In this document: one piece after another, positions 1 through 64,000 of the stretch | How positions within the stretch are numbered: the first letter of the stretch is position 1 | Layout of the letters: the number at the start of each line of letters is the position of its first letter | Source of the DNA: Fictibacillus nanhaiensis | GTDB taxonomy: Bacteria; Bacillota; Bacilli; Bacillales; Fictibacillaceae | Length of the DNA stretch: 64,000 nt | Assembly: GCA_016401345.1 (NCBI GenBank) | Contig: JAEACG010000002.1 | Span: 248,001 to 312,000 of the forward strand | Reading direction: 5' to 3' | Notes under the pieces: model-generated | What the model was told of the DNA's origin: nothing | The model's input: only the letters and a program-made list of their open reading frames with translations | The model's database searches: none | Position numbers and translations under genes: made by a program

Positions 1-420
1 ATGCATATCGGAGGAAGCCGAACATTTGATTTTGGAAAAGTGAAGTTCACTCAAGCCTTTCATGGATCAAGTTATTCACAAGAAGATGGCACGGTCGTAT
101 ATACGGGAATGCCAGCGGGGATTTTATTCTCACATGATGGAAAAACGCTATATCATGCAGGAGATACAGCTCTATTCTCAGATATGAAATTAATCGGAGA
201 GTTTGCAAAACCAGATATTGCTTTCTTGCCTATTGGTGACAATTTCACAATGGGCCCAGAGGATGCATTGATTGCCGCAGAGTGGATCGGTGCAAAGGTG
301 ACCGTTCCAATCCATTACAATACGTTTCCTGTGATTGAACAAGATCCAGAAACCTCATTCACATCTAAACTTGGAAACAAAGGAAAAGTGCTCCAAAGCG
401 GCGAAAGTATAAGCGTATAA
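1..420 (+). CDS. ytkL: UPF0173 metal-dependent hydrolase, C-terminal part (YtkL)
   Basis: The reading frame is open at the left window edge, so only the last 139 residues or so of a protein of about 226 are present; the ATG at base 1 is an internal Met, not a start. The sequence matches the second half of Bacillus YtkL, a metallo-beta-lactamase-fold hydrolase of unknown substrate. Visible metal-ligand motifs are [12 protein letters not shown] (about residues 51-62), [12 protein letters not shown] (about 77-88) and the late His of IHYNTFP. The N-terminal HxHxDH motif lies outside the window. Family assignment is from recognisable sequence; the substrate is unknown. Confidence 0.9.
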
Positions 421-477
421 TGATTCTAACCTCCCTTTCTATGCATACCAATGATAGTAAGGGAGGTTGTGTTTTTT

Positions 478-720
478 ATGAGACAAGAAAAAATGGCAAA
501 AGTATTAATGTTGTTGGTGCTCTTCTATGTAGCGATACCTGTTATATCGTTTGACGGTCCGCTTCTGCAACAACTTTTTTCAGTAGCTTGGATAGGATTT
601 GCCGGTATGCTTTTGGTCAGCTTATTGTTTAAAAAGGATACAGCTCCAAAAAGAGCTGTTAAAAAGCAAAGTATAGCTTCAGATTCAAAAATGAAAAAAA
701 GGATACACATGGAAAGTTGA
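478..720 (+). CDS. small hypothetical membrane protein, 80 aa
   Basis: Unrecognised small protein. The ATG at 478 follows a GGGAGGT site at about 463-469; an in-frame ATG at 451 lacks a site and is less likely. Residues about 7-24 and 30-50 are hydrophobic, suggesting two membrane segments, followed by a basic Lys-rich tail. It lies between ytkL and ytoI. No motif points to a function. Coding status rests on the ribosome binding site and the membrane-protein-like composition. Confidence 0.55.
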   Translation: MRQEKMAKVLMLLVLFYVAIPVISFDGPLLQQLFSVAWIGFAGMLLVSLLFKKDTAPKRAVKKQSIASDSKMKKRIHMES

Positions 721-802
721 GTTTCTGTTCTAATGCCTGTATAATCTGTATTAGTCAAAGTGATAAAACAGATAGATACAGGTAGAAGGAACGGTGAATG
801 TA

Positions 803-2119
803 ATGCTAACCAAGCATGAACAAATACTACAGCATATTTTGGACCTTGATGTCGGATCAAAAATCTCCGTTCGGCAAATTGCAAAAGATCTGACCGTTAG
901 TGAAGGAACAGCTTATCGAGCGATAAAAGAAGCTGAAAACCAGGGGATCGTAAGCACGATCGAACGTGTTGGTACGATACGTATCGAAAGACAAGCAAAA
1001 AGTAATATTGAAAAGTTAACGTTTGCTGAAGTAGTAAATATTGTTGAAGGACAAGTACTAGGCGGGCGCGCTGGTCTTCATAAAACGCTGCACAAATTTG
1101 TAATCGGAGCTATGAAACTTGAAGCGATGATGCGCTATGTTGATGCGGGGAGTTTGTTGATCGTCGGTAACCGTGTGAACGCGCATGAACTTGGATTGAA
1201 AGCAGGGAGTGCAATCTTAGTTACTGGTGGCTTTGATACAGAAGAAGAAGTGAAAAGACTCGCTGACGAGCTTGAACTTCCTGTTATCTCTACGAGCTAT
1301 GATACCTTTACTGTTGCGACAATGATAAATAAAGCGATTCATGATCGTTTGATCAAGAAGGATATCGTTTTAGCTTCTGATATTTTAATTCCGATCGATG
1401 AGACGCATTATCTTTATCAACATGATAAAGTGCAGCGTTGGCACGAATTGAATCAACAAACGATGCATAGTCGTTATCCGGTAGTCGATCAAGGCAATCG
1501 CGTAACAGGTGTAGTCACTTCTAAAGACATTATAGGTGTTCCTGTTTCCATGCACGTTGAAAAAGTAATGACTCGTGCACCTTTAACCGTTACGGAAAAA
1601 ACATCTGTTGCAGCATGTGCTCATATGATGATCTGGGAAGGGATCGAACTGCTCCCTGTTATCGGAACTTCTCATAAACTGATCGGAATCTTAACAAGGC
1701 AAGATGTATTAAAAGCGATGCAAATGATGCAAAAGCAGCCTCAAGTGGGCGCGACCTTTGATGATTTGATAACTACAGAGTTAAAAGAACAAAAGGTAGA
1801 TAACGAAATCACTTACTTCTGTAGAATTACACCGCAGATGACCAACCACCTTGGTACTGTTTCATATGGTGTATTGATGACCATCGTTACTGAAACCGCA
1901 CGGAAAGCACTCAGAAAAATTAAAAAAGGCGACCTCGTTGTGGAGAACGTAACGTTTTACTATATTAAGCCTGTACAGATTGATAGTGATATCGAACTGA
2001 TCCCAAGAGTGCTTGAAGTGAGTCGGAAATTTGGAAAAGTAGATGTGGAAATCCATCATGATGGAAAGATTGTTGGAAAAGCAATGATGATGGCACAACT
2101 TCTTGATCATCGTTCATAA
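803..2119 (+). CDS. ytoI: CBS/DRTGG-domain protein with N-terminal HTH and C-terminal hotdog domain (YtoI)
   Basis: A 438-residue protein with four parts: an N-terminal winged-helix-like region (about 1-65, with SEGTAYRAIKEAE), a DRTGG domain (about 70-180), a pair of CBS domains (about 190-310) that in this family bind adenosyl nucleotides, and a C-terminal hotdog/thioesterase-like domain (about 325-438). The likely role is nucleotide sensing, but target and ligand are unknown. The ATG at 803 is chosen over the in-frame GTG at 794 because the AAGGA at 786-790 is only 3 nt from the GTG, and because YtoI proteins begin close to TKHEQIL. It ends at a terminator shared with the convergent ytpI. 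Confidence 0.88.
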   Translation: MLTKHEQILQHILDLDVGSKISVRQIAKDLTVSEGTAYRAIKEAENQGIVSTIERVGTIRIERQAKSNIEKLTFAEVVNIVEGQVLGGRAGLHKTLHKFVIGAMKLEAMMRYVDAGSLLIVGNRVNAHELGLKAGSAILVTGGFDTEEEVKRLADELELPVISTSYDTFTVATMINKAIHDRLIKKDIVLASDILIPIDETHYLYQHDKVQRWHELNQQTMHSRYPVVDQGNRVTGVVTSKDIIGVPVSMHVEKVMTRAPLTVTEKTSVAACAHMMIWEGIELLPVIGTSHKLIGILTRQDVLKAMQMMQKQPQVGATFDDLITTELKEQKVDNEITYFCRITPQMTNHLGTVSYGVLMTIVTETARKALRKIKKGDLVVENVTFYYIKPVQIDSDIELIPRVLEVSRKFGKVDVEIHHDGKIVGKAMMMAQLLDHRS

Positions 2120-2120
2120 A

Positions 2121-2147
2121 AAAAGTCCCTCCTGCAGGGACTTTTTA
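2121..2147. terminator. bidirectional terminator between ytoI and ytpI
   Basis: Perfect inverted repeat AAAAGTCCCT (2121-2130) / AGGGACTTTT (2136-2145) with a 5-nt loop. It is flanked by A and T runs, so it can serve both convergent genes. Confidence 0.9.
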
Positions 2148-2158
2148 TCCATACGTAT

Positions 2159-2455
2159 TTAATTTTTCTGTGCTTCTTCACGTGCAAGCGTAAGGAAATG
2201 CTTGTACATTTTATAATTCATGATTAAAAGAACGATTCCGTAAATTAAAAAGACTAGTGCCACCCAAAGCTGTACACGTCCTTCAACTGCTGTTAGTTCG
2301 TTCAGTCCGAAGGAAGCTAAGAATGAACCGAGTGCCATTTTTGCTTTTGTGCCTGTCCAGCGCTTTAAGAATGGTTCTTTTGCACGTACTTCAGAAACTT
2401 TATAGAACACATATAGAGCAAAAGAAAGTATAATTAGGATAATAAAAATAGGCAT
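2159..2455 (-). CDS. ytpI: small membrane protein, YtpI-like
   Basis: A 98-residue protein with an N-terminal hydrophobic helix (about 2-20) and further hydrophobic stretches (about 62-85), resembling Bacillus YtpI, whose function is unknown. On the minus strand the ATG whose first base is 2455 follows GGGGGAA at a good distance; the longer frame opening with GTG at 2470 would put the ribosome binding site inside the coding region. It is divergent from nrnA and convergent with ytoI. Confidence 0.75.
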   Translation of the reverse strand: MPIFIILIILSFALYVFYKVSEVRAKEPFLKRWTGTKAKMALGSFLASFGLNELTAVEGRVQLWVALVFLIYGIVLLIMNYKMYKHFLTLAREEAQKN

Positions 2456-2540
2456 TGAAAATTCCCCCACGTATTTACTCCACTATATTGTAAACGTTTA
2501 AAACCATAATTGCCACAACGACATCTAAAAGGAGTCTGCT

Positions 2541-3488
2541 ATGAAAGAACAAATCTTACAAGTAATCGAACAGTATGAAAAAATAATCATTCATCGACAT
2601 GTCAGACCAGACCCAGATGCGCTTGGATCACAAGGTGGGCTTTCTGCGATCATCAAGGCGAGCTATCCTCAAAAAGAAGTGTATGTTGTAGGGGAAGAGG
2701 AAGCGGGCCTCACATTTCTAAACACAATGGATGTCATAGAAGACGATGCTTACAAAGGTGCTTTAGTCATCATTTGCGATACTGCAAACTCACCTCGGAT
2801 CAGTGATCACCGTTATTCACTAGGAGATTTTGTTATTAAAATTGATCATCATCCTAACGAAGATCCTTATGGAGATTTAATCTGGGTGGATACTGAAGCA
2901 AGTTCTACATCTGAGATGATAATGGATCTTTATCTTTTCGGAGCAACGTCTGGACTTAAGCTTGATGAACATGCAGCAAGACTTATCTATGCTGGTATTA
3001 TTGGGGACACTGGTCGCTTTTTGTTTTCAAATACGACTCAGAAGACTCATCATTATACAGCGGCGTTATTAGAGACAGGATTCTCGCCATCAGAAATTCA
3101 CGAAAATCTATATAAAATTTCTGAGAAACTTGTGAGGTTGAACGGTTATGTTCTTCAAAACTTTTCAATTGTTGATAATTGCGTAGGGTATATCCACTTA
3201 AAAAAAGATACATTGAAAAAGTTCGGCACGTCAGCAGGTGAAGCATCCCTTTTAGTGAATTCTTTTTCACATGTTGAAGGCTTGTTAGCGTGGGTGTTTT
3301 TTGTGGATGAACCAGATCAGATCAGAGTAAGATTAAGGTCCAAGGGTCCTGTAGTTAATAAGATCGCAACTAAATTCAATGGTGGTGGACATCCGAGAGC
3401 ATCAGGAGCAACCGTATATACAGAAGACGAAACGATCTCTGTACTCGCTGAACTTCGAAACCTCTGTAAAGAATATAAATCCAAATAA
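2541..3488 (+). CDS. nrnA: bifunctional oligoribonuclease / pAp phosphatase NrnA
   Basis: A DHH/DHHA1 phosphoesterase of 315 residues that degrades short oligoribonucleotides (nanoRNA) and dephosphorylates 3'-phosphoadenosine 5'-phosphate. Metal-binding motifs are visible: HVRPDPDALGSQ near residue 20, ICDTAN near 80, IDHHPNEDPYGD near 103 (the DHH motif) and a GDTGR motif near 155. The C-terminal DHHA1 motif FNGGGHPRASGA is near 280. The start follows AAAAGGAGT. It is monocistronic with its own terminator. Length and motif order are normal for the family. Confidence 0.95.
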   Translation: MKEQILQVIEQYEKIIIHRHVRPDPDALGSQGGLSAIIKASYPQKEVYVVGEEEAGLTFLNTMDVIEDDAYKGALVIICDTANSPRISDHRYSLGDFVIKIDHHPNEDPYGDLIWVDTEASSTSEMIMDLYLFGATSGLKLDEHAARLIYAGIIGDTGRFLFSNTTQKTHHYTAALLETGFSPSEIHENLYKISEKLVRLNGYVLQNFSIVDNCVGYIHLKKDTLKKFGTSAGEASLLVNSFSHVEGLLAWVFFVDEPDQIRVRLRSKGPVVNKIATKFNGGGHPRASGATVYTEDETISVLAELRNLCKEYKSK

Positions 3489-3515
3489 AAAAGGCCTCAT
3501 CGGGGGGGCCTTTTT
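3486..3515 (+). terminator. nrnA terminator
   Basis: An A-run followed by AAGGCC, a short GC-rich loop, GGCC and a run of five T, immediately after the nrnA stop codon. Confidence 0.85.
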
Positions 3516-3536
3516 ATGCTTTAGTATGAAATAGAT

Positions 3537-3722
3537 TTAGTTAGCTTTTTCAGGGATAAACCAAGAGCCAACATCTGTTACATCTTCATGCACTTTTAAG
3601 TTTAATTTTGCAAGCTCTCTCTTGATTAGGTCTGCTACTTCTTTCGTTTCTGCAAAAGCAGAAAAGCCATTCTGTAATTCCTTTACCTTTTCACGGGCAA
3701 GTTCTTTTCGATTGATAATCAT
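3537..3722 (-). CDS. small conserved protein, 61 aa (possibly YtzJ-like)
   Basis: A short soluble, charged protein beginning MIINRKELAREKVKEL and ending GSWFIPEKAN. The ATG whose first base is 3722 follows GGGGGGAAACTAC; the apparent TTG start 15 nt upstream lies in that ribosome binding site. It sits between nrnA and ytrI, the position of a similarly small uncharacterised gene in B. subtilis. I do not recognise a domain, and the function is unknown. Confidence 0.65.
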   Translation of the reverse strand: MIINRKELAREKVKELQNGFSAFAETKEVADLIKRELAKLNLKVHEDVTDVGSWFIPEKAN

Positions 3723-3851
3723 GTAGTTTCCCCCCAATAATCACTCTGGAATTATTCTTTACACATATTTTATACAATTGAAGGAGGGATTGCCATTTCT
3801 TTGCCCAAAGATTCATAAAAACGTAATATTTCGACCATTATTTATGCATAA

Positions 3852-4364
3852 TCATTCACTGATTTTAGCTGATATATAGATTCGAAGAACACCTGTGTAT
3901 AAATACAAGTGATCGATTTTCACCTCATAAGTTTGCTCGTCGTCATCAAGACGGTATGTTTTATTTTCAATAGCTTGTACAAGTAAGGAATGGCTTTTAG
4001 CAAGTGTTTCTGTATCTTCTCCTATTAGATGCTCTAGATCGTCTTCAACTGCTTTTGCTATGTGCAGCCTTGTTAAATTTGATAACTTTGAAGAATCCTG
4101 GTTTGAGAACCTAGCATTCACTTCATGAAGCTTAAACTTCTTGGCGAGTTCTTTATTTGCTTTTTCATCATCCGAGGTTAAGATCTTGTTCTTCTTTTCC
4201 AAATCATTAATTTTTACTCGTTGCTTTTCAATTTTTACAATCAGCCTTTCATGAGCTAAGCCGCCTTGTATTAAAAAAAATGCCCAGCCGATAATAAACC
4301 CGATCGCTATCCCAGCAAAAAAACGCTGGTAGCCTTTTCGTTGATATAGCGGTGGGATCCTCAT
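3852..4364 (-). CDS. ytrI: sporulation membrane protein YtrI
   Basis: A 170-residue protein with a short basic N-terminus, one membrane helix (about 15-35), a coiled-coil-like charged stretch (about 42-75) and an extracytoplasmic alpha/beta tail. This is the layout of YtrI, which in B. subtilis is made in the mother cell and needed for efficient sporulation. Its ATG overlaps the ytrH stop codon (TGATG), so the two are translationally coupled; the ribosome binding site AGGAGA lies inside the end of ytrH. The role is inferred from the family. Confidence 0.85.
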   Translation of the reverse strand: MRIPPLYQRKGYQRFFAGIAIGFIIGWAFFLIQGGLAHERLIVKIEKQRVKINDLEKKNKILTSDDEKANKELAKKFKLHEVNARFSNQDSSKLSNLTRLHIAKAVEDDLEHLIGEDTETLAKSHSLLVQAIENKTYRLDDDEQTYEVKIDHLYLYTGVLRIYISAKISE

Positions 4365-4696
4365 CAGTTAATGTTCTCCTGGCTGAGCCATTGAATCAAT
4401 TGCATGGCAGAATTAGCACCAGCAATGGCAACAAAAATATAGGTTAATTGTTTGAAAATCTCTATAGTAGCGCCGTTTTCAAAGCTTCGCTCAAAATTCG
4501 TGATCGTATCAAACGTTCCACCGATAGCAGCGACGATTGCCCATATTTTAAGTCTTTTTGCAAGTTCCATCATTTCATATATAGGTGCTTTTCCTACAAG
4601 AAAAGCGGCAAGACCGCCGATTAACGCTCCACCCAACAATACGCCGAAAGCTATAGCAAAATCTAATATGATATTCGCAAAAAATTCACGCACCAT
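4364..4696 (-). CDS. ytrH: sporulation membrane protein YtrH
   Basis: A 110-residue, mostly hydrophobic protein with a conserved glycine-rich first segment (GVLLGGALIGGLAAF) and the stretch LKIWAIVAAIGGTFDTI, characteristic of YtrH. It is co-transcribed with ytrI and overlaps it by one base. The start at 4696 (MVREFF) follows AGGGGAGGTT, whereas the longer TTG frame at 4720 would place that site inside the gene. In B. subtilis ytrHI is under the mother-cell sigma factor SigE; I did not define that promoter here. Confidence 0.85.
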   Translation of the reverse strand: MVREFFANIILDFAIAFGVLLGGALIGGLAAFLVGKAPIYEMMELAKRLKIWAIVAAIGGTFDTITNFERSFENGATIEIFKQLTYIFVAIAGANSAMQLIQWLSQENIN

Positions 4697-4794
4697 GAGA
4701 CAACCTCCCCTCTTACTCAATGTATGGATAATAGGTGGAGTGTATGCTTATTTGATAGAAAATGAATAACCGCTCGCTGTTGAAAACTGTTTCA

Positions 4795-4823
4795 TTAACA
4801 CATACGAACTTCTGTACTATAAT
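4795..4823 (+). promoter_or_regulatory. SigA promoter of dnaE
   Basis: TTAACA (4795-4800), a 17-bp spacer and TATAAT (4818-4823), followed 34 nt later by the dnaE start. A close match to the vegetative consensus. Confidence 0.8.
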
Positions 4824-4857
4824 GGAATGCAAACAGGTGCGTAAAGGAAGTGATGGT

Positions 4858-7800
4858 ATGGGGTTTGTCCCACTGCATATACATAGTGAATACTCGCTTC
4901 TTGAAAGCTCTTGTCGGATCGAAGAGCTTGTTCAGTATGCAAAAGAGCTTGGATATACGTCTTTAGCCTTAACAGATAAATCAAACATGCATGGTGCCTT
5001 AAAGTTTTATACTACATGTGTAAAAGCTGGCATCAAACCTATCATTGGATTGGAAGCAGAGGTTGGAAGTGATCAAGAGGATATAAAAGAGAAGATAAGT
5101 TCAGGAAATAAACTTCTTTTGTATGCGATGAACATAGAAGGCTATGAAAATTTATTAAAACTCACAACGCTTATGCAGACAAAGCTGGACGGTGAAGTGT
5201 CATCTCTTTCTTATGAAGAAATTTCAAATCATGCAGCAGGCCTTATCGCTGTTTCTTCAGGTATGGAAGGTGAGATTCAGCAATTTCTTACTCGTGAAAA
5301 TCTTGACGATCAACGATTAGATAAGCTTCTTCACTTTTATAAAACGTGCTTTAAAGATCGTTTTTATCTTGGATTAGAAGATCATGATACAGGTATAGAA
5401 AAAACAATTAATCTCCAACTTCAAAACCTTTCAAGGAAGTCTCTCATTCCACTTGTCTGCATGCATGAAACGTATTATATGAGAAGAGAGGATGCAAACG
5501 CACATGATATCCTGCTTTGCATCAAACAAGGCGAAAAGAAAAGCAATCGTGATCGATTTAAACTGCAGACAGATGACTTTTATTTTAAATCCCCATTAGA
5601 GATGAAACGTGTATTTTCTCATGCAGAGGATGCATTAGATGAAACGGTTAAACTGGCTGAAAGATGTTCACTCGAGCTTGAGCTGGGTAGCATTGCTTTG
5701 CCCAAATATCCTGTACCAAAAAATAAAAACAGCTATGAATATCTGACTGAGCTTTGTAATGAAGGACTTTTGAAGCGTTATGAAACGGTAACACCTGAAA
5801 TAAACGAACGATTATCATATGAACTTAACATCATAAAGAATATGAACTTTGAAGATTATTTCTTAATCGTTTGGGATTTTATGAAATTTGCACACGACGA
5901 AAAGATGATTACAGGGCCAGGAAGGGGTTCGGCAGCAGGATCACTAGTAGCTTACGTTCTTCAGATTACGAACGTTGACCCAATCCATCATCAGTTGATC
6001 TTTGAGCGTTTCTTAAATCCGGAGCGGGTTACGATGCCCGATATTGATATCGATTTTCCTGATAATCGTCGGGACGAAGTACTAAGCTACGTAGCGCGTA
6101 AGTATGGTACAGATTATGTCGCACAGATTATTACATTTGGTACCCTAGCAGCAAGAGCTGCTATAAGGGATGCGGGCAGAGTGATGGATTTTGCTCCTGC
6201 GCTCATCGATCTTACCGCAAAGAATATTCCTTCAAGACCTGGGATCACGTTGGAAAATGCATTGAAAGAGTCAGCTAGCCTGCAACAGGCGTACAAAACA
6301 GAGCCGGATGTGAGAAAGCTTGTTGAGATCGCGATGACACTTGAAGGTTTACCGAGACACGCATCCACTCATGCTGCAGGTGTAGTCTTGTCGGGAGCTC
6401 CACTTGTTCAAAAAGTACCCTTACAAACCGGGCATGACGGTATACCTCTTACACAATATAGTATGGAATGGCTTGAAGCTGCAGGACTGTTGAAGATGGA
6501 CTTTTTGGGCTTGCGGAATTTATCGCTTATTGAAAATATCTTATTGGCGATCGAAGAAAATGAAAATGTGAAGATCGATCTAAATGATATACCATTCGAC
6601 GACGTGAAAACATTTGATCTTCTTGCGAAAGGAGATACTACAGGTGTGTTTCAGCTTGAGTCTGATGGGATGAGAAAAGTTCTTCAGCAGCTTAAGCCGA
6701 CAGAGTTTGAAGATATCGTAGCGGTAAATGCTCTCTACCGGCCGGGTCCGATGCAGAATATTCCTGACTATATCGCGGGTAAACATCGTCTGAAGACCGT
6801 ACACTACATGCATCCTGATCTTGAACCGATCTTAAAATCCACGTACGGTGTAATTGTCTATCAAGAACAGATCATGCAGATTGCAACAAAAGCGGCTGGT
6901 TTCACACTAGGAGAAGCAGATTTACTGAGAAGAGCAGTAGGTAAGAAGAAACGGGATATTCTTCTTCGGGAGCGACAACACTTTGTTGAAGGTTGTTTAA
7001 AGCAAGGCTATGATGAAAAATCTGCAGATGCGCTATATGACTTGATCGTACGCTTTGCTGATTACGGGTTCCCGAGAAGCCATGCTGTTGCATACAGTGT
7101 CATCGCCTATCAGCTTGCATTCTTAAAAGCAAACTATCCTGCCCACTTTATGGCTGCCCTGCTTTCAAGTGTTATCGGCAATCATGATAAAGTAAATCAG
7201 TATATTAAAGAATCCGAGCAAAGAGGCATACCTGTTCTTCCACCATCTATAAAAAAAGGCAGCGAAATTTTTATTTCAAACGGATCTCATATTTCATTCG
7301 GGTTATTAGCTATTAAAAATGTTGGATACAATGCGATTAGAATGCTGATGGAAGAAAATGAAAAAGAACCGTTTCATGATCTGTTCGATATTTGTTCACG
7401 ATGTCCTCAGAAAGTTGTGAATAAACGTACACTCGAATCATTAATTTTTGCTGGAGCAATGGATGAATTGGGACAAGATAGAGCAGTGTTGCTAGCTTCA
7501 TTAGAAACTGCGATTGAATATGGTGAAGAGTTTCAGGAAATCTCGCGAAAGAATCAGATGTATCTTTTTGATGATGATATTAATTTACCTAAACCTTCTT
7601 ACGTTTCCGTTCAATCTTTTCAAGAAAGCGAAAAACTTAAGTTTGAAAAAGAAGCTTTAGGCTTTTTCTTTTCTTCACATCCGCTGCAAAGATATCGAAC
7701 GACCTTAATCAGCTGGAAAGCGGTTAACATCAATGAGTTAAAAGAAAAAAAATCATCCGTTCGTCTAGGTATTCTTGTGGACAAAGTACGAGCGATTAAA

Positions 7801-8241
7801 ACAAAAAAGGGAGAACTCATGGCATTCCTGACGATCAGTGATGAAAGTGGTGAGATAGAGGCTGTGGCTTTTCCGAAAGTTTATGAAGCGTACCATTCTC
7901 TTCTTCAGAAAGGACAACAATTGTTTATAGAAGGAAGTGTTGAGCACCGTAACGAATCACTGCAGATTCTTGTGAACAAATGCAGACTGCTCGAAGATCT
8001 AAAGTCAAATGAGCAGCCGACCCTATTTATTAAAATAGATAAAGACCATCAGTCGTCTCAGCATCTGAATGCGATGAAGACCATTTTCGACGAATCAAAA
8101 GGTTCTACATCTGTTGTTTTGATCTATGAAGAGAATAGACAAAAGGTCCAGATTTCACAAAAAGTAAATGTTTCCGAAAACTTGTTGTTAGAATTGCAAT
8201 CTGTTATTGGTGAGGGTAATGTCGTATTTAGAAGAAATTAA
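4858..8241 (+). CDS. dnaE: DNA polymerase III alpha subunit DnaE
   Basis: Error-prone C-family replicative polymerase, 1127 residues, which in Bacillus extends RNA primers on the lagging strand before handing over to PolC. It has an N-terminal PHP domain (VPLHIHSEYSLL near residue 4), a C-family palm with the catalytic Asp cluster PDIDIDFPD near 398-406 and the motif GPGRGSAAGS near 353, then a helix-hairpin-helix region and a C-terminal OB fold. The start at 4858 (MGFVPLHIHS) follows AAAGGAAG and matches family N-termini; the 32 codons upstream in frame overlap the promoter. Confidence 0.96.
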   Translation: MGFVPLHIHSEYSLLESSCRIEELVQYAKELGYTSLALTDKSNMHGALKFYTTCVKAGIKPIIGLEAEVGSDQEDIKEKISSGNKLLLYAMNIEGYENLLKLTTLMQTKLDGEVSSLSYEEISNHAAGLIAVSSGMEGEIQQFLTRENLDDQRLDKLLHFYKTCFKDRFYLGLEDHDTGIEKTINLQLQNLSRKSLIPLVCMHETYYMRREDANAHDILLCIKQGEKKSNRDRFKLQTDDFYFKSPLEMKRVFSHAEDALDETVKLAERCSLELELGSIALPKYPVPKNKNSYEYLTELCNEGLLKRYETVTPEINERLSYELNIIKNMNFEDYFLIVWDFMKFAHDEKMITGPGRGSAAGSLVAYVLQITNVDPIHHQLIFERFLNPERVTMPDIDIDFPDNRRDEVLSYVARKYGTDYVAQIITFGTLAARAAIRDAGRVMDFAPALIDLTAKNIPSRPGITLENALKESASLQQAYKTEPDVRKLVEIAMTLEGLPRHASTHAAGVVLSGAPLVQKVPLQTGHDGIPLTQYSMEWLEAAGLLKMDFLGLRNLSLIENILLAIEENENVKIDLNDIPFDDVKTFDLLAKGDTTGVFQLESDGMRKVLQQLKPTEFEDIVAVNALYRPGPMQNIPDYIAGKHRLKTVHYMHPDLEPILKSTYGVIVYQEQIMQIATKAAGFTLGEADLLRRAVGKKKRDILLRERQHFVEGCLKQGYDEKSADALYDLIVRFADYGFPRSHAVAYSVIAYQLAFLKANYPAHFMAALLSSVIGNHDKVNQYIKESEQRGIPVLPPSIKKGSEIFISNGSHISFGLLAIKNVGYNAIRMLMEENEKEPFHDLFDICSRCPQKVVNKRTLESLIFAGAMDELGQDRAVLLASLETAIEYGEEFQEISRKNQMYLFDDDINLPKPSYVSVQSFQESEKLKFEKEALGFFFSSHPLQRYRTTLISWKAVNINELKEKKSSVRLGILVDKVRAIKTKKGELMAFLTISDESGEIEAVAFPKVYEAYHSLLQKGQQLFIEGSVEHRNESLQILVNKCRLLEDLKSNEQPTLFIKIDKDHQSSQHLNAMKTIFDESKGSTSVVLIYEENRQKVQISQKVNVSENLLLELQSVIGEGNVVFRRN

Positions 8242-8246
8242 AAACC

Positions 8247-8274
8247 TTTACAGCTTGTTAACTTTTGTTATAAT
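8247..8274 (+). promoter_or_regulatory. SigA promoter of ytsJ-gntR-accDA
   Basis: TTTACA (8247-8252), a 16-bp spacer and TATAAT (8269-8274), placed just downstream of dnaE and about 80 nt before ytsJ. Confidence 0.75.
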
Positions 8275-8290
8275 GGATGAGTCAATATTA

Positions 8291-8303
8291 GTGGTCTGAC
8301 CAC
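8291..8303. promoter_or_regulatory. GntR/FadR-type operator in the ytsJ leader
   Basis: The 13-bp palindrome GTGGTCTGACCAC has perfect 6-bp arms around one central base. It contains TGGT-N3-ACCA, the operator pattern of PdhR/LldR-type members of the FadR branch of GntR regulators. It starts 17 bp after the -10 box, where bound protein would block RNA polymerase. The regulator encoded two genes downstream (9617-10267) is the obvious candidate. Confidence 0.7.
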
Positions 8304-8354
8304 CTCCTAATTGGCTTATCAACCTTAAATTTAAAATCATTAGGAGATGAAAAA

Positions 8355-9596
8355 ATGTCTACATTAAGAGAAGAAGCACTACACATGCACCGCACACATC
8401 AAGGGAAATTAGAATCAAAATCAAAGGTACCTGTACGTAACGCGAAAGATTTAAGCTTAGCATATTCTCCAGGTGTGGCAGAGCCGTGTAAAGATATTTA
8501 TGATGACAAAACGAAAGTCTATGACTATACGATGAAGGGTAACACAGTAGCTGTTGTTTCTGATGGAACAGCTGTATTAGGTCTCGGAAATATCGGGCCA
8601 GAAGCTGCACTTCCTGTAATGGAAGGAAAAGCAGTACTATTTAAGAGTTTTGCTGGCGTTGATGCGTTCCCAATCTGCTTGAATACGACAGATGTGGACA
8701 AGATCGTTGAAACGGTGAAATTGCTTGAACCTACATTCGGCGGTGTGAACTTAGAAGATATTGCAGCACCGAATTGTTTCGTAGTCGAAGAGCGATTAAA
8801 GAAAGAAACGAATATTCCAATCTTCCATGATGATCAGCATGGTACAGCTATTGTTACGCTAGCGGGACTTGTAAATGCTCTTAAATTAACAGGACGTGAA
8901 ATGTCTAAGATTAAGGTCGTTGTTAACGGAGCTGGAGCAGCTGGAATCGCAATTATTAAATTGCTAGATCGTTTTGGTGTGAAAGATATCATCATGTGCG
9001 ACACAAAAGGTGCGATCTATGAAGGTCGTCCATTCGGAATGAACTCTGTGAAAAAAGAAGTTGCAAACTTTACGAACCGTACGAAACAAGAAGGAACACT
9101 TGCTGATGTAATCAGCGGCTCAGATGTTTTCGTCGGTGTTTCAGTAGAAGGTGCATTAACAAAATCAATGGTTGAGTCCATGAATCCAGAACCGATCATC
9201 TTTGCTATGGCTAACCCGAACCCTGAGATCATGCCACATGAAGCGCGTGAAGCAGGTGCGATGGTCATTGGAACAGGCCGATCTGATTTTCCTAACCAAG
9301 TAAATAACGTGTTAGCGTTTCCTGGTATTTTCCGCGGTGCTCTTGATGTTCGTGCAACACACATCAATGAGGAAATGAAGATTGCAGCGGTACATGCGAT
9401 CGCAAATCTAGTGAACCCAGTAGAATTGACGGCGGATTATGTAATTCCAGCACCATTCGATCCGCGTGTAGCACCTGCTGTAGCTGCAGCTGTAGCTACT
9501 GCGGCTATGGAAACGGGAGTAGCAAGACTTCGTGTGAATCCTGAAGACATCGCTGAAAAGACTAAGAAACTAGCTATCATCGGAAAAGATGAATGA
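8355..9596 (+). CDS. ytsJ: NAD(P)-dependent malic enzyme
   Basis: Oxidative decarboxylation of malate to pyruvate and CO2 in the cytosol. At 413 residues it is the short (YtsJ-type) malic enzyme, without the phosphotransacetylase tail seen in some bacterial forms. Visible motifs: the malic signature SLAYSPGVAEPCKDI near 36, the metal site EDIAAPNCF and FHDDQHGTA near 139-163, and the dinucleotide fold VNGAGAAGIA near 195. YtsJ of B. subtilis prefers NADP; cofactor choice here is not proven. The gene heads a cluster leading through a GntR regulator to acetyl-CoA carboxylase, linking malate/pyruvate to fatty acid synthesis and NADPH supply. Confidence 0.94.
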   Translation: MSTLREEALHMHRTHQGKLESKSKVPVRNAKDLSLAYSPGVAEPCKDIYDDKTKVYDYTMKGNTVAVVSDGTAVLGLGNIGPEAALPVMEGKAVLFKSFAGVDAFPICLNTTDVDKIVETVKLLEPTFGGVNLEDIAAPNCFVVEERLKKETNIPIFHDDQHGTAIVTLAGLVNALKLTGREMSKIKVVVNGAGAAGIAIIKLLDRFGVKDIIMCDTKGAIYEGRPFGMNSVKKEVANFTNRTKQEGTLADVISGSDVFVGVSVEGALTKSMVESMNPEPIIFAMANPNPEIMPHEAREAGAMVIGTGRSDFPNQVNNVLAFPGIFRGALDVRATHINEEMKIAAVHAIANLVNPVELTADYVIPAPFDPRVAPAVAAAVATAAMETGVARLRVNPEDIAEKTKKLAIIGKDE

Positions 9597-9616
9597 AACC
9601 GGTAGAGGAGAGAGGA

Positions 9617-10267
9617 ATGTCTGTCCAGCCTACCGAAAAAGTATATATAGAAATTCTTAAACAAATTAAAGCGATTATCGTTGAGGACGGTCTTCAAGCG
9701 GGTGACAAGCTCCCTTCTGAAAGGGAGCTGAGTGACCGCCTGAAGGTTGGAAGATCATCTGTTCGCGAAGCACTGCGATCTCTAGAACTTTTAGGTCTGA
9801 TTGAGACAAGAAGAGGCGAAGGGACCTTTATTCGTGAAGCAACCGGACACCGGCTCGTCGAAGTGCTAGCTTCGTTCATCTTGAATGATAATAAAGCTAG
9901 ACACGACCTTCAGGAAACAAGGCATATTGTTATTAAAGACTGTGTAGAGCTTGCAGTACGAAGGTGCAAATCTTCGACCATCTCAAAACTTACACAACTA
10001 ATTAAGCAGATGGATCCAAACGAACATGAACAAGTTAATGAAGCTTGCAAGCAATTTGAAAAGATTGTGATTCAAGCATGCGGCAATCATCTTCTTTATC
10101 GTTTATATGTAGAACTAACGGGTTATGGGTCTTCATTGCAACGAGCAAACTCGTACTGGTCACGAGCATTTTGTGAGGAAGTCCTGACACTTCTTCAATC
10201 AAAAGATGCTGTGAAGCTGACGAGTTTGTTATCAAAACAAAACGATGCTCTAAACGCAATCGAATAG
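9617..10267 (+). CDS. GntR-family transcriptional regulator, FadR subfamily
   Basis: A 216-residue regulator with a GntR winged-helix domain (about 5-75, including [20 protein letters not shown] and RRGEGTFI) and an alpha-helical FCD-type effector domain (about 85-200). The start at ATG 9617 follows AGAGGAG at ideal spacing; an ATG at 9593 overlaps the ytsJ stop but has no ribosome binding site. It lies inside the ytsJ-accD-accA cluster, and B. subtilis lacks a regulator in this position. The palindromic FadR-type operator in the ytsJ leader suggests autoregulation and control of malic enzyme and carboxylase; the effector is unknown but a small carboxylate is typical of the subfamily. Confidence 0.9.
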
Positions 10268-10283
10268 GTGGTGTTATTCATTT

Positions 10284-11138
10284 ATGATAAAAGGATTGTT
10301 TGTAAAAAAGAAAAAATATGCCACGATACCGACTGGTAAAGTTAAACAAGACGTACCAGAAGGGATTATGAGTAAATGTCCAGAATGCAAGCACATCATG
10401 GTAACAAAAGAGTTAAGAAAAAACTTACTTGTATGTCAAGGTTGTCAATACCATTATCCAATGTCATCACAAGAACGAATAGCTGCACTGATTGATGAAG
10501 GAACATTCACAGAATATGACGCAGATATGATTTCAGGAAATCCTTTAGAGTTTCCTGATTATGTGGAGAAACTTGAAGGCGACCGAAAGAAAACCAAAAT
10601 TAACGAAGCTGTTGTTACAGGTGCAGGTCAGATAGATAGCCTTGATGTAACATTAGCGGTTATGGATTCTCGTTTTAGAATGGGTAGCATGGGTTCTGTT
10701 GTAGGTGAGAAGATCACACGTGCGATCGAGCACGCGATCGATAAAGAAACACCGTTTATTATCTTTACAGCATCAGGTGGAGCTAGAATGCAAGAAGGCG
10801 TTTTAAGCCTGATGCAGATGGCTAAAACGAGTGTCGCTCTTAAACGATTGAGTGACAGAGGGTTGCTGTTCATCTCTATCATGACACACCCAACTACTGG
10901 GGGAGTTTCCGCAAGTTTCGCATCTGTTGGTGATTACAATTTTGCTGAACCTAAAGCCTTGATTGGGTTTGCTGGCAGAAGAATCATCGAGCAAACCATT
11001 CGCCAAGAATTACCAGATGATTTTCAGACTGCTGAGTTTTTATTGAAGCATGGTCAGTTAGATAAAGTCATTCATAGAAGCGAAATGAAGAAAACTTTGA
11101 GTACGCTATTAAAGATTCATACAGAAGGGAGGGTGTAA
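10284..11138 (+). CDS. accD: acetyl-CoA carboxylase carboxyltransferase subunit beta
   Basis: Beta subunit of the carboxyltransferase that moves CO2 from biotin to acetyl-CoA, making malonyl-CoA for fatty acid synthesis. The 284-residue protein starts with the expected zinc ribbon (Cys32, Cys35, Cys51, Cys54), followed by the crotonase-fold carboxyltransferase domain with [12 protein letters not shown] and [13 protein letters not shown]. The GGTGG ribosome binding site lies just after the gntR stop. It is directly followed by accA, so both subunits are made from one message. Confidence 0.96.
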
Positions 11139-11141
11139 GGC

Positions 11142-12119
11142 ATGGCTGCAGAACTAGAATTTGAAAGACCGATACATGAGCTGGAGAAAAAGATCGCAGA
11201 ACTTAAATCATTTATGGATGAAAAAGATATTGATTTAACTGATGAGATCAAAAGGCTAGAAGAAAAATTGTCTAACCTAGAAAACAGTACGTATTCAGAG
11301 ATGAAACCTTGGAATCGTGTTCAAATTGCCAGACATGCTGAACGCCCAACCACCCTTGATTATATTAACTATCTGTTTACGGATTTCATCGAATTACATG
11401 GAGACCGTCTTTTTGGTGACGATGAAGCGATCGTTGGAGGCGTAGCTTTTTATAAGAATCTACCTATAACGATCATCGGACACCAAAGAGGGAAAGATAC
11501 GAAAGAAAATCTTCGTCGTAATTTTGGGATGCCACATCCAGAAGGCTATCGTAAGGCACTTCGCTTAATGAAACAAGCGGAGAAGTTTAATAGACCTATT
11601 ATCTGTTTCATTGATACAAAAGGAGCATATCCAGGAAAAGCAGCTGAGGAAAGAGGGCAGAGTGAAGCGATCGCTCGTAACCTAGTTGAGATGGCTGGAT
11701 TAACTGTTCCTGTTATTTGTGTTGTGATCGGAGAAGGTGGAAGCGGTGGAGCATTAGCATTAGGTGTAGGGAATTATGTACACATGCTCGAGAACTCAAC
11801 CTACTCTGTTATCTCCCCAGAAGGTGCAGCTGCCATTCTTTGGAAAGATGCTTCGATGGCGAAAAAAGCAGCAGAATCGATGAGAATCACTGCTCCAGAC
11901 TTAAAAGAGTTAGGAATTATAGACGAGATTATTGAAGAAGTTAAGGGCGGAGCACATAAAGATGCTAAGTACCAGGCGGAATTGATCGACCAGGTTTTGG
12001 AAACTTCTTTAGATTCTCTGTTGTCTATGTCTCAAGAAGAGCTCATAAATCAACGCTATGAAAAATATAAAAAAATCGGACAATTTGGGTTTGTAAACGA
12101 TTCCATTGTTGTTAAATAG
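11142..12119 (+). CDS. accA: acetyl-CoA carboxylase carboxyltransferase subunit alpha
   Basis: Alpha subunit of the carboxyltransferase, 325 residues, partner of AccD; the two form an alpha2beta2 complex. An N-terminal helical region (1-60, [16 protein letters not shown]) precedes the crotonase-fold domain with [27 protein letters not shown]-type signature residues near 108-135 and the glycine-rich [16 protein letters not shown] near 195. Only three bases separate the accD stop and the accA start, with a GGGAGGGTG site before it. A terminator follows, so the ytsJ-gntR-accD-accA unit ends here. Confidence 0.96.
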
Positions 12120-12121
12120 GG

Positions 12122-12158
12122 AATGTGCCTTTCTGCTTAGGGAAAGGCGCATTTTTTT
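12122..12158 (+). terminator. accA terminator
   Basis: Stem AATGTGCCTTTC / GAAAGGCGCATT with a short loop and a seven-T run, just after the accA stop. Confidence 0.88.
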
Positions 12159-12177
12159 GCCTATTGTTGTCTATTGT

Positions 12178-12192
12178 GTTCAACATTTGAAC
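12178..12192. promoter_or_regulatory. inverted repeat in the pfkA promoter region
   Basis: GTTCAACATTTGAAC: perfect 6-bp arms with a 3-bp centre. It overlaps a plausible but weak promoter (TTGTGT, 17 bp, TATTTT) upstream of pfkA. No known operator assigned. Confidence 0.4.
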
Positions 12193-12207
12193 ATGATATT
12201 TTAATAA

Positions 12208-13197
<990 letters not shown>

Positions 13198-13207
13198 TCT
13201 GCTTAAT

Positions 13208-13249
13208 GCATCGTACGGCTGCGGGTTAACTGCAGAAGCCTTACGATGC
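13208..13249 (+). other. stem-loop between pfkA and pyk
   Basis: GCATCGTAcGGCT (13208-13220) can pair with AGCCtTACGATGC (13237-13249) with one internal mismatch, giving a 12-pair stem and a 16-nt loop. No T-run follows, so it is not a standard terminator; an mRNA-stabilising or processing hairpin is possible. Confidence 0.6.
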
Positions 13250-13285
13250 CTTTCTGCGAAAAAAGAAAATCAGGAGGCCATTTAC

Positions 13286-15043
13286 ATGATGCGCAAAACA
13301 AAAATCGTTTGTACGATAGGACCGGCAAGCGAAAGTATTGATAAGTTAAAAGAATTAATGAATGCTGGGATGAACGTTTCCCGCCTAAATTTCTCTCACG
13401 GTGACTTTGATGAGCACGGTCAACGAATCATCAACATTCGTGAAGCATCGAAAGAGCTTGGAAAAACAGTTGCGATCTTGTTAGATACAAAGGGACCTGA
13501 AATCCGTACTCAAACGCTAGAAGGCGGAGTAGCTGAACTTGTTGCTGGAAACGAATTAATCGTTTCTATGGAAGAAGTAGTGGGTAACGACAAAAAGATC
13601 TCTGTAACATATCCAGGTCTTGTTGAAGACGTACATGTTGGATCAAGAATCCTGCTTGATGACGGACTGATCGAACTTGAAGTAACAGCGATCGGCGAAA
13701 AAGAACTGACTACAAAAATCTTAAACTCCGGTACATTAAAAAATAAAAAAGGTGTAAACGTACCTAACGTAAGCGTGAAACTTCCTGGTATCACAGACAA
13801 AGATGCAAAAGATATCGAATTTGGTATCGAGCAAGGTGTTGATTTTATTGCTGCGTCATTCGTACGTCGTGCAACAGATGTTCTTGAAATTCGTGAGATC
13901 TTAGATCGACACAACGCTAACCATATTCAAATCATCCCTAAGATCGAGAACCAAGAAGGTGTAGACAATATCGATGAGATCCTTGCTGTTTCTGACGGTC
14001 TTATGGTAGCACGTGGTGACCTTGGTGTTGAAATTCCGGCTGAAGAAGTACCTCTTGTACAAAAGATGCTGATCAAAAAGTGTAACGAGCTTGGAAAGCC
14101 TGTTATTACAGCAACTCAAATGTTAGATTCTATGCAGCGTAACCCGCGTCCAACACGTGCTGAAGCAAGTGACGTAGCAAACGCGATCTTTGACGGAACA
14201 GATGCGATCATGCTTTCAGGTGAAACAGCTGCTGGTACTTATCCAGTTGAAGCGGTTCTTACCATGCATAAGATTGCTAGCCGTGCTGAAAGTTCTTTGA
14301 ACTATAAAACATTATTATCTTCAAGAAGCAAAGAAAGCAAAACGACAATTACAGACGCGATTTCTCAATCTGTTTCCTTTACAGCTCTTAACCTTGATGC
14401 AGATGCTGTTATTACTGCTACTGAAAAAGGACAAACAGCTCGTATGATTTCGAAATATCGTCCAAAAGCTCCTATTATCGCTGTAACAAGCAACGAAGAC
14501 GTTTGCCGTAAGCTTGCACTTGTTTGGGGAGTAACACCTGTAAAAGGTGAGAAAGCTGGAACAACAGATGAAATGTTCCAAATTGCGATTGATTCAGCGA
14601 TTAAAGCTGAAGCTGTTCAACATGGAAACCTTGTAGTGATCACTGCAGGTGTACCAGTAGGTGAATCTGGATCTACAAACTTAATGAAAGTTCATATTAT
14701 TGGTGATGTGCTTGCTAAAGCTCAAGGAATCGGACAATCATCAGCTTCAGGGAAAGTAGTAGTAGCTAAAACAGCTCAAGAAGCGATGGAAAAGATGACT
14801 GAAGGCGCAATTCTTGTAACAGTTGGAACGGACCGTGATATGATTGCTGCATTCGAAAAAGCATCAGCTGTTATTACAGAAGAAGGCGGACTAACAAGCC
14901 ATGCTGCTGTATGTGGAGTATCTCTAAGTATTCCTGTTATCGTTGGTTTACAAAATGCTACGGAAATCTTTAAAGATGGCCAAGAGATCACAATCGATGC
15001 TTCTGTTGGATACATTTATGACGGAAGAAAGAACGTTATCTAA
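13286..15043 (+). CDS. pyk: pyruvate kinase
   Basis: Converts phosphoenolpyruvate and ADP to pyruvate and ATP. At 585 residues it is the long Bacillus type: a standard TIM barrel with inserted B domain and effector domain (about 1-470, with [13 protein letters not shown] at the start and [16 protein letters not shown] near 218), plus an extra C-terminal domain (about 475-585) resembling the mobile PEP-synthase domain, with [18 protein letters not shown]. The AGGAGG site is 10-15 nt upstream of two adjacent ATGs (13286 and 13289); either could be used. Confidence 0.97.
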
Positions 15044-15050
15044 TTATGCG

Positions 15051-15080
15051 AAAAGAGAAGGGTGAAACCTTCTCTTTTTT
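15051..15080 (+). terminator. pyk terminator
   Basis: AAAAGAGAAGG / CCTTCTCTTTT stem with GTGAAA loop and T-run right after the pyk stop. Confidence 0.93.
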
Positions 15081-15144
15081 GATACGTAAAAAATGGCATA
15101 GGCTTAATCTGCTTATTATTTGTTTAACGAAAGCGGTGATTTAA

Positions 15145-15540
15145 ATGTTCCGTAAGCTATTACCTATATTTATTCTTATTCCTGCTATTGAAGTAGCTCT
15201 GTTTATCTTGGCAGGGCAATATATAGGAATTCCTGCAACGATTGCTGGAATATTTATTACCGGTATATTAGGTGCTTATTTGGCAAAAAAAGAAGGGGTA
15301 GAGACGCTTCAACGCGTGAAGATGCAGCTCGAGAGCGGTCAGATGCCAGGAGAAGCAGTTCTTGATGGGGCATGTATTCTGGTCGGTGGTGCATTACTCT
15401 TAGCACCTGGATTTCTAACTGACATTATAGGTTTCTTCTTACTTATCCCTCCACTAAGAAAACCAGTGAAGTTGTGGATGAAAGCGAAACTCTTCCAAAA
15501 GATGCAATCAGGACAGTTTTACTTCATAAAAAGAAGGTAA
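15145..15540 (+). CDS. fxsA: FxsA family membrane protein
   Basis: A 131-residue inner membrane protein of the FxsA/YtzA family. In E. coli, overexpression of the homologue suppresses phage T7 exclusion by the F plasmid; the normal function is unknown. Hydrophobic segments lie at about 5-23, 27-46 and 77-101, with the family-typical motifs IPAIEVALF near the start and APGFLTDIIGFFLLIPPLR near 93. The start has a modest AAGCGGTGAT site. The same position downstream of pyk is seen in B. subtilis. Confidence 0.88.
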   Translation: MFRKLLPIFILIPAIEVALFILAGQYIGIPATIAGIFITGILGAYLAKKEGVETLQRVKMQLESGQMPGEAVLDGACILVGGALLLAPGFLTDIIGFFLLIPPLRKPVKLWMKAKLFQKMQSGQFYFIKRR

Positions 15541-15640
15541 AGTCATTATTTACTGCCAGAGTCAACATAGCAGATCAAATGAGGCAGTTTCTAAAAGATT
15601 TTTGCTTTCAAGTCTGTTTATTTATTCTTCTTTGCAAATT

Positions 15641-15767
15641 GGTTGTAGTGGAAGGTTGTCGACTCCTACGGGACGAGCGGTCAGGTGAGACTCCTAATTG
15701 CAAGAAGTGGCAGGAGGCTCACCGGTCGCCCCGCGGAAAGCGAGCAACCTGTAATGGAAATCAACTA
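15641..15767. repeat. dispersed foldable repeat, copy 1
   Basis: About 127 bp between fxsA and ytvI. Hallmarks are AAGGTTGTCGACTCCT, GGACGAGCGG, GGTGAGA, GGCTCACCGG, CCCCGCGGAAAGCGAGCAAC and an end reading GGAAATCAAC. The two halves are imperfectly complementary (GGTGAG/CTCACC in the centre, GGTTG/CAACC outside), so the whole unit can fold into one long hairpin. Related copies occur at 46417, 54407 and 59554. It has no coding capacity of its own; short ORFs across it are incidental. Confidence 0.85.
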
Positions 15768-15801
15768 CTTTCAGAAGCACCAATGAATACAAAAACATAA
15801 C

Positions 15802-15840
15802 AAAAAGAACGATGCTCATTTCCAGCAATCGTTCTTTTTA
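15802..15840. terminator. bidirectional terminator between the copy-1 repeat and ytvI
   Basis: AAAAAGAACGATGC (from 15802) pairs with GCAATCGTTCTTTTT (15825-15839); A and T runs on both sides. It serves ytvI on the minus strand. Confidence 0.88.
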
Positions 15841-16965
15841 TTTGTGTATAGGCTTCATAACAAATTGATAGATCTCATGAAAGAACTTTGCTTCGTAGAG
15901 TGCACGAATAACAACTAGGATAACAGGTCCGATGATAAGGCCAACAAACCCAAGAAGCTGAAACCCAGCAAATAAAGAGACTAGTGTAGCAAGAGGATCG
16001 AGTCCGATCGTTTTTGATAAAAGCTTTGGTTCCATAATCTGTCTTTGTATAACAACAACTCCATACAAAATGGATAGTCCGATCGTCAGCGTATAATTTC
16101 CTGTTAAGAAACAATAAGCGATCCATGGCAGAAAGACAGCACCTGTCCCAAGGTATGGAAGCAGATCTATCGCCCCAATTAGAACAGATATGGTAACTGC
16201 ATAATCAATTCGCATCAACAAAAGACCTACTAATACGATACATGCTGTGATAGAGATTAAGGTTAATTGTGCTTTTAAAAAACCGAATAAAGCTTTTCTC
16301 AGTTCTACATATACCGTTGTGACGGTGTGGATTAATTTTTCAGGAAAGAGCGCGTTAAGAAACCCTATCAGTCGGTACCAGTCTTTACTTATAAAAAAAG
16401 CAGCGAGAAGAGAAAAAATAAAAACCGTTAAAAAAGTTGGAAGACTTACGATCATTAGAGAGACACTATTAATCACGGCCTGTGTCATACTGGATGCATT
16501 CGTGGTTATTCCTGTTCCAATCTTCTCGATATTATCCATGACTGTTTCTTGTTGATCGGTACCCAACTTGCTATAGATGGAGAGCAAATCTTGATATAAA
16601 GGGAGAACGTTCATTTTAAATGATCGTTCAAAGTAAAAGACCAATTCTTGAATATAAGCGGGTAACTCATGTGCAATATAGGCAAAACCAGTCATCATCT
16701 CTTGAATGAGCAAGGTTAGTAACAAGACAATTACACCTAAAAGGCCTAATATAGAAAGAATGACGGCAAGTGCTCTATTCACTTTAAAACGATTTACGAT
16801 AAAGTCTACAAACGGGTTGATCATAAGTGCTATGATTGCGCCTGCTATGAATGGATAAAGAATAGCAGAAACATAATAGCCAGAAAAAATAAGGGCAACA
16901 GCGAGGGATAGAATAAATACAATACGCAATAAACGATGTGTCAGTTCAGCATACAAATTTTCCAC
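15838..16965 (-). CDS. ytvI: AI-2E-family transporter, sporulation protein YtvI
   Basis: A 375-residue polytopic protein with about eight hydrophobic segments and the family-typical late motif GLDPLATLVSLFAGFQLLGFVGLIIGP-type residues near 310-340. It belongs to the AI-2E/PerM superfamily; YtvI is annotated in Bacillus as a sporulation integral membrane protein of unknown substrate. The frame opens at a GTG (16965). A TTG three codons later has better spacing to the AGGTGG that covers the GTG, so the true start may be 16956. Confidence 0.85.
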   Translation of the reverse strand: MENLYAELTHRLLRIVFILSLAVALIFSGYYVSAILYPFIAGAIIALMINPFVDFIVNRFKVNRALAVILSILGLLGVIVLLLTLLIQEMMTGFAYIAHELPAYIQELVFYFERSFKMNVLPLYQDLLSIYSKLGTDQQETVMDNIEKIGTGITTNASSMTQAVINSVSLMIVSLPTFLTVFIFSLLAAFFISKDWYRLIGFLNALFPEKLIHTVTTVYVELRKALFGFLKAQLTLISITACIVLVGLLLMRIDYAVTISVLIGAIDLLPYLGTGAVFLPWIAYCFLTGNYTLTIGLSILYGVVVIQRQIMEPKLLSKTIGLDPLATLVSLFAGFQLLGFVGLIIGPVILVVIRALYEAKFFHEIYQFVMKPIHK

Positions 16966-17010
16966 CTGCCTTTACGTACATATAAATTAGTGAGAAAGGA
17001 ATGAAAATCT

Positions 17011-17472
17011 ATGGGACCTTTACTGTTTTTATTCGGATTATTAATTATTGGCTTATTGGCAAAAAATCAATCTTTAATCGTCGCGGTCGCCTTTTTGATA
17101 GTGTTAAAATTTACCGGTATGGGTGATAAATGGTTTTCTGTTATACAGCAAAAAGGTATAAATTGGGGTGTGACGATTATTACAATTGCCGTATTAGTTC
17201 CGATAGCATCTGGTGAGATTGGGTTTAAACAGTTGTCTGAATCATTGCGTTCTTATTATGCGTGGGTTGCTCTATTATCGGGCATTTTCGTAGCGGTAAT
17301 CGCAAGTAAAGGACTTCATCTGCTTCAGAATGATCCTCATATTACTGCTGCTTTGGTCTTTGGAACGATCCTGGCCGTCGCTCTTTTTAAAGGAGTTGCT
17401 GTAGGACCATTGATCGGGGCAGGAATTGCATATATGGCTATGAAAGTCGTTGGAATGTTTTCAGGTTCATGA
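17011..17472 (+). CDS. ytwI: UPF0756 (DUF441) membrane protein, YtwI-like
   Basis: A 153-residue hydrophobic protein with four or five membrane segments, opening MGPLLFLFGLLIIGLLAKN and containing TGMGDKWF and IPASGEIGF-like family signatures. It belongs to the DUF441 family, of unknown function. The ATG follows GAAAGGAATG. It is divergent from ytvI and upstream of citZ, as in B. subtilis. Confidence 0.85.
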   Translation: MGPLLFLFGLLIIGLLAKNQSLIVAVAFLIVLKFTGMGDKWFSVIQQKGINWGVTIITIAVLVPIASGEIGFKQLSESLRSYYAWVALLSGIFVAVIASKGLHLLQNDPHITAALVFGTILAVALFKGVAVGPLIGAGIAYMAMKVVGMFSGS

Positions 17473-17501
17473 CGCTTTCCGCACGAAATAAGTGATATCC
17501 G

Positions 17502-17530
17502 TTCACAAATATCAGATTATTGTTTATAAT
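17502..17530 (+). promoter_or_regulatory. SigA promoter of citZ
   Basis: TTCACA (17502-17507), 17-bp spacer, TATAAT (17525-17530), leaving a leader of about 185 nt before citZ. The -10 is inside an inverted repeat ATTAT-TGTTT-ATAAT (17516-17530), a possible operator; it is not the ATAA-N7-TTAT pattern expected for CcpC. Confidence 0.7.
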
Positions 17531-17721
17531 TGATGTGTATGTCCCATTTCCTTTAAATAGTCTTTCATTTTTCAAGTCTCAGTTTCGAGATTAAAAAAGT
17601 TGGGAATGTAACCTTGAATCCGGCTTTTTTATTACATGGAAAATGTAAGCTCTTTCTATTTTTTTAAAAGTGAAACAATTAAAGGAGAAGAGAGAATAAC
17701 AGAAAAAAAGGAGAGATAGCC

Positions 17722-18837
17722 ATGACAGCTACAAGAGGATTAGAAGGAATTGTTGCAACGACATCTTCTGTCAGCTCTATCATTGACGATGTATTAACCT
17801 ATAGAGGATATAGCATTGATGACTTAGCTGAACATGCAACTTTTGAGGAAGTTGTATACTTGCTTTGGAATGGTAAACTGCCTTCCCAATCTGAACTAGA
17901 ATCTTTTAAATCAGAACTTGCTGAGGCTAGTGAGCTGCCCGCAGAATTGTTGGAACAAATGAAATCGCTTCCTTTGAAGAATACACATCCTATGACTGTA
18001 TTGCGTACAATCGTGTCAACATTAGCGATGTATGATTCAGAAGCAGAGGATATGTCTACAGATGGAAACTACAAAAAAGCCATCCGTCTTCAAGCACAGA
18101 TGTCATCACTTGTAACGGCATTTGCACGTATTAGGGAAGGAAAAGATCCGATTGCTCCTAAAAAAGAACTTAGCTATGCAGCTAACTTCCTATATATGCT
18201 TACAGGTAAAGAACCTGATGAAATTTCTGAAACTGCTTTTAATAAAGCATTAGTTCTACATGCTGACCATGAGCTAAATGCATCCACGTTCACTGCACGT
18301 GTTTGTGTAGCTACTCTTTCTGATATTTATTCAGGCATTACAGCAGCGATCGGTGCTTTAAAAGGACCACTTCATGGTGGAGCAAACGAACAAGTAATGA
18401 AGATGCTTTCTGAGATCGGTGAAGAAGCAAACGTAGAATCTTACTTGGACAACGCGATTGAGAATAAACAAAAGATCATGGGCTTTGGTCACCGTGTATA
18501 CAAGAACGGCGATCCACGTGCAAAACATTTGCGTGAAATGTCTAAACAGCTAACATCGATTACAGGTGAAGAAAAATGGTACACAATGAGCGTAAAAATT
18601 GATGATACGCTTAAGCAGAAGAAAGGCTTGCTGCCAAACGTAGATTTCTATTCTGCTAGTGTTTACCACAGCTTAGGTATCGACCATGACTTATTCACGC
18701 CAATCTTTGCGATCAGCCGTGTTTCTGGCTGGATTGCACATATCTTAGAACAATATGAAAACAACCGTTTAATCCGCCCTCGTGCTGAATATATCGGACC
18801 TGACATGCAGCAGTATGTTGCTTTAGAACAAAGATAA
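17722..18837 (+). CDS. citZ: citrate synthase
   Basis: Condenses oxaloacetate and acetyl-CoA to citrate, first step of the Krebs cycle. The 371-residue Gram-positive dimeric form carries the catalytic residues in LHADHELNAS (about 187-196), GPLHGGANEQV (about 216-226), MGFGHRVYKNGDPRA (about 254-268) and a late Asp in VDFYSASVY. The start follows AAAGGAGAG. It is followed by icd and mdh, although hairpins between the genes suggest partial termination or processing. Confidence 0.96.
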   Translation: MTATRGLEGIVATTSSVSSIIDDVLTYRGYSIDDLAEHATFEEVVYLLWNGKLPSQSELESFKSELAEASELPAELLEQMKSLPLKNTHPMTVLRTIVSTLAMYDSEAEDMSTDGNYKKAIRLQAQMSSLVTAFARIREGKDPIAPKKELSYAANFLYMLTGKEPDEISETAFNKALVLHADHELNASTFTARVCVATLSDIYSGITAAIGALKGPLHGGANEQVMKMLSEIGEEANVESYLDNAIENKQKIMGFGHRVYKNGDPRAKHLREMSKQLTSITGEEKWYTMSVKIDDTLKQKKGLLPNVDFYSASVYHSLGIDHDLFTPIFAISRVSGWIAHILEQYENNRLIRPRAEYIGPDMQQYVALEQR

Positions 18838-18862
18838 TATAAAAACTATAGGCTATATCTTT

Positions 18863-18890
18863 AAAAGAGAAGGGATTCTTCTTCTCTTTT
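18863..18890 (+). terminator. citZ-icd intergenic hairpin
   Basis: AAAAGAGAAG (18863-18872) / CTTCTCTTTT (18881-18890), perfect 10-bp stem with an 8-nt loop and T-rich 3' arm. Probably a leaky terminator within the operon. Confidence 0.75.
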
Positions 18891-18952
18891 CCCTATGTTT
18901 TTTAGTAGACTAGTATAGTACATGCAATACAAGAATTAGGAGGAATTTAGAA

Positions 18953-20221
18953 ATGTCTAACGGAGAACGTATTACAGTCGACAATGGTGTATTAAACGTA
19001 CCAAATCAACCGGTGATCCCTTTTATCGAAGGTGACGGAACAGGTCCTGATATTTGGGCTGCTGCTTCACGTGTTTTAGAAGCTGCTGTTGAAAAAGCAT
19101 ATAACGGTGAGAAAAAGATCGTTTGGAAAGAAGTATTAGCAGGAGAAAAAGCATTTAACCAAACAGGTGAATGGCTTCCTGCAGAAACGCTTGATGTGAT
19201 TCGCGATTACATAATTGCGATTAAAGGACCATTAACAACGCCAGTAGGCGGAGGAATCCGTTCTTTAAACGTTGCACTTAGACAAGAGTTAGATCTATTT
19301 ACTTGTCTTCGTCCAGTTCAATACTTCAAAGGTGTGCCTTCACCAGTAAAACGCCCTGAAGATACAAACATGGTTATTTTCCGTGAGAATACAGAAGATA
19401 TCTATGCTGGTATCGAATATGCGAGTGGATCTGATGAAGTGAAAAAGTTGATTCAATTCCTACAAGATGAAATGGGTGCTAACAAAATCCGTTTCCCTGA
19501 AACTTCAGGTATCGGTATTAAGCCGGTTTCTTCAGAAGGTACTCAACGTCTAGTTCGTGCAGCGATTCAATATGCGATTAACGAAGGACGTAAGAGTGTA
19601 ACACTTGTTCATAAAGGAAACATCATGAAATATACAGAAGGTGCTTTCAAGAACTGGGGTTATGAGTTAGCTGAAGCTGAGTTTGGTGACAAAGTATTCA
19701 CATGGGCTCAGTATGACCGCATTGTTGAAGAAAGTGGAAAAGATGCTGCGAACAAAGCTCAAGCAGATGCAGAAGCTGCAGGTAAGATCATTGTTAAAGA
19801 CTCTATCGCTGATATCTTCTTACAACAGATCTTAACTCGTCCAGCTGAGTTTGATGTAGTAGCTACGATGAACTTAAATGGAGATTACATCTCTGATGCT
19901 CTTGCTGCACAAGTTGGTGGTATCGGTATCGCACCAGGTGCAAACATCAACTACGAAACAGGACACGCTATCTTTGAAGCAACTCATGGTACTGCTCCAA
20001 AATATGCTGGTCTTGATAAAGTAAATCCATCATCTGTAATTCTTTCAGGTGTGTTGATGCTTGAACATCTAGGATGGGGAGAAGCTGCTAAATTAGTACT
20101 TTCTTCAATGGAAAACACAATCGAAAGTAAAGTTGTTACTTATGACTTTGCACGTTTGATGGACGGCGCTACAGAAGTTAAATGTTCTGAGTTTGCTGAC
20201 GAACTAATCAAAAACATGTAA
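18953..20221 (+). CDS. icd: isocitrate dehydrogenase (NADP)
   Basis: Oxidative decarboxylation of isocitrate to 2-oxoglutarate, making NADPH. It has 422 residues, normal for Bacillus Icd. Substrate and metal motifs are visible: [22 protein letters not shown] near 96-117 with the phosphorylatable-type Ser, [13 protein letters not shown] near 140, and [17 protein letters not shown] near 306-322 with the metal-binding Asp residues. The NADP-type stretch [11 protein letters not shown] follows near 343. AGGAGGAAT precedes the ATG. Confidence 0.96.
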
Positions 20222-20228
20222 TCTAACT

Positions 20229-20250
20229 GACCCCTTTTTATAAGGGGTCT
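20229..20250 (+). terminator. icd-mdh intergenic hairpin
   Basis: GACCCCTT (20229-20236) / AAGGGGTC (20242-20249), perfect 8-bp stem, 5-nt loop, weak T-run. Likely partial terminator. Confidence 0.65.
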
Positions 20251-20296
20251 TCTCAACATATTTTATGTTTTTTAAACTGTTCCTGGAGGGAAAGAC

Positions 20297-21235
20297 ATGG
20301 CTAACAAACGAAAAAAGATTTCGGTTATTGGTGGAGGATTTACAGGAGCAACAACGGCTTTTATCTTAGGACAAAAAGAAGTTGGGGATGTAGTATTAGT
20401 TGATATTCCTCAAATGGAAAACCCTACAAAAGGTAAGGCCCTCGACATGATGGAAGCAAGTCCTGTTCAAGGTTTTGATGCATCGATTACCGGTACGAGC
20501 GATTATGCAGATACAGCTGGCTCTGATGTAGTCGTTATTACTGCTGGAATTGCTCGCAAGCCTGGTATGAGTCGTGATGATCTTGTAAACACAAACGCTG
20601 GAATCATGAAGAGCGTAACGAAGGAGATCGTTAAACATTCTCCAGATTGCACGATTATCGTCTTAACAAATCCAGTTGATGCCATGACTTACACAGTATT
20701 AAAAGAATCTGGTTTTCCTAAAAGCCGTGTAATCGGACAATCAGGAATACTAGATACAGCACGTTTCCGTACATTTGTTGCTATGGAACTTAACGTATCT
20801 GTAAAAGATGTTACTGGTTTTGTTCTTGGTGGTCATGGAGATGATATGGTGCCACTCGTACGCTACTCTTATGCAGGTGGAATCCCGTTAGATAAATTAA
20901 TCTCTAAAGAGCGTTTAGATGCTATTGTTGAGCGAACACGTAAAGGTGGAGGAGAAATCGTTAATCTCTTAGGTAACGGATCTGCCTATTATGCACCAGC
21001 TGCTTCTTTAGTTGAGATGGTAGAAGCGATCGTTAAAGATCAACGCAGAGTGCTTCCTTCAATCGCCTTTTTAGAGGGTGAGTATGGTTATGATGGTATC
21101 TGTCTTGGCGTCCCAACGATCCTAGGCGGTGGCGGTCTAGAAGAAATCATTGAACTTGAGCTGACGGCAGAAGAAAAAGCGGCGCTTGATCAATCAGCAG
21201 AATCTGTTAAATCCGTTATGAAAGTATTAGCATAA
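20297..21235 (+). CDS. mdh: malate dehydrogenase (NAD)
   Basis: Interconverts malate and oxaloacetate. This is the 312-residue lactate-dehydrogenase-like form common in Bacillus. It has the dinucleotide motif [11 protein letters not shown] near residue 12, Asp of VDIPQ (NAD preference) near 35, the substrate arginines in [11 protein letters not shown] near 86-96, NPVDAMTY near 125, and the catalytic HGDDMVPL near 179. GGAGGG precedes the ATG. It closes the citZ-icd-mdh Krebs-cycle cluster. Confidence 0.96.
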
Positions 21236-21244
21236 GCGTGTGAG

Positions 21245-21271
21245 AGATTCGGGCAGATCCCCGAATCTTTT
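21245..21271 (+). terminator. mdh terminator
   Basis: AGATTCGGG / CCCGAATCT perfect 9-bp stem, 6-nt loop, TTTTCTC tail. Confidence 0.85.
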
Positions 21272-21317
21272 CTCAAGATATTTATGAAAGCGTTATCATC
21301 TAGAGGGGGGTCTTTAA

Positions 21318-21794
21318 ATGCTGATCGGAAAAAAGCGAAAACTCGGAAGAAAAATAGACGAGATCCAAGCTGGGGAAAAATTAGAGATGCAAGAAACAAT
21401 TGAAGATAAAGATCTTCTATTGTATTTAGGCTTAACGAACGATAACAACCCACTATTCATCCAACACGATTATGCAACATTGACACCTTATAAAAAGCCT
21501 GTCGTTCCACAGGTCATGCTGATGGGTATGGTCACTTCGGCAGTATCAAAATATTTACCGGGTCCTGGAAGTTCGATCGTTGAATCAAGTTTCACATTTA
21601 TTAAACCCGTTTATCATTATTCCAAATTAACCTTTTTATTTGAAATTACAGAAGTAAATAGAGACAAGCATATTGTGCATATGAACGTTAGAGCAGAGAA
21701 TGAGGAAGGAATCGAAGTGTTAAAGAGTCATTTACACGTTTGTCCTCCATATGCTCCAAAATCGATTACATCTAATACAATGGAAAATTTCTAA
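21318..21794 (+). CDS. MaoC-like hotdog-fold dehydratase
   Basis: A 158-residue protein with a single hotdog domain of the MaoC/(R)-specific enoyl-CoA hydratase type: FIQHDYATLTPYKKPVVPQVMLMGM near residues 49-73 carries the usual D/H-type hydratase region, although the canonical Asp-His dyad is not clearly conserved. The start follows AGAGGGGGG. It sits between mdh and phoP, a position that is empty in B. subtilis. Substrate unknown; an acyl-CoA or acyl-thioester is likely from the fold. Confidence 0.75.
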   Translation: MLIGKKRKLGRKIDEIQAGEKLEMQETIEDKDLLLYLGLTNDNNPLFIQHDYATLTPYKKPVVPQVMLMGMVTSAVSKYLPGPGSSIVESSFTFIKPVYHYSKLTFLFEITEVNRDKHIVHMNVRAENEEGIEVLKSHLHVCPPYAPKSITSNTMENF

Positions 21795-21822
21795 ACCTTT
21801 CATATGAAAGGTTTATTTTTTT
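21793..21822 (+). terminator. terminator after the MaoC-like gene
   Basis: AAACCTTTCATATGAAAGGTTT is a perfect palindrome (stem of 9 with a tight loop) followed by a seven-T run. Confidence 0.9.
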
Positions 21823-21928
21823 GCTCTTATAATGTTGATAAGTTAACTATGTTCTCTTTAAATATACAAATATGATGTGAAAGTACATAGGAGGCATACA
21901 AGGGGGTTTTATACGAGGTAAACACCAT

Positions 21929-22001
21929 TATATCCGTAGATAAAGAACCATATATCCGTAAAACTACCGATTAATTACGTATATAAATTTTTTTATCCGA
22001 T
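21929..22001 (+). repeat. loose direct repeats about 21 bp apart upstream of phoP
   Basis: TATATCCGTA occurs at 21929-21938 and 21951-21960. Weaker 7-of-10 matches start at 21972 and 21992, giving steps of 22, 21 and 20 bp. The stretch is AT-rich and non-coding. It resembles the exact 21-bp arrays elsewhere in the window but is more decayed. Confidence 0.4.
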
Positions 22002-22045
22002 TTATCTAACCTAATTTGAACAATAAACATAAAAAACCTTATCAA

Positions 22046-22073
22046 TGTAAAGGGAATGTTAAGGATATGTAAA
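22046..22073. promoter_or_regulatory. Pho box of phoP (three PhoP half-sites)
   Basis: TGTAAA (22046), TGTTAA (22057) and TGTAAA (22068) are spaced exactly 11 bp apart. PhoP of B. subtilis binds TT(A/T/C)ACA-type direct repeats separated by 5 bp; these are that motif read on the other strand. They lie just upstream of the phoP promoter, consistent with autoregulation by PhoP. Confidence 0.75.
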
Positions 22074-22097
22074 GCCACTATGAAAATTTTGCGATTT

Positions 22098-22127
22098 TTG
22101 TACACACTATAAAAAAAATAGTATGAT
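22098..22127 (+). promoter_or_regulatory. probable SigA promoter of phoPR
   Basis: TTGTAC (22098-22103), 18-bp spacer, TATGAT (22122-22127), about 30 nt before phoP. Spacing is slightly long and the -35 imperfect, as expected of an activator-assisted promoter. Confidence 0.55.
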
Positions 22128-22158
22128 GAATTTGTACAAGTCGTAAAAAGGTGGGAAT

Positions 22159-22872
22159 ATGATGAGCCAAAAGTTACTCGTAGTAGAAGATGAAATTTCG
22201 ATCTCAACATTGTTGCAATTTAACTTAGAACAAGCAGGATTTCAAGTAGTTACGGCAATGGATGGCAAGAGTGGATTAGAAAAAGCAGAAAGCGAAGAAC
22301 CCAATCTAATCATATTAGACCTTATGCTGCCGGAAATGGATGGAATAGAAGTATGTAAAGAACTCCGTCTAAGAAAATTAAATATTCCTATTCTCATGTT
22401 AACGGCTAAGGATGATGAGTTTGATAAAGTGTTAGGACTTGAGTTAGGTGCAGATGATTATATGACGAAACCGTTCAGTCCACGTGAAGTGGTTGCAAGG
22501 GTGAAGGCAATACTACGAAGATCATCATCAGCGAATACGGACTCAGAAAAGAAAAAAGAAGAAGTAGAACATCTTAAAATTGGAGAAGTTGATATTTACC
22601 CAGAAAATTATGAAGCGTATTTCAAGGAAAAAGCACTAGAACTTACACCAAAAGAATTCGAACTGCTTGTTTACCTTGCTAGACATAAGAGCCGAGTTCT
22701 TTCGAGGGAACAGCTGCTTTCTGCAGTATGGAACTATGATTTTGTAGGTGACACACGAATTGTTGATGTTCATATCAGTCATTTAAGGGAGAAGATCGAG
22801 AATAATACTCGTAAGCCAATTTATATTAAAACCATAAGGGGATTAGGTTATAAGCTAGAGGAGCCTCAATAA
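22159..22872 (+). CDS. phoP: phosphate response regulator PhoP
   Basis: OmpR-type response regulator of 237 residues that controls the phosphate-starvation regulon. The receiver domain (about 4-120) has the acidic pair E10/D11, phosphoacceptor Asp54 in IILDLMLPEMDG, Thr in MLTAKD and Lys in TKPFSPRE. The winged-helix DNA-binding domain (about 140-235) has LTPKEFELLVYLARH and VDVHISHLREKIE. The RBS AAAGGTGGG precedes two adjacent ATGs (22159, 22162). The stop overlaps the start of phoR by one base. Confidence 0.95.
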   Translation: MMSQKLLVVEDEISISTLLQFNLEQAGFQVVTAMDGKSGLEKAESEEPNLIILDLMLPEMDGIEVCKELRLRKLNIPILMLTAKDDEFDKVLGLELGADDYMTKPFSPREVVARVKAILRRSSSANTDSEKKKEEVEHLKIGEVDIYPENYEAYFKEKALELTPKEFELLVYLARHKSRVLSREQLLSAVWNYDFVGDTRIVDVHISHLREKIENNTRKPIYIKTIRGLGYKLEEPQ

Positions 22873-24602
22873 TGCATGATTTTAAGAACCGAGTACTTAC
22901 CTTTTTCCTGCTCGGTATTTTATTGGTTTTTATTCTATTAGCTCTCATTATGGGGAACATCGTTCATCATAGTGTGAAAGATAAGCGTATGGAATTTTAT
23001 AAAGGTGAATTAAGTCTAATTGAACAAGTTCTTAAGACTGAAAAATCAAAATCAACCATAACGAACTTATTAAGAACGGCCTCTGAAGATCTTAAGGGTG
23101 AGATTTATATACTTGATTCAGATTGGAATGTAAAATACACATCTGACGGAGACAGTCCAAGAAACATGTCTTCGTATTACCCAAAAGATAAAAAAACGAA
23201 TGATCAAAATCTTGTGCTAAAGAATGACAACGGTAAATTATTTTATACGTTAAAAAAGAAAGATGAAACAGGATATATACAGTTTGCAATTCCTGAAGGT
23301 GCTGCGGAATCTGAAGAGAGATCGATTTGGATCATGATGTCGATCGGTTTCCTTATCTGCTTTATCATCATTCTGTACGTATCCCTCAAAGTGATTCATA
23401 AGATTGTTAGACCTGTAGAAGAGGCTACTCAGACTGCGAAAGAGCTTGCTAAAGGTAATTTCAAAGCAAGAACGTATGAATATTTTGGGGAAGATATTGG
23501 TGAGTTAAACTACTCATTAAATGTATTAGCCCGTAACCTAGAGAAGATGACAAAATCCCAAGAATCACAGCACGATCGCTTGATAACATTGATCGAAAAT
23601 ATGGGAAGCGGACTTATTCTTATTGATAAAAATGGATATATCAACTTAGTAAACAAAACGTTCAAAGAACTGTTTAAAGAGCATACGGATTATTGGACGG
23701 GTCATCTCTTCTATGAAGTGTTTCCTTACACATCTATTAAGGATATTGTCAAAGAAACGTATTTAACTGAAAAAAAAGTTAGAAGAAACACGGTTATTCC
23801 AATTCACATCGATACGAAACATTTCGATGTCTATAGTGCACCTGTCCTGAACGCAAGAGGTAAGCTAAAAGGGATCGTGCTTGTATTTCACGATATAACA
23901 GAGCTTAAGAAACTCGAGCAAGTAAGAAAAGATTTTGTGGCTAATGTTTCACATGAACTCAAAACACCGATCACTTCTTTAAAAGGGTTTGCTGAGACTT
24001 TATTAGATGGTGCAGGTGAAAATGAAGAGTTTAGAAATAAATTTTTAACGATCATGTTAAATGAAAGTGATAGGCTTCAGGCACTTATCCAAGACTTGTT
24101 AGACCTTTCTAAAAGTGAGCAAGGTTTTCACCTAGAAACGCAATCTATTGATCTTGGTGCTTTAGTAAACGATACCTTTGAGATTCTTCAGCCTAAAGCT
24201 GAAAAGAAAGGCATTATTCTATCCGTTGATGTTAATGGACAAACCATTATGGATGGAGATTCACCTCGATTGAAGCAGATCATCATCAACCTTGTTTCAA
24301 ACAGCTTAACGTACACGCCTGTTGGTGGCCGTGTAAACGTAGTGGTGGAAGAACTACAAGATCATGTGAGGCTGCTGATCAAAGATACAGGAATCGGCAT
24401 CAAGGAAAGTGAGATTCCTCGAATATTCGAACGTTTTTATCGTGTGGATAAGGCCAGAAGCAGGAATTCAGGAGGTACTGGATTAGGACTTGCCATCGTT
24501 AAGCATCTTGTAGAAGCTCATCACGGAACCATTGAAGTTCAAAGTAAGCCAGGTGAAGGTTCTCTGTTTACAATTCTATTTCCAAAGAAGTTCGAGTTAT
24601 AA
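22872..24602 (+). CDS. phoR: sensor histidine kinase PhoR
   Basis: Membrane sensor kinase, 576 residues, partner of PhoP. Order: membrane helix (about 9-30), extracytoplasmic sensor domain (about 32-148), second helix (about 150-172), HAMP (about 173-225), PAS domain (about 240-345), HisKA with His361 in FVANVSHELKTPITSLKG, and HATPase with N-box (IINLVSNSLTYT), G1 (DTGIGI) and G2 (GGTGLGLAIVK) near 470-545. Its ATG overlaps the phoP stop (TAATG) and GAGGAG lies in the end of phoP, so the pair is translationally coupled. Confidence 0.95.
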   Translation: MHDFKNRVLTFFLLGILLVFILLALIMGNIVHHSVKDKRMEFYKGELSLIEQVLKTEKSKSTITNLLRTASEDLKGEIYILDSDWNVKYTSDGDSPRNMSSYYPKDKKTNDQNLVLKNDNGKLFYTLKKKDETGYIQFAIPEGAAESEERSIWIMMSIGFLICFIIILYVSLKVIHKIVRPVEEATQTAKELAKGNFKARTYEYFGEDIGELNYSLNVLARNLEKMTKSQESQHDRLITLIENMGSGLILIDKNGYINLVNKTFKELFKEHTDYWTGHLFYEVFPYTSIKDIVKETYLTEKKVRRNTVIPIHIDTKHFDVYSAPVLNARGKLKGIVLVFHDITELKKLEQVRKDFVANVSHELKTPITSLKGFAETLLDGAGENEEFRNKFLTIMLNESDRLQALIQDLLDLSKSEQGFHLETQSIDLGALVNDTFEILQPKAEKKGIILSVDVNGQTIMDGDSPRLKQIIINLVSNSLTYTPVGGRVNVVVEELQDHVRLLIKDTGIGIKESEIPRIFERFYRVDKARSRNSGGTGLGLAIVKHLVEAHHGTIEVQSKPGEGSLFTILFPKKFEL

Positions 24603-24686
24603 GATTTACAATTCCTTAACACGCTTGTTTTCTTTAATTAACAGTTAAATCTTATGATTAAGTTATCCTTTTTCAGTACCCCCTTA

Positions 24687-24718
24687 GCGAGAGTCCTTCA
24701 TGGATTCTCGCCTTTTTT
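24687..24718 (+). terminator. phoPR terminator
   Basis: GCGAGAGTCC / GGATTCTCGC stem (one wobble pair) with a 5-nt loop and six T, about 85 nt after the phoR stop. Confidence 0.88.
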
Positions 24719-24812
24719 ATGGCCAAGAACTCTTCTATTCCTACTTTTTTGTTTCTGGTTGTCATCGTGATACAATAGATGATAGAAGAAATGTCCTCAG
24801 GAGGTTACGGAC

Positions 24813-27455
24813 TTGGCAAAAACAAACAAATTAGTACTTATTGATGGAAATAGTATTGCATATAGAGCTTTTTTTGCTCTACCACTTTTAAACAACGATA
24901 AAGGTATTTATACAAACGCAGTATACGGGTTTACTCAGATGCTTCTGAAAATTTTAGAAGATGAAAAGCCTACTCATATCCTCGTCGCTTTTGATGCAGG
25001 GAAAACGACATTCCGACATAAGACATTTGGTGAATATAAAGGCGGTCGTCAGAAAACGCCACCCGAATTGTCAGAGCAGTTTCCGTTTATCAGACAGTTG
25101 TTAGATGCATTTAAAATCAAACGGTATGAGCTTGAAAATTATGAAGCAGATGACATTATTGGAACACTTGCTTCTTATGCTGCTGACGGGAACTGGGATG
25201 TGAAAGTGTTCACCGGTGATAAAGACTTACTTCAACTTGTTACTCCTGATGTTGAAGTGGTCTTAACAAGAAAAGGAATCACTGAGGTTGAGGCGTATAC
25301 CGTTGAACAAGTGAATGAGCGGTACGGCATTACGCCGCACCAAATCATTGATATGAAGGGGCTCATGGGAGACCCTTCTGACAATATTCCAGGAGTACCT
25401 GGGGTCGGAGAAAAGACTGCGATCAAATTGATCAAACAATATGGAACGATTGAAAAAGTTCTAGATTCAATTGATGAAATCTCAGGTGCTAAGCTTAAAG
25501 AGAGATTAACAGAGAACAAAGAACAAGCCATTATGAGTAAAGAGCTTGCTACGATAACGAAAGAAGCTCCTATTAAAATCGGTCTAGATGAGACGGATTA
25601 CGAGGGTTATGAAACGTCTTCTGTTTTTCCTCTTTTCAAAGAATTAGGATTTAATTCATTGCTCGAACGATTGGGTGGCGATGAAGAAATTCTTCAGGAT
25701 GAAGAAAAAGAAGAGCTTAACTTTAAAACGGTAACCAAAATCGAGGCTGATATGCTAAAAAGCCCTTCATCCCTTATTGTAGAAACGCTTACTGAAGATT
25801 ATCATAAAGCTAAAATTCATGGTTTCGCTGTAAGTAATGATGCAGGAACATTTTATATTCCTTCAAGTCTTGCAGATCAATCAGAAGAATTTCAGGAATG
25901 GCTGCAAGACGACAATCAAAAGAAGAGAATGTTTGATGCCAAGAGAGCTCATGTTGCCCTACATGGGCAAGGAATCGTGTTGAACGGAATCGATTTTGAT
26001 ATTCAACTCGCTTCATATCTGCTTAATCCTTCTGAATCGTTAGATGAAGTAGCAGATGTTGCGAAGCAGTATGGCAAGTCTAATGTAGACGTAAACGAAG
26101 CTGTATATGGTAAAGGTGCTAAGAAGAAGCTGCCAGAAGATGAAGCTGTCCTCGCTGAGCACCTCTGTAGAAAAGCTCATACTGTATTTCAATTGAGCGA
26201 CCTTTTGGATGAGAAGTTAAAAGAAAATGAACAGAGTGATCTGTTCTATCAGTTAGAGATGCCATTAGCTCTCGTTTTAGCTAAGATGGAAGAGTTCGGC
26301 GTTAAAGTAAAATCAGACACACTTCAAAAAATGGGTGCTGACCTAGATATACAGTTAACAACACTTGAAAAAGACATTCACGAACTAGCTGGAGTATCCT
26401 TCAATATTAATTCGCCTAAACAACTAGGTGAAATATTATTTGAGAAGTTGAACCTGCCGCCTGTTAAGAAAACTAAGACAGGTTACTCGACTTCTGTTGA
26501 TGTATTAGAGAAATTAGAAGGCAAGCATGAGATCATTAACAAGATTCTTATCTATCGTCAACTTGGTAAGTTAAGGTCTACTTATATTGAAGGTCTGTTA
26601 AAAGTAGTTAAAGAAGATACGGGTAAGATTCATACACGCTTCAATCAGGTGCTTGCTCAAACAGGAAGACTGAGTTCTATCGATCCTAATCTTCAAAACA
26701 TCCCTATTCGTTTAGAAGCAGGAAGAAAAATCAGACATGCCTTCGTTGCATCACAGGCTGGCTGGAAGATTCTTGCCGCTGATTATTCACAGATCGAACT
26801 GCGCGTATTGGCTCATATCTCTCAGGATGAAAACTTAATGGAAGCTTTTAAGTTGGAGATGGATGTTCACACGAAAACGGCCATGGATGTTTTTCATGTG
26901 GAAGAGAGTGAAGTTACATCTGAAATGAGAAGACACGCTAAAGCCGTTAACTTTGGTATTGTATACGGAATTAGTGATTATGGCCTATCACAAAGCCTAG
27001 GTATCACGAGGAAAGAAGCCGGAGAATTTATAGCGTCCTATTTGGATAGTTTTCCTGGTGTCCAGCAGTACATGAAGGACAGCGTTTCTGAGGCAAAACA
27101 TAATGGTTTTGTTTCAACTCTGCTTCATAGACGACGTTATCTGCCCGAAATTAATAGCAGGAATTTTAACCTGCGTAGTTTCGCGGAGAGAACAGCTATG
27201 AATACGCCGATTCAAGGAACTGCTGCAGATATCATTAAAAAAGCGATGGTCGATATGGATCAGCGGTTAACTGACGAGAAACTTGAAGCTAAAATGCTGC
27301 TCACTGTACATGATGAACTTATTTTTGAAGTACCAGAAAATGAGCTGCAAAAACTTGAAGAGATCGTTTGTGAAGTAATGGAATCAGCAGTAGAACTTGA
27401 TGTACCTTTAAAAGTAGATGTGAACTGGGGAGATTCCTGGTTCGAAGCAAAATAA
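24813..27455 (+). CDS. polA: DNA polymerase I
   Basis: Repair and Okazaki-fragment maturation polymerase, 880 residues, same length as B. subtilis PolA. N-terminal 5'-3' exonuclease (about 1-290, VLIDGNSIAYRAFFALP and YEADDIIGTLA, GLMGDPSDNIPGVPGVGEKTA); a central 3'-5' exonuclease-like domain (about 300-470) that lacks the DxE metal ligands and so is presumably inactive, as in other Bacillus enzymes; and the A-family polymerase (about 475-880, AADYSQIELRVLAHIS, RRHAKAVNFGIVYG, LLTVHDELIFE). The start codon is TTG, supported by CAGGAGG 9 nt upstream. Confidence 0.97.
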   Translation: MAKTNKLVLIDGNSIAYRAFFALPLLNNDKGIYTNAVYGFTQMLLKILEDEKPTHILVAFDAGKTTFRHKTFGEYKGGRQKTPPELSEQFPFIRQLLDAFKIKRYELENYEADDIIGTLASYAADGNWDVKVFTGDKDLLQLVTPDVEVVLTRKGITEVEAYTVEQVNERYGITPHQIIDMKGLMGDPSDNIPGVPGVGEKTAIKLIKQYGTIEKVLDSIDEISGAKLKERLTENKEQAIMSKELATITKEAPIKIGLDETDYEGYETSSVFPLFKELGFNSLLERLGGDEEILQDEEKEELNFKTVTKIEADMLKSPSSLIVETLTEDYHKAKIHGFAVSNDAGTFYIPSSLADQSEEFQEWLQDDNQKKRMFDAKRAHVALHGQGIVLNGIDFDIQLASYLLNPSESLDEVADVAKQYGKSNVDVNEAVYGKGAKKKLPEDEAVLAEHLCRKAHTVFQLSDLLDEKLKENEQSDLFYQLEMPLALVLAKMEEFGVKVKSDTLQKMGADLDIQLTTLEKDIHELAGVSFNINSPKQLGEILFEKLNLPPVKKTKTGYSTSVDVLEKLEGKHEIINKILIYRQLGKLRSTYIEGLLKVVKEDTGKIHTRFNQVLAQTGRLSSIDPNLQNIPIRLEAGRKIRHAFVASQAGWKILAADYSQIELRVLAHISQDENLMEAFKLEMDVHTKTAMDVFHVEESEVTSEMRRHAKAVNFGIVYGISDYGLSQSLGITRKEAGEFIASYLDSFPGVQQYMKDSVSEAKHNGFVSTLLHRRRYLPEINSRNFNLRSFAERTAMNTPIQGTAADIIKKAMVDMDQRLTDEKLEAKMLLTVHDELIFEVPENELQKLEEIVCEVMESAVELDVPLKVDVNWGDSWFEAK

Positions 27456-27461
27456 TAAAGA

Positions 27462-27495
27462 AACAGCATCCTATAGATCCAGGGTGCTGTTTTTC
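27462..27495 (+). terminator. polA terminator
   Basis: AACAGCATCCT / AGGGTGCTGTT stem with an 8-nt loop and T-run; the next gene, mutM, begins about 20 nt later, so some read-through is likely. Confidence 0.85.
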
Positions 27496-27514
27496 TAATA
27501 AGGTTGGTGAAAGG

Positions 27515-28336
27515 ATGCCTGAGTTACCAGAAGTCGAAAATGTTAAAAACACACTGAATCAATTCCTACCAGGAAAAATGATTACAGATGTAAAAATATA
27601 CTGGGAAAATATTATTAAACATCCAGGTACTGAAGAATTCATTTTGAAGTTGAAAGGTCAAACCTTTCAAAATGCGTATCGAAGAGGGAAATTTTTAATT
27701 TTTCATCTTGATGAAGATGTATTGGTGTCTCACCTTAGGATGGAAGGGAAATATGGCTTGAATCAAAGCGATGAGCCAGCTGATAAGCATACTCACGTTA
27801 TTTTTCAGTTTTCTGATGGAACTGAACTAAGATATCGAGATGTGAGAAAATTTGGGACGATGCATCTGTATCCAAAAGGAACAGAGGGAAGTCATGCTCC
27901 GTTAAAAACTTTAGGTGTAGAACCACTTTCGGATTCCTTAACAGCCGCTCTTCTAAAAAAGCTGTTTGCTAATCGGAAACGCAACATAAAATCGGTATTG
28001 CTTGATCAGACTCTTCTGGCTGGTTTAGGCAACATTTATGTAGATGAAGTACTGTTTCAGGCAGGAATCCATCCAGAGACACCAGCTAATTCTCTAACTC
28101 TGCCTCGATTAAAGAAGTTGAAAACAGCGATTACTGAAATCCTTTCTGAGTCTGTGAAGCACGGAGGAAGCTCAATACGTTCCTATACGAACGCAGTGGG
28201 TGAGACAGGCGGTTTTCAGCTGAAATTATTTGTATATGGCAGAAAAAATGAAGCATGCCGTGTGTGTGGTACTGAGATCGAGCGATTAGTTGTAGCGGGT
28301 AGAGGAACTCACATCTGTAAGACTTGTCAAAAATAA
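27515..28336 (+). CDS. mutM: formamidopyrimidine-DNA glycosylase (Fpg)
   Basis: Base-excision repair enzyme that removes 8-oxoguanine and formamidopyrimidines and nicks the strand. It starts MPELPEVENV, giving the catalytic Pro2 and Glu3; the helix-two-turn-helix region LLAGLGNIYVDEVLF is near 170-185, and the C-terminal zinc finger CRVCGTEI...CKTCQK at 249-272 is complete. Length is 273 residues, normal for the family. It follows polA directly, a repair pair conserved in Bacillus. Confidence 0.96.
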   Translation: MPELPEVENVKNTLNQFLPGKMITDVKIYWENIIKHPGTEEFILKLKGQTFQNAYRRGKFLIFHLDEDVLVSHLRMEGKYGLNQSDEPADKHTHVIFQFSDGTELRYRDVRKFGTMHLYPKGTEGSHAPLKTLGVEPLSDSLTAALLKKLFANRKRNIKSVLLDQTLLAGLGNIYVDEVLFQAGIHPETPANSLTLPRLKKLKTAITEILSESVKHGGSSIRSYTNAVGETGGFQLKLFVYGRKNEACRVCGTEIERLVVAGRGTHICKTCQK

Positions 28337-28340
28337 ACCA

Positions 28341-28395
28341 TTTCTGTACTCCTTTCATATACTACGTTTACCGTTAACTGAAAGGAGTACAGGAA
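28341..28395 (+). promoter_or_regulatory. long hairpin burying the ytaF ribosome binding site
   Basis: CTGTACTCCTTTCA (28344-28357) is perfectly complementary to TGAAAGGAGTACAG (28379-28392), and three further outer pairs bring the stem to 17. The loop is 21 nt. The 3' arm contains GAAAGGAG, the only ribosome binding site for ytaF (ATG at 28398). No T-run follows, so it is not a clean terminator. Messages reading through from mutM would have this site closed. Confidence 0.75.
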
Positions 28396-28397
28396 CA

Positions 28398-29039
28398 ATG
28401 GTGGCTTACTCATTTGTATTACTGGCACTAGCCGTCAGCCTGGACAGTTTTGGAGCCGGATTAACGTATGGAATGAAATCCATTAAAATTCCTTTTCGCT
28501 CCATTATGATCATCGCAATTTGTTCAGCTGTTACCTTTTTACTTTCGATGTTGCTTGGATTTACGTTAGAACAATTTATTTCACCTAAAACAGGTGAGAT
28601 ATTGGGAGGCGTGATTCTTCTCGGAATCGGAATCTACTCTCTATGGCAGGTTTTCTTACCAGAGAAAGAGAACGTTGAGTGCATGGAAAAAGAACCTAAG
28701 AACATTGTGCTTTTTGAAATTAAGTCGTTGGGAATCGTCATACACATACTTAAGAAACCAGTTATGGCAGATATCGATAAGTCTGGTTCAATTACGGGCT
28801 TAGAAGCTGTACTGCTTGGAATAGCATTATCGCTTGATGCCTTTGGAGCGGGAATAGGTGCAGCACTCATCGACTTGTCTCCTTCATTAACAACCATTAC
28901 AATTGCGGTGATGAGCGCTTTATTCTTATGGGGTGGTATGGTTTTAGGGTTATATCTTTTTAACAAAACAAACTGGATGAAGGGATTATCCATTCTGCCA
29001 GGCGTTTTATTGATCGTAATGGGATTATTAAAAATGTAA
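28398..29039 (+). CDS. ytaF: sporulation membrane protein YtaF
   Basis: A 213-residue membrane protein of the MntP/YtaF superfamily with two related halves, each starting ALAVSLDSFGAGL (near 8) and GIALSLDAFGAGIG (near 142), as in small cation exporters. About six membrane segments. A short insertion between the halves carries DIDKSGSITGLE, an EF-hand-like sequence. YtaF is annotated as sporulation-linked in Bacillus. Its ribosome binding site lies in a strong hairpin, so translation probably depends on where transcription starts. Confidence 0.85.
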   Translation: MVAYSFVLLALAVSLDSFGAGLTYGMKSIKIPFRSIMIIAICSAVTFLLSMLLGFTLEQFISPKTGEILGGVILLGIGIYSLWQVFLPEKENVECMEKEPKNIVLFEIKSLGIVIHILKKPVMADIDKSGSITGLEAVLLGIALSLDAFGAGIGAALIDLSPSLTTITIAVMSALFLWGGMVLGLYLFNKTNWMKGLSILPGVLLIVMGLLKM

Positions 29040-29055
29040 CACTGGAGGATAACTT

Positions 29056-29652
29056 GTGATTATTGGATTAACTGGAGGCATTGCAACGGGAAAATCAACA
29101 GTCAGTAACATCATCAGAGGTCAAGGAATTCCTGTAGTCGATGCTGATATCATTTCTAGAGAAGTTGTTATGCCAGAGAAAGAAGCATATGAGAAGATCG
29201 TGGCCTGCTTTGGTGAACAGATACTAAATGATGACAAGACAATAAACAGAGCAGGATTAGGAGAGATTATTTTTAACGATACTGAAAAGAGGACGATGCT
29301 GAACGAGATTGTTCACCCTGCTGTAAGAAAGGAAATGAGACAGCAAGCAGATGATTATCTACGTTCAGGAGAGTCTATAGTGGTTATGGATATACCACTT
29401 TTATTTGAGAGTAAGCTTACACATATGGTAGATCGAACGTGGTTAGTATATGCAACGCCCGAAATACAACTTCAAAGATTGATAAATCGTGATCATTTTT
29501 CAGAGAAGCAAGCGAAGTCTAGAATCCATTCCCAGATGCCGATCACAGAAAAAAAGGAATTAGCAGATGTAGTAATCAACAATAATGGATCTCTTTCTGC
29601 TTTAGAAAATGATGTTCTTTCCTTGCTAAAACAAACAAAAAAACAGACCTGA
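29056..29652 (+). CDS. coaE: dephospho-CoA kinase
   Basis: Last step of coenzyme A synthesis, phosphorylating the 3'-hydroxyl of dephospho-CoA. The 198-residue protein starts with the P-loop GLTGGIATGKSTVS (4-17) and contains DADIISREVV near 29 and DIPLLFESKL near 114-123. The start is GTG at 29056, supported by CTGGAGGATAACTT. It closes the polA-mutM-ytaF-coaE cluster. Confidence 0.95.
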   Translation: MIIGLTGGIATGKSTVSNIIRGQGIPVVDADIISREVVMPEKEAYEKIVACFGEQILNDDKTINRAGLGEIIFNDTEKRTMLNEIVHPAVRKEMRQQADDYLRSGESIVVMDIPLLFESKLTHMVDRTWLVYATPEIQLQRLINRDHFSEKQAKSRIHSQMPITEKKELADVVINNNGSLSALENDVLSLLKQTKKQT

Positions 29653-29675
29653 TAACCATTTCAGGTCTGTTTTTA
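29641..29675 (+). terminator. coaE terminator
   Basis: ACAGACCTGA / TCAGGTCTGT stem, loop 8 nt, five T. The 5' arm overlaps the coaE stop codon. Confidence 0.9.
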
Positions 29676-29734
29676 TCTATATAAGCCCTTTTTCAGCCTA
29701 AATTAAATAAAAGTATGTTCTTTTCAAGTGTTAA

Positions 29735-29745
29735 TATGATATACT
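29735..29745. promoter_or_regulatory. CcpN-type operator over the gapB -10 region
   Basis: TATGATATACT matches the CcpN consensus TRTGHYATAYW at every position, and its last six bases (TATACT) would be the gapB -10 box. CcpN represses gapB and pckA under glycolytic conditions in B. subtilis. The -35 (near 29718) is poorly conserved. Confidence 0.65.
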
Positions 29746-29796
29746 AATTACAGATAGATACAAGAAAGAGTATAACACATTGGAAGGAGCAGCTTC

Positions 29797-30837
29797 ATGA
29801 AAGCAAAAATTGCAATTAATGGCTTGGGGAGAATCGGAAGAATGGTCTTCCGCAAAATGATGGAGAACGATGAATTTGAGGTTGTAGCTGTTAATGCCAG
29901 CTATCCTGCAGAGACTCTTGCTCATATGGTTAAGTACGATTCTATACATGGGACGTACCCGGGAGAAGTTGTTGCTGGAGAAGATGCCCTTTTTGTTGAT
30001 GGAAAAAAAGTTCAATTAGTTAACTCTCGCGATCCTCGTGAACTTCCTTGGGGAACGTTAGGCGTTGATATTGTTATAGAAGCAACTGGGAAATTTGTTT
30101 CACAAGAATCTGCTGGTCTTCATATTGAAGCAGGTGCAAAGAAAGTAATTATCACTGCTCCAGGGAAAGATGAAGACATTACAATTGTTATGGGAGTAAA
30201 TGATAGCGATTACATTTCTTCGAAACACCATATTATATCTAATGCATCGTGCACGACGAACTGTTTAGCCCCTGTGATTAAAGTGCTTGATGATCAGTTC
30301 GGGGTACAGTCCGGAATGATGACGACTGTACATGCGTATACGAATGACCAGAAAAATATTGATAACCCACATAAAGACTTAAGACGTGCACGTGCATGTG
30401 GCACTTCTATTATTCCAACTTCTACAGGTGCTGCAAAAGCTATTGCAAAAGTCTTGCCTCACTTAGAAGGCAAACTGAATGGTATGGCACTACGCGTTCC
30501 AACACCTAACGTTTCATTGGTTGACGTTGTTGTGGAGTTAAAGACTCCTGTATCTAAAGACCAAGTCAATCATGCTCTACAATCGGCATCTGAAGGATCA
30601 ATGCGTGGAATCTTAGGGTACAGCGATCTGCCGCTAGTATCGATTGATTATAATGGAAATGAAAACTCTTCAATCATTGACGGCTTATCAACTATGGTGA
30701 TGGACGGTAATAAAGTAAAGGTCCTTGCTTGGTATGACAATGAATGGGGTTATTCATGCCGAGTAGTAGATCTTGCGAAACATGTAAGTGTTGCTTTGAA
30801 TATGCCGGTACAAGAAAAAAATGTGTCAGTATCATAA
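29797..30837 (+). CDS. gapB: glyceraldehyde-3-phosphate dehydrogenase, gluconeogenic NADP type
   Basis: A 346-residue GAPDH with catalytic Cys152 in SNASCTTNCLAP and the dinucleotide motif INGLGRIGRMVF (7-18). Where NAD-specific glycolytic enzymes have Asp after the second beta strand, this protein has Ala34 (VNAS), as in GapB, which works with NADP in the gluconeogenic direction. The C-terminus is a few residues longer than in B. subtilis. A strong GGAAGGAG site precedes the ATG. CcpN-like operator and terminator make it a single-gene unit. Confidence 0.93.
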   Translation: MKAKIAINGLGRIGRMVFRKMMENDEFEVVAVNASYPAETLAHMVKYDSIHGTYPGEVVAGEDALFVDGKKVQLVNSRDPRELPWGTLGVDIVIEATGKFVSQESAGLHIEAGAKKVIITAPGKDEDITIVMGVNDSDYISSKHHIISNASCTTNCLAPVIKVLDDQFGVQSGMMTTVHAYTNDQKNIDNPHKDLRRARACGTSIIPTSTGAAKAIAKVLPHLEGKLNGMALRVPTPNVSLVDVVVELKTPVSKDQVNHALQSASEGSMRGILGYSDLPLVSIDYNGNENSSIIDGLSTMVMDGNKVKVLAWYDNEWGYSCRVVDLAKHVSVALNMPVQEKNVSVS

Positions 30838-30867
30838 AAACAGTCAGTTAAAATAAATAAATGAGTG

Positions 30868-30895
30868 AGAGCTGGATATCACACCAGCTCTTTTC
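30868..30895 (+). terminator. gapB terminator
   Basis: AGAGCTGG / CCAGCTCT perfect stem with an 8-nt loop and T-run. Confidence 0.9.
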
Positions 30896-30982
30896 TACTT
30901 TTAAACGAACTAGTATGTTTCAATTGATCCTTATCCTTAAAAAACAATATAAAATTGACTTAAAAAAATTTGCCCATAGTTA

Positions 30983-31011
30983 TTGCAAATAAATTTTAAA
31001 AGAAGTATACT
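30983..31011 (+). promoter_or_regulatory. SigA promoter of speD
   Basis: TTGCAA (30983-30988), 17-bp spacer, TATACT (31006-31011). It leaves a leader of about 140 nt before speD. Confidence 0.8.
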
Positions 31012-31017
31012 ATGATT

Positions 31018-31158
31018 CGTGAACTTCAAATAAAGCAAACAAAGGCATTGAATGCTACTTAAAGGGTTAGGACCTCTTTGGACTAACTTGCCCCCGTGGT
31101 AGATATTCGATACCGCATGCTTGAAGGCATGATTATTTTTAAAAGGGGGACTATGCTA
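31018..31158 (+). promoter_or_regulatory. structured speD leader with possible anti-RBS
   Basis: Possible stems: GTTAG (31066-31070) / CTAAC (31083-31087); GTGGTA (31096-31101) / TACCGC (31111-31116) with one wobble; CATGC (31116-31120) / GCATG (31127-31131) followed by ATTATTTTT, a weak terminator shape. CCCCC at 31091-31095 is complementary to GGGGG at 31145-31149 in the speD ribosome binding site. A 16-codon ORF runs through the first part. The region looks like a translational or transcriptional attenuator; ligand or signal unknown. Confidence 0.5.
31052..31102 (+). CDS. candidate speD leader peptide, 16 aa
   Basis: ATG at 31052 has AAAGG (31041-31045) 6 nt upstream. Translation is [16 protein letters not shown] followed by TAG. 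The last codons CCC-CCG-TGG-TAG place Pro-Pro just before the final residue and stop, a context that stalls ribosomes, and the same bases form the CCCCC that can pair with the speD ribosome binding site. Too short to be certain of; judged by its ribosome binding site, position in the leader and overlap with the predicted stems. Confidence 0.5.
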
Positions 31159-31542
31159 ATGGATACAATGGGAAGACACGTAATTGCTGAGTTATGGGGT
31201 TGTGATTCTGAAAAACTAAATGACATGAAATTTATTGAAGAGACATTCGTTGACGCTGCATTGAAATCAGGTGCAGAAATTCGTGAGGTTGCTTTTCATA
31301 AATTTGCTCCACATGGTGTAAGTGGAGTTGTTATTATTTCTGAATCTCATCTAACTATTCACAGTTTTCCTGAGCATGGTTATGCAAGTATTGATGTATA
31401 TACGTGTGGAGATCGAATCGATCCTAACGTAGCTGCTGATTACATTTCGGAGGCACTTGGCGCTAAAAAGCGCGAAAACTTGGAAGTTCCTCGTGGAATG
31501 GGTCCAATTTCTGTTGCCAAATCAAAAGTTACTGCTCAATAA
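31159..31542 (+). CDS. speD: S-adenosylmethionine decarboxylase proenzyme
   Basis: Makes decarboxylated S-adenosylmethionine, the aminopropyl donor for spermidine. The 127-residue prokaryotic class 1B form is self-cleaved between Glu62 and Ser63 in [13 protein letters not shown], Ser63 becoming the pyruvoyl group; His68 and Cys83 of VYTCGD are the other expected catalytic residues. The ATG at 31159 lies 9 nt after the GGGGG; an ATG two codons upstream is too close to that site. It follows gapB as in B. subtilis but has its own promoter and leader. Confidence 0.95.
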
Positions 31543-31562
31543 TTTAAAAACAGAATGTACGT

Positions 31563-31590
31563 GAGGTGTGAGAAATCACACCTCTTTTTT
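31563..31590 (+). terminator. speD terminator
   Basis: GAGGTGTGA / TCACACCTC, perfect 9-bp stem capped by a GAAA tetraloop, six T. Confidence 0.95.
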
Positions 31591-31647
31591 ATTTCACTCA
31601 TTATAGGGAATAATAGGATACAAATTATATTGCTTTGGAGGACTACT

Positions 31648-32043
31648 ATGTTTAGAAAACTTCAAAATCTAATGGAAAATCATGCAGAAACGAGTGAACA
31701 GCATGTGGACGAAAGACTTAGAACCCATTATTTTAAAGCTAATAAACCTGAAGTAATGAAAGTGATCAAACAGATTTTAGATGAAGACATGAATTTCCAT
31801 GAGCTAGGTTTTTCAGAAGAAAGGGGAGAGGTAACGTTTGAAGTTAGACAGCCTAAGAGTGCGTTTGTCGTTATTAGTGTAGTAACAGTTAAAGCGAATC
31901 GAACTGCTGTAGATTTAAACGTATCAACAGAATCTGCTCTTCCTTTCAATTTTGGCAACAATCAAAGACTTATTGTAAATATTTATGAAATCTTAAAAGA
32001 AAAACTAACGTTTGTTGGGACGTCAATGGCTGAAAAATTGTAG
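31648..32043 (+). CDS. conserved hypothetical cytosolic protein, 131 aa
   Basis: Unrecognised soluble protein starting MFRKLQNLMENHAETSEQH. Predicted alpha/beta make-up with a short N-terminal helix, then alternating strands (EVTFEVRQPKSAFVVISVVTV) and a C-terminal helix. The ATG at 31648 follows TTGGAGGA; the 31 codons upstream in frame overlap the speD terminator and are not coding. It stands between speD and nrdR. No catalytic motif seen. Confidence 0.75.
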   Translation: MFRKLQNLMENHAETSEQHVDERLRTHYFKANKPEVMKVIKQILDEDMNFHELGFSEERGEVTFEVRQPKSAFVVISVVTVKANRTAVDLNVSTESALPFNFGNNQRLIVNIYEILKEKLTFVGTSMAEKL

Positions 32044-32115
32044 GAATAGCTTGTCACATTCCTCCCTTTTCTTTAAGATAGATAGAGAATAGAAAATTTT
32101 TTGGGGATGATTACA

Positions 32116-32577
32116 ATGAGGTGTCCTACTTGCCAGCACAACGGAACAAAAGTGCTTGATTCAAGACCTGTACATAGCGGAAGATCCATTCGCCGCAGAA
32201 GGGAATGTGAATCTTGCAGCTATAGATTTACTACATTTGAAACGGTAGAACAAACACCGCTTATCATTGTTAAAAAAGGCGGGGAACGAGAAGAGTTCAG
32301 CCGTGAAAAGATCCTTAGAGGGCTTATTAAAGCTTGCGAAAAAAGGCCAGTCCCCTTGGAAACACTTGAAAATATAGTAGATAGTATCGAAAAAGATTTG
32401 CGGAACTCAGGTGCATCTGAAGTTTCGAGTACAGCTGTTGGTGAACAGGTGATGGAGCATCTGTCTAAAACAGATGAGGTTGCATATGTAAGATTTGCCT
32501 CTGTATACCGTCAATTTAAAGATATTAATGTTTTTATACAGGAATTGAAAGAACTAATTAACAAGGAGGAGCGTTAA
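32116..32577 (+). CDS. nrdR: transcriptional repressor NrdR
   Basis: A 153-residue repressor of ribonucleotide reductase genes that reads the ATP/dATP balance. The N-terminal zinc ribbon has Cys3, Cys6, Cys31 and Cys34 (MRCPTC...CESC), and an ATP-cone domain follows (about 48-138, [15 protein letters not shown]). The ATG at 32116 has GGGGAT at good spacing and gives the conserved MRCPxC N-terminus; the longer TTG frame does not. No NrdR box was recognised near genes in this window. Confidence 0.95.
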
Positions 32578-32610
32578 AGCGTATCTTAGACTGCTGTAAC
32601 GCTCTTTTTA
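32569..32610 (+). terminator. nrdR terminator overlapping the stop codon
   Basis: GAGCGTTA (32569-32576) / TAACGCTC (32597-32604) plus five T; the 5' arm covers the last codons and stop of nrdR. Confidence 0.85.
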
Positions 32611-32667
32611 TTCCAATCTAACTCCGTATTCTGCTTTTCAGAATAAATTATATGTACAAAGTACTCT

Positions 32668-32694
32668 GGCTGACGATACTAAAATCCGTCGGCC
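32668..32694 (+). other. hairpin upstream of dnaB
   Basis: GGCTGACG (32668-32675) / CGTCGGCC (32687-32694), eight pairs with one wobble and an 11-nt loop, no T-run. About 38 nt before dnaB. Role unknown. Confidence 0.45.
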
Positions 32695-32732
32695 ACATTA
32701 CTGTTAAGACTTTTTAACAAAGGGTGAAAACG

Positions 32733-34121
32733 ATGACGGTACATTTTCAAGAAGTTGTGCCCGTTGATACGTATTCCGTCCAGTGCAAGGGTATGTTGCA
32801 TGAAATAGATCATAAAGTTCTTACCATGCTATATCAGCCGTTGGTTGGCGCATTTGCACATAGTTTATACATGACATTGTGGTGCGAAGTAAATATGGAT
32901 CGGCAGACACAAAAACATCAGCACCTCATGAACGTGACTCAGTTCTCGTTAAAAGATATATTATCGGGAAGAAAGAAGCTAGAAGCGATCGGTCTTTTGA
33001 AGACGTTTAAAAAAGATGGTGATAGCTCTAGGGAGTACATTTATGAGCTTCAACTCCCGCTTTCGCCGAACGCTTTTTTTACAGATGGCTTTTTAAGTAT
33101 ATATCTCTTTAATCGATTGGGAAAAGCGAAGTTTAATGAAGTTAGAGAATCTTTTTATATCTCTCAAATGGATGTGTCAGATTATAGAGATGTGACCGCT
33201 TCTTTCAGTGACGTGTTTACTTCTTTGCATCCATCTGAAATGTCATCAAAGAGTTATGCTGAGATTAACGAAAATGTTCTTCCAAAAGATGTCTCTTTAC
33301 AGGAAAAAGACATTCATGGGAAAGTTGTACTAAGTGAATCTACCTTTGATTTTGAAGCGATGGTGAATCAGATCTCATCATTTATCGTACCTAAAGAAGT
33401 GCTCACTCCAAAATTAAAGGAAGCCATCTATAAGCTGGCATACATCTATCAGTTACAGCCGATGGATATGAGTAAACAGATTCAAAACGTATATTATTCC
33501 ACAGGAGAAATTTCTGCAGAGAGCTTAAGGAAAGAAATTCAAAAATGGTATCGATTTGAACATGAAGAAGGTCTACCAGTTCTAGCATTAAAAACGCAGC
33601 CGGTTCCATTAAAGGCACTTCATGGCATGCAACCTCAAACAAAAGAAGAAGAACTTATCAAATACTTTGAAGAAGTGTCACCTTATCGTTTGTTAGAAGA
33701 TTATTCAGGTACAACTCCTTCAGAAGTAGATTTGAAGCTTGTTGCTTACTGTATGATCGATCAGAATTTAACACCAGGGGTTACGAATGTTCTTTTAGAT
33801 TATGTTTTATCTGAGAATGATATGAAGCTTGCAAAAGGATTGATCGAACGGATCGCTTCACATTGGGCTCGAAAAAAAGCACAAACGGTAACAGAAGCAA
33901 TGGCGTTAGCACGCGATGAAAAACGAAAATATAAAGAATGGCAAGAAAAGAAAGTAAATTCAGGTTCTTACAATAAGGGTAATAAAAAGAGTAACGTAAC
34001 TGTTCCTGACTGGCTTAAACAGGATAAAGTGGCCACTAGTCAGACAGATCATTCAAACACTGATGCTACAGAGGACGAGAATCGTAAGTGGCTTGAAAGC
34101 TTGTTAAATAGTTCGAAATAA
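32733..34121 (+). CDS. dnaB: replication initiation and membrane attachment protein DnaB
   Basis: Helicase-loading protein of Firmicutes (not the E. coli helicase of the same name), 462 residues. With DnaD and DnaI it places the DnaC helicase at oriC and at PriA restart sites. The N-terminal winged-helix DDBH1 region (about 1-110) and the C-terminal DDBH2 domain (about 310-390) are recognisable, followed by a charged tail ending WLKQ...RKWLESLL. The ATG at 32733 follows AAAGGGTGAAAACG. It is coupled to dnaI, 11 nt downstream. Confidence 0.93.
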   Translation: MTVHFQEVVPVDTYSVQCKGMLHEIDHKVLTMLYQPLVGAFAHSLYMTLWCEVNMDRQTQKHQHLMNVTQFSLKDILSGRKKLEAIGLLKTFKKDGDSSREYIYELQLPLSPNAFFTDGFLSIYLFNRLGKAKFNEVRESFYISQMDVSDYRDVTASFSDVFTSLHPSEMSSKSYAEINENVLPKDVSLQEKDIHGKVVLSESTFDFEAMVNQISSFIVPKEVLTPKLKEAIYKLAYIYQLQPMDMSKQIQNVYYSTGEISAESLRKEIQKWYRFEHEEGLPVLALKTQPVPLKALHGMQPQTKEEELIKYFEEVSPYRLLEDYSGTTPSEVDLKLVAYCMIDQNLTPGVTNVLLDYVLSENDMKLAKGLIERIASHWARKKAQTVTEAMALARDEKRKYKEWQEKKVNSGSYNKGNKKSNVTVPDWLKQDKVATSQTDHSNTDATEDENRKWLESLLNSSK

Positions 34122-34132
34122 GGGGGGATAAT

Positions 34133-35077
34133 ATGGAATCTATTAAGGAATCTGTTAGAAATATGCCGGGTTTTGATAAGTTTCAAGAAAGATTTGAGCG
34201 AATGAAACAAGAAGTGCTTACAGACCCAGGAGTCATGCGTTTTCTAAGAGAGAATCCTGACATATCAGATGTCCATGCGGAAAAATTATTGTCCAGTTTT
34301 TACACCTTTAAGAACGAACAGAATGCCTGCCGCAATTGTCCAGGTTTAGATAACTGTCCGAATCTCATGCAAGGGTATCGTTCTGAACTAACAAAAGTTA
34401 GACATACTGTAGAACTTAGATACAAACCTTGTGAATTAAAGATTATTGATGAGCAAAAGAAATCTATGACTTCATTGATAAAGAGTTACTTTATACCGAA
34501 AGAGATACTAGAAGCGAGATTTGATCGTTTGTACAAGCATAGTATTGATGATACAAGACGTAATGCGATCTCGAAGGCTTATGAATTTGTCCAGATGGCA
34601 GGCTCGGGTCAGCAAGCAAAAGGGATCTACTTTTATGGGAAGTTTGGCGTTGGTAAAACGTATCTTCTCGGTGCCATCGCGAATGGTTTAGCAGAAAAAG
34701 GCGTTCACTCTTTGATCATTCATACACCAGAATTTCTTCGTGAAATGAAATCTTCACTCTCTGACGGAACATTTGACTCTAAGATGGAACTATTAAAGAC
34801 CGTTCCAGTACTTATGCTTGATGATCTTGGGGCTGAAAATATGACGAATTGGGTCAGGGATGAGATTATTGGGGTTATCCTTCAATATCGAATGATGGAA
34901 AAACTACCTACTCTCTATACGTCTAACTGTGATTATGATATGTTGCAGCAGCACTTATCGTATTCCCAAAAAGGCGGACTCGATGAACTGAAGGCTCTCA
35001 GGATCATGGAGCGTATCAAACACTTAAGTACTCCGATTTTTATGGGCGGAAATAAAAATTTCAGAGAAGATTATTAA
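34133..35077 (+). CDS. dnaI: primosomal helicase loader DnaI
   Basis: AAA+ ATPase of 314 residues that loads the replicative helicase. The N-terminal helicase-binding domain carries a zinc-binding cluster (CRNCPGLDNC and a later Cys in KPCELK). The ATPase core has Walker A GKFGVGKT near 169-176, Walker B PVLMLDDLGAE near 224-234, and a sensor region LYTSNCD. A strong AAGGGGGGA site precedes the ATG. Downstream of dnaB as throughout Bacillus. Confidence 0.95.
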   Translation: MESIKESVRNMPGFDKFQERFERMKQEVLTDPGVMRFLRENPDISDVHAEKLLSSFYTFKNEQNACRNCPGLDNCPNLMQGYRSELTKVRHTVELRYKPCELKIIDEQKKSMTSLIKSYFIPKEILEARFDRLYKHSIDDTRRNAISKAYEFVQMAGSGQQAKGIYFYGKFGVGKTYLLGAIANGLAEKGVHSLIIHTPEFLREMKSSLSDGTFDSKMELLKTVPVLMLDDLGAENMTNWVRDEIIGVILQYRMMEKLPTLYTSNCDYDMLQQHLSYSQKGGLDELKALRIMERIKHLSTPIFMGGNKNFREDY

Positions 35078-35083
35078 TATAGT

Positions 35084-35114
35084 TTCTGCTCTTTTAATGG
35101 GCAGAAGCTTTTTT
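35084..35114 (+). terminator. dnaI terminator
   Basis: TTCTGCTC / GGGCAGAA stem (one wobble), 7-nt loop, GC then six T. Confidence 0.88.
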
Positions 35115-35201
35115 CTTGAAAACCCAAAGCTGTCTCTTCTACTAAAATATGATAGGATAAGAACAGACAAGATCTTAAGACATTGTATTCGGAGGTTACC
35201 G

Positions 35202-36308
35202 ATGAGTATAGAATCTATTTTACAAAAAGCTTTAGATGGCGAACGTTTATCGGTAGAAGATGCCGTTAAACTTTATGAAAGTGATGAAGTAGAACGCATG
35301 GGAGAAGTTGCGGATATTATTATGAAAAGGTGGCATCCTGAACCGATCACCTCATTCGTTATTGGCCGTAACGTAAACTATACAAATTTTTGTGATACAT
35401 ATTGCAGGTTCTGCGCATTCTATAGAGCGCCAGGAAGCAGTGAAGGTTATGTGTTGGATGATGATGTGATCTTCCAAAAGATTCAAGAGACAGTTGATGT
35501 AGGCGGTACAGAAATTCTAATGCAAGGTGGAACAAATCCTAACTTGCCATTCAGCTACTATACGGACTTATTAAGAGAGATCAAAAAGCGCTTTGATATC
35601 ACGATGCATTCATTTTCTCCAGCAGAAGTATGGAAGATGGTTGAAGTATCTGGTCTGTCTCTAGAGGAAGTGCTCAGAGAACTGAAAGAAGCTGGACTTG
35701 ATTCTCTTCCAGGTGGGGGAGCAGAAATTTTAGATGACCGCACTCGTAAGAAGATTAGCAAACTTAAAGGCTCGTGGACAGAGTGGATCGACTGTATGAA
35801 AACAGCTAAAAAAGTTGGTTTGCATTCTACTGCTACGATGGTCATTGGATTTGGAGAAACATTCGAAGAACGTGCCCTTCATTTACAGCGTGTTCGTGAT
35901 GCACAAGACGAGACGGATTGTTTCTTGGCTTTCATCTCTTGGACATTTCAGCCGGATAACACGAATATGAAGGCTGAAAAGACAACGCCGAGAGAATATC
36001 TCAAAAATGTTGCGATCTCTCGAATCTTCCTAGATAACATTCCTAACTTCCAATCTTCATGGGTTACGATGGGGCCAGAAGTTGGTAAAAAATCTCTCCA
36101 CTATGGCTGCAATGACTTTGGCAGCACGATGATGGAAGAGAACGTTGTTTCAGCAGCTGGAACGACTCACAAAGTAAACACGAATTTAACACTTCGATTG
36201 ATTCGTGAAGCAGGTAAGATTCCTGCTCAACGAAATACAAAATATGAAACACTTCGTGTGTTTGAAGATGAAGAAAAAGCTGAAAAAGATTTTGTTATGC
36301 AAAATTAA
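35202..36308 (+). CDS. mqnC: cyclic dehypoxanthinyl futalosine synthase (radical SAM)
   Basis: Radical-SAM enzyme of the futalosine route to menaquinone, 368 residues. The iron-sulfur cluster motif is CDTYCRFC (Cys64, Cys68, Cys71), then MQGGTNPNLPFSYYTDLLREIK, HSFSPAEV and LPGGGAEILDD, typical of the MqnC/CofH group; the spacing and the C-terminal HYGCNDFGSTMMEENVV stretch favour MqnC. The start at 35202 follows TCGGAGGTTACCG. It stands alone between dnaI and a transporter, without other mqn genes nearby. B. subtilis makes menaquinone by the Men route, so this is an informative difference. Confidence 0.88.
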   Translation: MSIESILQKALDGERLSVEDAVKLYESDEVERMGEVADIIMKRWHPEPITSFVIGRNVNYTNFCDTYCRFCAFYRAPGSSEGYVLDDDVIFQKIQETVDVGGTEILMQGGTNPNLPFSYYTDLLREIKKRFDITMHSFSPAEVWKMVEVSGLSLEEVLRELKEAGLDSLPGGGAEILDDRTRKKISKLKGSWTEWIDCMKTAKKVGLHSTATMVIGFGETFEERALHLQRVRDAQDETDCFLAFISWTFQPDNTNMKAEKTTPREYLKNVAISRIFLDNIPNFQSSWVTMGPEVGKKSLHYGCNDFGSTMMEENVVSAAGTTHKVNTNLTLRLIREAGKIPAQRNTKYETLRVFEDEEKAEKDFVMQN

Positions 36309-36313
36309 CAGTG

Positions 36314-36347
36314 AAGCACTTGGCATATTTATGTCGAGTGCTTTTTT
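36314..36347 (+). terminator. mqnC terminator
   Basis: AAGCACT (36314-36320) / AGTGCTT (36337-36343), with further wobble pairs towards the loop, then a T-run. Confidence 0.88.
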
Positions 36348-36559
36348 CGTTCATTTGGATGGATGATTTAACTTTTATGATTGTCATAGAGGCACAAGCC
36401 GAATTTAGATGACACAAATGACTACAAGACGGGGCTTTTGTTTTATATCCCAATGGTAATGAGTGACTTTCGTATTAAAAATAATTATCTTAATTTTCCT
36501 TATATTTAAAATTTTGTGTATAATATAAGAATATTTAGAATAAAGGGGGAAATATAAAA

Positions 36560-37357
36560 ATGGGAATGAAACGAAAATTTAAAATGGGACTAATAGGTTT
36601 ATCTGCTGCGTTTCTTGTAGCCTGCGGAAGTGCTGATTCTGGATCGGGGTCCGGTTCTGGTGAAAAGCTCACGGTTGGTACTGATGCAGCATATGCCCCC
36701 TTTGAATCCTTAGATGGTGAAAAAATTGTAGGATTCGATGTAGATCTGCTTGATGCCGTGATGAAAGAAGCAGGGCTTGATTATGAATTAACAAATAAAG
36801 GATGGGATCCTTTATTTATCGCTCTTCAGAATGAAGAAGTTGATGCGGGTATTTCGGCAATTACGATTAATGACGAACGTAAGAAAAGTTATGATTTTTC
36901 CTCACCATATTTTGAATCGATTAACATGATTTTAGCGAAAGAAGGAACGTCGATTAAAAGTGCAAAGGACTTAGAGGGCATGAAGGTTAGTGTGCAAAAC
37001 GGAACGACCGGTCAAGAGGCACTAGAAAAAATGTTTGGTAAGAGTGAAAACATAAAGAAATATGAAAACAATGTATTAGCGATACAAGCACTTTTAAACG
37101 GTGAAGTAGAAGCTGTTGTAGCAGATAACGCCGTAGTGCAAGAATATGAAAAGAACAATCCAGATAAAAAACTAGTAACTATCAGCGATAAAGAAAATTT
37201 CGATAGCGAATTTTACGGAATCATCTTCCCTAAAGATGGTGAACATCAAGAAGAGATCAACAAAGCGATGAAAAAAGTCATCGATGATGGGAAATATGCT
37301 GAAATCTATAAAAAATGGTTTGGTGAAGAACCAAATGTAGATGTGCTGAAACAATAA
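36560..37357 (+). CDS. amino-acid ABC transporter substrate-binding lipoprotein
   Basis: A 265-residue family 3 (GlnH/ArtJ type) polar amino-acid binding protein. A lipoprotein signal (MGMKRKFKMGLIGLSAAFLVAC, lipobox LVAC, Cys22) is followed by a Ser/Gly linker and the two-lobe binding domain with the signature VGFDVDLLDAVMKEAG near 54. The start follows AAAGGGGG. It is 18 nt upstream of a permease, but no ATPase gene is present. Substrate probably glutamine, arginine or a similar amino acid; the sequence alone does not decide. Confidence 0.9.
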   Translation: MGMKRKFKMGLIGLSAAFLVACGSADSGSGSGSGEKLTVGTDAAYAPFESLDGEKIVGFDVDLLDAVMKEAGLDYELTNKGWDPLFIALQNEEVDAGISAITINDERKKSYDFSSPYFESINMILAKEGTSIKSAKDLEGMKVSVQNGTTGQEALEKMFGKSENIKKYENNVLAIQALLNGEVEAVVADNAVVQEYEKNNPDKKLVTISDKENFDSEFYGIIFPKDGEHQEEINKAMKKVIDDGKYAEIYKKWFGEEPNVDVLKQ

Positions 37358-37375
37358 CATTCTCAGGAGGTCTAC

Positions 37376-38029
37376 ATGGAATATTCTTTACAGATTATCA
37401 GTGATTACATGCCTTTGTTTTTAAAAGGGACATGGGTGACGGTACAGTTATCATTTTTAGCGATTCTATTTGGTACGCTATTAGGACTATTTATTGGGCT
37501 CGGCAAAATGGTAAAGAATCCTTTTATTCACCTTCCGTGCATGTGGTATATCAGTTTTTTTCGAGGCACTCCATTACTCGTTCAGATTCTGTTGATTCAT
37601 TCAGCACTTATGCCGCTCTTTATGAAGCCGCCAAACGTGTTCATTTCAAGCGTACTAGCTCTTTCGCTTAACGCTGCTGCATATATTGCGGAGATCTTCA
37701 GAGCGGGTATTCAATCTATCGATAAAGGGCAGATGGAAGCAGCTCGCTCTCTAGGCATGAATCATGTACAAGCTATGAAACATGTCATTCTTCCACAAGC
37801 GTCTAGAAGGATGATACCGCCTTTAGGCAACGAATTTATTGTACTAATTAAGGATTCATCTTTAGTTTCCATTATTGCTACGCCAGAATTGATGTATTAC
37901 GCGAGAGCGATGATGGGCCAATACTACCGACCGTGGGAACCATACATGACTGCCGCTTTAATGTACTTAATCTTAACGCTTGGCATGGCGTTTATCTTAT
38001 CAAGAATCGAGCGTAAATTTGTTTATTAA
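37376..38029 (+). CDS. amino-acid ABC transporter permease
   Basis: A 217-residue HisM/GlnP-type permease with about five membrane helices and the ATPase-docking EAA loop EAARSLGMNHVQAMKHVILPQA near 121-142. GGAGG precedes the ATG. Translationally close to the binding protein, forming a two-gene unit closed by a terminator. The cognate ATP-binding subunit must be encoded elsewhere or be shared. Confidence 0.92.
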   Translation: MEYSLQIISDYMPLFLKGTWVTVQLSFLAILFGTLLGLFIGLGKMVKNPFIHLPCMWYISFFRGTPLLVQILLIHSALMPLFMKPPNVFISSVLALSLNAAAYIAEIFRAGIQSIDKGQMEAARSLGMNHVQAMKHVILPQASRRMIPPLGNEFIVLIKDSSLVSIIATPELMYYARAMMGQYYRPWEPYMTAALMYLILTLGMAFILSRIERKFVY

Positions 38030-38030
38030 G

Positions 38031-38058
38031 AACAACCCTACCCAAAGGGTTGTTTTTT
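38031..38058 (+). terminator. ABC transporter terminator
   Basis: AACAACCC / GGGTTGTT perfect 8-bp stem plus T-run. Confidence 0.9.
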
Positions 38059-38118
38059 CTTTTGTAAGTAACATGTTTTAGGACCTCGTCCCATATAGTG
38101 TATTATTGAGGATTTTAT

Positions 38119-39003
38119 ATGGGGGGGACTTATTTGGTCGCGATTGCTTTTTCACACCCATCAGATGGTATAGCTGTTTTGAAGAAAATGATCAGAATGG
38201 CAGCTGAGCATAGAATAAACCCTTCCTTTGCCAAATTATCTGAAGCTTCTTCAAAAATTCTTGAACTGCACATACATCAGAGGAAAACGTTCATATTGGA
38301 TGTGTTAACGGAATTTACTCGAAATAAAGTAGAGGATATTTGTTTGAAGGAAATGATCGAACAAGCATTTTGTTACACTGATTCAGCAGAACAAAAAGAG
38401 ATCTTATCTATCACAAAAAGCATCATACTCGGAGAAATTGAAGGTATACCTGATGTCAAACATCTGCCAGACTTAAATGAACTGATCCGAAGTCAATGGG
38501 AATCGATTCTCGAGGCAAAGACAGATTTTTTAGAGTTTGAATCATTTATTAAATTCAGGCTGAAAGAGTATTTAGCAACTTTGTTGAAGATTGTTGAATG
38601 TGCTATCGATGAGTACAAGCTAGAACTAGAGTACCAAATGTTCGTGGAGCAATTAAGAACGTGCTTAACGAAACAAAGAACATTTACTTCAGCAGATATC
38701 GTAATTATTTTTGAACAAGAGCAGATTCTTCTTTTTGATGAACATCAAAATCAATTGACTCATACTGAATTGATGATGTTCCATGAAAAGGCACTGCGGC
38801 TAACAAATGTAACGAATCTAGATGAAAGACTTTTAGGTCCGTTAGTTGGAATCTCTCCAAATTCCGCTAGGATTTATGCTTATGATATCGATCATCCATT
38901 GCTTCATACTGTGAAGAACATCTTTCAGGAAAAGGTTACGATTACACCAATTGAGAGGATGTCCTACAGAGAACATCGGTCTTATCGTAAAAAAAAGTCA
39001 TAA
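38119..39003 (+). CDS. ytxC: putative sporulation protein YtxC
   Basis: A 294-residue, mostly helical protein resembling YtxC, found in endospore formers beside dnaI/thrS; function unknown. Two starts are possible: ATG 38119 with GAGGA 6 nt upstream, or TTG 38134 (giving MVAIAFSHPSD) right after a seven-G ribosome binding site. I keep the longer form but think the TTG is at least as likely. The C-terminus is strongly basic (REHRSYRKKKS). Confidence 0.8.
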   Translation: MGGTYLVAIAFSHPSDGIAVLKKMIRMAAEHRINPSFAKLSEASSKILELHIHQRKTFILDVLTEFTRNKVEDICLKEMIEQAFCYTDSAEQKEILSITKSIILGEIEGIPDVKHLPDLNELIRSQWESILEAKTDFLEFESFIKFRLKEYLATLLKIVECAIDEYKLELEYQMFVEQLRTCLTKQRTFTSADIVIIFEQEQILLFDEHQNQLTHTELMMFHEKALRLTNVTNLDERLLGPLVGISPNSARIYAYDIDHPLLHTVKNIFQEKVTITPIERMSYREHRSYRKKKS

Positions 39004-39018
39004 ACTTACAGAGTCCTC

Positions 39019-39047
39019 TTGCTTTTTGAAAAACGACTGCATATAAT
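39019..39047 (+). promoter_or_regulatory. SigA promoter of thrS
   Basis: TTGCTT (39019-39024), 17-bp spacer, TATAAT (39042-39047), just before the T-box leader. Confidence 0.7.
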
Positions 39048-39053
39048 AGGTGT

Positions 39054-39317
39054 ATAATTTTATCATTCAATCTGTATTGATAAGGACACGAAGCATATTT
39101 TTACGGTTCATAGAGAGGGAAGTCTAGGCTGAAAGCTTCCTAACACGGAAAAGTGCTTTACCACCTTGGAACTTCAGCGGTGAAAATTTATAGTAATCGC
39201 TGACGGCCGCAGTCCGTTATACTGTCCGAGTGCCGATTGGCTTGTTAAAAGTTGTCGGAACAAGGGTGGAACCACGAGATAATCACTCGTCCCTTCTATA
39301 GGGACGGGTGTTTTTTG
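39054..39317 (+). ncRNA. T-box leader of thrS (threonine)
   Basis: The conserved T-box sequence AGGGTGGAACCACG is at 39263-39276. It is followed by the terminator stem CACTCGTCCC (39284-39293) / GGGACGGGTG (39301-39310) and a T-run. Stem I lies around 39080-39185, and ACC (threonine) triplets at 39160-39165 are the likely specifier. Uncharged tRNA-Thr would stabilise the antiterminator and allow thrS expression. Confidence 0.92.
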
Positions 39318-39361
39318 TTTTCAATCAGAGAAGAACCCGAACTAAAAAGGAGATGTTTTAC

Positions 39362-41272
39362 ATGTCGTCAATTTCAATTAAATTCCCTGACGGATCAGTC
39401 AAGGAATTTCCTAAAGGCGTTACTTCTGAACAAGTAGCAGAGAGTATCAGCCCTAGTTTAAAGAAAAAAGCAGTTGCAGGGAAAGTAAACGGACAATTAT
39501 TTGATTTTTCACGTCCTATCGAAGAAGATGCATCGATCGAGATCGTAATGCAGGATTCTAAAGAAGGTCTTGAAATGACAAGACACTCGAATGCCCATCT
39601 ACTAGCTCAAGCACTTAAGCGCCTTTACCCAGACGTGAAATTAGGGATTGGACCAGTTATTGATAACGGCTTCTATTATGATGTAGATATGTCTCATAAC
39701 TTAACACCAGAAGATCTGCCTGCGATCGAAAAAGAAATGAAGAAGATCGTAAATGAAAACCTTCCGATCGTACGTAAAGAAGTTAGTCGTGAAGAAGCTC
39801 TCGAGATTTACGAAAAATTGAATGATCACTTAAAGCTGGAACTGATTCGTGACCTTCCAGAGGGTGAAAAGATTACGATTTATGAGCAAGGTGAATTCTT
39901 TGACCTTTGCCGAGGGCCTCACGTTCCTTCAACTGGAAAAATTAAAGCCTATAAATTAATGAGCATCTCTGGTGCATACTGGCGTGGAGACAGTGACAAC
40001 CAAATGCTTCAACGTATTTATGGTTCAGCGTTCTTAAGCCAAAAAGATCTTGATGAGTATCTTCACTTTATTGAGGAAGCTCAAAAACGTGATCACCGTA
40101 AACTAGGAAAAGAACTAGAGTTATTCATGTTCTCAGAAGAAGCACCGGGAATGCCGTTCTATCTTCCTAACGGTCAAACAATCCGTACTGAGCTTGAGAA
40201 TTTCTCTCGCGAACTTCAACGCCAAGTGGATTATGATGAAGTGCGTACTCCATTTATGATGAATCAGCGTCTATGGGAACAATCGGGCCACTGGGATCAT
40301 TATCATGAAAACATGTACTTCTCTGAAGTGGACGATACAAAGTTTGCGATGAAGCCGATGAACTGTCCAGGTCACATGCTGATCTTTAAGAATAAACTAC
40401 ATTCATACAGAGATCTTCCAGTACGTATGGCTGAGTTCGGTCAAGTACACCGTCACGAATATAGTGGTGCACTAAACGGTATGATCCGTGTTCGTACGTT
40501 CTGCCAAGACGATGCGCATATCTTTGTAACACCACAGCAGATCGAAAGTGAGATCAAGAACGTATTTAAGTTAGTTGATAAAATCTACAGCACTTTTGGA
40601 TTTGAATATTCCGTAGAACTTTCAACTCGTCCAGAGGATTCTATGGGTGATGACCGTTTATGGGAACAAGCTGAAGGCGCATTGAAAAACGTTCTAGAAG
40701 ATCTTGGAATGAACTATCATCTAAACGAGGGAGATGGAGCGTTCTACGGTCCTAAAATTGACTTCCATATTAAAGATGCTCTGAAGAGAAGTCATCAGTG
40801 TGCAACAATTCAGTTAGACTTCCAAATGCCAGAAAAGTTCGATCTAACGTATGTAGATGAAAACAATCAAAAGGTTCGTCCGGTCGTTATCCACCGTGCG
40901 ATCTATGGTTCGATCGACCGTTTCCTAGGGATCTTGGTTGAGCACTTTGCTGGAGCGTTCCCAACTTGGTTAGCTCCTGTTCAAGTGAAACTAATTCCTG
41001 TATCTGATGTTCATAATGAGTATGCGTATAAGCTACAAGAAGATCTGAAGAAACATGCTGTTCGTGTTGAAATCGATACTAGAAATGAAAAGATGGGCTA
41101 TAAGATCCGTGAAGCTCAGATGAAAAAGATTCCTTACATGCTAGTTCTAGGTGATAAAGAGATCGAAGACAATGCAGTTAACGTTCGTAAATATGGTGAG
41201 CAAAAGTCAGAGACAGTTTCTTATGAAGATTTCCGAGATAAGATTTTAGCTCAAATTAACGAAAAGAGATAA
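39362..41272 (+). CDS. thrS: threonyl-tRNA synthetase
   Basis: Class II synthetase, 636 residues: N-terminal TGS domain (about 1-62), editing (SAD) domain (about 63-225, with HSNAHLLAQALKRLYPD), catalytic core (about 240-535, with the zinc ligands in MKPMNCPGHM and later His residues) and C-terminal anticodon-binding domain (about 540-636). The ATG at 39362 (MSSISIKFPDG) follows AAAAAGGAG; the frame open further upstream overlaps the T-box terminator. Controlled by the T-box leader. Confidence 0.97.
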   Translation: MSSISIKFPDGSVKEFPKGVTSEQVAESISPSLKKKAVAGKVNGQLFDFSRPIEEDASIEIVMQDSKEGLEMTRHSNAHLLAQALKRLYPDVKLGIGPVIDNGFYYDVDMSHNLTPEDLPAIEKEMKKIVNENLPIVRKEVSREEALEIYEKLNDHLKLELIRDLPEGEKITIYEQGEFFDLCRGPHVPSTGKIKAYKLMSISGAYWRGDSDNQMLQRIYGSAFLSQKDLDEYLHFIEEAQKRDHRKLGKELELFMFSEEAPGMPFYLPNGQTIRTELENFSRELQRQVDYDEVRTPFMMNQRLWEQSGHWDHYHENMYFSEVDDTKFAMKPMNCPGHMLIFKNKLHSYRDLPVRMAEFGQVHRHEYSGALNGMIRVRTFCQDDAHIFVTPQQIESEIKNVFKLVDKIYSTFGFEYSVELSTRPEDSMGDDRLWEQAEGALKNVLEDLGMNYHLNEGDGAFYGPKIDFHIKDALKRSHQCATIQLDFQMPEKFDLTYVDENNQKVRPVVIHRAIYGSIDRFLGILVEHFAGAFPTWLAPVQVKLIPVSDVHNEYAYKLQEDLKKHAVRVEIDTRNEKMGYKIREAQMKKIPYMLVLGDKEIEDNAVNVRKYGEQKSETVSYEDFRDKILAQINEKR

Positions 41273-41285
41273 GGTGTTAAAGAGA

Positions 41286-41317
41286 GCGGCCAATGTTGAA
41301 TTGGCCGTCTTTTTTTA
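41286..41317 (+). terminator. thrS terminator
   Basis: CGGCCAAT / ATTGGCCG perfect 8-bp stem, GTTGA loop, T-run. Confidence 0.93.
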
Positions 41318-41331
41318 TAGGGAAATGAAAA

Positions 41332-41404
41332 GTGGACAGTAAAATGCTCAATGTGGACAGTATATTACTGAAAGTGGACAGTAATTATTCAAGAGTGGAC
41401 AGTA
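41332..41404 (+). repeat. four direct repeats GTGGACAGTA at exact 21-bp period
   Basis: The 10-mer GTGGACAGTA is repeated without change at 41332, 41353, 41374 and 41395. The 11-bp stretches between differ from each other. It lies between the thrS terminator and the infC promoter. The next 21-bp positions on either side do not match, so there are exactly four copies. An even two-turn helical period fits an array of protein binding sites, but no known factor is recognised. Confidence 0.9.
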
Positions 41405-41498
41405 AAACAACAAAACATAAAAGGCGAATAAAAAAACTCTTGCATTCCTTTCGTAAACGAAGTAAAATTAATTTCGTTGCTGTTATTACATTCGTTGT

Positions 41499-41528
41499 TT
41501 GACACGCACATCTCCAATGTGTTATAGT
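41499..41528 (+). promoter_or_regulatory. SigA promoter of infC-rpmI-rplT
   Basis: TTGACA (41499-41504), 18-bp spacer, TATAGT (41523-41528). Confidence 0.75.
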
Positions 41529-41534
41529 ATGTAA

Positions 41535-41700
41535 GGTTAATAAAATAAGCAAAAGCATCAAACAAGCAGAAGCACCCGCTTCTCACCTGACTCGACGCTA
41601 ATAAAGGCTGTTGATGGGTAGATGGATATTCAGGCATGTCAAAGTGTACATAGCCGGTTTACTATGTGTGGGTGATCGTTGCGCCGACGCTTTTTTTATT
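41535..41700 (+). ncRNA. L20 leader (autoregulatory leader of infC-rpmI-rplT)
   Basis: Located where the Bacillus L20 leader occurs. It contains the CACCCGCTTCTCACCTGA stretch near 41573-41590, a stem ACATAG / CTATGT near 41648-41667, and ends in the terminator CGTTG-CGC-CGACG with a seven-T run (41677-41697). By analogy, ribosomal protein L20 binds the leader and promotes termination when in excess. Identified by position, end structure and resemblance, not by a covariance search. Confidence 0.75.
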
Positions 41701-41717
41701 TGCAGAAATAACAAGTC

Positions 41718-41735
41718 GAGTGTTTTAAAACACTC
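41718..41735 (+). other. perfect palindrome between L20 leader and infC
   Basis: GAGTGTTTTAAAACACTC, an 18-bp uninterrupted palindrome that as RNA makes a 7-bp hairpin with a TTAA loop. It is 13 nt before the infC ribosome binding site and has no T-run. Confidence 0.6.
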
Positions 41736-41762
41736 ACTGAAAAAATTTGGAGGTGACTTACT

Positions 41763-42278
41763 ATTAGTAAGGACATGTCTGTCAATGAAGGTATTCGTGC
41801 TCGTGAGGTTCGCTTAATCGGTCCTGATGGAAGCCAGCTTGGCATTAAATCTAGACAAGAAGCTTTGGATCTTGCTACAAACGCAAATCTTGACCTTGTA
41901 CTCGTTGCTGCAACTGCTAAACCGCCAGTATGTCGTATCATGGACTACGGTAAGTTTAAATACGAGCAACAACGTAAAGATCGTGAAGCACGAAAAAATC
42001 AAAAGGTCATTACGACTAAAGAGATTCGTCTAAGTCCAACGATTGAGGAAAACGACTTTAATACAAAGCTTAGAAATGCACGTAAGTTCCTTGAAAAAGG
42101 TGACAAAGTAAAAGCAAGTATTCGTTTCCGTGGACGTGCAATCACTCATTCTCAAATCGGAAAAACGGTATTGGAAAAGTTAGCGAAAGAATGTGAAGAT
42201 CTTTCTACGGTTGAAACGAAACCGAAGATGGAAGGTCGTAGCATGTTCCTTATCCTTGCGCCTAAAGCCGAAAAATAA
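41763..42278 (+). CDS. infC: translation initiation factor IF-3
   Basis: Binds the 30S subunit, prevents premature 50S joining and checks start-codon choice. The family N-terminus [19 protein letters not shown] is present only if translation starts at ATT 41763, which sits 6 nt after a perfect GGAGGTGA. The first ATG (41775) would remove four conserved residues and is 18 nt from that site. An AUU start is known for infC and lets IF-3 limit its own synthesis. From ATT the protein has 171 residues: N-domain (about 1-75), linker helix and C-domain. Confidence 0.94.
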
Positions 42279-42302
42279 TTTTTACCAGGGAGGATAACCA
42301 TT

Positions 42303-42506
42303 ATGCCTAAAATGAAAACTCATAAAGGTGCTGCGAAGCGCTTTAGAAAAACTGGATCAGGTAAATTAAAGCGTGCTCGCGCTTATACTAGTCACTTGTT
42401 TGCTAACAAGTCAACTAAAGCTAAGCGTAAGCTTCGTAAAGCGAAACTTGTTCACAGCGGTGACTACAAGCGTATCCGCACATTGTTAACTTACAAAAAA
42501 CGTTAA
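42303..42506 (+). CDS. rpmI: 50S ribosomal protein L35
   Basis: A 67-residue, very basic protein starting [24 protein letters not shown], the diagnostic L35 sequence. GGGAGGAT precedes the ATG. Second gene of the infC-rpmI-rplT operon. Confidence 0.97.
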
Positions 42507-42544
42507 TCGTTCATCAATCGATTTAAAAATAGGAGGTTTTTAAT

Positions 42545-42904
42545 ATGCCAAGAGTAAAAGGTGGCTATGTAACACGTCGTCGTCGTAAGAAAGTTCTTAA
42601 ACTAGCTAAAGGCTATTTCGGTTCCAAACATAAATTATTTAAAGTAGCACAACAACAAGTATTCAAATCACTTATGTACGCTTACCGTGACCGTCGTCAA
42701 AAGAAGCGTGACTTCCGTAAGCTTTGGATCACTCGTATCAATGCTGCTGCTCGTACAAACGGTCTTTCATACAGCCGTTTAATGCACGGTCTTAAACTTG
42801 CGGGTATCGACATCAACCGTAAGATGCTTTCTGAGATCGCTATCACAGACGAAAAAGCTTTCGCTGAATTAGCTTCAAAAGCAAAAGACAGCCTAAAAGC
42901 TTAA
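42545..42904 (+). CDS. rplT: 50S ribosomal protein L20
   Basis: A 119-residue basic protein starting [26 protein letters not shown], full length for L20. L20 nucleates 23S rRNA folding and, in Bacillus, represses this operon by binding the leader RNA upstream of infC. AGGAGG precedes the ATG. A terminator closes the operon. Confidence 0.97.
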
Positions 42905-42915
42905 GTAAAAAAAGA

Positions 42916-42953
42916 AAAGATCATTTCCTCATTTGATGGAGATGATCTTTTTT
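42916..42953 (+). terminator. rplT terminator
   Basis: AAAGATCAT / ATGATCTTT stem with inner pairing and six T. Confidence 0.88.
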
Positions 42954-42975
42954 CATTCTGAAGGGAAACAACAAG

Positions 42976-43227
42976 GTGTTAATCATATATTTAATCATTT
43001 TAAACGTAGCCGCCTATTATGTTATGAAAAGAGACAAATTATCTGCCAAAAAAGGCGAATGGCGCACCCCTGAAGCGAGACTTTGGCTGATTGCTATTAT
43101 TGGTGGAGCACCCGGTATGTGGCTTGCTATGAAGAAGTTACGTCATAAGACTAAACATCCTTCATTTCGTTACGGGCTGCCTCTTTTAAGTATGTTTATA
43201 ACGGTTTTAGCAGGCTGGTTCATATAG
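42976..43227 (+). CDS. ysdA: DUF1294 small membrane protein, YsdA-like
   Basis: An 83-residue protein with hydrophobic segments at about 1-16, 34-50 and 66-82, and the DUF1294 signature AIIGGAPGMWLAMKKLRHKTKHPSF. The start is GTG with AAGGG 11 nt upstream. It follows rplT as in B. subtilis. Function unknown. Confidence 0.82.
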   Translation: MLIIYLIILNVAAYYVMKRDKLSAKKGEWRTPEARLWLIAIIGGAPGMWLAMKKLRHKTKHPSFRYGLPLLSMFITVLAGWFI

Positions 43228-43230
43228 AAA

Positions 43231-44256
43231 CTATTCCTGTTGCAGGTATCGTTTGTCTTTTAAGAACAATCTCCAGAAAATATAGAAACCTGGTGCTAAG
43301 ATGGCAAGACCAACGATATACATAATCATTAAGGAATAAAACGTTTCTGGTGCGGTAAATGCCTCATAGATGGTTAAATCAGGATATACGATATATGGCA
43401 GATGTGCTAATCCATAACCAACACTTGCAAGACCGTATTGTAAAACAGTTGCTAATAGTGTAAGACGCGGCCGTCCAATTCCTGGGCGGTTTTGTTTTGG
43501 CCACCAAAGAGAAGCGTATGCAATAAGAAAGGCGATCAAAGAAAGAATAAACCAGATCTTGTGATCCATTAAATTATCGATGAGCCATCGAGATTCTGGT
43601 GTTATAAATAACAAAGTGAACAGAGCGGCGAGTAGCGTAAGTGGTCCTAACAGAATCGCATTGCTCCGATATAACCTATAGGCATCTTCTTTTTTCGAGA
43701 CTCTTGCGTAATCTGCTAAAAACAACGAAGAAAGATACAACTCAGATGTAAGCCCGAAAAGCACATACAAATAGAGGGTTGGACTTGTGAGAAGTTTTGA
43801 TAGCAGTAGGCTCTGAGTATCACCATCAACAGCGATGAATCCCCCTTGTGAAATAGGAAGAACGGCTATTAGCAAGGATGGAATAAGCAGGCCAGAGATA
43901 CCCGAGATGATAAACATCGTTCTGCGATATCCTTGAACGGAATACGAGAACACCATAAATGCACTGCGGATAGCAAGTAAAAAGAGAATCAAAGAAACTG
44001 GAACGAGCATGACCGTTCCGAGAGTGTACGCGCCCTTTGGAAAGAAACCAACGAACGCAACCACTAAAAGAACTAAGAACGTGTTTGTGATTTCCCAAGT
44101 GGGAGACAAGAAACGATTTGCGATTCTTCCTGCCATCGTTTTATGGTTGTTGTAAATCATCGCCCAGAATCCAGCACCAAAATCGATTGAACCGAAAATG
44201 CTATAGATAAAGATAAAGGTCCACATCATCAGAATCGCTAAAACTTCTTCGCTCAT
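43231..44256 (-). CDS. ythB: cytochrome bd-type oxidase subunit II
   Basis: A 341-residue CydB-family membrane protein with about eight membrane helices, starting MSEEVLAILMMWTFIFIYSIFGSIDFGAGFWAM (the GxxDFGAG motif). It pairs with subunit I to make a quinol oxidase that reduces oxygen to water at low oxygen. AAAGGAGGAAT precedes the ATG, overlapping the end region of ythA. Closest in type to YthB of B. subtilis. Confidence 0.92.
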   Translation of the reverse strand: MSEEVLAILMMWTFIFIYSIFGSIDFGAGFWAMIYNNHKTMAGRIANRFLSPTWEITNTFLVLLVVAFVGFFPKGAYTLGTVMLVPVSLILFLLAIRSAFMVFSYSVQGYRRTMFIISGISGLLIPSLLIAVLPISQGGFIAVDGDTQSLLLSKLLTSPTLYLYVLFGLTSELYLSSLFLADYARVSKKEDAYRLYRSNAILLGPLTLLAALFTLLFITPESRWLIDNLMDHKIWFILSLIAFLIAYASLWWPKQNRPGIGRPRLTLLATVLQYGLASVGYGLAHLPYIVYPDLTIYEAFTAPETFYSLMIMYIVGLAILAPGFYIFWRLFLKDKRYLQQE

Positions 44257-44272
44257 CCTTCATTCCTCCTTT

Positions 44273-45613
44273 CTAACTCTGAAGTTTTTCCATATCTTTT
44301 GAAACAGGGTTTCGTTTGAAATAAGCTGTTAAAATTAAAACGGTTAACACGCTGAGTAGCGCATATAGACCTAAAAATAACAGGAAGAGCACGCCAAGGT
44401 CTTCATTCTTAGTCGCAGCTTCCGCTGTCGTCTGAACGCGATAGATGGTCCATGGTTGTCTTCCGCTACAGCTGAAAACCCACCCGAACTCAATGCCGAG
44501 CATAGAAAGTGGTCCGGATAAAACAAGAGACCATAACAGCCACTTTGGAAAAGGTTTTCCTCTTCTTTTTACGAAGAACCACCAGTAGGCTAAAGCCACT
44601 GCTGCAAGACCTAATAAAAGTGTTCCGATCCCGACCATTAAGTTAAAGAGCGTGTGTACATAAAAAGGTGGCCATGTTTCCCGAGGAAATTCGTACAGTC
44701 CTTTCACTTCTGTATCAAACTTGCCAGCAGCAAGCCAGCTTAGAGCCCAAGGTATCTCGATCCCGTACTTCACTTCCTCAGTCTTAGGATCTGTATAACC
44801 ACCTATTGCGAGTGGTGCATATCTTTGAGTCTCAAACAGACCTTCTGCAGCAGCTAGTTTTTCAGGAGAATGCTGATGCAAAATTTGGGCGGAATGATGC
44901 CCAGAAACGGCAGAGACAAAGCTCATCAAAAGAGCGACGGTAAGAGACATGAACAACCCTTTCAAGTGATAAGCCCGTTCGCGCTCTGGTCGCTTCTTTA
45001 AAAGTTTAAATGCTGCTACAGAAGCAACGGCAAAAGCGCCGGTCATATAAGCGGTTATGGCAACGTGAAAGGAAGAGGATAGAAAGCTAGGATTGAAGAA
45101 AGCATCCCAAGGGGAGACATCATAGATCGTCCCATCTGGTTTGATCTTAAATCCATCCGGTGTATTCATCCACGTATTAACGGCTGAAATTAAGATGGCG
45201 GACGCAACAGCTCCAAGTGCAACAAAAAATACAGATATCAAACGGAAATATCTCGGTAACCTGTCAGCCGCATATACGTAAATAGACATGAATAAGGCTT
45301 CTAAGAAGAAAGCGAAGATCTCGATCTGAAAGGGAAGGGAAATAACCTTTCCTACAATTTCCATAAACCCAGGCCAGAGCAAAGATAATTGAACGCCGAC
45401 AATCGTTCCTGATGGAATGGCAACACCCAATAAAACGGCAAAAGCCTTTGTCCAACGCTTAGCCATAATGGCGTAATCGTTGTCACCTTTAACTTGATGT
45501 ATGATTTCTGCGATGACGATCATCAAAGGAAGACCAACACCAAGGGTTGCAAAAATAATATGAAAACCTAGCGATGTTCCAAAGAATGCTCTCGCGAGTA
45601 CAACTGTATCCAT
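44273..45613 (-). CDS. ythA: cytochrome bd-type oxidase subunit I
   Basis: A 446-residue CydA-family protein that carries the haems and quinol site. His18 in GFHIIFATLG is the expected haem ligand; GRQPWTIYRVQTTAEA near 386-401 is the diagnostic bd signature. The quinol loop between helices 6 and 7 is short, the cyanide-insensitive (YthA) type rather than E. coli CydA. AGGAGGAG precedes the ATG. ythA and ythB form a two-gene operon; a 21-bp-spaced repeat pair lies upstream. Confidence 0.93.
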   Translation of the reverse strand: MDTVVLARAFFGTSLGFHIIFATLGVGLPLMIVIAEIIHQVKGDNDYAIMAKRWTKAFAVLLGVAIPSGTIVGVQLSLLWPGFMEIVGKVISLPFQIEIFAFFLEALFMSIYVYAADRLPRYFRLISVFFVALGAVASAILISAVNTWMNTPDGFKIKPDGTIYDVSPWDAFFNPSFLSSSFHVAITAYMTGAFAVASVAAFKLLKKRPERERAYHLKGLFMSLTVALLMSFVSAVSGHHSAQILHQHSPEKLAAAEGLFETQRYAPLAIGGYTDPKTEEVKYGIEIPWALSWLAAGKFDTEVKGLYEFPRETWPPFYVHTLFNLMVGIGTLLLGLAAVALAYWWFFVKRRGKPFPKWLLWSLVLSGPLSMLGIEFGWVFSCSGRQPWTIYRVQTTAEAATKNEDLGVLFLLFLGLYALLSVLTVLILTAYFKRNPVSKDMEKLQS

Positions 45614-45703
45614 GATGGACTCCTCCTAAAAAACTAAGAACTATGTAAGCAAACAATCTATCTTTAAGGTGTCAAAAAGAAGTATGGTTTATGCATACGA
45701 ACA

Positions 45704-45735
45704 TTCTGTCATATAGAGCTCGTCTTCTGTCATAT
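45704..45735. repeat. pair of direct repeats TTCTGTCATAT 21 bp apart
   Basis: The 11-mer TTCTGTCATAT is at 45704-45714 and 45725-45735, between the divergent ythAB operon and the TVP38 gene. Same period as the four-copy arrays at 41332 and 52289. On the minus strand it reads ATATGACAGAA and lies 90-120 bp upstream of ythA. Confidence 0.7.
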
Positions 45736-45760
45736 GCTGACTTAAAGGGGGGATGAGTGC

Positions 45761-46363
45761 GTGTTAGACAATAGTAGTGTGTTCATCGAGGTGCTCAAGT
45801 TCAGTGGAATCTTTGCCCCTTTATTGTTCATTCTTCTTCAAGCGTTTCGACAGTTCTTTTTTCTACCGGTAGGGCTGATCTGTCTTACAGGAGGAATCTT
45901 GTTTGGTGCAGTTGCCGGCGCATTCTATTCAGTCATAGGGATTACGCTCTCGAGTGTTCTTTTTTACTGGGGAATGAAAAGCATGCCGAAGCTTATGAAA
46001 AAAGTAAAAAAACTGCAGAAAAAGTGGATTGGTAAACGAATGCCGTTCTCGGTAGGTCAGATTGCTATTTTAAAAATGATACCCTTTATGCATTTTCATC
46101 TGTTGAGTCTATGCTTGATCGAGATCTCGTCAAATTTCAAAGAGTATACAAAAGCTAGTATCATATCAAACGTTCCGATCGCTATTTTCTATTCTTCGTT
46201 CGGATCGGTATTACTTTCTCTCTCGCTTGTTACTTCTGCAGCTATCATTGTCGCGTTATCTGTTTTGTTTTATTTATTGAGAAGAAAAGAATGGGTGATC
46301 AAATGGAGTGAGTTCTTTGAGGAAGAGAGAGAAGATCAGCAAAAACAACGCATGCCTGCATAA
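45761..46363 (+). CDS. TVP38/TMEM64 family membrane protein (YtxB-like)
   Basis: A 200-residue polytopic protein with the SNARE-associated (VTT) domain: LQAFRQFFFLPVGLICLTGGILFG near 27-50, then AGAFYSVIGITLSS, ending in a charged cytoplasmic tail. Members are candidate lipid scramblases; B. subtilis YtxB is the likely relative. The start is GTG with AAAGGGGGG 8 nt upstream. Divergent from ythAB. Confidence 0.82.
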   Translation: MLDNSSVFIEVLKFSGIFAPLLFILLQAFRQFFFLPVGLICLTGGILFGAVAGAFYSVIGITLSSVLFYWGMKSMPKLMKKVKKLQKKWIGKRMPFSVGQIAILKMIPFMHFHLLSLCLIEISSNFKEYTKASIISNVPIAIFYSSFGSVLLSLSLVTSAAIIVALSVLFYLLRRKEWVIKWSEFFEEEREDQQKQRMPA

Positions 46364-46416
46364 GGTGTGCTTTTTTATTTAGAAATTTTTTTGCATTAGA
46401 TGGAGCTCTTTGAGTG

Positions 46417-46588
46417 GTTGATTTCCACTCCATGTTGCTCGCTTTCCATGAGGCGAACGGTGAGCCCCATTTGTACTCTTAAGAGGTTTCTTGCTCCTGC
46501 GTCTACACGTTAATGCTTAGTAGAAAATTTTCCTCGTCACATGCCTTAGATCTCGAGTAGTTGGCACGCACCTTCCGCTCCAACCAAC
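46417..46588. repeat. dispersed foldable repeat, copy 2 (degenerate, reverse orientation)
   Basis: GGTTGATTTCCACTCC, GTTGCTCGCTTTCC, GGCGAACGGTGAGCC and CTTCCGCTCCAACCAAC match the reverse complement of copies 1 and 4, separated by diverged sequence. It fills most of the gap between the TVP38 gene and the dUTPase gene. Probably an old, decayed copy. Confidence 0.65.
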
Positions 46589-46743
46589 TTGCAAATGAAG
46601 TTATTTAATAAAATCAAAGCACCAATCTTAACAGGTCTTTCTCAATATGGAATCCTTTGTATTAAGAACAACTAAAAATTCACCCTCGAATGTAGGGCTA
46701 GTTAACGTTATAATAGCTTAGGTATGAAAGGCAGGGATTGACC

Positions 46744-47238
46744 ATGAAAATTAAAGAACTCTTTTCGATGCAGAACGAATTAAATATGCGCATAGTAAAA
46801 GAACATAAACTTGATAACTCATCATTATTTGAACAAAGAAGATTAGCATTTCTTGTTGAGCTTGGTGAACTAGCGAATGAAACAAGATGCTTTAAATATT
46901 GGAGTAAACGTCCTGCTTCTGAAAAAGAAGTAATTTTAGAAGAATATGTAGACGGACTACATTTTGTCTTATCGATAGGATTAGATTTGAGCTTTAAAGA
47001 GGTAGAGATAACCACTGAGGTTGATCTTAGCGAGAAAATGGACAAGATAGATATCAATACTTTATTTCTAAATCTATATCAATCGGGGTCTAAATCTTTA
47101 TTAAACGAAGAATTCCAATCGTTTTTTGACACATTTTTAGGGCTCGGTGTGAAGCTCGGCTTTTCTTTTGAAGAGATTGAAGAAGCTTACTTTGCAAAGA
47201 ATAGAGTAAATCATGCACGTCAAGATACTGGCTATTAA
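46744..47238 (+). CDS. dimeric (all-alpha) dUTP diphosphatase
   Basis: A 164-residue all-helical NTP-pyrophosphatase of the MazG-like dimeric dUTPase family, hydrolysing dUTP to dUMP and keeping uracil out of DNA. The magnesium motif ELGELANETRCFKYW (about 35-49) with the ExxNE core, and EEYVDGLHFVLSIG (about 66-79), are the family hallmarks. The ATG at 46744 follows CAGGGA; a TTG two codons upstream is an alternative. It is convergent with sspI. Such genes are common on Bacillus phages too, but base composition here matches its neighbours. Confidence 0.9.
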   Translation: MKIKELFSMQNELNMRIVKEHKLDNSSLFEQRRLAFLVELGELANETRCFKYWSKRPASEKEVILEEYVDGLHFVLSIGLDLSFKEVEITTEVDLSEKMDKIDINTLFLNLYQSGSKSLLNEEFQSFFDTFLGLGVKLGFSFEEIEEAYFAKNRVNHARQDTGY

Positions 47239-47270
47239 TAAAATAAATAATCAACATTAAGCAAAAATAA

Positions 47271-47292
47271 AAAACCCGGGAACCCGGGTTTT
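47271..47292. terminator. bidirectional terminator between dUTPase and sspI
   Basis: AAAACCCGGG / CCCGGGTTTT inverted repeat shared by the two convergent genes. Confidence 0.85.
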
Positions 47293-47497
47293 ACTTTAAG
47301 CCGTCAGAAAGTGTGTTTAAAATTTCTTCCTTCTTTTGCTGATCAGAGTTTTTCCAGATTACTTCAAAAAGAACACCAAGACCAGGAAGCATTTTTTCTT
47401 CTCCACTCTCGATAGCATCTACGATCGTATCTTGTAACTGCTCTTTATTATTGCCAGTAACATTATGCAATACAGCTTTTCTTAAGTCTAGATTCAT
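47291..47497 (-). CDS. sspI: small acid-soluble spore protein I
   Basis: A 68-residue protein starting [21 protein letters not shown] and containing [20 protein letters not shown], the SspI family signature. It is a minor spore-core SASP, made late in the forespore. GAGGTG precedes the ATG. It supports the view that the organism forms endospores. A SigG promoter is expected upstream but I did not define it. Confidence 0.94.
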
Positions 47498-47602
47498 GGA
47501 TATGCACCTCTATTAATTTTTTCTTTTTTTATTGTGTACGATTTGAGCATGTTTTATGAGAAAAAAGTAAAATATTTATGATTTAAAGGAGAACACTTGA
47601 AA

Positions 47603-48370
47603 ATGAAGCACATTGAATCAGAATCCAACGCTTCCTTGAAGCAATGGAAAAAACTTCATACCAAAAAAGAACGTGAAAAATCCGGGACCTTTTTACTTGA
47701 AGGTCCACATCTTATAGAAGAAGCAATCGCGTCTGGTGCAAAACTTCAACATGTGATCGTTGAAGAAAATATTGAAATCAACGAGAAGTGGTTAAAGGAA
47801 AAATTCAGCCTATGGTCTGTTCCGGCGAAATTAATGAAACAGCTTTCTGAAACGGAAAAACCTCAAGGGATCATTGCCGTTTGTGAAATGATGGATCAAT
47901 CTGAAAAACTCATTAAAAACGGAGGACGCTACCTTTTAATCGACGGTGTTCAGGACCCTGGAAATCTTGGTACGATTATTCGAACAGCTGATAGCGCGGG
48001 CCTCGATGGTGTATTCTTAGGTGAAGGTACAGCGGATCTTTATAATGGTAAAACCGTTCGATCAACGCAAGGATCGTTGTTTCATCTACCAATCGTGAAA
48101 GCGAACCTTCTGGAGATAATTGAGCAATGTAAGGAACATGATCTGCCGGTATTATCGACTTCACTTCAAAATTCTGTGGATATGCGAGAAACGCCTGAAG
48201 TAGATGGATTTGCTTTGATCATGGGCAATGAAGGTGCAGGTGTGCAGGAGATCCTTCAGCAGGAATCAACATTGAATGTGAAGATCCCGATCTTCGGCAG
48301 TGCTGAGTCTCTGAACGTTTCTGTAGCAACAGGTATCCTTTTGTATGAATTGCAGCGAAATCGCACGTAA
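47603..48370 (+). CDS. ysgA: SpoU-family 2'-O-methyltransferase (YsgA, 23S rRNA)
   Basis: A SPOUT-fold RNA 2'-O-ribose methyltransferase of 255 residues: substrate-binding N-domain (about 1-90), then the knot domain with DGVQDPGNLGTIIRTADSAGLDG near 115, ALIMGNEGAGV near 206 and IPIFGSAESLNVSVATGILLYE near 230. In B. subtilis YsgA (RlmP) modifies 23S rRNA. The start could be TTG 47597 (5 nt from AAAGGAG) or ATG 47603; the ATG agrees with family N-termini. Confidence 0.9.
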   Translation: MKHIESESNASLKQWKKLHTKKEREKSGTFLLEGPHLIEEAIASGAKLQHVIVEENIEINEKWLKEKFSLWSVPAKLMKQLSETEKPQGIIAVCEMMDQSEKLIKNGGRYLLIDGVQDPGNLGTIIRTADSAGLDGVFLGEGTADLYNGKTVRSTQGSLFHLPIVKANLLEIIEQCKEHDLPVLSTSLQNSVDMRETPEVDGFALIMGNEGAGVQEILQQESTLNVKIPIFGSAESLNVSVATGILLYELQRNRT

Positions 48371-48384
48371 TTTGTGACATAGCG

Positions 48385-48414
48385 TTGCAATTATAGAATT
48401 TTTTCATATATAAT
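48385..48414 (+). promoter_or_regulatory. SigA promoter of pheST
   Basis: TTGCAA (48385-48390), 18-bp spacer, TATAAT (48409-48414). Confidence 0.72.
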
Positions 48415-48424
48415 GAAAAAGATG

Positions 48425-48676
48425 AATGGAATAGTGTCAAAAACGAAGATGGAGAAAAGTAGATAATGATTCCGCCAAAAAGGGAGGAAATGTCTTAGAC
48501 TGTGAGCATTTCTTTGGTAGGTATTATTGAATTCACTCCTGAGTTGTCACCTGAACTGTTAAGTAGGGCTGGCCGGTGAAGAGCCGTTATTAAAATGAAG
48601 TGAACAGTGTATTTTTCATTGTTAAATTGGGTGGTACCGCGAACTCCTCGTCCCTTATTGGATGAGGAGTTTTTTA
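48425..48676 (+). ncRNA. T-box leader of pheST (phenylalanine)
   Basis: T-box motif GGGTGGTACCGCG at 48629-48641, terminator stem AACTCCTC (48642-48649) / GAGGAGTT (48664-48671) with T-run, and stem I upstream. TTC at 48532-48534 in GAATTCACTCC is the likely phenylalanine specifier. Uncharged tRNA-Phe should turn pheST on. Confidence 0.92.
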
Positions 48677-48700
48677 TATTTTTTTAGGAGGGGTTGCACG

Positions 48701-49735
48701 GTGAAAGACCGTTTAGAAGCTCTAAAAGTAGAAGCGATCGGCCAGATCAAAGAAGCCCAGGATCTAAAAGATCTGCAAGCTGTTAAGGTAGCTTATTTAG
48801 GAAAGAAAGGACCCATTACTGAAGTATTAAAAGGGATGGGGAAATTGTCTGCTGAAGAAAGACCTGTTGTTGGTGCTTATGCTAACCAAGTTCGTGACAG
48901 CATCCAGCAGGAATTAGATAAAAAACAGGCAGAGCTTGAAAATGCAGCAATTGCTGAAAAGCTTTCAAAAGAAACGATTGATGTTTCATTACCAGGTAGA
49001 CCTGTAAAGAAAGGAAATCCACATCCTTTAACAGCTGTTGTTACGGAGATTGAAGATCTTTTCTTGAGCATGGGCTTTACAATCGCTGAAGGTCCTGAAG
49101 TAGAAACAGATTATTACAATTTTGAAGCGTTAAACTTGCCAAAAGGACACCCTGCGCGTGATATGCAGGACTCTTTCTTTATTACAGAAGATATCCTTCT
49201 TCGTACACAAACTTCACCTGTTCAAGCACGTACGATGGAAAAACATGAAGGAGAAGGCCCTGTGAAGATCATTTCTCCTGGTAAGGTTTACAGAAGAGAT
49301 AATGATGATGCTACACACTCTCATCAGTTCATGCAGATCGAAGGGCTCGTTGTTGACCAAAATGTTCGTTTAAGTGACTTAAAAGGTGTGCTTGAAACGT
49401 TCGCTAAAAAAATGTTTGGTGAAGATCGTAAAATTCGTCTTCGTCCAAGTTTCTTCCCTTTTACAGAACCATCTGTCGAAATGGATATCTCTTGCTTTAA
49501 GTGCAGCGGAAAAGGCTGTTCGATCTGTAAACAAACAGGTTGGATTGAGATCTTAGGAGCAGGAATGGTTCATCCGAACGTGCTTGAGATGGCAGGGTTC
49601 GATTCAAAGAAATACACAGGTTTTGCATTTGGTATGGGACCTGAGCGTATCGCGATGCTCAAATATGGAATTGATGATATTCGTCATTTCTATGCGAACG
49701 ATATCCGGTTTTTAAAACAATTCAAAAATGCATAA
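48701..49735 (+). CDS. pheS: phenylalanyl-tRNA synthetase alpha subunit
   Basis: Catalytic subunit of the alpha2beta2 synthetase, 344 residues as in B. subtilis. N-terminal coiled coil (about 1-85), then the class II core with motif 2 in [22 protein letters not shown] near 198-219 and motif 3 [18 protein letters not shown] near 308-325. A CxxC pair ([12 protein letters not shown], near 268) is normal for Bacillus. The start is GTG 48701 after TAGGAGGGG; the frame open further upstream overlaps the T-box terminator. Confidence 0.96.
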
Positions 49736-49753
49736 CTTGAGGAGGGGAATTAC

Positions 49754-52177
49754 ATGCTAATCTCTTATAACTGGCTAAAAGAATATGTAAACGTAGAAAT
49801 CTCACCGTCTGAACTCGCAGATAAGATAACAAAAAGCGGTATTGAAGTCGAGATGGTCGAGTCACTAAATAAAGGAATCAGTGGAGTAGTTGTTGGATAT
49901 GTTGAAGAATGCATCCAGCACCCTAACGCTGACAAGCTGAGAGTTTGTAAAGTAGATGTGGGTCAAGGAGAAGTCTCACAGATCGTTTGCGGTGCACCAA
50001 ACGTAGCTCAAGGGCAAAAGGTTGCTGTTGCTGTACCTGGTGCCGTGCTTCCGGGTAACTTTAAAATAAAAAAAGCAAAACTTCGCGGTGAAGAATCACA
50101 CGGAATGATTTGTTCACTTACAGAGTTAGGTGTAGATACTAAATTAGTACCAAAAGAATATGCAACAGGAATCTTTGTGATGCCAAGTGACGCAGAGCCT
50201 GGAAGTGATGCTTTAGAATACTTAAATTTGAATGACCATGTATTAGAACTTGGACTTACACCAAACCGTGCTGACTGTCTGAACGTGATCGGTGTAGCGA
50301 ATGAAGTAGCTGCGATTTTAGAACAAGAAGTGAAACTTCCAAACACTTCGATCACTACGACAGAAGAAAAAGCAGAGGATTTTATTTCTGTTCATATCGA
50401 GTCGCTTGAAGACAATCCATATTACGGAGCGATGATCATCCGTGATGTTAAAATTGGTCCTTCTCCGCTTTGGATGCAGAATCGACTGATGGCATCTGGC
50501 ATTCGTCCAATCAATAACATTGTTGATATCACAAACTACGTACTTCTTGAGTATGGTCAGCCACTACACGCATTTGACTATAACCGATTAGGTTCAAAAG
50601 AGATTGTGATCCGTCGTGCAGCAGAAGGTGAACACATTCAAACGCTTGACGATCAAGATCGTAAGCTTAAAGAATCTCATCTAGTAATCACAAATGGTAA
50701 AGATCCAATTGCAGTAGCAGGTGTTATGGGCGGAGCTACGAGTGAAGTTCAATCTGACACAACAAACGTACTTTTAGAAGCAGCTTATTTCACTTCAGGT
50801 CGTGTAAGAGCAGCTTCTAAAGACCTTGGTTTACGCAGTGAAGCAAGTTCGAGATATGAAAAAGGCATCGATCGTAACCGAGTATACGCTGCAGCAATGA
50901 GAGCGGCTAGCCTTATGGCAGATATTGCTGGTGGTCAAGTTGCTGAAGGAATCGTTGAAGCAGGTAAGCGCGAAGTCAACTCTTACAGCGTGAAGATGGA
51001 TGTTTCTAGAATGAATAATCTTTTAGGAACAGAGATCACATCAGAACAGACAGCATCGATCTTTAATCGTTTAGGTTTTGCATATAAAGAGTCGGACGGA
51101 CGGTTCGAAGTAAACGTTCCTTCGCGAAGACCAGACATAACGATCGAAGCGGATTTGATTGAAGAAGTAGGACGTATCTATGGATATGACCGTATCCCAA
51201 CTACGTACCTTTTATCTGAAGCGCGTCCTGGTGGCCTAACGAAGAATCAGGCACAACGCCGTAATATCAGAACGTATCTAGAAGGTGCTGGGCTATATCA
51301 AGCTGTTACTTACGCATTGACTACTCCTGCAAAGTCTACTCATTTTTCGTTTAGTGATGAGAAGGTATATCCGATCTCTGTTGCACATCCGATGAGTGAA
51401 GAACGCAGTACGTTAAGAATGAGCTTATTGCCGCAGCTTCTTGAAGTGCTTCAATACAACAGAAATCGCTCGATGGAAGATCTCGCTATTTATGAGATGG
51501 GATCTGTCTTCATCAATCGCCAAGAGGTATTAACGGATCTTCCAGAAGAGTATGTATTCGTTTCAGGCGCTGTTACAGGTGTATTTAACGAGCATCTATG
51601 GCAAGGAGAGAGAAAGACTGTTGATTTTTATGTGTTAAAAGGAATTCTAGAAGGTCTCATGGGTGAATTGAACCTATCTGAACGAATCACGTATGAAGCT
51701 GGAGAAATAGAAAACATGCATCCAGGAAGAACAGCGATCGTGAAACTTGATGGCATTTCTGTAGGATTTGTAGGTCAGCTTCACCCAGCTCTTCAAAAAG
51801 AGTTGGATGTAAAAGATACGTACGTGTTCGAGTTGAACGCAACAAGTCTTTTAGACAAAGAAACAGATCAGATGGTTTATCAAACATTGCCGCGTTATCC
51901 ATCTATTACACGAGATATCGCTCTTGTTGTAGATCAACAACTTCCAGCAGGAGACTTGACAACTGTGATTCAAGCTGCAGGTGGAGAGCTGTTAAAAGAA
52001 GTGAATCTTTTTGATCTATATGAAGGAGAAAAGATGGAAGAAGGCAAGAAATCACTTGCATTCTCACTGAAATATTTTGATCCAGAACGAACGTTAACAG
52101 ATGAAGAAGTAGTAACGGCGCATAACCGCGTATTAAAGAGCTTAGAAGAACGCTTCGGCGCTCAACTAAGAAAATAA
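49754..52177 (+). CDS. pheT: phenylalanyl-tRNA synthetase beta subunit
   Basis: Editing and tRNA-binding subunit, 807 residues: N-terminal tRNA-binding OB fold (about 40-150, with HPNADKLRVCKVDVG), B3/B4 editing domain (about 210-385), B5 domain (about 405-475), inactive catalytic-like core (about 480-690) and C-terminal anticodon-binding (FDX-ACB) domain (about 713-806, RYPSITRDIALVVD). GAGGAGGGG precedes the ATG. It is translated with pheS from the T-box-controlled message. Confidence 0.96.
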   Translation: MLISYNWLKEYVNVEISPSELADKITKSGIEVEMVESLNKGISGVVVGYVEECIQHPNADKLRVCKVDVGQGEVSQIVCGAPNVAQGQKVAVAVPGAVLPGNFKIKKAKLRGEESHGMICSLTELGVDTKLVPKEYATGIFVMPSDAEPGSDALEYLNLNDHVLELGLTPNRADCLNVIGVANEVAAILEQEVKLPNTSITTTEEKAEDFISVHIESLEDNPYYGAMIIRDVKIGPSPLWMQNRLMASGIRPINNIVDITNYVLLEYGQPLHAFDYNRLGSKEIVIRRAAEGEHIQTLDDQDRKLKESHLVITNGKDPIAVAGVMGGATSEVQSDTTNVLLEAAYFTSGRVRAASKDLGLRSEASSRYEKGIDRNRVYAAAMRAASLMADIAGGQVAEGIVEAGKREVNSYSVKMDVSRMNNLLGTEITSEQTASIFNRLGFAYKESDGRFEVNVPSRRPDITIEADLIEEVGRIYGYDRIPTTYLLSEARPGGLTKNQAQRRNIRTYLEGAGLYQAVTYALTTPAKSTHFSFSDEKVYPISVAHPMSEERSTLRMSLLPQLLEVLQYNRNRSMEDLAIYEMGSVFINRQEVLTDLPEEYVFVSGAVTGVFNEHLWQGERKTVDFYVLKGILEGLMGELNLSERITYEAGEIENMHPGRTAIVKLDGISVGFVGQLHPALQKELDVKDTYVFELNATSLLDKETDQMVYQTLPRYPSITRDIALVVDQQLPAGDLTTVIQAAGGELLKEVNLFDLYEGEKMEEGKKSLAFSLKYFDPERTLTDEEVVTAHNRVLKSLEERFGAQLRK

Positions 52178-52187
52178 TTGTTGAAGA

Positions 52188-52219
52188 AGCTGGTTCATCG
52201 AGAGATGGCCAGTTTTTTT
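52188..52219 (+). terminator. pheT terminator
   Basis: AGCTGG / CCAGTT outer stem and CATC-GAGA-GATG inner stem with a GNRA loop, then a seven-T run. Confidence 0.9.
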
Positions 52220-52288
52220 GTCTTTATTATTAGGCTGTTTTTGCATATTTTGCTGTTCTTGAAAATGGTGTCAATGCGAACTGGACAC

Positions 52289-52361
52289 TTTTATGTGAAA
52301 AGGGATCATTTTTATGTGATGGACTTCATTTTTTATGTGATGAACCGCATTTTTTATGTGA
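52289..52361 (+). repeat. four direct repeats TTTTATGTGA at exact 21-bp period
   Basis: TTTTATGTGA is repeated without change at 52289, 52310, 52331 and 52352. The 11-bp interruptions differ but tend to end CATT. It lies between the pheT terminator and the convergent rnhC terminator. The first full unit (from 52281, CTGGACACTTTTATG) agrees with the first unit of the 41332 array (GTGGACAGTAAAATG) at 10 of 15 positions, so the two arrays may be related. Confidence 0.88.
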
Positions 52362-52402
52362 TTATAACTTTTTAGTAACCAATAGCGGATGCTCGTTCTG
52401 CG

Positions 52403-52436
52403 AAAAAGAGGATGATTCCTTATGAATTCATCCTCT
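52403..52436 (-). terminator. rnhC terminator
   Basis: On the minus strand AGAGGATGA / TCATCCTCT with a 12-nt loop and a T-run (52406 down to 52403). Confidence 0.88.
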
Positions 52437-52443
52437 CCGCTCC

Positions 52444-53388
52444 TTAAATCTTCTTTTTCCGTAATAAATTTAGCGCTTTTTGAGTATTTGCAAAATGCTT
52501 CTTTGTTGCCGTATCAAAAACAGTCTCTCCATATTTTTCTACCAGCTCAGCCGCTTTCACATCCACGTGAGGACCTGCCCCTTTTGGAATAACGGTATTA
52601 AATCGGTGCCCTAACTTATCCATTTCCTTTAAAAAGCTATATCTGGCCAAGATTGAAGCAGCAGCAACAGAAAGATGAATCGATTCGCCTTTTGTGGCAA
52701 AATAAAGACCTTCTTTTAAGAGATTCTTCTCTCTTGTTAAGTAGTTAAAGTAAACACCAGGTTCACAAAACTGATCGACTAATATACCTTCGATCTCTTC
52801 ACCTTCTATTTTTGCTTTTACATTTTGCAGAGCTCGGTTATGAAGGATAGCCTTAATCTTACCTTGGGTCATACCTTTTTGCTGAAGTTCGTTATACTTT
52901 TCATTATTCAGTACGAGAAGTGAGTATGGAACGGTATGAATAAGTTCCTTTGCAATCTGAATGATCTGTTTGTCATTTAAGTGCTTAGAATCTTTCACCC
53001 CGAGTTCTTTTACAAGTTCTAGATTTTCCCGAGAAACATAAGCCGCAGCAACAGTCATCGGACCAAAATAATCTCCTGTTCCAACTTCGTCACTTCCGAT
53101 CATCGACAATTCTGCAGCGTTCTGTGGTGGGGCATACTGATGAGGCGGTTTAACTGTTTTGGTTTTCTCTTTTGGAATAGCAACTTCACCCGAATATTTT
53201 TGAGAAGCAGCTTCTGCTCCCTTTCCTTGGAACAGGACTTTGCCTGATTGGTAAGCTGTAACGGTGCAATCTGAGAGTTTTGCAGAAAAAACAGCTCCAG
53301 GTGGCGTTTTAGCTGATAGAACGGAAGTGAGTTCTTTTTTCATCTTAAGTATTTCTGCATTTGTCATTTTTTTAACAACGTGAGACAT
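52444..53388 (-). CDS. rnhC: ribonuclease HIII
   Basis: Removes RNA from RNA-DNA hybrids. The 314-residue protein has the N-terminal TBP-like substrate-binding domain (about 1-75) that separates HIII from HII, then the RNase H core. Catalytic residues are in IGSDEVGTGDYFGPM (Asp and Glu near 98-99), VKDSKHL and VDQFCEPG near 204. Minus-strand gene between pheT and zapA, as in B. subtilis. AGGAGGATCA lies before the ATG. Confidence 0.95.
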   Translation of the reverse strand: MSHVVKKMTNAEILKMKKELTSVLSAKTPPGAVFSAKLSDCTVTAYQSGKVLFQGKGAEAASQKYSGEVAIPKEKTKTVKPPHQYAPPQNAAELSMIGSDEVGTGDYFGPMTVAAAYVSRENLELVKELGVKDSKHLNDKQIIQIAKELIHTVPYSLLVLNNEKYNELQQKGMTQGKIKAILHNRALQNVKAKIEGEEIEGILVDQFCEPGVYFNYLTREKNLLKEGLYFATKGESIHLSVAAASILARYSFLKEMDKLGHRFNTVIPKGAGPHVDVKAAELVEKYGETVFDTATKKHFANTQKALNLLRKKKI

Positions 53389-53544
53389 AATAGTGATCCT
53401 CCTAAAAATGAAGAGATTTCCAAATATATCAAAAAAACGCTACAATAGAACAGAAATATTTTCAACTATGAACGATATTTGATAAGATAAAGATTAGAGT
53501 ATTCATTAAATGAATGATCCTTTGTATGTTAAGGAGGTTATTTT

Positions 53545-53808
53545 GTGGCGGAAGAGAAAAAGAAAAACCGTACGACGGTCGAAATCTATGGACAACGATA
53601 TGTAATTGCAGGGACCGAATCCTCCAGCCACATTCATTTAGTAGCTGATAAAGTAGACTTGAAAATGAGAGAGATTCAATCTCATAACCGGATTCTCGAC
53701 ACGAAACAACTAGCTGTACTTACAGCAGTAAATACAATGAACGAATATTTAAAGATTAAAGAAGAGCTGAAAAAATTGCAACAGCGAATTGGAAAAGAGG
53801 AAAGTTAG
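53545..53808 (+). CDS. zapA: cell division protein ZapA
   Basis: An 87-residue protein that bundles FtsZ filaments at the division site. N-terminal beta region (TTVEIYGQRYVIAG) followed by a long helix ending KIKEELKKLQQRIGKEES, the normal ZapA layout. The start is GTG 53545 after AAGGAGG. The next gene starts one base after its stop. Confidence 0.93.
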   Translation: MAEEKKKNRTTVEIYGQRYVIAGTESSSHIHLVADKVDLKMREIQSHNRILDTKQLAVLTAVNTMNEYLKIKEELKKLQQRIGKEES

Positions 53809-53809
53809 T

Positions 53810-54346
53810 ATGTTGGATTTAATTTTAATTATCGTATTAGCAGGTGGATTTTTAATCGGTTTAAAAAGAGGCTTCATCATGCAGCTTGTTCATTTGATCG
53901 GATTCATAGCAGCGTATATCGTTGCTTATCTGTATTATGATGAACTTGCGCCAAAGCTAGAGTTGTGGATTCCATACCCTTCTTCAAATGATAGTTCTGT
54001 TTCCTTTTTAATGAACAGCATATCACTTGAACAAGCTTATTATAATGCAATAGCCTTTGCGATTCTGTTCTTCGCAACAAAGCTTATCCTACAGATCTTA
54101 GGGTCTATGCTCGATTTTCTTGCAAACTTACCGATTCTTCACACGTTCAACAGATGGCTCGGTGGTTTATTAGGTTTTGTAGAAGTCTATTTGATCGTGT
54201 TTATTTTATTGTATATCGCAACATTAGTTCCAATTGAGGCATTTCAAGCTCATTATGAAAATTCATGGATCGCACAGGGAATGGTCAAAAACACCCCCGT
54301 ATTTTCTGAGTCCGTAAAGGAAATGTGGATGAAACATATGGCATAA
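53810..54346 (+). CDS. yshB: CvpA-family membrane protein (YshB)
   Basis: A 178-residue protein with four membrane segments and the CvpA signature LDLILIIVLAGGFLIGLKRGFIMQLVHLIG at its start (colicin V production family; true function unknown). The ATG at 53810 follows AGAGGAAAG, located in the end of zapA; the in-frame codons upstream overlap zapA. Likely co-transcribed with zapA. Confidence 0.88.
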   Translation: MLDLILIIVLAGGFLIGLKRGFIMQLVHLIGFIAAYIVAYLYYDELAPKLELWIPYPSSNDSSVSFLMNSISLEQAYYNAIAFAILFFATKLILQILGSMLDFLANLPILHTFNRWLGGLLGFVEVYLIVFILLYIATLVPIEAFQAHYENSWIAQGMVKNTPVFSESVKEMWMKHMA

Positions 54347-54406
54347 CTTCTCCCAAAGCGGAGAAGTTTTTTTCTTTGTTGTTTATACTCAGTTGTTCTT
54401 GAAAGT

Positions 54407-54660
54407 GGTTGTTTTCCGCTTCAGATTGCATGCTTTCCGCGGGGCAGGCGGTGAGCCACATTCTTACGCTTCCCGTATAAGTGTCTCACCTGTCTAGTTG
54501 CAATGGCTAGCCCCTCGAGGTCAAAAGTTAAATGGCTCAGAAGGCAGAGTACGCCTTCAAATCCATTCACCTTTTGCTTGTCGGGGCGAACAAGCCATTT
54601 ACACTTTTCAGACTGCCCGCCTGTCCCGCAGGAGTCAGCAACCTTACGCTACAATCAACT
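54407..54660. repeat. dispersed foldable repeat, copy 3, interrupted by a second repeat
   Basis: The outer parts (GGTTGTTTTCCGCTTC, GCTTTCCGCGGGGCAGGCGG, TGAGCCAC, GTCTCACCTG at the left; CCTGTCCCGCAGGAGTC, AGCAACCTTACGCT, ACAATCAACT at the right) match copies 1 and 4 in reverse. Between them a different sequence is inserted. The gap between yshB and polX is almost entirely this element. Confidence 0.8.
54493..54612. repeat. second repeat nested inside copy 3
   Basis: About 120 bp running from TCTAGTTGCAATGGCTAGCC through CCCTCGAGG and GCTTGTCGGGGCG to ACACTTTTCAGACTG. Its ends are partly complementary (AATGGCT near 54502 and AGCCATT near 54592), and TAAATGGCTCAGAAGGC / GCCTTCAAATCCATT arms lie inside, so it folds by itself. 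It closely resembles a common intergenic Bacillus repeat I recall with GGCTAGCCCCTCG...TGTCGGGGC ends. Confidence 0.65.
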
Positions 54661-54755
54661 TTGGTCGATGAAGCAAGAGTGCTATAGGGATAATAACACA
54701 AATTATTAAAGCCATTATCATACTAGCATGACAATGAAATAGAGGTGAGCTCATT

Positions 54756-56468
54756 ATGGTAAATAAAAAAGAGGTAGTACGTGCACTTGAACAGATTGCT
54801 TTGTACCTTGAGATCTTAGGAGAGAACTCGTTTAAAGTTTCCGCATATCGTAAAGCAGCGAACGCTCTTGAGAGTGATGAGCGAACGATGGAAGAGATCG
54901 GGGATGTCTCAAAACTAAAAGGAATCGGCAAAGGTACAGCTGCTGTAATTATTGAAATGATTGATAAGGGTGAGTCGGATCTTTTAAGTGAACTACAGGA
55001 AAAAGTTCCGTCTGAATTGATTACACTGCTGCAAGTTCCAAATCTCGGAGGTAAGAAAATCGCTAAACTTTATTCCGAGTTAGGTGTAACGAATATTGAA
55101 TCTCTAAAAGAAGCATGTGAAAATGGTAAAGTAAGAGAATTGGCAGGGTTCGGGGCTAAAACGGAAGAGAAAATCTTAGCATCCTTAAAAGATCTTGGGA
55201 AAAGACCAGAGAGGCTTCCTATTGCCTATATGCTGCCAATCGCAGAGAAAATAGAATCTCAGTTAAAAAGAATGAAAAGTATTGAGAAATACTCTAGAGC
55301 AGGAAGTCTAAGACGATACCGTGAAACGATTAAAGACTTGGATTTTATTATTTCAAGTGAACATCCGAATGAAGTAAAAGAGCAATTATTGAAACTTGAT
55401 GGAGTCATTGATGTGATTGCGAGCGGGGATACGAAGGTCTCTCTCGTACTAGATGAGAAGCTTTCTGTATCCGTAGACTTTCGTATTGTCCAACCCTCTC
55501 AGTTTGCTACTACACTGCATCATTTTACAGGCTCGATGGAGCATAACGTTAAAATGCGTCAGCTCGCAAAAGCAAGAGGCGAAAAGATCAGTGAATATGG
55601 TGTAGAAAATGTAGAGACAGGTGAATTTCTGACGTTTGAAACGGAACAGGATTTCTATGCTCATTTCTCGTTAAGTTGGATTCCGCCTGAAGCGAGAGAG
55701 ACTGGTGAAGAAATAGAGCTATTTAAGGATGGTCATGACCTTATTCAGTTATCTGATATAAAAGGCGATCTTCATCTGCATTCTACTTGGAGCGATGGGG
55801 CGTTCTCGATCGAAGAAATGGCTGAAGAAGCACGAAGTAAAGGCTATGAATATATGGCGATTACGGATCATTCTCAATATTTAAGAGTAGCGAACGGTCT
55901 AACTCCAGAGAGAGTACGTATGCAACGGCAAGAGATTAATAAGTTAAATAAAAAGTATACAGATTTTAAGATACTCGCTGGAATCGAGATGGATATTCTC
56001 CCAGATGGTACACTTGATTATGATGATGAATTGTTAGAAGAAATGGATTTTGTCATTGCAAGCATCCATTCTGCGTTCTCTCAAGATCAAAGCAAAATCA
56101 TGGATCGTTTAAAGACGGCGTTAACACATAAGAAAGTTGATTTGATCGCCCACCCAACAGGACGTCTGATCGGACGCAGAGAAGGTTATGACGTGGATGT
56201 TGAAACACTGCTGCAGCTTGCTTATGAAACAGGTACCGCTGTTGAGTTGAATGCGAATCCGAATCGTCTTGATCTTGCTCCACACTGGTTAAGGAAAGCT
56301 CAGGATCTTGGGGTTAAGATAGCGATTAATACAGATGCACATTATAAAGACACGATGAAACATATGGAGATTGGAGCAGCGGTTGCCCGAAAAGGTTACA
56401 TTCAAAAAAGCAATGTGTTAAACACAATGACTTTAAAAGAACTCGAAACCTATTTAAACCGTAGATAG
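54756..56468 (+). CDS. polX: DNA polymerase X / 3'-5' exonuclease PolX
   Basis: Gap-filling repair polymerase of 570 residues. N-terminal X-family polymerase (about 1-315): 8-kDa-like helix-hairpin-helix region (KLKGIGKGTAAVI and AGFGAKTEEKIL), then the nucleotidyl transfer motif with Asp residues in RETIKDLDFIIS near 190-200. C-terminal PHP domain (about 335-570, GDLHLHSTWSDG, AITDHSQYL, LIAHPTGRLIGRREG) gives Mn-dependent 3'-5' exonuclease and AP endonuclease activity in Bacillus. AGAGGTGAG precedes the ATG. Confidence 0.94.
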   Translation: MVNKKEVVRALEQIALYLEILGENSFKVSAYRKAANALESDERTMEEIGDVSKLKGIGKGTAAVIIEMIDKGESDLLSELQEKVPSELITLLQVPNLGGKKIAKLYSELGVTNIESLKEACENGKVRELAGFGAKTEEKILASLKDLGKRPERLPIAYMLPIAEKIESQLKRMKSIEKYSRAGSLRRYRETIKDLDFIISSEHPNEVKEQLLKLDGVIDVIASGDTKVSLVLDEKLSVSVDFRIVQPSQFATTLHHFTGSMEHNVKMRQLAKARGEKISEYGVENVETGEFLTFETEQDFYAHFSLSWIPPEARETGEEIELFKDGHDLIQLSDIKGDLHLHSTWSDGAFSIEEMAEEARSKGYEYMAITDHSQYLRVANGLTPERVRMQRQEINKLNKKYTDFKILAGIEMDILPDGTLDYDDELLEEMDFVIASIHSAFSQDQSKIMDRLKTALTHKKVDLIAHPTGRLIGRREGYDVDVETLLQLAYETGTAVELNANPNRLDLAPHWLRKAQDLGVKIAINTDAHYKDTMKHMEIGAAVARKGYIQKSNVLNTMTLKELETYLNRR

Positions 56469-56499
56469 CTCTAGATCCTATGATCAGGGGGAAGAGTAT

Positions 56500-58857
56500 A
56501 TGCAAGAAAAAATGCTACGTGTTTTAGAATTAAGAAAAGTGATAGACCGTCTAAAAAAGCATGCAAGCTGCTCACTTGGACTAAATAAAATAGATTCTCT
56601 AATGCCGTTTACAGCTCTTGAAGAAGTAAACGAAGCTCAAGATGCTACAGATGAAGGGGTAAAAGTTCTTCGATTAAAAGGACAAGTTCCATTCGGCGGG
56701 ATCTTTGATGTTTCATCAAATGTTAAGCGATCAAAGATTGGCAGTCTCCTAAACGAAGAAGATTTGATGGACATCGCTTCAACTCTTTATGGTGGTAGAC
56801 GCTTTAAGCGGTTTATCGAGGGTTTGGTTGAGGATGGAATTGAACTGCGTATTCTTAAGAATGCAGCGGAAAACATCATTCCTCTTCATGAGCTAGAACA
56901 AGAAATTAAAAGCTGTATCGATGACAACGGACATATGATGGATAGCGCTAGCCCTGAACTTCGTGCAATTCGTCAGCAGTTGCGTACGTATGAAACACGC
57001 GTAAGAGAAAAACTGGAATCAATCGTTAGATCATCCAGTTATCAAAAAATGTTGTCTGACTCCATCATCACGATTCGTAACGACCGATTCGTTATTCCTG
57101 TTAAACAAGAGTACAGAGGTAATTTTGGCGGAATGGTCCATGATCAATCAGCGAGTGGAGCAACTTTGTTCATTGAACCTCAATCTGTTATGACAGTTAA
57201 CAATCAAGTGAAAGAAGCAAAAGCGAAAGAGGCTCGTGAAATCGAGAAGATTTTAAGAGAACTAACTGCTGGAGTAGCTGAACATGCTGATGATATTCTG
57301 TTGAACGTAGATATTTTAGCAGAGATGGATTTTATTCTAGCAAAAGCTAGGTTTGCCAATGAGCTAAAATGTACGCGTCCGATTATGAATGACAATGGAT
57401 TTATATCACTGAATAGCGGCAGGCATCCTCTGCTCGATCAAGAAACGGTTGTTCCAACAAGTGTGATGTTAGGTGGTGAGTATCAATCACTCGTTATAAC
57501 AGGTCCGAATACAGGTGGTAAAACAGTTACCCTAAAAACGATCGGACTGCTTACTCTTATGGCGCAATGTGGCCTGCAGATACCTGCTGGAGAAGAATCA
57601 GAAATGGCTGTCTTTAAGAATATCTATGCTGACATTGGTGATGAACAGTCTATTGAACAATCATTGAGTACATTCTCTTCACATATGGTTAACATCGTAG
57701 ACATCTTAAACAAGATCGATTTCGAATCACTCGTTCTCTTTGATGAACTAGGAGCAGGAACTGATCCTCAAGAAGGGGCTGCCCTTGCTATTTCGATTCT
57801 AGACTTCGTTTTTGCGCGGGGAGCACGTGTCGTAGCTACAACCCATTATAGTGAGTTAAAAGCATATGCATACAACCGACCTGGTGTTATGAACGCATCT
57901 GTAGAATTTGATGTGCAGACGTTAAGACCTACATATCGATTATTAGTAGGAGTGCCAGGCCGAAGTAACGCGTTTGAGATCTCTAAAAGACTTGGGCTTC
58001 GTCAAGATATCATTGATTCAGCTCGTTCTCAGATCAGTGAAGATGAGAACAAGATTGATAATATGATAAAGTCTCTAGAAGATAATCGTAAAAACGCAGA
58101 AAAAGAGATGGAAGAAGCAGAGAACCAAAGAAAAGAAGCAGAGTCTATTAAGGGTGATCTAGAAAGAGAACTCGAACTGTTTCAGAATGAAAAAGATCGA
58201 TTGTATGAAAAAGCGAAGCAGGAAGCGGAACAAGCAATTGAAAAAGCACGTGAAACGGCAGAAGAGATCATCCATGAGATTCGTGAACTTCAAAAATCTG
58301 GAGGACAGATTAAAGAACATAAACTGATCGAAGCAAAAAAGAGATTAGAAGAAGCTGTCCCGAAATCAAAAGCAAAAAACAAGAAGCAAAAAGCAGTATC
58401 TACAAAGGAAGAGTATGTTCCAGGTGACGAGGTAAGAGTACTTACAGTAGGTCAAAAAGGACATATTGTTGAAAAAGTAAGCAACAACGAATACCAAGTT
58501 CAGATTGGAATTCTAAAGATGAATGTATCTGAAAAAGATTTAGAGTGGGTAAAACAAAGTAAACCGAAACCTGAACCGCGTTCATTCGTAAAAGTATCAG
58601 GAAACTCTGATTCTTCTCGTCCTGAACTTGACCTAAGAGGAAAAAGGTATGAAGATGCGATGCTAGAGGTGGATCGATATCTGGATGAAGCACTTCTAGC
58701 TGGTTTTAACCAAGTATATATCATACATGGTAAAGGGACAGGTGCACTTAGAAAAGGTGTTCAAGAGCTGTTGAAAACGCATCGAAATGTCAAATCCACT
58801 CGTATGGGTGCAGCTGGTGAAGGTGGAGGCGGAGTAACAGTCGCTGTATTGAAATAG
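56500..58857 (+). CDS. mutS2: endonuclease MutS2
   Basis: A 785-residue MutS2 protein: core and clamp regions (about 1-300), ABC-type ATPase (about 310-510, Walker A TGPNTGGKTVTLK near 331 and Walker B LVLFDELGAGTDPQEGAAL near 407-425), a long coiled coil (about 520-635), and a C-terminal Smr domain (about 710-785) with LDLRGKRYEDAM and IIHGKGTGALRKGVQELL. In Bacillus it acts on stalled or collided ribosomes and in recombination control, not classical mismatch repair. CAGGGGG precedes the ATG. Confidence 0.95.
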   Translation: MQEKMLRVLELRKVIDRLKKHASCSLGLNKIDSLMPFTALEEVNEAQDATDEGVKVLRLKGQVPFGGIFDVSSNVKRSKIGSLLNEEDLMDIASTLYGGRRFKRFIEGLVEDGIELRILKNAAENIIPLHELEQEIKSCIDDNGHMMDSASPELRAIRQQLRTYETRVREKLESIVRSSSYQKMLSDSIITIRNDRFVIPVKQEYRGNFGGMVHDQSASGATLFIEPQSVMTVNNQVKEAKAKEAREIEKILRELTAGVAEHADDILLNVDILAEMDFILAKARFANELKCTRPIMNDNGFISLNSGRHPLLDQETVVPTSVMLGGEYQSLVITGPNTGGKTVTLKTIGLLTLMAQCGLQIPAGEESEMAVFKNIYADIGDEQSIEQSLSTFSSHMVNIVDILNKIDFESLVLFDELGAGTDPQEGAALAISILDFVFARGARVVATTHYSELKAYAYNRPGVMNASVEFDVQTLRPTYRLLVGVPGRSNAFEISKRLGLRQDIIDSARSQISEDENKIDNMIKSLEDNRKNAEKEMEEAENQRKEAESIKGDLERELELFQNEKDRLYEKAKQEAEQAIEKARETAEEIIHEIRELQKSGGQIKEHKLIEAKKRLEEAVPKSKAKNKKQKAVSTKEEYVPGDEVRVLTVGQKGHIVEKVSNNEYQVQIGILKMNVSEKDLEWVKQSKPKPEPRSFVKVSGNSDSSRPELDLRGKRYEDAMLEVDRYLDEALLAGFNQVYIIHGKGTGALRKGVQELLKTHRNVKSTRMGAAGEGGGGVTVAVLK

Positions 58858-58900
58858 TATAGTGAATCAAACCAAGCCGTTTACAAAGGGGTATTGTTGA

Positions 58901-59305
58901 ATGGATTTTATGAGTAACGCTTTTATTAGAACAGCAGCAAACTATAGCGTTGTCGTGCTATGTTTAGTCGTTTTTTTGGCTGTGTTTGAACTGGTTACAC
59001 GTTATAAAAACTGGGTCGAGATCAAGAAAGGAAACTTTTCCGTTGCTATGGCAACAGGGGGCAAGATTTTCGGTATTGCGAACATCTTTCGTTACTCGAT
59101 CGCTCAAAATGATTCCATACTTATGATGATAACGTGGAGTGCCTATGGATTTATCTTACTCTTGATCGGTTATTTTATTTTTGAATTCTTAACCCCAAAG
59201 TTTCAGATCGATAAAGAGATCGAGAACGATAACCGAGCAGTTGGTTTCATATCAATGATCATCTCAATTGGTTTATCATTTGTAATCGGTGAAGGAATCG
59301 AATAG
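58901..59305 (+). CDS. yshE: DUF350 membrane protein, YshE-like
   Basis: A 134-residue protein with four hydrophobic segments (about 12-34, 48-68, 74-98, 112-131) and the DUF350-like NFSVAMATGGKIFGIANIFRYSI stretch. The start follows AAAGGGG; ATG 58910 is an alternative. It follows mutS2 as in B. subtilis. Function unknown. Confidence 0.8.
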   Translation: MDFMSNAFIRTAANYSVVVLCLVVFLAVFELVTRYKNWVEIKKGNFSVAMATGGKIFGIANIFRYSIAQNDSILMMITWSAYGFILLLIGYFIFEFLTPKFQIDKEIENDNRAVGFISMIISIGLSFVIGEGIE

Positions 59306-59320
59306 CTGAAGGGAAAAGAT

Positions 59321-59404
59321 ATGGAAACGTTATTTAAAGTGTTGTTTGTGTTAAGCGGAGTATTCATTGCGGCAGGACTTATCTACTTATTCTTCTTTGC
59401 GTAA
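59321..59404 (+). CDS. 27-residue membrane peptide downstream of yshE
   Basis: ATG 59321 has CTGAAGGG at good spacing, only 15 nt after the yshE stop, and the ORF ends just before a strong terminator. The peptide starts METLFKVLFVLSGVF and is hydrophobic throughout apart from Glu2 and Lys6, i.e. a single membrane helix. Position, ribosome binding site and composition support a real small gene co-transcribed with yshE. No family recognised. Confidence 0.6.
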   Translation: METLFKVLFVLSGVFIAAGLIYLFFFA

Positions 59405-59411
59405 GTCTCAA

Positions 59412-59446
59412 AACCAGTTCTCGATTCGGAGAGCTGGTTTTTTGTT
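59412..59446 (+). terminator. terminator of the mutS2-yshE unit
   Basis: AACCAGTTCTC / GAGAGCTGGTT stem (one wobble), GATTCG loop, T-run. Confidence 0.9.
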
Positions 59447-59553
59447 TTCCTTAAGACTGTTTTGTAATTGTTAGTAATCTTTAATGATTGTTTTACTTAG
59501 TATTACTTAAAAATGAATGTTGTTTTTGTTATTTCTATTTTTCTTCTATGCTA

Positions 59554-59683
59554 GTTGATTGCAGCGCAAGGTTGCCGACTCCTGCGGGACGAGCGGGCAG
59601 GTGAGACACTTAATGACGCAAAGCGGCAAGGGGCTCACCGTTCGCCCCGCGGAAAGCGTGCAACCTGGAGCGGAAATCAACTA
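59554..59683. repeat. dispersed foldable repeat, copy 4
   Basis: GTTGATTGCAGCGCAAGGTTG, CCGACTCCTGCGGGACGAGC, GGGCAGGTGAGACAC, GGGGCTCACCGTTCG, CCCCGCGGAAAGCG, GCAACCTGGAGCGG and AAATCAACT follow in the same order and orientation as copy 1. It is the most regular copy and lies upstream of lcfA. Confidence 0.85.
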
Positions 59684-59798
59684 CTACCAAGAACATCATT
59701 GAATCTGAATAAACAGCTTTTAAGTTTCCTTATGCTCAAAAACTATTTTTAGAACCGTATTATTGAATTATTTATAATTTTTAAAAAAGTATATAAAA

Positions 59799-59820
59799 TT
59801 GTATACGTTTTCAATATAAT
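59799..59820 (+). promoter_or_regulatory. lcfA promoter region with cre-like site
   Basis: TTGTATACGTTTTCA (59799-59813) matches the CcpA cre consensus WTGNAANCGNWNNCA with one mismatch, directly upstream of a -10 box TATAAT (59815-59820). No good -35 is visible. In B. subtilis the lcfA operon is under CcpA repression, which fits. Confidence 0.55.
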
Positions 59821-59876
59821 AGGAATAAAGATATAGAAATTTTGAAGGAAGGCGTGAATTAAAGGAGGAGATGCAA

Positions 59877-61562
59877 GTGGAAAGACGGTGGCTCAACAGT
59901 TACCCTAGTGAGATTCCGGGACATCTTGATTACGACAGCAAACCTTTATTCGCGTATTTAGAATCAGCAGCAGAAGAAAAAACAGATAAAACTGCTGTAC
60001 ACTTTTTAGGAAAGACATTAACATTCGGCGAGCTTCATGAATGCAGTTTACGCTTTGCGCATGCTCTAACAACGCTTGGTGTAAAAAAAGGTGATCGTGT
60101 TGCCATCATGCTGCCTAACTGCCCGCAGGCAGTCATCGCCTATTATGGCACCCTTTTTATAGGGGGAATTGTTGTGCAGACGAATCCTCTTTACACAGAG
60201 AGGGAGTTACGCCATCAATTATCGGACAGCGGGGCAAAAGTCATTGTAGGATTAGATCTTTTGTTTGGAAGGATTTCAGCCGTTCGTGGGGATACGAACA
60301 TTGAACACATTATCATGACATCTGTGAAGGATTATCTGCCTTTCCCTAAAAATTTGATCTATCCATTTATTCAAAAGAGGCAGAATCCAACAGTAGTCGT
60401 TGATATTACTTACAATCATGAAGTTCATTCGTTTCGAGATCTCCAGAAACGCTCTCAACCAGTAAAGCCACAAGTAGAGGTTGATCCTGATGAGGATCTT
60501 GCACTGTTGCAATATACTGGAGGTACTACAGGGCCAGCAAAAGGTGTGATGCTGACTCACAAAAATCTAGTCACGAATGCGTTGCAGTGCAATACATGGA
60601 TGTATAAAAACAGGGAAGGTAAAGAAAAGATACTCGGCGCTCTGCCTTTCTTCCATGTTTACGGGATGACCTGTGTTATGAATCTTGGCATCATAACGAG
60701 AGCAGAGATGATCATTCTGCCGAGGTTTGATCCAGTGCAAGTTTTGAAGACGATTCATAAGGAACGACCAACACTATTTCCTGGCGCTCCGACTATGTAC
60801 ATCGCACTTCTGAACCATCCAGATCTGAAAAAATACGATCTTTCCTCCATACAAGCATGTATAAGCGGATCGGCTGCTCTTCCGCTTGAAGTGCAACAAA
60901 AATTCCAGGCAGTCATCTCAGGTTCATTAGTTGAAGGGTATGGACTTACGGAGGCTTCACCCGTTACACATGCGAACCTCATTTATGGCGATCAGGTAAG
61001 AGGGAGTATAGGATTGCCTTGGCCGAACACAGAAGCAGCAATCATCTCAGCTGAAACAGGCGAATGGGCGGAGCCGGGTGAGATCGGAGAGTTAGCTGTA
61101 AGAGGACCTCAAGTAATGAAAGGGTATTGGAACCAACCTGAAGAAACCGCATCTGTATTCAGAGAAGATTGGTTGATTACTGGAGATATGGGTTATATGG
61201 ATGAAAAAGGTTACTTTTATATCGTGGATCGGAAAAAAGACTTGATCATCGCAGGAGGATTTAATATTTATCCTCGTGAAGTAGAAGAAGTTTTATATGA
61301 ACACGAAAAAGTAAAAGAAGCTGTAGTAGTCGGTGTGCCTGATGCATACAGAGGAGAAACAGTTAAAGCTTTTGTTGTGTTAAAGGAAGGAGCAGAATGT
61401 ACGGAAGAAGAGTTAAATAAATTCTGCCGAGAACATCTTGCATCCTTTAAAGTGCCTAGGCTCTATGAGTTTAGACAAGAGCTGCCAAAGACGATGGTTG
61501 GTAAGATCTTAAGAAGAGTTCTTTTGGAAGAAGAACGTGAAAAAGCAAAGCAAGGTTCGTGA
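59877..61562 (+). CDS. lcfA: long-chain-fatty-acid-CoA ligase
   Basis: Activates fatty acids to acyl-CoA (ATP to AMP), the entry to beta-oxidation. An adenylate-forming enzyme of 561 residues with the P-loop-like YTGGTTGPAKGVMLTH (about 212-227), VEGYGLTEASPVTH near 354, TGDMGYMDEKGYFYIVDRKKDLI near 433 and the C-terminal Lys in KTMVGKILRR. GTG 59877 is preferred as start since GGAGGAG ends at 59870; the ATG at 59871 abuts that site. First gene of lcfA-fadR-fadB-etfB-etfA. Confidence 0.94.
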   Translation: MERRWLNSYPSEIPGHLDYDSKPLFAYLESAAEEKTDKTAVHFLGKTLTFGELHECSLRFAHALTTLGVKKGDRVAIMLPNCPQAVIAYYGTLFIGGIVVQTNPLYTERELRHQLSDSGAKVIVGLDLLFGRISAVRGDTNIEHIIMTSVKDYLPFPKNLIYPFIQKRQNPTVVVDITYNHEVHSFRDLQKRSQPVKPQVEVDPDEDLALLQYTGGTTGPAKGVMLTHKNLVTNALQCNTWMYKNREGKEKILGALPFFHVYGMTCVMNLGIITRAEMIILPRFDPVQVLKTIHKERPTLFPGAPTMYIALLNHPDLKKYDLSSIQACISGSAALPLEVQQKFQAVISGSLVEGYGLTEASPVTHANLIYGDQVRGSIGLPWPNTEAAIISAETGEWAEPGEIGELAVRGPQVMKGYWNQPEETASVFREDWLITGDMGYMDEKGYFYIVDRKKDLIIAGGFNIYPREVEEVLYEHEKVKEAVVVGVPDAYRGETVKAFVVLKEGAECTEEELNKFCREHLASFKVPRLYEFRQELPKTMVGKILRRVLLEEEREKAKQGS

Positions 61563-61586
61563 AAGCTGCCATCTGGCGGCTTTTTC
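61563..61586 (+). terminator. lcfA terminator
   Basis: AGCTGCC / GGCGGCT stem with ATCT loop and five T; fadR has its own promoter downstream. Confidence 0.85.
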
Positions 61587-61673
61587 TATGCAAAAGTGTC
61601 ACCCAACAAGGAATGAAATACGTAAGATTTAAGTTAGACTTGTAAAATGTATATAAAAAATGACATAATGAAA

Positions 61674-61703
61674 TTGACAGAAAAGAAAGATTTGTTTTAC
61701 AAT
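61674..61703 (+). promoter_or_regulatory. SigA promoter of fadR-fadB-etfBA
   Basis: TTGACA (61674-61679), 18-bp spacer, TACAAT (61698-61703). Confidence 0.72.
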
Positions 61704-61705
61704 TA

Positions 61706-61723
61706 TGAATGAACAATCATTCA
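61706..61723. promoter_or_regulatory. FadR operator upstream of fadR
   Basis: TGAATGAACAATCATTCA has perfect 7-bp arms around a 4-bp centre and agrees with the Bacillus FadR (YsiA) consensus TGAATGAMTANTCATTCA at all but one position. It begins 3 bp after the -10 box, so bound FadR would block transcription until acyl-CoA releases it. Confidence 0.85.
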
Positions 61724-61766
61724 TTTTTGAAAAGATGATTGTGTTATACAAAAAGAGGCGATAGAA

Positions 61767-62369
61767 ATGAAGCGTAAAGGTCCAAAATACGAAAAAATCA
61801 TTGATGCAGCTGTAAATGTGATCGCAGAACACGGCTATCATCAATCCCAAGTTTCAAAGATAGCGAAAGAAGCAGGTGTCGCTGACGGCACCATCTATCT
61901 ATATTTTAAAAATAAAGAAGATCTGCTTGTTTCTGTTTTTAATGAGAAGATGGGGACCTTTATCGAAAAAACAGAAAACGAGCTGAAAAGTAATGATTCA
62001 GCGATTGAGAAGCTTAGAATTCTTGTTGAGATGCATTTTAAGCAATTGACTGCTGACTTTGAACTATCAATCGTAACACAGCTAGAACTAAGGCAGACAA
62101 ACAGGCAACTTCGTGCGAAGATCGGAGAAGTATTAAAGAGGTACTTAGATTTAATCGACTCGATCTTGAAGGATGGTATGCAGGAAGGCGTTTTTGTAAA
62201 AAACATGGATTACAGATTGGCTCGTCAGATGATCTTTGGAACAATTGACGAAACAGCAACAAACTGGGTAATGAACGATCATCGATATGATCTTCCTGCT
62301 CTTGCTGGCCCGGTTCATCAGATGCTTGTAAACGGTCTTTCCGTTCGCTCTGTACATCCAGATGATTGA
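61767..62369 (+). CDS. fadR: TetR-family fatty acid degradation regulator FadR (YsiA)
   Basis: A 200-residue TetR-type repressor: N-terminal helix-turn-helix (about 8-55, YEKIIDAAVNVIAEHGY and VADGTIYLYFKNKEDLL) and a helical ligand domain that in Bacillus FadR binds long-chain acyl-CoA. AGAGGCGATAGAA precedes the ATG. Its own promoter carries the FadR operator, giving autorepression and control of fadB-etfBA. Its stop overlaps the region just before fadB. Confidence 0.93.
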   Translation: MKRKGPKYEKIIDAAVNVIAEHGYHQSQVSKIAKEAGVADGTIYLYFKNKEDLLVSVFNEKMGTFIEKTENELKSNDSAIEKLRILVEMHFKQLTADFELSIVTQLELRQTNRQLRAKIGEVLKRYLDLIDSILKDGMQEGVFVKNMDYRLARQMIFGTIDETATNWVMNDHRYDLPALAGPVHQMLVNGLSVRSVHPDD

Positions 62370-62395
62370 TATTCAAAAAAGGAGGGAATGCAAAG

Positions 62396-63169
62396 TTGGA
62401 ATTCTTACAAATTGAAAAACAAAATAAAGTGGCAACGATCAAACTTAATCGTGCGCCAGCTAATGCATTATCAACAGGAGTTATTGAAGAAATCGATAAA
62501 GCTTTAGATCAGATCGAAAATGATGACTCTGTTAAAGCAGTTGTTATTTTAGGAGAAGGACGCTTCTTTTCCGCTGGAGCAGATATCAAAGAGTTTACAG
62601 AAGTTCCTGATGAAAAAGGTTTTGCAGAGCTTGGGAAAAAAGGGCAGGATGTTTTTAGCCGGATCGAACAATTTTCAAAACCAGTAATCGCAGCGATTCA
62701 TGGAGCTGCGCTTGGTGGTGGGCTAGAACTTGCGATGAGCTGCCACGTAAGGCTTGTGGCTGAAGATGCGAAACTTGGTCTTCCTGAGCTCACACTAGGA
62801 CTAGTTCCGGGATTTGCTGGAACTCAAAGACTGCCACAGCTTGTAGGTGTACCTAAAGCTTGCGAGATGCTTCTTTCAAGTAAGCCGATCTCCGGAGTAG
62901 ATGCTGTCACATTTGGTTTAGCAAACAATTCTTATCCAACAGAAGAGCTTTTTGAAAAGGCTTACAAAATGGCTGAAGAATTTTCTATGAAGAGTGCTGT
63001 TTCCATTAAGTACACTTTAGAGTTGTTGCATTATGCGAGACATGGACTCTATGAAAAAGGTGCAGAGAAAGAAAGAGAACTGTTTGGGAAAGCTTTTAAA
63101 AGTTTTGACGGACAAGAAGGAATCTCGGCATTTATTGAAAAAAGAAAGCCTGAATTTCAGGACCGATAA
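62396..63169 (+). CDS. fadB: enoyl-CoA hydratase
   Basis: Crotonase-fold enzyme, 257 residues, hydrating trans-2-enoyl-CoA in beta-oxidation. Motifs: the oxyanion-hole region FFSAGADIKEF near 60-70 and IHGAALGGGLELAMSC near 100-115, with the catalytic Glu in LPELTLGLVPGFAGTQRLP near 130-148. The start is TTG 62396, 9 nt after GGAGGG; the frame opens upstream at another TTG inside the end of fadR, without a ribosome binding site. Confidence 0.93.
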   Translation: MEFLQIEKQNKVATIKLNRAPANALSTGVIEEIDKALDQIENDDSVKAVVILGEGRFFSAGADIKEFTEVPDEKGFAELGKKGQDVFSRIEQFSKPVIAAIHGAALGGGLELAMSCHVRLVAEDAKLGLPELTLGLVPGFAGTQRLPQLVGVPKACEMLLSSKPISGVDAVTFGLANNSYPTEELFEKAYKMAEEFSMKSAVSIKYTLELLHYARHGLYEKGAEKERELFGKAFKSFDGQEGISAFIEKRKPEFQDR

Positions 63170-63183
63170 CTAGGAGGGTAACC

Positions 63184-63954
63184 ATGAACATTTATGTAAT
63201 TTTAAAACGTACTTTTGATACAGAGGAAAAAATTTCTGTTTCAAACAACAAGATTTCTGAAGATAGTGCAGAGTTCATTATTAATCCATATGACGAATAT
63301 GCGATTGAAGAAGCGATTACATTAAAAGATGCCCACGGTGGTACGGTTACGGTTGTAACGGTTGGAGACGAAGATTCTGAAAAAGAGCTTCGTACTGCAC
63401 TAGCTATGGGAGCAGATCAAGCGGTTCTTATTTCGAACGAAGACTTGGACAGCCAAGATCAATTCACGACTTCGTCGGTTTTGGCAGCTTACTTTAAAGA
63501 TAAAGAATACGACATTATTCTAGGCGGAAACGTTGCGATTGATAACGGGACTGGTCAAGTTGGACCGCGTCTTGCAGAATTATTAGATATTCCACACGTA
63601 ACAACCATCACAAAGATTGAAGTGAACGGTACTACTGTAAACATCGAACGCGATGTTGAAGGAGATCTTGAGAAGATTGAGACATCTCTTCCATTATTGG
63701 TGACTGCACAACAAGGATTGAATGAGCCACGATATCCTTCGTTACCAGGGATCATGAAAGCAAAGAAGAAGCCTCTTGAAACATTGGAGTTAGATGATCT
63801 TGATATTGATGAAGATGACGTAGAAGCGAAAACAAAAACGGTAGAAGTATATCTTCCACCAAAAAAGGAAGCTGGAAAAATCCTATCAGGTGAAACTCCA
63901 GACCAAGTAAAAGAACTTGTATCTCTGTTAAGAAATGAAGCGAAGGTAATATAA
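63184..63954 (+). CDS. etfB: electron transfer flavoprotein beta subunit
   Basis: A 256-residue subunit of the FAD/AMP flavoprotein that takes electrons from acyl-CoA dehydrogenases. AMP-binding region ALAMGADQAVLIS near 76-88, the ETF-beta signature VEGDLEKIETSLPLLVTAQQGLNEPRYPSLPGIMKAKKKPL-type residues near 157-197. AGGAGGG precedes the ATG. Paired with etfA 12 nt downstream. Confidence 0.95.
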   Translation: MNIYVILKRTFDTEEKISVSNNKISEDSAEFIINPYDEYAIEEAITLKDAHGGTVTVVTVGDEDSEKELRTALAMGADQAVLISNEDLDSQDQFTTSSVLAAYFKDKEYDIILGGNVAIDNGTGQVGPRLAELLDIPHVTTITKIEVNGTTVNIERDVEGDLEKIETSLPLLVTAQQGLNEPRYPSLPGIMKAKKKPLETLELDDLDIDEDDVEAKTKTVEVYLPPKKEAGKILSGETPDQVKELVSLLRNEAKVI

Positions 63955-63966
63955 GGAGGAGTCATC

Positions 63967-64000
63967 ATGGCAAAAAAAGTTTTAGTACTTGCAGAATCCC
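63967..64000 (+). CDS. etfA: electron transfer flavoprotein alpha subunit, start only
   Basis: Only the first 11 codons are in the window (MAKKVLVLAES), preceded by AAGGAGGAG. The N-terminus and the position after etfB are those of EtfA. Confidence 0.85.
   Translation, partial: MAKKVLVLAES

Follow-up and report, generated by a model that had tools for sequence, protein, structure and literature searches.

The leader that precedes the S-adenosylmethionine decarboxylase gene, speD, of Fictibacillus nanhaiensis is, in our judgement, likely to be a structured cis-regulatory RNA, a candidate translational riboswitch of an undescribed class that probably serves polyamine feedback. Its matches are spread widely through the class; of the 100 that were examined, 99 lie before the spermidine gene speD, and Rfam 15 returned no match to it. 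If it is a riboswitch, it would directly answer the question of how spermidine is controlled in bacilli.

The speD locus

The window analysed here is a stretch of 64,000 nucleotides of the F. nanhaiensis genome; all features described below lie on its forward (+) strand. The speD gene (31159-31542), identified through SpeD matches in the genus, follows a GAPDH gene (29797-30837), and speD is annotated in the same neighbourhood on an Anoxybacillus replicon. SpeD translation most likely starts at the ATG at 31159, 9 nt past a GGGGG Shine-Dalgarno sequence (31145-31149); a second in-frame ATG is found at 31153. Few long ORFs of the window use GGGGG in this role: by an approximate count, 2 of 55 have it as their best Shine-Dalgarno match. 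Upstream of its start, the speD frame stays open as far as a GTG at 31096, within the leader (31096-31542), and automatic gene callers may therefore misplace the speD start.

A putative promoter, TTGCAA / TATACT (30983-31011), matches the consensus at 9 of 12 positions, in a scan that found 4 sites vs 3.1 expected by chance. TATACT..TTCGTGAACTTC is repeated across many of the named upstream regions, and TATACTA..TTCGTGAACTTC is kept around the putative transcription start (31006-31029 in the window, and at many named loci). This stretch would belong in part to helix P0, described below, and could alternatively be an operator.

A near-invariant core in the leader

SpeD is present in all 18 genomes of the genus, within which the leader is 94-100% identical overall, and a leader query matched 34 of 34 family genomes at 86-100% identity. 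For a wider comparison, the best 80 of 576 candidates that encoded relatives were taken as named loci. In 79 of these best 80, speD is preceded by the core GGGTTAGG..ACTAACTT[G/T]CCCC, and in all 79 a G-run Shine-Dalgarno sequence lies 7-12 nt from the start codon. The window counterpart of the core, module B, is UUAAAGGGUUAGGACCUCUUUGGACUAACUUGCCCCCGUG (31059-31098), as delineated by the alignments and by models R1 and R2. Across the same 79 loci the mean identity of the 38-nt core is 97%, while that of the first 115 speD codons is 73%, that of their third positions 49% and that of the 50 nt upstream, compared without gaps, 39%.

The sole exception among the best 80 named loci is found in Alkalihalobacterium chitinilyticum (L053), where the 3' half of the leader is retained together with GGGGG and the 5' half has decayed or given way to other sequence; either the switch was lost naturally here or the assembly is at fault. 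In another locus (L196, genome G434) an insert of about 50 nt sits in the loop of helix P2 and the rest of the core is intact; the P2 loop is thus tolerant.

Helices and covariation

The core is enclosed by helix P1, paired by hand, whose 5' strand GGCAUUGAAUGCUAC (31044-31058) pairs with 31099-31114; the 3' strand GUAGAUAUUCGAUACC (31099-31114) is supported by hand pairing and covariation. Within the core, folding and covariation define the P2 hairpin (31066-31087), in which GUUAG (31066-31070) pairs with CUAAC (31083-31087) and an inner CC (31073-31074) with GG (31080-31081); in L241, L269 and L270, judged by eye, P2 is replaced by GUUGGG/CCCGAC. Downstream, a terminator-like pattern marks the P3 hairpin CAUGCUUGAAGGCAUG, followed by AUUAUUUUU (31116-31131), and a P3-like hairpin was also seen by eye in the distant lineages L218, L223, L227 and L233. 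The 3' side of P3 is common to P0, a long-range helix in which the putative 5' end of the leader, CGUGAACUUCAA (31018-31029), pairs with the region before the Shine-Dalgarno sequence (31121-31131). P0 was examined by a duplex permutation test in the 74 of 79 named loci that were usable, 52 of them distinct: native duplexes average -10.6 vs -9.0 kcal/mol for mismatched ones, a difference reached in 0 of 2000 permutations for the 52 distinct loci, and in a diverse 15-locus subset the values are -9.0 vs -7.8, with 33 of 2000 permutations.

Covariation was evaluated in several alignments; of a further one, A1, which mixed strands, the + strand rows alone were used. In A2, a MAFFT alignment of 59 close sequences, two-sided changes occur in 4 of 6 pairs of P1 and in none of P2, and covariation is 0.130 vs 0.090 (0/500 shuffles); for two of the five measures, the pair and pair-type counts, 42 and 62 of 500 shuffles reach the observed values. 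A4 comprises 38 class-level sequences, selected by eye from 100 and aligned with MAFFT without fitting to a structure; of 19 pairs in P1a, P1b and P2, 12 show two-sided changes, covariation is 0.219 vs 0.116 in shuffled alignments (0/500), and every slide of the pairing scores lower. Among the sequences selected by eye for A4 and A5, MAFFT shifted P1a in a few rows, for example L192, L194, L204 and L217. Two-sided changes affect 10 of 13 pairs in A3, with covariation of 0.368 vs 0.154 (0/500), in an alignment that leans to the model because it was fitted to it (100 matches, 98 distinct). Two-sided changes in the inner part of P1 are common to A2, A4 and A3. Together with the identity of the core, A4 and A3 establish a conserved, covarying structure in the 5' leader, as is looked for in a riboswitch, and the RNA covariance search that a preliminary description of this DNA had suggested yielded a structured family with compensatory changes in P1 and P2.

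Folding energy was dropped as evidence because it proved ordinary and so uninformative: the leader has z-scores of -1.23 and -1.57, with 19 and 12 of 200 shuffles at least as stable, and four leaders span -1.57 to +0.59.

The short reading frame in the leader

The preliminary description had assigned to this leader a short ORF of 16 residues (31052-31102) whose Pro-Pro-Trp-stop end would stall ribosomes and thereby decide whether the speD Shine-Dalgarno sequence is free. The letters on which this proposal was built are all present, namely the ORF with its stop TAG (31100-31102), a CCCCC (31091-31095) and the speD GGGGG (31145-31149), and the terminal codons and stop do form a helix arm, in the region of the P1 3' strand, which contains most of the stop. 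A ribosome binding site is likewise present, 6 nt from the ATG, but consists of AAAGG (31041-31045), a weak Shine-Dalgarno sequence.

Conservation of the ORF and a codon test lead us to judge it coincidental. In the genus, the ATG is found in 17 of 18 genomes (L018 has ATA) and Pro-Pro-Trp-stop in 17 of 18 (L003 reads TGG in place of the stop), leaving the ORF intact in 16; at 94-100% identity of the whole leader, this retention says little. The suggested alignment of upstream regions bore out the conservation of CCCCC and GGGGG, and that of the ORF within the genus; beyond the genus the ORF is lost. Among the 12 of 16 other family genomes that yielded loci, the start codon is lost in 11, which read ATT, ATA or GTT, and the one with ATG has no stop; it is also lost in 72 of the 79 named loci (of the best 80), the seven with ATG being 7 of the 14 Fictibacillus loci (L021-L034). 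A start codon with an open frame kept beyond the genus was thus not found among these 12 family and 79 named loci.

A broader set of 164 distinct loci, obtained after 72 duplicates had been dropped, gave a similar picture: 64 have an in-frame stop at the position equivalent to the ATG, and 57 have any upstream in-frame ATG, GTG or TTG, in some merely a TTG inside the core. The letters of Pro-Pro-Trp-stop are found in 130 of the 164, many with an in-frame stop just upstream; being kept without a frame, they are conserved as RNA. In the codon test (79 loci, 38 positions, 13 of them variable), third positions account for 52 of the 69 differences, a lean that alone could look coding but that stems mostly from one position in the P2 loop, where 40 of the 52 lie; without it, 12 differences are at third and 17 at other positions. 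Judged by these sequence comparisons, the ORF is most likely a coincidence of RNA letters, and the speD leader offers an example of a conserved RNA that imitates a leader peptide under codon-by-codon reading.

Distribution and gene association

Searches with the covariance model R1, for which E-values are rough and filters were strict, matched, in the order, 323 of 397 genomes from 108 of 135 genera and, in the class, 191 of 398 genomes from 87 of 145 genera, with one copy per matching genome in both; about half of the sampled class genomes are thus without an R1 match. At the level of the phylum, R1 matched 10 of 398 genomes, again once in each, and R2, which was built with module A and the Shine-Dalgarno region, 14 of 398. 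Five R2 matches lie outside the class, all of them before speD (L264 and L267-L270), two of these being weak (E 0.006 and 0.009).

The RNA is associated with a polyamine synthesis gene: when 100 R1 matches, a selection with weak ones among them, were aligned, 99 had SpeD encoded on the same strand downstream, 32-74 nt past the end of the model. The remaining match (L242, genome G1103) is weak (E 0.0045) and was treated as chance. Among 35 sampled genomes without an R1 match, 22 have no SpeD match at 1e-6, five have a close SpeD but no recognisable core (L243-L247) and eight have a distant SpeD; seven of these eight (L248-L254) carry a related leader, as judged by eye.

Two genomes of the genus, G001 and G003, contain a second SpeD-like gene (L019 and L020, 39% and 36% identity), and the single R1 match of G003 lies at the other speD. 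A phage origin was rejected, as no phage match was obtained and two patterns had no exact match in viral contigs. A plasmid origin was rejected as well: the one plasmid record found, the 258-kb plasmid pDSM15939_1 of Anoxybacillus amylolyticus (L256), carries a gap-speD-nrdR stretch, and its mutM-coaE-gap-speD-nrdR set has the appearance of chromosomal genes transferred to a second replicon.

Predicted Shine-Dalgarno pairing and a proposed switch

The CCCCC at 31091-31095, the putative anti-Shine-Dalgarno sequence, lies within the core, and each of its five columns is C in 94-100 of the 100 aligned matches. It is complementary to the speD GGGGG, as had been pointed out in the preliminary description, and the minimum free energy fold of the leader pairs the two; since none of the 79 core-bearing loci among the best 80 has lost either, the complementarity goes beyond chance. 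In alignment A5, whose loci were likewise picked by eye, the pairing shows no two-sided change and no covariation support, because the pair hardly varies, and RNAalifold on A5 returned CCCC/GGGG alone, without P1 or P2.

An alternative pairing, P2', was returned by RNAalifold on A4. It is mutually exclusive with P2 and places a GGG (31064-31066), the proposed anti-anti-Shine-Dalgarno sequence, on CCC of the anti-Shine-Dalgarno sequence, together with one variable pair that is A-U, G-C or G-U in 73, 16 and 7 of 98 distinct rows and never A-C. One pair of P2' shows a two-sided change; support is moderate, because a control slid by +2 scores about equally (0.136 vs 0.129).

A switch can be modelled on the conservation of the leader, the covariation of P1 and P2, the association with speD and the invariant partners of the Shine-Dalgarno sequence, from which we infer the P2/P2' exchange, the direction of control and the ligand. 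P1, with the outer P0 in Bacillaceae-type loci, would enclose the near-invariant core with P2. When P2 is formed, CCCCC would be available to the GGGGG Shine-Dalgarno sequence, and pairing of the two would keep speD off; when GGG pairs with CCC in P2', the Shine-Dalgarno sequence would be free, and speD on. A metabolite of the pathway may bind the core and favour P2 and CCCCC/GGGGG, turning speD off in a feedback loop. If GGG (31064-31066), CCCCC (31091-31095) and GGGGG (31145-31149) are exchange partners, this would explain why all three vary so little. A link to one gene is not enough to name the ligand: spermidine is the most likely, with somewhat less than an even chance, and SAM, dcSAM or MTA is a more tentative proposal.

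Two modules

The seven related leaders before distant SpeD genes (L248-L254) were inspected by eye. The outer stem AGGAACCAGGATTCACT / AGTGAATGACGTAGGTCCTAGCG is almost unchanged, although much weaker in L250, while the core is turned into a hairpin, often with G-rich and C-rich arms: GGGUGG/CCGCCC in L249, GGGG/CCCC in L251 and L253, and GGGGAGC/GCUCCCC in L250. L252 is without CCCCC; in L254, CUCCUCU occurs together with the Shine-Dalgarno sequence AGGAGAGGGGG. The outer-stem element, module A, and the core, module B, occur in different combinations. Both are found in many class-level loci (for example L188, L195, L218, L220, L224, L227, L233 and L236); B occurs alone in most Bacillaceae-type loci and in L269 and L270; A occurs alone in distant-SpeD loci such as L248, L249, L251-L254, L267 and L268. 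By a rough tally, 129 of 143 distinct loci whose SpeD is at least 75% identical have B without A; this tally used rough regular expressions, is to be read as a trend, and miscounted L269 and L270 as lacking B.

This distribution suggests, from sequence, that A and B are separable sensing modules. Because the outer-stem module persists in distant lineages while the core decays, two nested sensors are possible, with B (UUAAAGGGUUAGGACC..GGACUAACUUUCCCCCGUG) inside P2/P2' and A (GGAACCAGgAUUCAC / GUGAAUGACGUAGGUCC) in the outer stem. Such a switch might respond to two metabolites of the pathway, for example a SAM-derived one and spermidine, through a GGG/CCCCC/GGGGG exchange that would expose or hide the Shine-Dalgarno sequence; we put this forward as a speculative extension, with a low probability. 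In L248, L249 and L251-L254 the speD start codon may be enclosed by a hairpin, CCGAAAG..AUG..CUUUCGG, in which speD codons take part; this is a possible extra layer of control in distant-SpeD lineages.

Alternative explanations

That the leader couples speD translation to a signal, as the preliminary description held, is very probable, but control by the Pro-Pro-Trp-stop peptide is not supported. Two prolines close to a stop codon can slow ribosomes, and in this genus, to which such a mechanism might be confined, the ORF is intact in 16 of 18 genomes and follows a weak Shine-Dalgarno sequence. This retention is uninformative in so uniform a leader, however, and the loss of the ATG in the rest of the family and in the named loci, the in-frame stops at its position in 64 of 164 loci and the placement of the ORF start and stop codons within P1 make control of the anti-Shine-Dalgarno sequence by stalling extremely improbable. 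Transcription attenuation, in which P3 would be an intrinsic terminator governed by the upstream core, could draw on CATGCTTGAAGGCATG and ATTATTTTT, flagged as terminator-like by a scan, and on similar hairpins followed by T-runs seen by eye at several named loci, L046 and L064 among them. The stem comprises merely 5-6 pairs, though, and many lineages are by eye without a T-run or hairpin while the anti-Shine-Dalgarno and Shine-Dalgarno sequences persist, and we regard attenuation as quite unlikely.

A near-invariant core and a conserved hairpin would also fit a protein binding site that controls speD translation, whether for SpeD itself in an autogenous loop, for a ribosomal or other RNA-binding protein, or for Hfq, and a 79-nt Hfq-enriched peak is listed for the speD-gapB region of B. 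subtilis (PMC3574147). The same paper, however, reports known metabolite-, tRNA- and protein-responsive leaders as Hfq-enriched too (PMC3574147). Two modules that can be separated, near-invariant in one lineage or another, would be more like a small-molecule aptamer, as would the extent of invariant letters, paired as well as unpaired, and a protein site is in our view improbable. The translational riboswitch candidate is the reading carried into the comparisons below.

Comparison with known systems

Rfam 15 gave no match to the leader in the window region 29000-33000 or in five relatives at E up to 1, and five further loci had no match at gathering scores; four weak matches in 29000-33000 lie outside the leader, all below gathering scores. 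A known Rfam family was accordingly ruled out for the leader in the window and these ten loci, and a spermidine riboswitch of the SAM-I type was set aside because no Rfam SAM family matched there.

SAM-II and SMK/SAM-III are translational SAM riboswitches that precede methionine and SAM synthesis genes and hold the Shine-Dalgarno sequence within the regulatory fold. The speD RNA resembles them in that its Shine-Dalgarno sequence is predicted to pair within the fold and in that SAM is the substrate of SpeD; unlike them, it precedes speD, and at E up to 1 neither the window leader nor those of the five relatives matched an Rfam family. Polyamine-related upstream ORFs and leader peptides are known from the enterobacterial speF leader and the mammalian AMD1 uORF. 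With these the speD leader has in common that a polyamine enzyme would be controlled from the 5' leader, but it contains no ORF conserved beyond the genus.

No description of the speD RNA was found in the open-access literature searched, although a mention in earlier RNA surveys is possible. Term look-ups found speD unmentioned in PMC11109978, PMC8632094, PMC6429828, PMC7266159 and PMC2864571 and no useful passage on speD expression in PMC5519356; PMC4448311 and PMC9756952 are unrelated to it. The 79-nt Hfq-enriched peak of B. subtilis is labelled 'Unknown or speD leader region' (Dambach et al. 2013, PMC3574147); this table entry, which gives no structure, conservation or function, probably refers to the same leader as the one described here.

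A close parallel is the spermidine riboswitch class reported by Salvail et al. (2023, PMC10853860), described there as four-stem SAM-I variants of narrow distribution that act by transcription termination. Polyamine-sensing riboswitches had long been sought; according to that paper, none had been definitively shown before the SAM-I-variant class, and more are expected. Like the speD RNA, this class is described as cis-regulatory and lies before polyamine genes including speD, and its feedback logic is expected to be similar. In contrast with the class as presented in that report, the speD RNA has other helices and letters, apparently acts on the Shine-Dalgarno sequence, and is found in hundreds of genomes.
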